Shown: positions 1 to 34,818 of the stretch, piece after piece | How the letters are laid out: each line of letters starts with the position of its first letter | Numbering within the stretch: position 1 is the first letter of the stretch | Source of the DNA: a candidate division WWE3 bacterium | GTDB lineage: Bacteria > Patescibacteriota > WWE3 > JAUXAW01 | DNA length: 34,818 nucleotides | Assembly (NCBI GenBank): GCA_030619715.1 | Contig: JAUXAW010000007.1 | Coordinates: 1 to 34,818, forward strand | Direction of reading: 5' to 3' | Notes under the pieces: model-generated | What the model saw: only the letters and a program-made list of their open reading frames with translations | The model's database searches: none | Told to the model about the DNA's origin: nothing | Program-made: the position numbers and the translations under genes

Positions 1-506
1 GTCAGAGTTCGCTCGGGGGTTAAGAGTGCGTTCTTGATCAACTGTTGAGTTAGAGTAGAACCGCCGGCCAGGCCTCGACCGGTAATAATAAACTTAATCG
101 AACGAATATAGCCAGTAATATCGAATCCCCGATGATGATAAAAATTTTGGTCCTCGATGGCAATCGTTGCCTGACGCAGATAGAGGGGAACGTCGTCGAG
201 CTTGACCAAAGCCCGATTTTTTTCGCCGTGGACATCGTAGAGAAGCTCTCCGTTGCGGTCGTAAATTTTGGTTGAAAGTTCAACATCGCGAGCGATGAGG
301 GAGGTGGGGGAGGGGAGTCGGCGAGAATAATAAGCAACGGTAATGGTACCAAAAAACAAACCGCTGACGAGGAAGAAAAGAACAACGGCAGCGGCGACCG
401 TCGCCCAAAAGATGGGCTTGCGGTAGGTTGACATATATTTTACCTGCCGCTTGTGCTTTCTGATTGGATGATAACGGTTGGGCTTTAAGGTTCTTCCTTT
501 TCTCAT
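1..506 (-). CDS. Penicillin-binding protein 1A-like, GT51 transglycosylase N-terminus (partial, runs off left edge)
   Basis: Minus-strand reading from ATG at 506: MRKGRTLKPN...TMhelix...YDRNGELLYDVHGEKN...RQATIAIEDQNFYHHRGFDITGYIRS...GGSTLTQQLIKNALLTPERTL; EDQNFYHHRGFD and GGSTLTQQLIKN are GT51 motifs. Missing from the ORF track because it is open at the edge. Confidence 0.93.
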   Translation of the reverse strand, partial: MRKGRTLKPNRYHPIRKHKRQVKYMSTYRKPIFWATVAAAVVLFFLVSGLFFGTITVAYYSRRLPSPTSLIARDVELSTKIYDRNGELLYDVHGEKNRALVKLDDVPLYLRQATIAIEDQNFYHHRGFDITGYIRSIKFIITGRGLAGGSTLTQQLIKNALLTPERTL

Positions 507-547
507 CTCCTGATTATTTTATCACAAAATGGTAAAATGGGAATGAG

Positions 548-649
548 ATGAGATTCTTTCGGAAGCATAAAAAGGTTTGGACAATAATAATGGTAGTGGC
601 GTCGTTGGGTTTGGTTATCGGTTCGCTGCTGCCATTAATACTAAGGTAA
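548..649 (+). CDS. 33-aa single-TM microprotein (MRFFRKHKKVWTIIMVVASLGLVIGSLLPLILR)
   Basis: ATG...TAA directly upstream of recG; basic N-terminus plus one hydrophobic helix; -10-like TAAAAT 9 nt upstream of ATG. Confidence 0.5.
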   Translation: MRFFRKHKKVWTIIMVVASLGLVIGSLLPLILR

Positions 650-658
650 AACAAGCGC

Positions 659-2713
659 ATGCTTCTCTCCGATCCTATTACAACCATCCCACTAGTTGGA
701 AAATCCTACGCCAACCGTTTGAAGAAACTCGATATTGAGACTATTGAGGATCTTCTCCACCACTATCCCTTCCGCTACGAAGACTTTTCTGTGAAGAAGA
801 AGCTCAACGAGCTGATTGCCGGCGAAACAGTAACGGTGACCGCCACCGTCTTGGAAATCAAAAACATCTACACCCGCGGGGGCAAGCGACTAACTTTCGC
901 CACCGTTGCCGATGAAACTGGTCAACTTGAGGTTGTCTGGTTCAACCAACCGTATATAACAAATACTGTCAAGAAGAACGATTCAATTAATCTTTCTGGG
1001 CGCTTAGGCGAGTTTAGCAAGAAACCAACGTTCGTTAGCCCGGAATATGAAAAATTGGGGGCGTCTTCCACCATCCATACCGGCAGGTTGGTACCAGTTT
1101 ACCCCGAAACCCGCGGCGTGACCTCCAAATGGCTCCGCTCCCGCATCAACGCAGCCATTCAGCCATTTAACCATTTAGCCATTGACGAAATTGAATTCCT
1201 ACCTAACGAAATCCGAGAGCAACAGGATTTGATTGACCTTAAATCCGCCACCAACCAGATCCATTTCCCCGAAGACATGGATCAAGTTGAGGAGGCACGA
1301 AAACGGCTCGGTTTTGACGAGTTTTTCCTGATGCAGCTTCAGGCGCTCAAGCGTCGTCAAGAATGGCAGAAACGCCCGCTTGCGCGGAAGTTCAAAGTTC
1401 AAAGTTCAAAATTCAAAATTGACGCATTCGTAAATTCACTACCCTTTGAGTTGACTGACGCCCAGAAGAGAGCGGTTGATGAGATCCTAAAGGATTTAGA
1501 AAAAGACGTTCCGATGAATAGGTTATTGGAAGGCGACGTCGGAAGTGGGAAGACCGTCGTTGCCGCCGTTGCCATTTACGCCGCTCACCTGAACGGGTTG
1601 CAGTCGGCAATAATGGCGCCGACCGAAATTTTGGCCGAACAGCATTTTCGTACTATCTCCGAGTTACTCAAACCACTCGGAGTTAGTGTGGCTTTAAGGA
1701 CCGGAGCAAGAAAATCCTCAATCCTCAATCCTCAATTCTCAATTCTTATTGGCACTCACGCCCTTCTCTTCGATTCCGTCGAATTCAAAAACCTCGGTCT
1801 CGTCATCATCGACGAGCAACATCGGTTTGGAGTAGAGCAGAGAGCAAAACTTCTCAAGAAAACTGGGGACGATACCGTCCCACACCTTTTAACCATGACT
1901 GCAACCCCAATCCCAAGAAGTCTGGCCCTAACCGCTTACGGTGATCTTGACATTTCCGTCCTTGACGAAATGCCGCCGGGACGAAAAGAAGTCATTACCT
2001 GGGTCGTTCCCAATCACAAACGCCAGGCGGCGTATAATTGGATTAGGGAACAGATAAAGGACGACGCTCAAGCCTTCGTCATCTGTCCTCTGATTGAAGA
2101 GTCTGAAGCGGAAACGATGCAAACGGTCAAAGCGGCAACGGTGGAATTTGAAAGACTGTCCAAAAAAGTTTTTCCCGACCTGAAGTTGGCCCTTTTGCAC
2201 GGCCGGATAAAATCAAGAGAGAAAAATGAAATCTTAGCCGATTTCAAAAACGGTAAGTATGATATTCTGGTTTCGACCCAAGTGGTTGAGGTGGGAATTG
2301 ATGTCCCGACGGCAACCTTAATGATTATCGAGGGCGGCGACCGCTTTGGACTCGCGTCTTTGCACCAACTGCGGGGCCGGGTCGGCCGTTCAACTCGTCA
2401 GTCCTACTGTCTTCTTTTCACTGAGTCAAGAAGCCGAAAAGCTCACAACCGTCTCAAAGCAATGGAAGAACTCAACGACGGCTTCAAGCTGGCCGAGATC
2501 GACTTAAAAATGAGGGGACCGGGGGAGATTTACGGCGTCAAACAACACGGGTTGATGCGTCTTAAGATCGCCTCGCTTTCCGATGTCAAACTAATCGAGA
2601 CAACAAGAAACGAAGCGAAGGGGTTGTTGGAGGAGGATCCGAACTTAAAGCATCATCTAGCTTTGAAAGAAAAACTAACAAGAATGTCAGGGGAGTTGGT
2701 AGAACCAAATTAA
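659..2713 (+). CDS. recG: ATP-dependent DNA helicase RecG
   Basis: [11 protein letters not shown] Walker [27 protein letters not shown] motifs. Confidence 0.97.
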
Positions 2714-3264
2714 TGAGAATAACCTCAGGATTAGTAAAAGGTTACAAATTAAAAATCCCTCCCGGTGATCGAGTCAAGCCTGCACAGTCTATTGTCCGCC
2801 AGGCCATCTTTAACATCATTGGAGAGTTCGTTAAAGAAGCAAGAGTTCTTGACCTCTTCGCCGGCAGTGGGTCATTGGGAATTGAAGCTCTAAGTAGAGG
2901 GGCCGCCTGGTGCGATTTCGTGGACAAAGATAAAAAATGCGCCGAAGTGATCAAAGAGAATCTCGTCAACACTCGCTTCGAAGACAAGGCCAAAGTTTAC
3001 ACCATGAAAGCCAAAACCTTTATACAGAGGCCTGACAAGGGCGAAGCCCTTGATAAGGTTGATTTTATCTTCCTTTCGCCGCCGTATGCCCAAGGAGTAG
3101 ATTTGGAACTGCTCAAAAAATTAGCCAAAATCTCAAAGAGTAGGGGACTAGTCATCTTCGAGCACGCCAAAGAAACCGAGGTTCCCGCCGAAATCGACAG
3201 CCTAAAACTCCTCGACCAGCGGACGTATGGTGCTGCGACGGTATCTTTCTTGCAAAAAGGTTGA
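2713..3264 (+). CDS. rsmD: 16S rRNA (guanine(966)-N(2))-methyltransferase RsmD
   Basis: [46 protein letters not shown]; overlaps recG stop by 1 nt. Confidence 0.93.
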   Translation: MRITSGLVKGYKLKIPPGDRVKPAQSIVRQAIFNIIGEFVKEARVLDLFAGSGSLGIEALSRGAAWCDFVDKDKKCAEVIKENLVNTRFEDKAKVYTMKAKTFIQRPDKGEALDKVDFIFLSPPYAQGVDLELLKKLAKISKSRGLVIFEHAKETEVPAEIDSLKLLDQRTYGAATVSFLQKG

Positions 3265-3373
3265 AAGTTTTCAAATGTTTATAAAGTTTTAACAAAATCG
3301 CCCTTTTGACTCACGATCGTGAGTTAAACGGCACTTTTTCGCGAAAGTTCTGAATGTTTTGAAACTTTTGAGG
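3262..3373. repeat. ~110-bp imperfect palindrome, copy A (core ACTCACGATCGTGAGT at 3309-3324)
   Basis: Arms of TTTTGAAA/AAAGTTTT-type sequence around the core; related copies at 24030-24145 and 31310-31428. Confidence 0.8.
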
Positions 3374-3388
3374 AAGGACCATCTCCAC

Positions 3389-3417
3389 TTGACAAACGGC
3401 CTCTAATGTGGTATACT
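3389..3417 (+). promoter_or_regulatory. Sigma70-type promoter, cassette 1
   Basis: TTGACA-17 nt-TATACT; block TTGACAAACGGCCTCTAATGTGGTATACT recurs at 4094 with one change. Confidence 0.85.
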
Positions 3418-3449
3418 GCCACTATCAAGAGCTCTTCGGCTCTTTGAAA

Positions 3450-3486
3450 GCTTTCCGCCGGTCTTCCGCTGGAAAGCATTTTTTCC
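3450..3486 (+). terminator. Intrinsic-terminator-like hairpin in the leader (attenuator candidate)
   Basis: GCTTTCC-gc-CGG-tctt-CCG-ct-GGAAAGC-ATTTTTT between promoter and SD. Confidence 0.65.
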
Positions 3487-3843
3487 ATGGCTATTATTCA
3501 AAACCAAAATTCAAAAGCGCAGAGAAAAAAGGAGGATCAGCGATGCGAGGGAGGTTTTTCAAGGGGAAATTCTTCAACAAGATCGCCGGGGGAACGGGTA
3601 ACGGGTGCGGATCTCGAGCACCTTCCCGAAAACAGCTCTATCTATTTCCAAGTGCAAGACTGCGCAGCAGTCTGCCAGCCACACCTCGTAGAGGTCATCG
3701 TCAAGAGTGTGGTGAGAATAGACGGGGTTCCGGAGGGGCTTCGGATCGAAGGGATTATTGATAGAATGGGCCCCACCACCAAGGTGGTGATGGTGTATTG
3801 CTCAGTAACCCAGTCCGGGTGGATAACCTGGGATCAACAGTAG
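3487..3843 (+). CDS. Hypothetical protein, cassette 1 ORF (probable start ATG 3543 in another frame; see finding on the G5 run)
   Basis: Globular-looking C-terminal half HLVEVIVKSVVRIDGVPEGLRIEGIIDRMGPTTKVVMVYCSVTQSGWITW; strong SD AAGGAGG precedes ATG 3543 (+1 frame offset). Confidence 0.5.
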   Translation: MAIIQNQNSKAQRKKEDQRCEGGFSRGNSSTRSPGERVTGADLEHLPENSSIYFQVQDCAAVCQPHLVEVIVKSVVRIDGVPEGLRIEGIIDRMGPTTKVVMVYCSVTQSGWITWDQQ

Positions 3844-3850
3844 TCCCGAT

Positions 3851-3910
3851 GCCCTGGTGACAGCGCGCAAGCAACATCAAGCGCACTCGTCATCAGGGCG
3901 TTCTTCTTTA
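3851..3910 (+). terminator. Long hairpin terminator, copy 1
   Basis: GCCCTGGTGACAGCGCGCAAGCAACATCAAGCGCACTCGTCATCAGGGC then GTTCTTCTTT; 49 nt identical to 4793-4841. Confidence 0.85.
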
Positions 3911-3941
3911 CCAAAAATTCCCACAGGTGCGGGATAAAATG

Positions 3942-3997
3942 GTAACAGGTAAACCTGTCACTACGATTTGAGATGTAGTGACACACTTGTGTGTTAC
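3942..3997. repeat. Inverted pair of 23-nt GTAG-type REP hairpins (3942-3964 and 3975-3997)
   Basis: GTAACAGGTAAACCTGTCACTAC + 10 nt + GTAGTGACACACTTGTGTGTTAC. Confidence 0.8.
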
Positions 3998-4065
3998 CCC
4001 CAACCGAAAAGTGATGTTATTTCCGAACGGCCGTAAGCGAATTACATCACTTCCATAAATAGTAC

Positions 4066-4081
4066 AGCGGTACGTACCGCT
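4066..4081. other. Perfect 16-bp palindrome AGCGGTACGTACCGCT
   Basis: Read directly; 12 nt upstream of the cassette 2 -35 box. Confidence 0.8.
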
Positions 4082-4093
4082 AAACTCTTACAC

Positions 4094-4122
4094 TTGACAA
4101 ACGGCCCCTAATGTGGTATACT
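4094..4122 (+). promoter_or_regulatory. Cassette 2 promoter P1
   Basis: TTGACA-17-TATACT, near-identical to cassette 1. Confidence 0.85.
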
Positions 4123-4161
4123 TAAAGGGTAGATGTAGTAGCGAACTTTAGTTCACCCAAT

Positions 4162-4190
4162 TTGACAAAGGGGCAAAAGTATGTTATAAT
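4162..4190 (+). promoter_or_regulatory. Cassette 2 promoter P2 (consensus)
   Basis: TTGACA-17-TATAAT. Confidence 0.85.
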
Positions 4191-4323
4191 CAAGGTGTAA
4201 GACGATGGAGAGAGGCCCGAAGGGGCTTTTGGTAGAAGGACACGAGGTACTCGTTTCTTTCCATCAGGAGCCCATCGGCTCTTTGAAATCAAAAAAGCCA
4301 TTAAGAGCATAAAATAGAAAGGG

Positions 4324-4854
4324 GTGGAAAACGTGGACAAATACACAAGGTACGCACTATCCACGCACGAGGCCGGCCACTTCGTGATCTGCAAGTGGCT
4401 CGGTGACGAGCCATCACTAGTGATAATAGACACAGAAGAGGGATGGTTCAGAACGCGGCACGATATTCCGCGAGGAGAGAAAGACGCAAACCGCCGACAT
4501 CTAATCATAAGTGCTGCCGCTGGATTTGCGGCTAAGCAGGTCGTATTTGGCAGTTATGAGGAGGCGGAGAGCGCCGAAGACGTACAACACATTACGGCAT
4601 TAGGAGGAACAGTTCCCGACGCGGTTGCGTCAGTTGTGGAACTGCTCGTACCCCTCAAATATGTGGTAATGTCCGTCGCGGAAGCCATCGACGCCGCGGC
4701 AGATCAAGGTCGCAAGCAAATTAGCGCCGAGGAGCTCCAGATTCACTATGAACTCGGTCTGAATATTGCATGCCACGCGGCGATCAACCAACGCCCTGGT
4801 GACAGCGCGCAAGCAACATCAAGCGCACTCGTCATCAGGGCGGTTTCTTTTTGA
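4324..4854 (+). CDS. Standalone FtsH/M41-like zinc metallopeptidase domain protein (no AAA+ domain)
   Basis: ALSTHEAGHFVICKWLG (HExxH) and AAAGFAAKQVVFGSYEEAESAEDVQHI, resembling M41 GGRAAEE..FG....ND; start may be GTG 4333 after AAAGGGG. Confidence 0.65.
   Translation: MENVDKYTRYALSTHEAGHFVICKWLGDEPSLVIIDTEEGWFRTRHDIPRGEKDANRRHLIISAAAGFAAKQVVFGSYEEAESAEDVQHITALGGTVPDAVASVVELLVPLKYVVMSVAEAIDAAADQGRKQISAEELQIHYELGLNIACHAAINQRPGDSAQATSSALVIRAVSF
4793..4853 (+). terminator. Long hairpin terminator, copy 2, overlapping the 3' end of the M41-like ORF
   Basis: 49 nt identical to 3851-3899, followed by GGTTTCTTTTT. Confidence 0.85.
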
Positions 4855-4903
4855 GAAACAGCTTTTGACTAAGCACAGCTTTTCTGGTTTAATATACAAC
4901 ATA

Positions 4904-5077
4904 ATGGGAGCAGTACCGAAAAGGAAACCGTCAAAAGGAAGAAAGAGGCGCCGACGGGCGCACGATGCCCTAAAAGCGCCGAGAACGGTGAAGTGTCCGC
5001 ATTGTGGAGCAGATAAATTGCCACATAGAGAATGTTCTGAGTGTAGTGGTTATAAAAAACCTAAAGCTAAAACATAA
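4904..5077 (+). CDS. rpmF: 50S ribosomal protein L32
   Basis: MGAVPKRKPSKGRKRRRRAHDALKAPRTVKCPHCGADKLPHRECSECSGYKK; start internal to the 4766 ORF. Confidence 0.93.
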   Translation: MGAVPKRKPSKGRKRRRRAHDALKAPRTVKCPHCGADKLPHRECSECSGYKKPKAKT

Positions 5078-5150
5078 GGATTTGAGGTTTTAATTTTCAA
5101 TTTTCAAATCCCAATTTTCTTGGAGATTTCATCCTGGCACCTTAAATAAG

Positions 5151-5579
5151 ATGAAGACAAAATTGGATCCTCGACACGAAGCAAGAAGGGTAGCTCTAAG
5201 TGTGCTATTTGGTTGGTCGTTTCTTTCCAAAGATATTGACCAATTGACTGAGCTTGCCAAAGAGAGTTTGGGTGACAAGGAGTTCGACAAGAATTTGGCC
5301 GAGTCGCTAATTAGCGGTGTCGTCACAAACTTGGAGACAATCGACCAAATTATCAAGGCGACCGCCACCGAATGGCCACTCGAACAAATTGCCCGTGCCG
5401 ACCTTATCTGCCTGCGCATCGCCGTCTTTGAACTTTACATTGCCCAAAGTGTTCCCCACAAAGTGGCGATCGATGAGTGCATCGAGCTGGCCAAAGAGTT
5501 CGGCTCAGAGCAGTCGGGAAAATTTGTTAATGGGGTTTTGGGGACGATTGTGAAAACGCTGTTGCCGGAGAAAGCATGA
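5151..5579 (+). CDS. nusB: Transcription antitermination factor NusB
   Basis: RHEARRVALSVLFGW...AVFELYIAQSVPHKVAIDECIELAKEFGSEQSGKFVNGVLG. Confidence 0.9.
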   Translation: MKTKLDPRHEARRVALSVLFGWSFLSKDIDQLTELAKESLGDKEFDKNLAESLISGVVTNLETIDQIIKATATEWPLEQIARADLICLRIAVFELYIAQSVPHKVAIDECIELAKEFGSEQSGKFVNGVLGTIVKTLLPEKA

Positions 5580-5833
5580 CTTCAAAGTTTAGAGAACAAA
5601 TCTACAATTTAATATCCGAGCAACTGGGGGTTGAAGGGGGAAAAATTACTACCGAGGCCCACTTCGCCGACGACCTAAACGCCGGGAGTTTGGAAATGGC
5701 GGAACTAGTGGCTCGTGTTCAAGAAAAACTCAACGTCGAACTTGATCCGTTAAAGGTTAAAAGAATTGAAACTGTTGACGACCTTGTTCATCTAGTTTTT
5801 GATAAACTGAATGGGTTGCTAGAGGAAGAATGA
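5576..5833 (+). CDS. acpP: Acyl carrier protein-like
   Basis: FADDLNAGSLEMAELVARVQEKLNVELD. Confidence 0.85.
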   Translation: MTSKFREQIYNLISEQLGVEGGKITTEAHFADDLNAGSLEMAELVARVQEKLNVELDPLKVKRIETVDDLVHLVFDKLNGLLEEE

Positions 5834-6495
5834 ACATACCAGAATTCAAAAACAAAGATTTGCTCGAAAACGCATTCATTCACAGGTCATATTTGAACGA
5901 GCACCCGGGGTGCAAGCTCCCTTCTAACGAGAGATTAGAGTTTCTGGGGGATGCCATCTTGGAATTCCTAACCTCGGAGCATCTTTACGAAACCTACGAC
6001 CAAGAGCCCGAGGGACGGCTAACGGCCTACCGCTCGTCGCTGGTCAAAACCGAAACTTTGGCCGCGCTGGCAAGAGATTTGGATTTCGGCAGCAGGTTGA
6101 AACTTTCTCGAGGGGAAGATGAGTCCGGCGGTCGGGAGAGCGAGTATCTGCTGGCGGACACTTTTGAAGCTTTTTTGGGGGCGCTTTACCTAGATCAGGA
6201 AATCCCTGCTTGCCGAAAATTTTTGGAGGAAACGCTTTTTCCCAAACTTGGCAAAATTGTGGCAACCAAAGCTTACAAAGACTACAAAAGTTTGCTTCAG
6301 GAAATTGCCCAAGAAAAGGTCAACTTTACACCTATCTATAGAGTTCTTGACGAGTGGGGACCGGATCACGTCAAAACTTTCAAGGTTGGTGTTTTCATCA
6401 AAGATAAACAAGAGGGAGTGGGGGAGGGGAGCAGTAAACAAAGGGGTGAAGTTGAGGCGGCGAGGGATGCATTGGAGGAACTAGGGTGGCAGTAA
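5830..6495 (+). CDS. rnc: Ribonuclease III
   Basis: NERLEFLGDAILEFL, DTFEAFLGALYLD, C-terminal dsRBD. Confidence 0.95.
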   Translation: MNIPEFKNKDLLENAFIHRSYLNEHPGCKLPSNERLEFLGDAILEFLTSEHLYETYDQEPEGRLTAYRSSLVKTETLAALARDLDFGSRLKLSRGEDESGGRESEYLLADTFEAFLGALYLDQEIPACRKFLEETLFPKLGKIVATKAYKDYKSLLQEIAQEKVNFTPIYRVLDEWGPDHVKTFKVGVFIKDKQEGVGEGSSKQRGEVEAARDALEELGWQ

Positions 6496-6773
6496 AGATT
6501 AGATTATCAAGAACTGGAAAAAAGAATGCTCCATCATACCGAATCGTGGCCATTGATTCCCGCTCACCGCGGGATGGACGCCCGTTGGAAATTTTGGGAC
6601 ATTACAACCCATCGATGACTCCTGTTTCATTTTCTGTCAACAAAGAGCGTCTCAAGTACTGGCAGTCCGTCGGAGCCCAGATGACCGAAGCGGTGGAAAG
6701 CCTACTAAAAGGAACGTACAAATACAAGAAGTATGAAGGTGCTAAAAAAGTGGAGGAGGAAACTAAGAAGTGA
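6486..6773 (+). CDS. rpsP: 30S ribosomal protein S16
   Basis: MAVKIRLSRTGKKNAPSYRIVAIDSRSPRDGRPLEILGHYNP. Confidence 0.96.
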   Translation: MAVKIRLSRTGKKNAPSYRIVAIDSRSPRDGRPLEILGHYNPSMTPVSFSVNKERLKYWQSVGAQMTEAVESLLKGTYKYKKYEGAKKVEEETKK

Positions 6774-6777
6774 TAAA

Positions 6778-6888
6778 ATTTTCAAATCCCAAATCCCAAT
6801 GAAGCTCCAAATTCCAATTCTTAAAACATTGAAAATTTGGTCATTGAGATTTCATTGGAGCTTGGAGCTTGAAAATTGAAAATTATTC
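6778..6888. repeat. Intergenic 7-mer-based imperfect palindrome, copy 1
   Basis: TTTTCAAATCCCAAATCCCAATGAAGCTCC...CATTGAGATTTCATTGGAGCTTGGAGCTTGAAAATTGAAAATT. Confidence 0.8.
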
Positions 6889-6889
6889 C

Positions 6890-7159
6890 ATGAAGGATCT
6901 CTTAGAATATTTAGTTACATCTATCGTTGAACAACCAGAAGCGGTTAAAGTTCAAGCGACCGAAACCCCCGAAGGTTTTGTCAACCTCCAAATTACCGTC
7001 GCTCCGGAGGATATGGGAATGGTAATTGGGAAAGGGGGAAGGATAATTAGGGCGCTGAGGAACCTTGTCAGGGTTAAAGCAATTAAAGAGAATAAGAGGG
7101 TGAACGTAGAATTGACAGAAAGCCAAAATTTTCAAATCCCAAATTCCAAATCCCAATGA
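6890..7159 (+). CDS. khpA: KH-domain RNA-binding protein KhpA (YlqC family)
   Basis: MKDLLEYLVTSIVEQPEAV...MGMVIGKGGRIIRALRNLVRV; C-terminal SQNFQIPNSKSQ is repeat-derived. Confidence 0.9.
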   Translation: MKDLLEYLVTSIVEQPEAVKVQATETPEGFVNLQITVAPEDMGMVIGKGGRIIRALRNLVRVKAIKENKRVNVELTESQNFQIPNSKSQ

Positions 7160-7277
7160 AGCTCCAAATTCCAATTCTCAAACGTTTGACAATTCGAGCG
7201 TTAGCGAGAATTGAGAGCGAAGCGCCAAATTGAGTCATTGAGATTTCATTGAAAATTGGAGCTTGAAAATTGAAAAT
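7121..7277. repeat. Intergenic 7-mer-based imperfect palindrome, copy 2, with an internal insert
   Basis: Same arms as 6778-6888; extra GAGCGTTAGCGAGAATTGAGAGCGAAGCGCC in the middle. Confidence 0.75.
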
Positions 7278-7283
7278 TCCACA

Positions 7284-7961
7284 ATGAAAATCGATATAAT
7301 AACACTTTTCCCGAAAATGTTCTCCGGTCCCTTTGACGAGTCCATCATCAAACGCGCTCAGGAAAAGGGTTTAGTGGAAATAGAAATTCGTAACCTAAGG
7401 GACTGGGCAGTGGATAAGCGGGGAACGGTTGATGACCGGCCTTTTGGTGGCGGTCCCGGCATGGTCATCAAGCCTCAACCGGTCTTCGACGCGGTTGAGT
7501 CTTTAAAATCAAAAAGCAAAAAGCAAAAAGCAAAAATAATTTTGCTCACTCCTCAAGGTCAACCTTTCAACCAACAAACTGCACAACACCTGTCGAAATC
7601 TGACCATCTCATCCTCATCTGCGGCCATTACGAGGGGGTTGACGAAAGAGTCCGGGAACATCTCGTTGACGAAGAAATTTCCATCGGCGATTATGTTTTG
7701 ACCGGAGGAGAGCTGCCGGCGATGGTTGTTACCGACGCCATCGTCCGCCTCATTCCCGGCGTCCTCGAAAAACCCGAAGCGATCAAGCAGGAGTCGTTTT
7801 CGCCTCTTCTTGAAGCTCCGCAATACACAAGACCGGAAAACTTCAAAGGTTGGAAAGTTCCGGAGGTTTTGCTATCTGGAAATCATCAAGAAATTGCCAA
7901 GTGGCGAAAAGAACAAGCCCTCAAAAGAACCAAAGAAAGAAGACCCGACCTCCTAAAATAG
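7284..7961 (+). CDS. trmD: tRNA (guanine-N1)-methyltransferase TrmD
   Basis: [47 protein letters not shown]. Confidence 0.96.
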
Positions 7962-8005
7962 TAGGTTGAACCTATTGTCTAATTAAAGGGGATTTAAAAA
8001 GAGAG

Positions 8006-8040
8006 AAGCCCTCGAAGGTACTTAGTCCTCGAGGGCTTTT
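8006..8040. terminator. Bidirectional intrinsic terminator between convergent trmD and the 8055 ORF
   Basis: AAGCCCTCGA-loop-TCGAGGGCTT with T-rich flanks on both strands. Confidence 0.75.
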
Positions 8041-8054
8041 GGGCTACCAGAGGT

Positions 8055-8489
8055 TTAACCTTTTGGTAGAAACCGCACGGGAAGCTCTTGACCTATTATC
8101 TCGGCAGCTACTTCCTCACTTCCCTCCCGAGATAATCGTAGGCAGAGTTGTCCGTTTTCCTGGACAAAGCTACCGACGAATGAGCTATCCACCGCTGCTG
8201 TCCATATCAAGAAATCGGACAGATCGAACCGATAGGCTGGAGCCTCTCCCTTGGGAAGTACTACACTTAAAGATGTTCCATCCCTTTTGCAAACAGCGAC
8301 GGCCCCTCCTTTAATGCAAAAGAGAATACTAGTGTTTCCAAAAGTGTTTCCAAAGAAGAGTTTTCCCCCACTTGGAAATTCTACCTTTTCCCTCCTTTCC
8401 TTCCTCTTCCCTTTCTCTGCGTTGATGAGTGCTAGTATGAGAAGAGGAACTAGCAGCCCAACAACTATACCGGCTCCAAAGCTTATCAT
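8055..8489 (-). CDS. Hypothetical single-TM protein (cassette 3)
   Basis: MISFGAGIVVGLLVPLLILALINAEKGKRKERR...; SD AAAGGAGA upstream. Confidence 0.7.
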   Translation of the reverse strand: MISFGAGIVVGLLVPLLILALINAEKGKRKERREKVEFPSGGKLFFGNTFGNTSILFCIKGGAVAVCKRDGTSLSVVLPKGEAPAYRFDLSDFLIWTAAVDSSFVGSFVQENGQLCLRLSREGSEEVAAEIIGQELPVRFLPKG

Positions 8490-8550
8490 TTTTCATCTCT
8501 CCTTTCACGGGTTATTTTGATTAGACGGTGCCTACTTTGTTACATAAGTG

Positions 8551-8579
8551 ATACTACAACCCCTTGAAGGAAAAGTCAA
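8551..8579 (-). promoter_or_regulatory. Cassette 3 promoter
   Basis: Minus strand TTGACT-17-TAGTAT; near-identical to 9040-9068. Confidence 0.75.
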
Positions 8580-8585
8580 TAGGTA

Positions 8586-8638
8586 CAAAAAGGAATGGGC
8601 TGACCTCACCAAGATTTCTCTCGATGTTTGGTCAGCCC
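8586..8638 (-). terminator. Intrinsic terminator of cassette 4
   Basis: Minus strand GGGCTGACC...GGTCAGCCC-ATTCCTTTTT. Confidence 0.75.
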
Positions 8639-8656
8639 AACCAACTTCACTCACAT

Positions 8657-8959
8657 TTACCTGTAGAGCCAGGGCGATATTAAAGCCATCACTCCCCACC
8701 CTAGGGTACCTATCGTGAGCGCGACTAGGATCCATGGGTTGATGAATGAGAGCCTCCTTTTCCTGTAGGCTGCTAGCGAGACAAGCAACACGAGGAGGAG
8801 AGTAGCGTCGTTGAAGAGGAAAAGTGCTCTCAGCTGACCCTCTGCGCAGCAGAGTAGCGCGAGCACAAGTCCTACTACTCCTACCCAAACCACAAATCTG
8901 GCTCTCAATGGTGCAAGGACCACCTGCTCCGGCTCCCTCTCTAAGTTGCTCACAGACAT
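8657..8959 (-). CDS. Hypothetical multi-TM small membrane protein (cassette 4)
   Basis: MSVSNLEREPEQVVLAPLRARFVVWVGVVGLVLALLCC...; SD GAAAGGAG before ATG 8959. Confidence 0.7.
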   Translation of the reverse strand: MSVSNLEREPEQVVLAPLRARFVVWVGVVGLVLALLCCAEGQLRALFLFNDATLLLVLLVSLAAYRKRRLSFINPWILVALTIGTLGWGVMALISPWLYR

Positions 8960-9039
8960 TTTTCCTTTCTCCTTTCCCAAATTTGGCGAGCAGTTGACTG
9001 CTGCTCAATTTGTGCTATTACTTGATTATTCTATAAACA

Positions 9040-9068
9040 ATACTACAACCGCCTAAAAGAAAAGTCAA
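9040..9068 (-). promoter_or_regulatory. Cassette 4 promoter
   Basis: Minus strand TTGACT-17-TAGTAT. Confidence 0.75.
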
Positions 9069-9104
9069 TGGAGGAGGGGAGTAGGGAGGGGGTTGAGAGA
9101 GATA

Positions 9105-9764
9105 CTATTCGGAGACTTCCGTTTTGTAAACTCTTAGAGATTTAACTTTTCTGATTAAATCGACATAATCTTTGGAAGTTGTGTCCAAAGTCAATGGGGT
9201 TTCGGGTGAAACATCCTGAACTTCAGCAAGATAAAAGGCCTCGACCCCCAAGGTAACCGAAAGCACTGCCTCCTCTCCCTCCTTTTGCTGCGCTGGACTG
9301 AACCTAAAGTTAGTCACGTTAACAACCCGCGAGGCCCCTTCAAGATTTCTCAGGAACGTCTGCAGTGAGGCATAAGAGCCGGTGACCACCACCGTCACAG
9401 ATATCTTCCTGACCCCCGCACCTTCCTCTGCTTTTTCCACCACAGCTTTACCTTCACCAAAACCAAGATGCTGAACGGTAACGCCCGAAGTTTTGGAAAT
9501 CTGCTCCAACTGCATTATCAGGGCCGGAACATCGTCCGCCGCCGGCAGCGCTCCTCGCACCACCTCCAGATTACTCCCAATTGTCTTTATCTCCGAAAGA
9601 ATTCCCGAAAGTTTCTCGCTCTTCTGCCGCAGAGCCAAAAGCCCACCCTCAGCAACTCCAATTTTTTGACGCTGAGAGGGGATTGACGAGATTTGGAAAA
9701 CGCCCAAACCGGAGATTAAGACCCCAACTAAAAATATCAGTCCTGTCGTCTGCGAGAGTTTCAT
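9105..9764 (-). CDS. pilO: Type IV pilus assembly protein PilO-like
   Basis: N-terminal TM, coiled coil, ALIMQLEQISKTSGVTVQHLGFG; follows pilN. Confidence 0.75.
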   Translation of the reverse strand: MKLSQTTGLIFLVGVLISGLGVFQISSIPSQRQKIGVAEGGLLALRQKSEKLSGILSEIKTIGSNLEVVRGALPAADDVPALIMQLEQISKTSGVTVQHLGFGEGKAVVEKAEEGAGVRKISVTVVVTGSYASLQTFLRNLEGASRVVNVTNFRFSPAQQKEGEEAVLSVTLGVEAFYLAEVQDVSPETPLTLDTTSKDYVDLIRKVKSLRVYKTEVSE

Positions 9765-10309
9765 TGCTTCAAACCTCCTTTGGCAACCTTCAAATTAAGA
9801 TCGAAGTTGGCCTCACCGGTCTGCTGGTCCAGCGAAACCGAGCGCAGCTCGACCACCTCAAAAAGCTCCCCTTTAAGATTCAGCAAAAATTTAGCAAGCG
9901 AGACATAACTTCGGGAGACCCCCGAGACAGAAACAGTCCCCTCCGAGGGCACCGTCATCTCTACTATTGAGACATCCACTGGCACCGCCTTGGAAAGCGC
10001 GGTTAGAAGATTGGAGAAATAAACCCCCTCCTCAAAAATACTTTTGAGAGAATCCACCCGCGCCTCCAGATCCTGGGCCTTAAGCTCAATCTCCGAGAGT
10101 GAACTTATCTTTGATTTTTCACTGGCAATATTCTGCTCCAAATTTGAAAATTGGGAACTTAAAACTAGAGAGTAGATAAGGGAACTTGCGCCGAGCGTAA
10201 GCGAGGTGACAAGCAAAATCAACGAGGCCTTCCGCAAAAGCCGACTGCGGGCTTCTTGTTCCCTCTTTTTTTCGACCTCCTTTGGCAGTAAACTTATATC
10301 TTCGGGCAT
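9761..10309 (-). CDS. pilN: Type IV pilus assembly protein PilN-like
   Basis: DISLLPKEVEKKREQEARSRLLRKASLILL...; between pilM and pilO. Confidence 0.8.
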   Translation of the reverse strand: MPEDISLLPKEVEKKREQEARSRLLRKASLILLVTSLTLGASSLIYSLVLSSQFSNLEQNIASEKSKISSLSEIELKAQDLEARVDSLKSIFEEGVYFSNLLTALSKAVPVDVSIVEMTVPSEGTVSVSGVSRSYVSLAKFLLNLKGELFEVVELRSVSLDQQTGEANFDLNLKVAKGGLKQ

Positions 10310-10311
10310 TT

Positions 10312-11340
10312 TTAAATATCCTTAAGCGCTAATCCTACGGCGACCGCAAATCTAGGCCCAATATCCTCAAGCTCTTCACGGCCGAACTTTTCCGGAATCG
10401 AAAGTCCCTCCCAAGGGTCGGCGATCTGCACCTCCAAATTTAGAGCGGCCGCCAGATAGACCAAGATTCCGGGCAGGTTCGCCGCCCCACCGCTGACAAT
10501 TACCCTTTTGATCAAATCATTCTTCCGGTGCGTCGTGTAATAGGCAATCGACCTTTTAATCTCCGAAACAACCACATCAAAAATCGGCTTGATCGCCTTC
10601 ATCACTTTACCCTCAAGCTGCGATTCCTCCAGACCGTAGCTGCTCATGTACTCCCGCGCTCGGCTGATTTCAAAACCCAGCTCTTGGGAGACGGCTCGGG
10701 CAAAGGCCTCACCGCCGGTCGAAATACTCCGAGTGAAGCGGATGGAACCTCCGGAGACAATCGAGATGTCCGTCGTCGCCGCCCCGATACTAACCACCAG
10801 CGTCGTCGGCGAGGAGGAATCAAGACCAACCAGAGAACGTGCTGTCGCCAGCGTCTCCGTCTCTAAACCGGCGGTTCTCAGTTTGGCGCTGCTAACTATT
10901 TTAAGATATTTTTTCGTCAAGGTCAAGGGGGCGGCAACCAGCAAAACGTCCATCTTGTCCGAAAGCTTAGCCGCATTGCTAATGACTTGGTAGTCCAGAG
11001 AAACTTCTTCGAGGGAAATGGGGATATATTGCTCGGCCTCCCACTTCATTGCGGTCTTAAGCTCCTTACCACTCATCTTGGGAACGGAAATAACCCGGGT
11101 GAAAACTTGGGACTCGGGGAGAGCGGCAACCACATTTTTGGTCGAAAATTCCGCCTCGGTGTAAAACTTTTCTAAGGCCTTAGAATAGGCCGCCCAATCA
11201 ACTTCGGAATCCGACGCGAGAAAATGTGGCGGCGCCGGAGCCGAAGAATAGGTCATCAACTCCTTTTGTCCTTTCTTTGTTTTCTTAAGCTCAACACCTT
11301 TAAACTCATGCGAGCCCAAATCAAGTCCGACGAAGTTCAT
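10312..11340 (-). CDS. pilM: Type IV pilus assembly ATPase PilM
   Basis: VGLDLGSHEFKGVEL..., MKWEAEQYIPISLEEVSLDYQVI, LVVSIGAATTDISIV, VSGGAANLPG. Confidence 0.93.
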   Translation of the reverse strand: MNFVGLDLGSHEFKGVELKKTKKGQKELMTYSSAPAPPHFLASDSEVDWAAYSKALEKFYTEAEFSTKNVVAALPESQVFTRVISVPKMSGKELKTAMKWEAEQYIPISLEEVSLDYQVISNAAKLSDKMDVLLVAAPLTLTKKYLKIVSSAKLRTAGLETETLATARSLVGLDSSSPTTLVVSIGAATTDISIVSGGSIRFTRSISTGGEAFARAVSQELGFEISRAREYMSSYGLEESQLEGKVMKAIKPIFDVVVSEIKRSIAYYTTHRKNDLIKRVIVSGGAANLPGILVYLAAALNLEVQIADPWEGLSIPEKFGREELEDIGPRFAVAVGLALKDI

Positions 11341-11357
11341 ATCCCCATCATATCACA

Positions 11358-13223
11358 CTACCTCACTTCTCTCCAACTAATCGCTCCTTTACCCAAGTAG
11401 GGAGCGAGCATAATTATTTTCGGTTGGAATTCAAACACTTCCGCCGCCTCGGTCAGGTTACCCTTACCGGAAAGACTTCTTCTAAAAACGAACTGATTTG
11501 CCGCCGCCAAACCCTTGACCACCAGCTGTTTCTGCGGTGGCGACCCATCATAACTGGTATCAAAGCTGCCGTCAAGCAGAAATGAGGCATCGAGTTTCTC
11601 TACATTTTTGGCAATACGGACATCACCGCCAACGATGAACAAAAGAACCGCGGTCGGGTGGACTTCCAGATCAGCGTTAACGGTCAAATTGCCGCCGACA
11701 AAAGTCACCGTCGCAAGATTTTGCGTTGAGGAAAGCTCACCGGGGATGATTTGGTTGTCAACGACAAAATCTCCCTCACCGGCAAAGAAACGGCCACTGG
11801 TCAGAGGCAGTCGGCCGTAGGGTAGGGGAGTGGTCGTCGGAAATTTTTCCAGCCATTCAGCGTAGGTCATCCGCGTAACCAGCGGATAAGATTTAACCGT
11901 CCAGTTGTGAAGCGAAGAGAAGTTGCCAACTTGCGAACCGGAAACAACAATCACCCCCTCGGCATTGGGCCCAGCACCGGAAGCGTTCATCACAATATTT
12001 TGACCCGAATAAACATCCCCACCGGTAGTTTTCAGCCAGGCACCAAAAAGATTCTGGTCGGGAGAAACGCCTTGCAAACCGGCTAAATCAGAAATCCGAA
12101 ACCTAATCACTTTTCCCACAGCCCAGTTGGAGTCATGGAAGTCCACATCGGGAGTCGTCACCCTGACTGTTTCCGAACCATCAACGCTTGGATTGACAGT
12201 CAGATCGGTTAACCAATCACTCCAAGTTTGCCCCCCATCCCAAGTGTATTGATAGGCGGCGGTGGAAACATCCAAACCGGAGGTTGAGTCAGAAACATCA
12301 ATGCTGCAGATAAAGGTGTGGCTGTTTAGAGTTTGCATTGCTTCAAAGTTTTGCCATCCGCCGGGGGCGGATGTATCAATCTTAAAGTCAGCGGTTTTGT
12401 GGGGGGTTTCTTCGTTGCCGGCGTTGTCCACCGCATAATACTCCAACGTGTGCTCTCCGCTCGTCCCAACGGCAAAACTGGCGCCGGTTTCTTCCTCCTC
12501 ATAAAGCGAAGCCCCGTCCCACCAAACCGAGCCCCATCCGCCTGAGGCGGATAGACGCAGAAAAACGCCGTCGTAACCACCGGGCATCGTGAAGCTCACC
12601 GAAACTCTCGTCCAGTCGTTTGTTCCCGAAACCTTTAAAGTTTCAGCGATCAAAACATCGGAACCGGAAAGATTTCTCGCCCAAACAGCCACAAAGGCTC
12701 CATCTCCGGAGAGATTGTCAGTTTTAACCCAGGCGTTGACGGTGTAAACTTTAGCTGCCTCGGTCACCGAATAATAATCACGGTTATGCCAATAGTAGTA
12801 GCCGGAACTAAAAATGGTTATCCGCGCCGAGCGCGAGCCGAACTTGTGATACCAGGAGCGCAAAAAAATTGCCTCCCAAGGCCAGGCCCAAGAATAATCC
12901 CATTTGTCAATGTAAAAAAGGCCACCGCTCTCGAACGAGGGGTTTTGGACCCGGTTGAGGGTTTCTAGGAAGTCTTCCTGCTGCCAGTCATTGTCATCGA
13001 GTTTCCAAAAAATGGAAGCGACGCCGGACTCCAAATCGTCGGCAACCAAATCAACATTAACGCCGCTGGTGTACCAGTCATTTAGACCTAGGGTTCCGGA
13101 CAGTGTTGCCGTCGTCAGTGGGGGAGTGGTGTCGGATTGGGCGAGAGCAGTGAATAGTAAATAGTGAGTAGTGAGTAGAAGAGCGAAGATGGAAAATAGA
13201 AGTACGAGGGCAGGCCTTTTCAT
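11358..13223 (-). CDS. Secreted surface protein with Ig-like/CBM-like regions
   Basis: Signal peptide MKRPALVLLFSIFALLLTTHYLLFTALAQS; NPSFESGG...CBM-like; DGGQTWSDW repeats; start at 13223 rather than 13259. Confidence 0.7.
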   Translation of the reverse strand: MKRPALVLLFSIFALLLTTHYLLFTALAQSDTTPPLTTATLSGTLGLNDWYTSGVNVDLVADDLESGVASIFWKLDDNDWQQEDFLETLNRVQNPSFESGGLFYIDKWDYSWAWPWEAIFLRSWYHKFGSRSARITIFSSGYYYWHNRDYYSVTEAAKVYTVNAWVKTDNLSGDGAFVAVWARNLSGSDVLIAETLKVSGTNDWTRVSVSFTMPGGYDGVFLRLSASGGWGSVWWDGASLYEEEETGASFAVGTSGEHTLEYYAVDNAGNEETPHKTADFKIDTSAPGGWQNFEAMQTLNSHTFICSIDVSDSTSGLDVSTAAYQYTWDGGQTWSDWLTDLTVNPSVDGSETVRVTTPDVDFHDSNWAVGKVIRFRISDLAGLQGVSPDQNLFGAWLKTTGGDVYSGQNIVMNASGAGPNAEGVIVVSGSQVGNFSSLHNWTVKSYPLVTRMTYAEWLEKFPTTTPLPYGRLPLTSGRFFAGEGDFVVDNQIIPGELSSTQNLATVTFVGGNLTVNADLEVHPTAVLLFIVGGDVRIAKNVEKLDASFLLDGSFDTSYDGSPPQKQLVVKGLAAANQFVFRRSLSGKGNLTEAAEVFEFQPKIIMLAPYLGKGAISWREVR

Positions 13224-13350
13224 TACCTTTAGTATAACTAGTCTTTTACACCTTGACAAGCGCTACATCTTTGGGATACACTTTATTCGCATCCATTAGC
13301 GATACCAAAAGCGCAATTCCTTAATTATTCGCGTTCATTCGCATTTTGAA

Positions 13351-13857
13351 ATGAAATTAAAAAACCTGCCAATTATCTTAGGATTCATAGTCCTTCTCTT
13401 AACCCTCCCCGCCGCGGTCTTCCTTTTGTCCCAAAGACAGGAATCCCGCGCCGGAGCCAAACTTTCGGCCACCGCCCTGGTGTATCTCTGGCCGCAAAGT
13501 TTTGAACTTCCCACCGACCAGAGCGTCACCCTAGAAGTTAAAGTTGACACCAAAAACCAGCCGGCCAAAAGGGCCGAGGCGACGATCAATTTCGACCCCC
13601 AAGTTATCTCAATAACCAACATCGAAGCTGCTTCCGGAGTTAATCTAGCCCAGAAGGCCTTAAATACTACCAACGGCATCCTCCAACTTTCGGGGGTAGG
13701 GGATTTTGAAAACAACAAGATACTGGCGACTTTCAAAATCAAGGGATTAGCCACCGGAATCACCGAACTGAAAATCCAAGAGGCCCACGTTTGGGATCTA
13801 AGTGGTCAAGTTGATATTTTTGGCAATGCGATGGGAGCGGAAGTGACGATAAAATGA
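13351..13857 (+). CDS. Cohesin-domain-like extracellular protein with N-terminal TM
   Basis: SVTLEVKVDTKNQPAKRAEATINFDPQVISITNIEA...LATFKIKGLATG. Confidence 0.65.
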   Translation: MKLKNLPIILGFIVLLLTLPAAVFLLSQRQESRAGAKLSATALVYLWPQSFELPTDQSVTLEVKVDTKNQPAKRAEATINFDPQVISITNIEAASGVNLAQKALNTTNGILQLSGVGDFENNKILATFKIKGLATGITELKIQEAHVWDLSGQVDIFGNAMGAEVTIK

Positions 13858-14672
13858 AAAACGAAAAAGGTCAAACGTTAATATTAATGTTAATCGTCAC
13901 CGTCATCTCTCTGACCATTGGCGTTGCCATCTCCTCCCGCGCCGTTTCCACCTTGAAGCAGACTTCCTACACCGCCCAAGCCGGTAAAGCCCAAAAGGCC
14001 GCCGACGCCGGGGTCGAGGAGGCACTGGGTGCAGCTGACCTATCAGCTTTAGCTGCAACTTGTCCCGATGTTGACCATACATGCAATATTGATCTCGATG
14101 GTGACGGCACTGACGATACTAGATATTACGTCGAAGAACTTGGCGGCGGAACAACTGTCGAAGCAACCCTTGAAAAGGACCAAACCACTCAGATTGACCT
14201 AACAGGATACGGTTCCGGTCAGGCAGTCAATATCTACTGGGTCTCGGGAGCAACCGAAGAAGCTAGCAAAGCCGCTTTAGTCTTGACCTTTATCTACGAC
14301 GACGCGGGGACAACGAGACTGGAAAAGCATGCCTATGACCCCGATGCCGTCGCTCACGGGAACAACTTCACCACACCAAGCAGCTCAGGACCCTACACCA
14401 TCGGCGGCAAGGGCTATAATTACTACGCGCAGATTAACACCCCAGCGGGCACCAACCAAGCTTTGAGAGTTCGACCGTTGTATAACGGAGTCTCGAACTC
14501 CTTTGTCATTCAGGCAACCGGAGCAAATTCCTTCTCCGGCCAGGGCTACAAGATTACTTCAAAAGGAGAATACGGCGAAGCCGAGTGGACAGCCGAAGTG
14601 ACCAAGATGAACCCCACGCTGCCCTCGATTTTTGATTTCGCCATCTTCAGCGAATCAGATCTAACCAAGTAG
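13854..14672 (+). CDS. PilX-like prepilin-related protein
   Basis: MKNEKGQTLILMLIVTVISLTIGVAISSRAVSTLKQTSYTAQAGKAQKAADAGVEEALG. Confidence 0.65.
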   Translation: MKNEKGQTLILMLIVTVISLTIGVAISSRAVSTLKQTSYTAQAGKAQKAADAGVEEALGAADLSALAATCPDVDHTCNIDLDGDGTDDTRYYVEELGGGTTVEATLEKDQTTQIDLTGYGSGQAVNIYWVSGATEEASKAALVLTFIYDDAGTTRLEKHAYDPDAVAHGNNFTTPSSSGPYTIGGKGYNYYAQINTPAGTNQALRVRPLYNGVSNSFVIQATGANSFSGQGYKITSKGEYGEAEWTAEVTKMNPTLPSIFDFAIFSESDLTK

Positions 14673-14705
14673 TTCCAGAGAGTTTCAGAGCGAGGCTCTG
14701 AAAGT
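14669..14705 (+). repeat. RAYT-flanking REP hairpin, copy 1
   Basis: GTAGTTCCAGAGAGTTTCAGAGCGAGGCTCTGAAAGT. Confidence 0.85.
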
Positions 14706-15458
14706 CGGCTTACCACGCTCAAAACTGTCAAGCAATTCACGGCGCAGGCGCTTCTTTTCCTCCTCAAGGTCTTTAAACCACCCAAAGTCATCGTCAATGC
14801 TCACGCCCTCCAACACACGATCACCGAGAGCGGGAAAATCTGCCAACACAAAATCCAAGTAGTCATCTACATCTTTAAAACAACTGAGAACCGTTTTTGT
14901 GTTGAAGATGGTGTCTTTACGCTTCCCTAGATACACGGGTAGGGAAGACCATTTCCAAAGGGTTAAATTCTTTCGGGTAACTAAACCAGCAGCAAGAGGG
15001 TTTACGTGTATGTAGCGATTAAGACACAGAAACTGCCCCTCATTCTCAACTCGAACAGATTTAAAGGGACCTTGAAAGAGCCGCCCCGATCGCTCCAAGC
15101 GAATATTGAAGTAATTTGTATAGCTGGTTCCAATCCGGTGCATAAAAGTAGTGATCCCATCCTCCGCCAATTGTTTCACCTGAAGATGAAAGTGGTTCGG
15201 TAGCAAACAAAGACTAAGAATCTCAACTGGAGGATGTTCCCATTTATACATCTCTAGTTTCAGAGCGAGGCTCTGTAAGTCGTTGTTGTTACGCTTTCTA
15301 ATCCGCAGGTGGCTGTAGGGGTAATCGTACTTCAAATAATGGTTGAGTACAGAGAAAAAACGGGAATAATACGAATCGTCCAAGAAGATGTTTCTCTTGT
15401 CAACACCACGATTATACAAATGATAAATCTCGTCAGACGCAAGAATGTCTCTCCGCAT
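14685..15458 (-). mobile_element. REP-associated tyrosine transposase (Y1/TnpA_REP, RAYT family)
   Basis: YHLYNRGVDKRNIFLDDSYYSRF..., LCLLPNHFHLQVKQ (HUH), YTNYFNIRLERSGRLFQGPFKS, RYIHVNPLAAGLV. Confidence 0.92.
15257..15282 (+). repeat. RAYT REP hairpin, internal copy inside the transposase CDS
   Basis: GTTTCAGAGCGAGGCTCTGTAAGTCG. Confidence 0.85.
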
Positions 15459-15466
15459 TTTTGTTG

Positions 15467-15504
15467 GTAGTTCAAGAAGTTTCAGAGCGAGGCTCTGAAA
15501 GCTG
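15467..15504 (+). repeat. RAYT-flanking REP hairpin, copy 3
   Basis: GTAGTTCAAGAAGTTTCAGAGCGAGGCTCTGAAAGCTG. Confidence 0.85.
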
Positions 15505-15506
15505 CT

Positions 15507-16031
15507 TTACTCGTAGCCTCCTCGGACGACGACGGTGGTCTGCAATGTTGTTTCCGCCTGGTAATCTATTCTCCCTGGAGCGTTGGGAGCCTGTTCAAGT
15601 TTTAAAACAATTTTGACGGTGGGGGGAGTCGTGCTGCTGACTTCAAAGTAAGACTCCGTAGGGCTAGTATCGACATTAATGCCGCTAACCAAATCGTCGT
15701 TGGTGATCACCTCCGCATTTTTCCGAATGACGCCAATGTTTCCTGTCGGGTTAGCAATCGAAAAAGTAAAATTTGAGCCTTCTTGTGGCGTTACCGTCAA
15801 ATTTTGAGTAGTCGTATCGGTAGGAGAGACCGACCGTGCATTCCGAATCTGGTTTTCCATCAGGGACAAGGCATAATTGCCGTTTTGCTCAATCTCGTTA
15901 ATAATGTGGGCCTTGTTATAGGAGCGGAGAATTGAAGCAATGACACTGGTCCCCACGGTGCCAATGATCAAAACCAACCCCACAGAAACTAATAATTCGA
16001 CTAAAGTAAAACCGTTTTTCTTCATCGCCAA
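15507..16031 (-). CDS. Prepilin-type N-methylation domain protein (PilW-like)
   Basis: MKKNGFTLVELLVSVGLVLIIG. Confidence 0.85.
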   Translation of the reverse strand: MAMKKNGFTLVELLVSVGLVLIIGTVGTSVIASILRSYNKAHIINEIEQNGNYALSLMENQIRNARSVSPTDTTTQNLTVTPQEGSNFTFSIANPTGNIGVIRKNAEVITNDDLVSGINVDTSPTESYFEVSSTTPPTVKIVLKLEQAPNAPGRIDYQAETTLQTTVVVRGGYE

Positions 16032-16399
16032 TCCGTCAAATAACTAGTAACTGATACCGATTTTGTTCCCGAAGATTCCTCCCAGGAAATCCCGACGACG
16101 ATCTTTTTCTTGTCCGCACTAACATCGGTGACTGTCCTTGTCCGAGTAAAAGTAACTGATCCGACGGTAACGCTATCACTATCATCCACAACATCACTAA
16201 GACTACCTTGATCCCGCACCGACCGAGCAAGCTCCATTCCTTCACTCGCCAACTTCGCCGCAATTGTTCGATTCCGGGCCGAGGTCGAGGCCTTCAACGC
16301 AATCACCCCCATCCCAATGAGGGCAGTAACCACAACGAGAATCAAACCCAAACCAGTGAGGACCTCTACTAATGTTTGGCCGCTTTGAGATTTTATCAT
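16022..16399 (-). CDS. Pseudopilin (PilV-like)
   Basis: MIKSQSGQTLVEVLTGLGLILVVVTALIGMGVIALKAS. Confidence 0.8.
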   Translation of the reverse strand: MIKSQSGQTLVEVLTGLGLILVVVTALIGMGVIALKASTSARNRTIAAKLASEGMELARSVRDQGSLSDVVDDSDSVTVGSVTFTRTRTVTDVSADKKKIVVGISWEESSGTKSVSVTSYLTDWR

Positions 16400-16896
16400 C
16401 GTTCTTCTATCTTTCCTCCCGCACTGACGGTGACTGTCCTCGACGAACCACTTAAACTAATACTAATCGAGCTGGGAACCCCCGCGGCTATCGCACCTGA
16501 GGAATCGCAGACAGCACCGCTAACCTCATCAAAGATAAACAGACTCCCTGGTGGAGCAATTGTGAAATCAGTGGACAATGATTTAGTAGTAACAAAACTT
16601 TGGTCACTACACACACAGGGGGTTTGTGTGGTGTCGAGACTACTGCACGTATAGATTCTGTATGAGTAGACATCGGGGCTGGCAAACAAAATGCCCCACG
16701 CCTTACCCTCAACACCATTAATCGCTCGGTTCTGGGCCGAGCGCAGGTCGTTTTTGACCTGCTTCGCTGTTTGGGAAAGTCGCTGGCTGGTAGTGAAATC
16801 AGAAAAAACGGGAATGCTAATTGCCGACAAAATTCCAATAATGGCAATAACGATTAGAAGTTCGATCAGAGTAAACCCGTGGGCAGAAATCTTCAT
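16396..16896 (-). CDS. Pseudopilin, GspH/FimT-like
   Basis: GFTLIELLIVIAIIGILSAISIPVFSDFTTSQRLSQTAKQVKNDLRSAQNRAI. Confidence 0.85.
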   Translation of the reverse strand: MKISAHGFTLIELLIVIAIIGILSAISIPVFSDFTTSQRLSQTAKQVKNDLRSAQNRAINGVEGKAWGILFASPDVYSYRIYTCSSLDTTQTPCVCSDQSFVTTKSLSTDFTIAPPGSLFIFDEVSGAVCDSSGAIAAGVPSSISISLSGSSRTVTVSAGGKIEER

Positions 16897-16968
16897 TTGA
16901 AGAGATTATACACAAAATTATTAGTAAAGACAATAAATCAGTGAAGACAGTAAAGACAATTGGGTTAC

Positions 16969-17388
16969 TTAAAACGGATTCGTGAGGCAGCAGTTGCCGC
17001 TGCAACCGTAAGCGGCGGAGGTGCAATCGTCAGGTAGGGGAGTGGTTTCCATCGTCGCGCAAACCTCGTAATTTGCTCCTGAGGCGCAATAATAATAAGT
17101 TGCTGGTGCACCACTGGGGTCGTTGGGAACGGATTTGAGATATGTAATCCCACCAGACTCCCACACACTACCAAACGGGACCCCACCCGTAGCCGGATAG
17201 GAGTCGTTCTCAGCATAGTAGATTTCCAGGGCGGCTTGGGTTGTGGCCAAATCCGAAAGCCGCCGCGAGTCCCGCCCTCGTTCAAAAAACCCGGCCGGAT
17301 TTAGAGCCGCCACAACGACCCCCACCAGAATCCCAACGACACCAATCACCACAATGAGTTCAACTAAAGTAAAACCCTTTGTTTTCAT
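16969..17388 (-). CDS. Type IV pilin
   Basis: MKTKGFTLVELIVVIGVVGILVGVVVAALNPAGFFERGRDSRRLSDL. Confidence 0.88.
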   Translation of the reverse strand: MKTKGFTLVELIVVIGVVGILVGVVVAALNPAGFFERGRDSRRLSDLATTQAALEIYYAENDSYPATGGVPFGSVWESGGITYLKSVPNDPSGAPATYYYCASGANYEVCATMETTPLPDDCTSAAYGCSGNCCLTNPF

Positions 17389-17400
17389 TTGACAAACTCA

Positions 17401-17793
17401 TCAACAACCGGCCGCGGCGTCGGTAGCCCTACCATTTTCATACTTCCAGTGGGTGTCAGCACCATTCTCCAGTGTGACCGCCGCACAACCAGCACCCTCG
17501 GACCATGTTCCAGCGACCCCAGTGGTTGGGTCCTGCTTCAGATAGTTAGGGACCAATTCCGCAACAGTATCACAGTTGGTGTAGCTCCCCTCATTAACCG
17601 TATAGCAAGCCTCCATCGCCGCGCCGATCGAAGCGATAATTGTTTTCTTGTTTGCATCCCGAGCGTCTTGCAATCTTTCGGTTGGATTAATACCGACGAC
17701 TACCGCCCCCATCAAAATACCAATAATAGCAATAACGACTAAAAGCTCAATCAGGGTGAAACCCGGCAGGCCGTATTTATTTTTGAATTTCAT
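17401..17793 (-). CDS. Type IV pilin
   Basis: GLPGFTLIELLVVIAIIGILMGAVVVGINPTERLQDARDANKK. Confidence 0.88.
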   Translation of the reverse strand: MKFKNKYGLPGFTLIELLVVIAIIGILMGAVVVGINPTERLQDARDANKKTIIASIGAAMEACYTVNEGSYTNCDTVAELVPNYLKQDPTTGVAGTWSEGAGCAAVTLENGADTHWKYENGRATDAAAGC

Positions 17794-17806
17794 CCCTTCA
17801 CCTCCT

Positions 17807-18643
17807 TTAGGGGAACCCCAGACACCCTTCTAAAACACCTCTCCCAGAAAGTAAAGCAGTATATGTTCCCACAACTAAGAACGGACCGAAAGGAACCGTC
17901 TCGCCAAACTTTGTCTTTCCTAACGCCATCAGTATGACACTGACCAGTGCCCCTGTCAAGAAACTTGCAAAGACCGCCACAATCATATTTGGCCAGCCGG
18001 CAATTAACCCGACCAGAAAGGCAAGTTTGACATCCCCACCTCCCATAGCCCGACCCTTAAAAAGAGAATGAAGAATAAAGAAGAAAGAATAAAGGACGAG
18101 GGAACCGAGCAAGGTCATAAGTAGGGGACGGAACTCGAGCCAGGCGTGGGTTTTGAAAAAGTTGGTTTGCAAAAGGTAAGGACCAAGCCCGCCAACGTCG
18201 TTTTTCAAATTTTGGTAAAGCCCCCAAACACCCCAAACAACACCAAATAAACGATATCCCAAAACCACAGCTATCCCCGGGAAGACGAGTTTGTCCGGAA
18301 TAACTCCGTGCTTGAGGTCGATGACGAAGATGGGAATTAGAAAAAAAGACGAAGAGATGAGGAGATAAAGAGATGATGAATAAATAGACGACGCGAAGAG
18401 GAAACCGGTGGCGAGTTCGACGAGAGGGTATTGCCAGGAAATTTTTTTGCCGCAATACCGACAGCGGCCTCGAAGGAGGACAAAGCTTAAGAGGGGAATG
18501 AGGTCATACCACACCAACATGTGACCACACTGGGGACAGCATGACCTCCCCCTGATAATCTCCTGGCCTTTGGGCAAGCGTTCGATAAGGACATTGAGAA
18601 AACTACCGACACAAAGGCCCAACAGGAACAAAGCAACCACCAT
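17807..18643 (-). CDS. pilD: Prepilin peptidase PilD
   Basis: GSFLNVLIERLPKGQEIIRGRSCCPQCGHMLVWYDLIPLLSFVLLRGRCRYCGKKISWQYPLVE; GGGDVKLAFLVG. Confidence 0.94.
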   Translation of the reverse strand: MVVALFLLGLCVGSFLNVLIERLPKGQEIIRGRSCCPQCGHMLVWYDLIPLLSFVLLRGRCRYCGKKISWQYPLVELATGFLFASSIYSSSLYLLISSSFFLIPIFVIDLKHGVIPDKLVFPGIAVVLGYRLFGVVWGVWGLYQNLKNDVGGLGPYLLQTNFFKTHAWLEFRPLLMTLLGSLVLYSFFFILHSLFKGRAMGGGDVKLAFLVGLIAGWPNMIVAVFASFLTGALVSVILMALGKTKFGETVPFGPFLVVGTYTALLSGRGVLEGCLGFP

Positions 18644-18707
18644 CAAACTTGCAATAGCGAATTTCAATTCGCGCCGGACGCGCAATGAATTGCGCTACTA
18701 CACTCAT

Positions 18708-19205
18708 TTACATCAAATCCAACCCCGGATCGGTGCCGACTTCATAGATCGTTGTACCGTTACCGCCATCGGTCGTGTATTTGGTTACGTTGTCCGTTGA
18801 CTCCAGGTAGCAGTTCAGTTCGTAACCCGAGCCGTCACTGAAATAAAGATACTTACCGGTGACGGTGTTTCCCGCCGCATCGGCGAAACTGACATTGTTT
18901 TTTGGGTCGATCGGCAGGGTCGCCAGATACTTGGAAACGGCAACGCTGACCCAACCAGTCCCGGTCGTTACCCGCGTGCCGGTGGTACTGTCACCAGCAC
19001 TTGTGGTTGTGGTCAAGGTAGCACCATCGGCAACGGCCAGATCGATCGCCTTGCGCACGGTGTCCATGTCCGAAAGCCGGGTCGAATCCCGACCCTTCTT
19101 CATCATATCCACCGGATTAATCGCCAAGACAACCGCAACCATTAAGATACCGAGGATGGCCACCACCACTAATAGTTCTATTAACGTGAAACCTTTTCTA
19201 TTCAT
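18708..19205 (-). CDS. Type IV pilin (possible major pilin)
   Basis: MNRKGFTLIELLVVVAILGILMVAVVLAINPVDMMKKGRDSTRLSDM; just downstream of pilC. Confidence 0.88.
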   Translation of the reverse strand: MNRKGFTLIELLVVVAILGILMVAVVLAINPVDMMKKGRDSTRLSDMDTVRKAIDLAVADGATLTTTTSAGDSTTGTRVTTGTGWVSVAVSKYLATLPIDPKNNVSFADAAGNTVTGKYLYFSDGSGYELNCYLESTDNVTKYTTDGGNGTTIYEVGTDPGLDLM

Positions 19206-19221
19206 CTATTTTCACCTCCCT

Positions 19222-20424
19222 TCAAAGTTGACTCGTCAGACTGTAAATCGGCAAAATTACCGCCAAAATCAAAAAGCCAACCATAATCCCCAACAAAACC
19301 ATAATTATTGGCTCGAGAGTAGTCGAGAGGTTTTTCACCGCCTGGTCAACCTCACTTTCGAAAAACTGGGAAATCTTAAAGAGCACCTCGTCAACCTTAC
19401 CCGTCTCCTCACCAACCTCAACCATTTGACCTAAAGATGGAGGAAAGAGAGGGTCATTCTTCAGAGCCGCGGAAAGGGGAGCACCTTTTTCAACCAAAAT
19501 TGCCGCCTTATCCATCGCCTCAATATACAAAACATTCCCAACCGCACCTTTGCTAATATCCAGAGCCGTCAAAATGGGAACGCCACTAGAAATCAAAAGC
19601 CCTAAAGTTCTAGCCAACTCCGCCAACTGTGACTGACTGGAAATAGAACCGAAAATAGGCAGACGCAGAAGAATTCGGGCCAAAAAAATTCGTCCATAAT
19701 CTGTTCGACTAAACCGCCAAAAGCCAAAGGCGGCTCCAATAACGAGAAGAAGCAGCAACCACCAAAAACCAGTGATGGTATCCGAGATGCCGATCATTAT
19801 CTTCGTCGGTAGAGGCAGGTCTGCTCCCAAATCTCTGTACATCACCGTCAGTTTAGGAATGACAAAAGTTAGCATCATAATAAAAACGGCCACCATCCCG
19901 ACGACGACGATCGCCGGATAAATCAAGGCACCGCGGGTCCGACCAATAAACTCTCGCCGCTTCTCCTGATTCTCCGCCAGACGCAGAAGAATTTTGTCCA
20001 AAGCGCCCGAAGCCTCCCCAGCTCTAATGAGACTGATATAAACACGAGAGAAAACACCCTCGTGTTTTTCCAAGCTTGAAGAAAGCGCCGTACCCGCCTG
20101 AACATCACGCAGGGATGAAGAGAGGACCTCTCGGAACCGCGGGTTTCGCGTTTGCAACGTCAAAATTTCCAAAGCTCTAGCTAAGGGCAAGCCGGCGGAG
20201 ACCATCGTCGCCAGCTGGCGGGTGAAAATCGTCTTTTCCCCCTCCGAAATCCCGCGCAACCGGTTTAGGAGAAAAGAAAGTGAAGAAATTTTCTTTTCTT
20301 TGATTTCCGTCGGAACCAGGTTGCGGCTGCGCAGAATTTCCGCCACCTGGTCAACGGAGGCCGCTTCGACGAAGCCCGTTTTTGTTTTTCCCCTTGCGTC
20401 TTTGGCGGTGTAAGTAAATATCAT
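19222..20424 (-). CDS. pilC: Type IV pilus inner-membrane protein PilC (GspF family)
   Basis: TRQLATMVSAGLPLARALEIL, VGEETGKVDEVL, LEPIIMVLLGIMVGFLILAVILPIY. Confidence 0.94.
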   Translation of the reverse strand: MIFTYTAKDARGKTKTGFVEAASVDQVAEILRSRNLVPTEIKEKKISSLSFLLNRLRGISEGEKTIFTRQLATMVSAGLPLARALEILTLQTRNPRFREVLSSSLRDVQAGTALSSSLEKHEGVFSRVYISLIRAGEASGALDKILLRLAENQEKRREFIGRTRGALIYPAIVVVGMVAVFIMMLTFVIPKLTVMYRDLGADLPLPTKIMIGISDTITGFWWLLLLLVIGAAFGFWRFSRTDYGRIFLARILLRLPIFGSISSQSQLAELARTLGLLISSGVPILTALDISKGAVGNVLYIEAMDKAAILVEKGAPLSAALKNDPLFPPSLGQMVEVGEETGKVDEVLFKISQFFESEVDQAVKNLSTTLEPIIMVLLGIMVGFLILAVILPIYSLTSQL

Positions 20425-21473
20425 CGCACCATTCTAATAAGTTCCTCCGGATTCAATGTTCTCATCTTGGCTACATCCAGAGAAACTTTTCCGGCCTTGA
20501 CCAGCTCGGCCAGGGAGCGGTTCAGCGAAATCATTCCCAGGTCAAAAGAGGTAGCAATAATGTTATCAATCTGGTGAGTTTTGCCCTCACGGATGACCGC
20601 ACGCACCGCCAGAGTGGCCAACAACACCTCGCAGGCCGGAAGCCGACCACCACCGATCGCCGGAAGCAAACGCTGGGAAACTATCCCTTCCAAACTGGCT
20701 GCCAGTTGGGTTTTGACCTGTTGCTGTTGATTTTCGGGGAAAACATCAATGATGCGGTTGACCGTCTGCGCCGCGGAATTGGTGTGTAGAGTAGCAAAGA
20801 CGAGATGGCCGGTCTCGGCAATCGTCATCGCCGCGGCAATCGTTTCAAAATCACGCATCTCACCGACTAGAACCACATCGGGATCCTCGCGCAGAACCGA
20901 ACGCAGAGCCGTGTGCCAAGAAAGAGTATCGAGATACATCTCCCGCTGCTCGATCAGCGCCTTTTTACTCTCAAAGACGTACTCGATCGGGTCCTCGATG
21001 GTAATAATATGCACCTCACGGGTCTCGTTGATTTCGTTGATCATCCCCGCCAGCGTTGTTGATTTACCCTGACCGGCCGGACCAGTAATCAAAATAAAAC
21101 CCTGGGGAAGTTTGCAAAAGTCATAAAGAATCTTGGGCAGGTTCAACTCCTCGATCGTCGGGATTTTATAGGGAATGCGGCGTAGGGAGATGGCGAGATA
21201 TCCCTTTTGGTGAAAAGCGTTGACCCGAAAGCGGGCCACATCGGCAAAAGAAAACGAGAAATCAATTTCCCGCTCGTCCCGAAGCCGCTTCTTTTGGTCC
21301 GCGGAAAGAAGTGAAAAAATCAGGGTTTCCACCTGCTTGGAATCCAGTTCCGAAGTACCCGGAACTGGCGAAAGCTTGCCGACAATCCTCAGCGTCGGCG
21401 GCGAACCGACCGTCAGGTGTAAGTCCGATGCTTTGGCGGAAACGGTTTTTTGCAGCAAATCTTGAATAGTCAC
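20421..21473 (-). CDS. pilT: Twitching motility ATPase PilT
   Basis: ASDLHLTVGSPP, GPAGQGKST, LVGEMRDFETI, ATLHTNSAAQTVNRIID. Confidence 0.95.
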   Translation of the reverse strand: MTIQDLLQKTVSAKASDLHLTVGSPPTLRIVGKLSPVPGTSELDSKQVETLIFSLLSADQKKRLRDEREIDFSFSFADVARFRVNAFHQKGYLAISLRRIPYKIPTIEELNLPKILYDFCKLPQGFILITGPAGQGKSTTLAGMINEINETREVHIITIEDPIEYVFESKKALIEQREMYLDTLSWHTALRSVLREDPDVVLVGEMRDFETIAAAMTIAETGHLVFATLHTNSAAQTVNRIIDVFPENQQQQVKTQLAASLEGIVSQRLLPAIGGGRLPACEVLLATLAVRAVIREGKTHQIDNIIATSFDLGMISLNRSLAELVKAGKVSLDVAKMRTLNPEELIRMVR

Positions 21474-21474
21474 A

Positions 21475-23199
21475 TCAATCCCGTGCTACCCTCAGCACCT
21501 CCTCAATCGTCGTCATCCCCTCCAAGGCCTTAAGGTACCCATCCTGCTTCAAGGTCACCATCCCTTCCTCAACCGCCACTTTATGTAATTCTCCCGTCGG
21601 TTGGTGTTCCAGAACCATTCTCCGAATGCGGTCGGACATCTTAAGAACTTCAAAAATTCCCGTTCGGCCCCTAAACCCGGTCTTACCACAGACCTTGCAT
21701 CCCTTACCGCGATGAAGATAAAGTTTGCCACGCTCCTCAACTTTTTGCGAATAAAGCGGTCCCAAAACCTTTTTAATATCATCAACAACCGGAACCGGCG
21801 CCTCGTACTTCTCCTCGCACTCTTCGCAAATCGTCCGCACCAATCGCTGAGCAACAACGACATTGACCGTCGAAGCCAAAAGAAATGTCTCAACCCCCAT
21901 ATCCATCATCCGGGGTAAAGCCCCAGCGGCGTTGTTGGTGTGTAGGGTCGCCAGAACAAGGTGGCCGGTCAGCGCGGCGTGAATGGCTAGCTCTGCCGTC
22001 TCCGTATCCCGAATCTCGCCGACCATAATCACATCCGGGTCTTGGCGAACAAGGGAGCGCAGTCCCGAAGCAAAGGTCAGCCCCGCCACGGGATTAATCT
22101 GAACCTGATTAACCCCGGGAATTTGAATCTCCACCGGGTCCTCCAAGGTGACAATGTTGATCCGCACCGAATTTAGTTTATTCAAGGCCGAGGCAAGAGT
22201 GACCGTCTTACCACTTCCCGTCGGTCCGGTGACCAAAATAATTCCGTGGGGTTTGAGCAAACCCTCCTCGTATCTCTTGAGCGAAATACCTCTAAGTCCC
22301 AACTTAGGCATGCTCATAATTGTTCCCTCTCCCTCCAAAAGCCGAATCGCCACCTTTTCACCGAAAGAGGTTGGCATCGTTGAGACCCGCAGATCAACTT
22401 CCTTGTCTCCAACCTCAATCTTGAAGCGTCCGTCTTGGGGGAGCCGTCTTTCGTCAATTTTCAGGTTAGAAAGAATCTTAACCCTGGAGACCACACTGTC
22501 ATGAACTTTCTTGGGAAGAGACAAACGCTCCTGAAGAACGCCATCAATTCGATAACGGATACGGGTTTTGGTTTCTTCGGGCTCGATGTGAACGTCCGAG
22601 GCGCGGGATTTGACCGCGTATTCCAAAATGGTGCTGACGATTCTTGCCACCGGAGCGTCACGGATGACCTCCTCGGCCTTGGTGATGTCCTCGATACTTT
22701 CCTCAATTTTGGTCGCCGCAACTCCAACCTCCTCCAGTGCGGCGGTGACCTCGGGACCCAAGGCCTTACGATACTCCTCGTCGATTGAGCTCTCGATGTC
22801 CGCTTCTTCAGCAACAAACGGCTTAACTTTGAGCTTCGAACGTTTTTCGAGGAACTCAATAACCTGGAGATCGAGGGGATCTTTCATCGCCACCTTCAAA
22901 ACACCGGCCTCTTTTTCGAAGGGGATAAGAGTATACTTGCGGGCGACGGGTTCGGGAACTAAATCTAAAAGTTCGGTTTTAATTTGGCGGGTGCCAAGTT
23001 TGATGTAGGGAATATCCAAAAGCTTGCCGCGGGCGGCAACCAAATCTTGGGGAGAAACGTATCCCCGCTCGGCAATAATATCCTCGGCGGCTTTTCCGGT
23101 GTTGATGTGCTCGAATTTAACCGCCGAGAGCTGGTCGGGGGAAAGCTTCTTTTCTCCGTAGAGAATATCTTCAACGCCTTTTTGCGTCTCTAATTCCAT
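21475..23199 (-). CDS. pilB: Type IV pilus assembly ATPase PilB
   Basis: SDVHIEPEE, GPTGSGKTVTL, VGEIRDTETAELAIHAALTGHLVLATLHTNNA, CxxC zinc motifs. Confidence 0.95.
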   Translation of the reverse strand: MELETQKGVEDILYGEKKLSPDQLSAVKFEHINTGKAAEDIIAERGYVSPQDLVAARGKLLDIPYIKLGTRQIKTELLDLVPEPVARKYTLIPFEKEAGVLKVAMKDPLDLQVIEFLEKRSKLKVKPFVAEEADIESSIDEEYRKALGPEVTAALEEVGVAATKIEESIEDITKAEEVIRDAPVARIVSTILEYAVKSRASDVHIEPEETKTRIRYRIDGVLQERLSLPKKVHDSVVSRVKILSNLKIDERRLPQDGRFKIEVGDKEVDLRVSTMPTSFGEKVAIRLLEGEGTIMSMPKLGLRGISLKRYEEGLLKPHGIILVTGPTGSGKTVTLASALNKLNSVRINIVTLEDPVEIQIPGVNQVQINPVAGLTFASGLRSLVRQDPDVIMVGEIRDTETAELAIHAALTGHLVLATLHTNNAAGALPRMMDMGVETFLLASTVNVVVAQRLVRTICEECEEKYEAPVPVVDDIKKVLGPLYSQKVEERGKLYLHRGKGCKVCGKTGFRGRTGIFEVLKMSDRIRRMVLEHQPTGELHKVAVEEGMVTLKQDGYLKALEGMTTIEEVLRVARD

Positions 23200-23221
23200 C
23201 GGGCAGAGTCTCCTTGGAGAT

Positions 23222-23260
23222 ATTATGACACTTTACCGTCTTCCTGTCAACTGATAGAAT
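23222..23260. promoter_or_regulatory. Interleaved divergent promoters for pilB (-) and holB (+)
   Basis: Minus: TTGACA (23245-23250)-17-CATAAT (23222-23227). Plus: TTTACC (23232-23237)-17-TAGAAT (23255-23260). Confidence 0.65.
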
Positions 23261-23266
23261 GGGGTC

Positions 23267-24019
23267 ATGATCCATTCTTTTCTAATCGTCGGGGGAACAA
23301 GGGAAAAACGAAAGCTTCAGGCAATAAGCGGCTTGAGCGGTCAGACCCGAGAGCCGCATAAGTTCGACACAACAATCTTAGAACCCAAGGAAGACAAACG
23401 GATGATTACGATTGATCAGGTACGAGACCTCCAGCATCAATTATCTCTGAAACCATACGCGGCTAAATTAAAAACTGGAATAATTCTTGAGGCCCAGAGG
23501 ATGACGGTTGAAGCCCAAAACGCCTTGCTGAAAACCTTAGAGGAGCCGCCGGCGCACTCGGTTTTGATTTTAACGGCGCTGTCGACCAAAAATCTTTTAC
23601 CGACGATCGTCTCTCGCTGTCAAACTGTAAGATTAAGACCGGAAATTGATCTTGAAATTGAAAGCAAGGAACACCAACAGGCGGTCGAAGAATTTTTGCA
23701 GTTATTGCGGTCGGGTAGTGGAGAGCGGCTAGCGTGGGTTGAGGAGAATAAAAAAATTATCAATGATCAACCCTCAACTCTCAACATGCTCGACGTCTGG
23801 ATTTCCGTTTTACGGGATTTACTGCTAATAAACTCTGACTGCCCGGGCTTAGTCCTCAACTCCCTAAACCCCCCAAATTCCCTAAATTCTCCACAAATTT
23901 TGACGATGGCCCTTGAGCGTACCATTGAAACCAAAAACCTCATCGCCAAAACCAACGTCTCCCCCCGCCTCGCCCTCGAAGTCCTCCTCCTCGACCTCCC
24001 GGTCCTTTCCAACCCTTAG
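23267..24019 (+). CDS. holB: DNA polymerase III delta-prime subunit-like
   Basis: DQVRDLQHQLSLKPYAAKLKTGIILEAQRMTVEAQNALLKTLEEPPAHSVLILTALSTKNLLPTIVSRCQ. Confidence 0.85.
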   Translation: MIHSFLIVGGTREKRKLQAISGLSGQTREPHKFDTTILEPKEDKRMITIDQVRDLQHQLSLKPYAAKLKTGIILEAQRMTVEAQNALLKTLEEPPAHSVLILTALSTKNLLPTIVSRCQTVRLRPEIDLEIESKEHQQAVEEFLQLLRSGSGERLAWVEENKKIINDQPSTLNMLDVWISVLRDLLLINSDCPGLVLNSLNPPNSLNSPQILTMALERTIETKNLIAKTNVSPRLALEVLLLDLPVLSNP

Positions 24020-24029
24020 GGTTGCGTTT

Positions 24030-24145
24030 CCTCGAAAATTTATAAACTTTTAAAACATTCAAAACTTTTGAAAAAGAGGGGTGCTTCTCTCACGATCGTG
24101 AATTAAAAGCGTGATTTTCTTAAAACTTTCAAGGGTTTTGAATTG
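24030..24145. repeat. ~110-bp imperfect palindrome, copy B (core TCACGATCGTGA at 24090-24101)
   Basis: Arms AAACTTTTAAAACATTCAAAACTTTTG...AAAACTTTCAAGGGTTTTGAA. Confidence 0.8.
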
Positions 24146-24169
24146 GATAATTTGAGGGTACGCTACTAC

Positions 24170-24192
24170 GTAACACGCAAGCGTGTCACTCC
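24170..24192 (-). repeat. 23-nt GGAG-type REP hairpin (single)
   Basis: Plus strand GTAACACGCAAGCGTGTCACTCC. Confidence 0.8.
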
Positions 24193-24234
24193 AACAATTT
24201 AACCATTTAACAATTTAGCCATTTTTGTTACAAT
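24191..24234 (+). promoter_or_regulatory. 44-nt promoter block, copy 1
   Basis: CCAACAATTTAACCATTTAACAATTTAGCCATTTTTGTTACAAT; matches 26727-26770. Confidence 0.7.
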
Positions 24235-24243
24235 GTCTTTGCC

Positions 24244-26644
<2,401 letters not shown>

Positions 26645-26726
26645 AGTAAAGCCAGTAACGTCAGTAGCTCAGTAAAGCCAAAAGCGGCTCTTCCGCACTT
26701 GACGAAGTCATAGTGCTGGGGTTCCG

Positions 26727-26770
26727 CCAACAATTTAACCATTTAACCATTTAGCCATTTCTGCTATAAT
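26727..26770 (+). promoter_or_regulatory. 44-nt promoter block, copy 2 (gyrA)
   Basis: CCAACAATTTAACCATTTAACCATTTAGCCATTTCTGCTATAAT. Confidence 0.75.
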
Positions 26771-26779
26771 TAGGAAGCG

Positions 26780-29293
26780 ATGCCCAAGAAAAAAGATAAA
26801 CCTCAGAAAAAAGCAGAACCTCAAATCCGTCCTGTTTCTATCACCAAGGAGATGCAGAAGGCATACCTTGACTATGCGATGAGTGTCATCGTTGATCGAG
26901 CGCTGCCGGAAGTGGGGGATGGACTGAAACCTTCACAGCGGCGGATTTTGGTCGCGATGAACGACCTCGGACTGACGGCGGGGTCAAAACACCGCAAGTG
27001 CGCCAAGATCGCCGGCGACACCTCCGGCAACTATCACCCCCACGGCGAGGGAGTCGTTTACCCCACCCTCGTCCGCATGGCCCAGGACTTCAACCTCCGC
27101 TACCCACTAGTAGACGGTCAGGGAAACTTCGGCTCGATTGACGGCGACCCACCGGCGGCGATGCGCTATACCGAGGCGCGAATGGCCAAGTTTGGGGAGC
27201 TGATACTCAAAGACTTGGAAAAAGAAACGGTTGAGTATCGAGCAACCTACGACGGTTCGCGCCAAGAACCAATTATCCTCCCTTCGCTTTTTCCTAACTT
27301 AATCTGCAACGGGACGACGGGGATCGCCGTCGGAATGGCGACGAATATTCCGCCGCACAATCTTTCGGAGGTCGTTGATACTTTAGCATTTATGATTGAC
27401 AAAATTAAGATTGTAGAGTCCAATCAAACTTCAGGTTTCGAGATTGACTCCGATGCCACCGTCGAGGATTTAACAAAATTCATCAAAGGTCCCGATTTTC
27501 CCACCGGTGGCGAAATTTATGACGCCAAAGAAATTATTCAGGCCTACGCCACCGGTAAAGGTCGGGTTGTGATGCGGGCCAAGGCAAGCATCGAAGAAGG
27601 TAAAAAAGGAAGTCAGCAAATTATTGTCAGCGAAATTCCTTATCAAGTCAACAAATCCTGGCTGGTTGCCCGTATCGCCCAACTGATCAAAGACGGTAAG
27701 ATCAAGAAAATCAAAGACCTCCGCGACGAATCCGATCGCGAGGGAATGCGCATCGTGATCGAACTCAAAAAAGACGCCCGCCCCCAGCAAATCCTCAACC
27801 TTTTATACAAACACACCGATATGCAAAAGGCGTTTAATGCCAATGTCGTCGCTCTGGTTGACGGCGAGCCTAGGGTTTTGACGCTGAAAATGCTGCTGGA
27901 AGAATTCTTGCGCCATCGAAAGAGGGTCGTTGTCAACCGAACAATTTATTTACTCAAGAAAGCCAAGCACCGGGCGCATATCCTCGAGGGCTTAAAGAAG
28001 GCCTTAGATCACATCGACGCCGTCATCGAAACAATCAAAAAATCCAAGAATCAGGAAATAGCGAAGACAAATTTGATCAAAAAGTTTGAGCTGACCGAAA
28101 TTCAAGCAGTAGCGATTCTTGATATGCAACTACGACGGCTGGCGGCGCTGGAGCGCCAAAAGGTTGAGGATGAGCTCAAAGAGGTCCTGAAAACGATTGC
28201 TGGCTACGAGGCGCTTTTGGCCTCGCCGAAGAAAATAATGAAGATGATCAAAAAGGAGTTTTTGGAACTAAAAGAGAAATACGGGGATAAGCGGCGAACC
28301 AAAGTCTACAAGCAAAAAGCCGGCGAGTTTGCCGAGGAAGAGTTGATCGAATCGCAAGAGGTGATTGTCACCATCACCAAATCGGGCTACATCAAACGCC
28401 TACCGAGGGACACCTATAAACGGCAGGGTAGGGGAGGGAAGGGGGTCATCGGGGCGCAACTCAAAGAAGAGGATGTTGTCGAAGAGATGTTGACGGCGAA
28501 CACCCACGACACGGTTTTGTTTTTTACCAACAAGGGTAAGGTCTATTCATTGCGGGTTTGGGATATTCCCGAGGCCAGCCGGACAGCCAAGGGGGTAGCG
28601 GTGGTTAATCTGGTTAATTTGGAGGCAGGGGAGAAGGTCAGTTCGATTTTGACGCTATCCAAAAAGAACGGGGCGAAGTTTTTGATAGCGGCGACTCGCA
28701 AGGGGACGGTGAAGCGAACTCCGATTGACCAGTTTGAAAATATTCGCCGGACGGGGATTATTGCCATTAAACTTTCGAGCGGGGATGAACTTTGCTGGGT
28801 CAAGCCGACGGATGGGAAAAGTGAGGTGCTGTTGGTCACCGCCGACGGTAAGTCGATTCGGTTTGACGAAAGCAACGCCCGTCCAATGGGCCGACCGGCG
28901 GCAGGGGTGCGAGGAATAAAACTTGGTAAAGACGATCGTGTGGTTGGGATGGAAATCATCGAAGAAAGCAAAAAGCAAAAACCAAAAAGCAAAAAGCTAT
29001 TGGTGGTAACGAAAAACGGGTACGGCAAACGCACAACAATCAAAGAATACCCCCAGCAGAGGCGGGGCGGGTCGGGGATTTTGACGGCGAGGGTTAACGA
29101 GAAAACCGGTCCGGTCGTTGGTTGCCGATTAATTGAAGGTCGGGAAGGAGACTTGGTCATCATTTCGACCGCGGGACAGGTAATCCGCTTGCCGATCAAA
29201 GACGTTTCTATCATGGGTCGCGCCACGCAAGGTGTTCGCTTGATGCGGCTCTCAAAAGGTGATCGGGTCGCCGCCTTGGCCTCACTTGAGTAA
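26780..29293 (+). CDS. gyrA: DNA gyrase subunit A
   Basis: [51 protein letters not shown]; GyrA-box-like QGRGGKG. Confidence 0.96.
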
Positions 29294-29354
29294 CAATCTC
29301 CCTCATCATTAGTCTTTTCCTAAAACTTTCAAAAGTTTTGAAACTTTTGACACC

Positions 29355-29383
29355 TTGACAAGTTTTTTGGAAACTGGTAGAGT
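29355..29383 (+). promoter_or_regulatory. Promoter of the 29393 ORF
   Basis: TTGACA-17-TAGAGT, 9 nt before ATG. Confidence 0.7.
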
Positions 29384-29392
29384 GGGGGAGAA

Positions 29393-29953
29393 ATGTTTCG
29401 TCCACAACCGATTAGCTCCACCGACGCCCGCAAATACTTCACCCAGATTATCAATAAGGTCCAATACAGCTCCAAAAGTTTCGTCATTAAAAGCTACCGC
29501 CACCCGGCGGTAAGAGTTGTCAAAGAGGACTATATTGCAGTCTTGGAGGAAGTTCTCGGCAAAAAGACGATCAACCAAATTCTGCAGATCGCCGGAAATG
29601 ACAGGTTATTTGAGGCCGAAAAGATCGAACAGATCAAAAAAACCCTCCAACGCCGCCTTTCAGGATCACCCCGTTCTGAAAGACGTCCTGAGCGACCTCA
29701 TCAGGGACCACCTCAGAAGAAACAACAGCCCCAACCACAACCACAACCTCAACCGCAACAACAACCTCAGCCACAGCAAAAGCCGAAACCGCCTCAATCC
29801 CAAGCTCAAAAACAAAAACCCCCACAGCCAAAACCTCCCATCCCCGCTAAAGCTCCGACGGGCAAGAAAGCTACGGGGGGTGGGCTAAAACCCCAAAATC
29901 GTCGGCAGGGTGGGGGAGTGCTACTGCTTTCCAACGGCAAAAGTTATGAGTGA
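29393..29953 (+). CDS. Phd/YefM antitoxin-fold-like protein with long Pro/Gln-rich tail
   Basis: QPISSTDARKYFTQIINKVQYSSKSFVIKSYRHPAVRVVKEDYIAVLEEV then PQPQPQPQQQPQPQQKPKPP. Confidence 0.6.
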   Translation: MFRPQPISSTDARKYFTQIINKVQYSSKSFVIKSYRHPAVRVVKEDYIAVLEEVLGKKTINQILQIAGNDRLFEAEKIEQIKKTLQRRLSGSPRSERRPERPHQGPPQKKQQPQPQPQPQPQQQPQPQQKPKPPQSQAQKQKPPQPKPPIPAKAPTGKKATGGGLKPQNRRQGGGVLLLSNGKSYE

Positions 29954-30816
29954 GCCCCAGCGGGTTTCGTGGCGGTAACAATATTGTATCGCCAAACATC
30001 GCTTTTTATTATGCTTCTATATCCTTCAACGGCAAATGTTATATTAATAAACTTTCTCTGAAGTTTCAATAATTTAATCAGTTGATAAGGTAAATAAGCA
30101 ATCAAATAGAGGTTCCTTACCATTGGTATCATCCGTGGTGTGATGTCTTCCACCGAAACATCGGTGAAGCCTACTTCTTCTAGTATTTCAGGAAACTTTC
30201 CGTGCAGAAAACGCGGCAAACTGTGCATAGCCCACCCTTCCATAATCATATTCCACAACCTCTTCTGTTGAAATGTCATTTCTTTTTTAGGACATATAGA
30301 ATACTCAAAAAGTACAAGTCTTCCACCAGGTTTTAGGACTCGGTAAAATTCTCGCAGAGCTTGTTGATGGTCCGGTACATGAACCAAAGACTCCATTGTG
30401 TAAACCCCATCAAAGGACTCCTCAGGGAAACTTAGCTTGGTGTAATCCATTACTTGAAAACTAACTCTGTCTTGCAAATCCAGCTCCGACGCCTTCTTGT
30501 TTGCTTTTTCAATAGACGATTCTAGAAAATCCACACCTTTAACCCGAAGTCTGTACTTTTGGGCCAGATGAATAGCCACACCTCCTTCGCCGCAGCCAGC
30601 GTCCAGTACTAAAAAGTCGCTATTCAGACTAAGCTTTTCAACCAGCTTATCTTCCATTAGTTTTTGCGCCTCATACATGGAAAGGTTCTCTTTTCCCTCG
30701 GGGTAATAGCCAAAATGCTTAATCCCTTTTAGGAGTAGCGTGTATCCCCAGCGGGATTCCCAAGCGTTGAAATAGTCAATAACTTTTTGTTGCGGGCTCT
30801 TGTTTTTATCAGTCAT
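29944..30816 (-). CDS. Class I SAM-dependent methyltransferase
   Basis: FLVLDAGCGEGGVAIHLAQKYRLRVKGVDFLESSIEKA, SFDGVYTMESLVHVPD, VLKPGGRLVLFEYS. Confidence 0.9.
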   Translation of the reverse strand: MTDKNKSPQQKVIDYFNAWESRWGYTLLLKGIKHFGYYPEGKENLSMYEAQKLMEDKLVEKLSLNSDFLVLDAGCGEGGVAIHLAQKYRLRVKGVDFLESSIEKANKKASELDLQDRVSFQVMDYTKLSFPEESFDGVYTMESLVHVPDHQQALREFYRVLKPGGRLVLFEYSICPKKEMTFQQKRLWNMIMEGWAMHSLPRFLHGKFPEILEEVGFTDVSVEDITPRMIPMVRNLYLIAYLPYQLIKLLKLQRKFINITFAVEGYRSIIKSDVWRYNIVTATKPAGAHS

Positions 30817-30888
30817 TAGTGGCTAAACCATACAACAATTTGCTGAGGATGACAAGACCGGCCGAACAGGGTGGGGGAGTCGGTGGAC

Positions 30889-30918
30889 TTGACAAACTAG
30901 GGGGCTTTGTGCTACAGT
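30889..30918 (+). promoter_or_regulatory. Promoter of the coiled-coil ORF
   Basis: TTGACA-18-TACAGT. Confidence 0.7.
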
Positions 30919-30977
30919 GCTCTCGTAAGTGGCTTTTAAGCCCAAAAATAACTAAAGAAAAAGGAGGAAAGGAGAAA

Positions 30978-31187
30978 ATGGAGAAGGAGGAGAAGGTTCT
31001 GGAACAACTGAAAGAGGTCCACAAGGAGATCAAGAAATTGATCGAAGACCTGGAAGAGAAGGGTAACCAAAATCTTGTGGAACAACTGAAAGAGGTCCAC
31101 AAGGAGATCAAGGAATTGAACGAGGCCATGAAGGAGTTCCAAAGAGCACTCCGCGCGGCCAGAAGACGGCTTCGAAAGCCTGGGTAA
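30978..31187 (+). CDS. 69-aa coiled-coil protein with internal duplication
   Basis: MEKEEKVLEQLKEVHKEIKKLIEDLEEKGNQNLVEQLKEVHKEIKELNEAMKEFQRALRAARRRLRKPG; SD AAGGAGGAAAGGAG. Confidence 0.75.
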   Translation: MEKEEKVLEQLKEVHKEIKKLIEDLEEKGNQNLVEQLKEVHKEIKELNEAMKEFQRALRAARRRLRKPG

Positions 31188-31309
31188 GTGGACAGGGAAG
31201 TCCCTGTGGGAGGCTCAGCAGCAGAACGAATGAGGTCCACCGAACCACCAGCGGGTGTGCGCGATTCCAGAAATGGGAACGTCATGCCCGCGAACTTTTT
31301 TGGGAGAAC

Positions 31310-31428
31310 TTAAAAGCTTCGAAACTTTGAAAAGTTTTAAGAAAACCGCGTTTTTGATTCACGATCGTAAAATAAAACGGTAGTTTTTGTGAAAATTTTG
31401 AATGTTTTGAAAGTTTCGAAAAAACCCC
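31310..31428. repeat. ~110-bp imperfect palindrome, copy C (core TTCACGATCGTAA near 31359-31370)
   Basis: CTTCGAAACTTTGAAAAGTTTTAAG...GAAAATTTTGAATGTTTTGAAAGTTTCGAAAA. Confidence 0.8.
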
Positions 31429-31434
31429 ACCCTT

Positions 31435-32382
31435 CTAATCTCCTTTCCGATGATATTTCTTGTGGGCTTCTTTGAGGCGGGGATTGGTAACGTGGGTGTA
31501 GATTTGGGTGGTGGAGATACTTTTGTGACCGAGCATCTCTTGGACCGAACGGATATCCGCTCCTGAGCGCAGAAGGTCGGTCGCGAACGAGTGCCTTAGA
31601 ACATGCGGGCTGGCATCAACCGAAATTCCCGATTTCTTGACATACTTCTTCATTAACCGCTGCACACTACGGGCACCGAGCCGTAAACTTTCACCATCGG
31701 TGTCCTGCGTCGGGTCGTCGGGCTTGGGCCCCCGGAGTCGAACAAAGAGGGGCTTGAAACCGTCATCGCGCTTTTTTAAGTAGCGAGACAACACCATTGC
31801 CGCTTCATCATCCAAAAAAACCAAGCGGGTCTTACGCCCTTTGCCAAGCACACTAAACTCCCGGGTGCGAAAATTGATTTGGTCGCGGTTGAGCCCAACC
31901 AGCTCCGAAACCCGCAAGCCGGTGCTAAACAAAACTTCAAGGATGGCTCGATCCCGTAGTCCAGTCAGCGTCCTGGTCTCACAGGCGGAAAAAAGCTGGC
32001 GCAGCTGTTTTTCTTCTAAGAATTTGAGCGAACGCCCCTCGGCCTTGCCAAGGTCAATCCGAGTGCTAGCGATGACCTCCAGTCCCTGCTTTTCAAGGAA
32101 ACTAACGAAGGAACGCAAAGCCACAATATGATAGCGCTGGGTTGTTTTCTTGAGTGGCTTTTTCGTCTTCTTGGAAACCTTGCGGTTGAGAAACTTCCGG
32201 TACTTGCGAATCAGCTCTGGTGTCAGATCCTTAAGTTTGACCGCGCGGCCAAGCGCTTCTTTCGCCCAGGCGGCAAAGTGATTAAGATAATAATCGTACA
32301 TCTTGACCGTTCTCGGGGAGAGGTTTTGGTCAAGTTCACAATATTCGAGGAAGTCTAAGATGTGATTACTAAATGTTTTCAT
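31435..32382 (-). CDS. xerC: Tyrosine recombinase XerC/XerD-like (ORF open from 32499)
   Basis: SAM-like N domain; STGLRVSELVGL, HVLRHSFATDLLRSGADIRSVQEMLGHKSISTTQIYTHV. Confidence 0.92.
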   Translation of the reverse strand: MKTFSNHILDFLEYCELDQNLSPRTVKMYDYYLNHFAAWAKEALGRAVKLKDLTPELIRKYRKFLNRKVSKKTKKPLKKTTQRYHIVALRSFVSFLEKQGLEVIASTRIDLGKAEGRSLKFLEEKQLRQLFSACETRTLTGLRDRAILEVLFSTGLRVSELVGLNRDQINFRTREFSVLGKGRKTRLVFLDDEAAMVLSRYLKKRDDGFKPLFVRLRGPKPDDPTQDTDGESLRLGARSVQRLMKKYVKKSGISVDASPHVLRHSFATDLLRSGADIRSVQEMLGHKSISTTQIYTHVTNPRLKEAHKKYHRKGD

Positions 32383-32514
32383 AATTTGGGGTGGGGAAGT
32401 GTGTTCAATTTTGGCACCCAACTTCCACAATCGCTTTGATACAACAGTATCACACTCCGTCTGTCTTTGCGATCGCAATTGAATTAAGAGATCCCACACA
32501 CCTACCCTGATACA

Positions 32515-32542
32515 ACGTCGTCTAATGATAGTTTAACGACGT
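32515..32542. other. Candidate dif/Xer recombination site (11-6-11)
   Basis: ACGTCGTCTAA-TGATAG-TTTAACGACGT; arms match in inverted orientation at 9/11. Confidence 0.45.
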
Positions 32543-32586
32543 ATAAACCAATCTTAACTTAGATTTCAAATCTTGTCAAGTCTAAC

Positions 32587-32643
32587 GGAGTGACAACTTC
32601 GGTTGTTACTTGCTGGACGGATAACAAGCAAGCCTGTCACTAC
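32587..32643. repeat. Inverted pair of 23-nt GGAG/GTAG-type REP hairpins (32587-32609 and 32621-32643)
   Basis: GGAGTGACAACTTCGGTTGTTAC + 11 nt + ATAACAAGCAAGCCTGTCACTAC. Confidence 0.8.
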
Positions 32644-32704
32644 AATTTCCAGCAAATGACAACTTATGGATCCCAAGAACCACTTCAAACGATACAATAA
32701 ACAA

Positions 32705-32785
32705 TTTTTCTCACGAGGATCTGTAAACCCACCGAAACTCCCGAAACCTCGATACTCGGCATGATTAGCCAATCATCTTTTTTAA
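32705..32785 (+). ncRNA. Candidate small RNA ending in an intrinsic terminator
   Basis: CGAGG(32714-32718)...CCTCG(32747-32751), then ATGATT-AGCC-AATCAT-CTTTTTT (32761-32783); no convincing CDS. Confidence 0.3.
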
Positions 32786-33224
32786 AATAAGCGCTTAGAG
32801 GGGCTTTCAGAAGGCCCCTTCACTAGCAGTTCACAGCGAAGCTGCTCACTGCGAGCCGTTCAGGGTAAACTTAATTAGCAGGGGACTTAGAAACGCCCCG
32901 ACCAAGAATTGACTAAATTTAGGGGTTCAACGAAATTCTAAAAGCAAAATTGCGATGGGGAATTTTGAGAATACAATAGATGCTTGAAAATTGAAAATTG
33001 GTCGTAGAGTTATCCACAAAGCACCCACAGGAAAGATTTTGGCTTAATACGGCTCTATAACAACCCCTCCCCTGTTTACAGACCTTATAGTTTTGCAGAT
33101 TAGGACTTAGCAGTTGGTGTTCGTATGTGCTAAAATAAATGAAAAGGCGCCAGTAAGCCCTCTCCACCAGAGAAGCCCTAAAATTTCTGCAGACTTCCCT
33201 ACCCTACAGACTCAGGCACAAATT

Positions 33225-33329
33225 TTCAAGCTCCAAGCTCCAAATCCCAATGAAGCTCCAAATTTCAATGTTTGAAAATTGAGTCATTGAGATTTCATTG
33301 AAAATTGGGATTTGAAAATTGTAAATTAG
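33225..33329. repeat. Intergenic 7-mer-based imperfect palindrome, copy 3
   Basis: AATTTTCAAGCTCCAAGCTCCAAATCCCAATGAAGCTCC...GTCATTGAGATTTCATTGAAAATTGGGATTTGAAAATT. Confidence 0.8.
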
Positions 33330-34084
33330 AGCGCAGCTAAGATCAATCCAACAATAAGAGCAGTAACACCATATTCAAACACCGTTCGCCTCGTTAAACT
33401 ATGAGTTAGATACTGTTGGCCGACGCCGAGGCCGATGTAAACCGCGGTAGTAAGAGTAATCGAGCGGAAAAAGGATTTTAAGGGTAAAAAGCTTAAACTT
33501 AAAGCCGTCTCCCCCACCCCCAACCCCAAGAGCAGCCCGGCGACGAAGGTCTTTTTGTCGAAAACACCCTTGGGATCCGCTGTCCATAGGGACTGAAACC
33601 CCAAATTTGAGGACAAAAATACCACCAAAAAGACTTGCTGCCAGACTTCAAGGTTTAGCTTGTAGATAGCGGTAAAAAGCAGAAAACTAACAAAAAGTGT
33701 GGACAAAAATGATACAGTCCGCGCCGCACGAAAAAGAGGGACCGGTTTGACGGCGGTAACGCTAAAAATGTTTTGCGCCAAAAGGATGACATAAAACATC
33801 AAAAAAGCAACAAACCAAAGTGCTGACTTGAAAAGAAGACTAAGATTTGGGAAAAAATACTGGGTAAAACCCATCCCAACTATGAAGAGAGTCGGTAGAG
33901 AAAGCAGGGTAAAAAATTCAACCCCAAAAAACTCCCTCCGCAGCGCAAACCAGGTTAAAACAAAACTTGCTGCACCAAGGATGAAAATTGATAAAACCTG
34001 TTGTTCGCGGGAGAGTAGACCTATGAGGGCGAGGCTAACGGTTAGAGATAGTGATGTGAGGATAAAGGTTAGGCGTTTGGACAT
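33326..34084 (-). CDS. Hypothetical multi-pass membrane protein
   Basis: Several hydrophobic helices: [20 protein letters not shown]..., VFEYGVTALIVGLILAAL; upstream end abuts ruvC. Confidence 0.75.
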   Translation of the reverse strand: MSKRLTFILTSLSLTVSLALIGLLSREQQVLSIFILGAASFVLTWFALRREFFGVEFFTLLSLPTLFIVGMGFTQYFFPNLSLLFKSALWFVAFLMFYVILLAQNIFSVTAVKPVPLFRAARTVSFLSTLFVSFLLFTAIYKLNLEVWQQVFLVVFLSSNLGFQSLWTADPKGVFDKKTFVAGLLLGLGVGETALSLSFLPLKSFFRSITLTTAVYIGLGVGQQYLTHSLTRRTVFEYGVTALIVGLILAAL

Positions 34085-34545
34085 TTTTTCACATGGCAGA
34101 TGGCAACGGCCAAGGCATCAGCGGCATCGTCAGGCTTAATTTTTCGGCGAATCCGCAAATGCCTCTTGACGGCTTTCTCCACCTCTTTCTTATCCGCCCG
34201 ACCGTAGCCGGTCAACTCCTTTTTGGCCTGCAAAGCAGTATACTCAAAAACAGGCAGTTTGTGCTCGGCGGCGACGAGCATCACCACTCCCCTCGCCTGC
34301 CCAACGGACATCACCGTTTTGGCGTTGGTATTAAAAAAGAGCAGCTCGATGATCATTATTTTCGGCTCAAATTCTCTGATCAGTTTCTTTAGTTCCTTTC
34401 GCAACTTAAGCAGTCGTTTCGGCATCTCCTCACCGGCCTTCGTTGTAATACAACCAAACTCAACCAGCTTGACCTTCTTTGAGGAAGCTTTGATAATGCC
34501 GAAACCAGTGGAGGCGGTGCCGGGATCGATACCGAGAATAATCAT
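34069..34545 (-). CDS. ruvC: Holliday junction resolvase RuvC
   Basis: [56 protein letters not shown]. Confidence 0.95.
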
Positions 34546-34818
34546 AGGAACTCCTCCGGTATATCAAAATTCGCCAGAACATTTTGCACATCGGGGTGGT
34601 CGTCGAGCACGTTGACCAAATCTAAAACTTTCTTAGCCTCGTTCTCGCCTTCAATTTTAACTTCAAACAAAGGATTCTGGGGGTCCTTGAAGATATAGGC
34701 GGCACTCCCCTGCTCTCCTAATGATCCGCCGCGTGTATCAAAGATTTTTCGAACCTCGGCCAGCGTCCGATTGCGGTTGTCTGTCAAGGCTTCACAAACA
34801 ATTGCGACGCCTGAAGGT
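34542..34818 (-). CDS. yebC: YebC/PmpR-family transcriptional regulator, C-terminal part (runs off right edge)
   Basis: Frame open to the edge: [43 protein letters not shown]...[15 protein letters not shown]. Confidence 0.93.

Follow-up and report, generated by a model that had tools for sequence, protein, structure and literature searches.

In the window analyzed here (the whole 34,818-nt stretch of DNA from a candidate division WWE3 bacterium), two adjacent transcription units between the rsmD and rpmF genes (3386-4851) carry near-identical promoters and terminators around unrelated open reading frames (ORFs). We propose that the pair probably arose when promoter and terminator were recently duplicated in place and an interior was exchanged, in a clade that tends to express orphan genes singly, each driven by a strong promoter of one stereotyped kind. 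Recent cassette duplication and interior replacement had both been listed as options in the first-pass annotation, and in combination they remain the best fit to promoters and terminators that are near-identical, loop included, around unrelated interiors, although a donor was found for neither interior. The pair is real, but it is a local duplication inside a wider pattern, and the data do not support a dedicated system of mobile cassettes. The small genome and the gene content probably make the organism a member of the Patescibacteria/CPR. Bacteria of this kind have tiny genomes crowded with orphan genes; a stereotyped promoter could show how new genes acquire a ready-made promoter and terminator and, as a searchable signal, could serve to list the truly expressed orphan genes and to link phages to uncultured hosts.

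The three blocks described in the first-pass annotation as shared between the units were all recovered: a 32-nt promoter block (3386-3417 and 4091-4122) with 31 of 32 nt identical (97%), a 26-nt leader block (3424-3449 and 4263-4288) with 88% identity, and a terminator core (3851-3899 and 4793-4841) identical at 49 of 49 nt, loop included. The core is embedded in a 64-nt terminator family of 91% identity (3846-3909 and 4788-4851), and both copies fold at approximately -32.7 kcal/mol (z approximately -6 against shuffles). BLAST E-values were 8e-9 for the promoter, 0.008 for the leader, and 3e-21 for the terminator within a 70-kb local set consisting of the window and ten loci of the same genome. 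Local BLAST detected no DNA similarity between the two coding interiors, in agreement with the earlier description of them as unrelated. The search of the whole genome (a fragmented draft of 674 kb in 36 contigs) for further blocks gave a divided answer, i.e., exact blocks are absent elsewhere and diverged versions are present. Even when 3 mismatches are allowed, the 29-nt promoter block occurs only at the two window sites, and the 49-nt terminator only as its two window copies. The exact promoter and leader patterns had zero matches in 85,462 genomes and in IMG/VR, the terminator pattern had none in IMG/VR, and the DNA of the region had none among plasmids and phages. Rfam gave zero matches in the window; in the loci of the same genome, units included, it gave nothing beyond tRNAs, a weak T-box, and matches at chance level. 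The T-box-like leader (Rfam RF00230, E 7e-8, under the gathering score) is located just upstream of a tRNA gene on contig C13 (L057 1880-2092).

Spacer and loop bases that are unneeded for function are near-identical as well, which counts for duplication. A common regulator or strong selection might instead keep promoter and terminator alike with no duplication involved; the promoter spacer is conserved across the class and in a phage, so that part of the identity between the promoters is constraint. We regard this reading as very unlikely, however, in that the other paralogues of this promoter in the genome have diverged at many positions, compared with a single difference in 32 between units 1 and 2, and the 49-nt terminator, unique in the genome, is identical even in its loop and bulges. 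Least probable of all is an assembly artefact in which short repeats led two strain variants of one locus to be placed one after the other. In its favour, the repeats of 32 and 59 nt match assembly k-mers in length and the genome is a fragmented draft of many contigs; against it, the internal layouts of the two units are not the same, and a single 35-kb contig with normal flanks contains both.

Unit 1 begins with a promoter of a conserved-spacer type (TTGACA-17-TATACT, 3389-3417, plus strand as for all unit features below), followed by the leader element, a hairpin (AAGAGC..GCTCTT) located where the transcript is predicted to begin (3424-3449), and by an intrinsic-terminator-like hairpin with T6 within the leader (3450-3485), recognized from its sequence and from the fold of 3418-3500 (z -4.4). 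This second hairpin is possibly an attenuator or the end of a short RNA. A boxA/Nus antitermination reading of the leader, based on GGCTCTTTGAAA beside nusB, was rejected: the 16S leader lacks GGCTCTTTGAAA, and the sole match in the rRNA operon (GCTCTTTAACA, after tRNA-Ala) contains 2 mismatches, such matches being expected by chance. The ORF of unit 1 (3487-3843) is an orphan with an uncertain start. It had been listed as a hypothetical protein; a coding signal is present in 3601-3840 and absent before approximately 3600, and the sole good Shine-Dalgarno sequence (3530) and its ATG (3543) are in a different frame from the ORF. The reading frame may be decayed, frameshifted, or starting elsewhere. 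It matched zero Pfam, NCBIfam, or PHROG families (one PHROG match has an E-value of 0.19), and even its best matches in other genomes are weak; the top one (9e-4) is broken by a stop. The unit ends with the terminator at 3846-3909 (core 3851-3899). A detail missed earlier is that approximately 134 nt separating the promoter of unit 2 from its leader are lacking in unit 1.

Unit 2 carries a conserved-spacer promoter P1 (4094-4122), a REP-like hairpin GTAGTAGCGAACTTTAGTTCACC (4135-4157), and a second promoter P2 (4162-4190), also missed earlier, which matches the sigma-70 consensus at 12 of 12 positions with a 17-nt spacer. The hairpin stretch 4133-4154 has 22 bases that are identical in other genomes of the phylum, in two of which (L135, L136) the stretch itself forms inverted GTAG-headed BIME-like pairs. 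Next comes a structured leader (4204-4290) predicted to fold as a rod (z -4.6), the 26-nt 3' part of which is common to unit 1; a competing two-hairpin pairing is also possible. The ORF (4324-4854) encodes a single-domain protein with the HEAGH motif and no AAA domain. Its earlier designation as an M41-like peptidase stands as far as HEAGH and FtsH-like similarity are concerned (FtsH-like protein of the phylum member G058, 29% identity to its peptidase domain across 91 aa, BLASTP 3e-7), but a match to the M41 family profile is absent and the frame has no stop before the terminator. The protein matched 0 Pfam and 0 NCBIfam families and gave zero matches in phage records, plasmid records, and IMG/VR; a single-sequence structure model (pLDDT 36) was unusable. 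Because the frame lacks a stop ahead of the terminator (4788-4851, core 4793-4841), its last 20 codons are the terminator hairpin itself, and the coding signal runs to approximately 4788 (coding score of the tail -0.19 vs +0.18 for the body). In 384 genomes of the phylum, no convincing relative was found for the unit 1 ORF or the M41-like ORF.

The diverged versions found elsewhere in the genome belong to a 5' module composed of P1, a short GTAG-headed REP hairpin, and the consensus sigma-70 promoter P2, with the two -35 elements approximately 68 nt apart. There are four copies: the 5' region of unit 2, C4:29929-30244, C11:8191-8297 (minus strand), and C4:13018-13125. The copy at C4:29929-30244 is 71% similar to window 3972-4296 (E 1e-39) and covers the stretch absent from unit 1. 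Leave-one-out profiles, in which three modules find the fourth, gave E-values of 4e-19, 7e-17, 2e-16, and 1e-12, and a profile search revealed no fifth full module in the surveyed part of the genome or in 47 genomes of the class. The leader of the C4:29929-30244 paralogue folds as a rod (z -3.8), and that of C4:13018-13125 contains a terminator-like hairpin and T tract ahead of its ORF, as in unit 1; regulation of the leaders by attenuation would be in keeping with these structures. Since unit 1 keeps P1 and the end of the leader without the middle, it is most simply a shortened copy, and the diverged paralogues of the module suggest that unit 2 retains the older, longer form.

The modules precede unrelated ORFs, i.e., the M41-like protein, an 87-aa cysteine-containing orphan, a 447-aa coiled-coil protein, and small ORFs followed by a cold-shock protein. 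Upstream of three of them lie a GTAG palindrome and one of 44 nt, and their similarity starts at the GTAG-headed palindrome. In the window, an inverted, BIME-like pair of GTAG-headed palindromes (GGTAACAGGTAAACCTGTCACTAC / GTAGTGACACACTTGTGTGTTACC) is located at 3941-3998, and single copies of this palindrome occur at C4:29932, C11:8385 (minus), and C2:21239 (minus); the 44-nt dispersed palindrome (AAGTGATG...CATCACTT, 4009-4052) has 5 further places in the genome. The window also encodes a protein resembling the REP-associated tyrosine transposases (RAYT; 14685-15458, minus strand; PF01797; NF047646 at 2.7e-11, under the curated cut-off). These associations raise the question of whether a REP/RAYT-type transposase or a recombinase moves the module or whole cassettes as a mobile promoter or mobile cassette. 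We consider this doubtful at best. The fourth module has no GTAG palindrome upstream, the right boundary is not shared, and the RAYT-like gene, scoring under its cut-off, has its own, different repeats (TTTCAGAGC..GCTCTGAAA), unlike the GTAG elements at the units. The undescribed modular accessory system of the first-pass annotation, taken as dedicated machinery, was likewise not upheld: the terminator has two copies only, no recombinase is adjacent to the units, and the three modules outside the window share their 5' side only.

Other repeats were noted in the same survey. Copies of a CAGAGC..GCTCTG palindrome flank the RAYT-like gene and interrupt it in frame. An intergenic palindrome (AAAATCGCCCTTTTGACTCACGATCGTGAGTTAAACGGC) at 3284-3330 belongs to a dispersed repeat centred on CACGATCGTG, found also at 24044-24129 and 31318-31419 and on contigs C14, C22, and C4 (13 sites in 364 kb, densest on C14 with 8); its candidate roles are terminator, binding site, or REP. 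At C11:32711-33474 (L055 1712-2475), a 168-aa orphan ORF, transglutaminase-like by eye, is located between two copies of the 44-nt palindrome.

To the left of the twin units lies rsmD (2713-3264, plus; Pfam PF03602, 5e-48) and to the right rpmF, encoding L32 (4904-5077, plus; PF01783, 8e-19), and the order recG-rsmD on one side and rpmF-nusB-acpP-rnc on the other is a class-wide conserved neighbourhood (synteny in 30 class loci). The relatives compared include none from the same genus or family, and in the nearest of them the rsmD-rpmF gap is 162 nt and empty. The gap is at most 223 nt and empty in 20 of 40 class relatives (in one case measured as far as nusB). The other 20 gaps, one of them cut off by a contig end, are 389 nt or longer and all belong to one family (f4). 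Eighteen of these 20 enlarged gaps contain ORFs of at least 72 aa, mostly unrelated to each other and to the window ORFs, which makes the site a recurrent home for lineage-restricted small genes. Copies of a promoter and terminator around different ORFs were present in no gap compared other than that of the window, and neither window ORF is syntenic or vertically inherited in these relatives, the arrangement that would have spoken against the first-pass view. One other gap (L108, genome G270) spans 3 kb and has a 356-nt direct repeat (69% identity) and several orphan ORFs.

The promoter of the units is one instance of a type that can be written TTGAC-N6-YCTGTARTRTGGTATAAT, the P1 spacer being conserved (YCTGTARTRTGG). 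In a survey of 364 kb (approximately 54% of the genome), eight sites were found vs none in shuffles. Six of the 44 strong promoters with a 17-nt spacer in this DNA match 10-12 of the 12 spacer positions of YYTGTARTRTGK, and the remaining ones match at most 8. Near-perfect copies are present in G122 and G388 (family f7) and a weaker one in G386 (f156); the type recurs in at least three families of the class. Several copies have a single small orphan ORF downstream and then a terminator-like hairpin. In G122 (L174-L179), some of these promoters precede hairpin-rich, apparently non-coding, repeat-bearing DNA, and L174 contains a 235-nt direct repeat of 94% identity (5214-5448 / 6947-7181).

Outside the class, the exact pattern occurs in one of 2.9 million IMG/VR contigs, ten times (IMGVR_UViG_3300033145_001595, 103 kb). 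This contig, which encodes a DnaB-like helicase and a primase, contains at least 10 promoter-leader-small-ORF units with similar leaders and different ORFs (L182-L185, L192), and several of its promoter copies lie directly behind a terminator-like hairpin. These units repeat the layout of the twin units, which is thus also that of a phage early-gene-like array. A relaxed pattern gave mostly single matches near chance in IMG/VR, with an array in this contig only, and matches of the phage promoter to Staphylococcus phages were weak (E approximately 1). It is conceivable, if unlikely, that the twin units are themselves phage-derived, moron-like small genes left with a phage-type promoter and terminator at a host intergenic site: a viral contig with replication genes repeats this promoter before unrelated small ORFs, in several cases directly after a terminator-like hairpin as in the window. 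Against this origin, the M41-like protein is without a match in the phage, plasmid, or IMG/VR records, the unit 1 ORF has but the one PHROG match given above, and phage genes are absent beside the units. The promoter type is also found at bacterial loci of three families, so host and phage may just share a polymerase preference. A broader and rather speculative idea is that, in this class, the conserved-spacer promoter is a dedicated channel, recognized by an undescribed factor or through a particular contact with sigma, by which orphan genes that have just arrived or arisen are expressed strongly and independently; phages of these bacteria would drive their early genes with this signal, and the mobile form of the channel would be the dual-promoter/REP module.

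Under the preferred reading, local duplication with interior replacement, the two units would be monocistronic and express lineage-restricted proteins from the site between rsmD and rpmF. A resident unit may have possessed the four-copy 5' module together with an intrinsic terminator and a structured leader; the second promoter, leader end, and terminator would stem from a recent event, either local duplication or the copying of a short stretch; one interior would then have been replaced, a step postulated from the identical flanks only, and unit 1 would have lost the middle part between P1 and leader. The direction of duplication is ambiguous, the promoter context favouring unit 2 as the older and the stopless M41-like frame suggesting that the unit 2 terminator is the newcomer. 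In expression, sigma-70 polymerase would start at P1 in both units and additionally at P2 in unit 2, the leader of the RNA would fold, and the terminator-like hairpin of unit 1 may trim most transcripts to approximately 60 nt by attenuation. Read-through RNA would be translated and transcription ended by the shared hairpin. The predicted RNA end of unit 2 lies at or before the first stop codon, and much of its mRNA may consequently lack a stop and need ribosome rescue.

Compared with known systems, the M41-like protein resembles the FtsH M41 peptidase domain in HEAGH and in its local match, and differs in the missing AAA domain and Pfam M41 match and in being lineage-restricted. Extended -10 promoters of Bacillus and relatives have a TRTG motif in the -16 region; the conserved-spacer type likewise contains TRTGGTATAAT, but keeps six more upstream spacer bases (YCTGTA). 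Phage morons are single small genes that each come with a promoter and a terminator of their own. The twin units have the same composition and their promoter type is arrayed in the 103-kb phage contig, yet they occupy a chromosomal site in a conserved neighbourhood, with no phage genes beside them and no phage homologues found. Relative to an integron cassette (an attC-type site after each gene, plus an integron integrase), the 49-nt hairpin, present in 2 copies only, has a terminator-like T tract behind it, and the sole tyrosine recombinase seen, of the phage-integrase family (31435-32499, minus strand), lies 27 kb from the units. GTAG REPs and BIMEs consist of an unpaired GTAG head and a short palindrome and occur as inverted pairs (PMC3733652, PMC8266576); the GTAG-headed palindromes at 3941-3998 and 4135-4157, their inverted pairing, and a RAYT-like gene in the window are similar, whereas copy number is high in those systems and here a handful in 364 kb, one element sits between two promoters, and the resident RAYT-like gene is flanked by different repeats, where a cognate RAYT would have this REP at its ends. 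Putative mobile promoters (Matus-Garcia 2012, van Passel 2014) are described, in the passages of PMC8049555 and PMC9208149 that cite them, as similar upstream regions before non-homologous genes of one genome. The present genome also has similar upstream regions (n = 4) before non-homologous genes. Identity is 97% over 32 nt in the local pair and 71% between the two best-matching loci. In contrast to those promoters, the copied unit here comprises two promoters with a REP-like hairpin between them, a structured leader is common to two copies, and the terminator has been copied in one adjacent pair.
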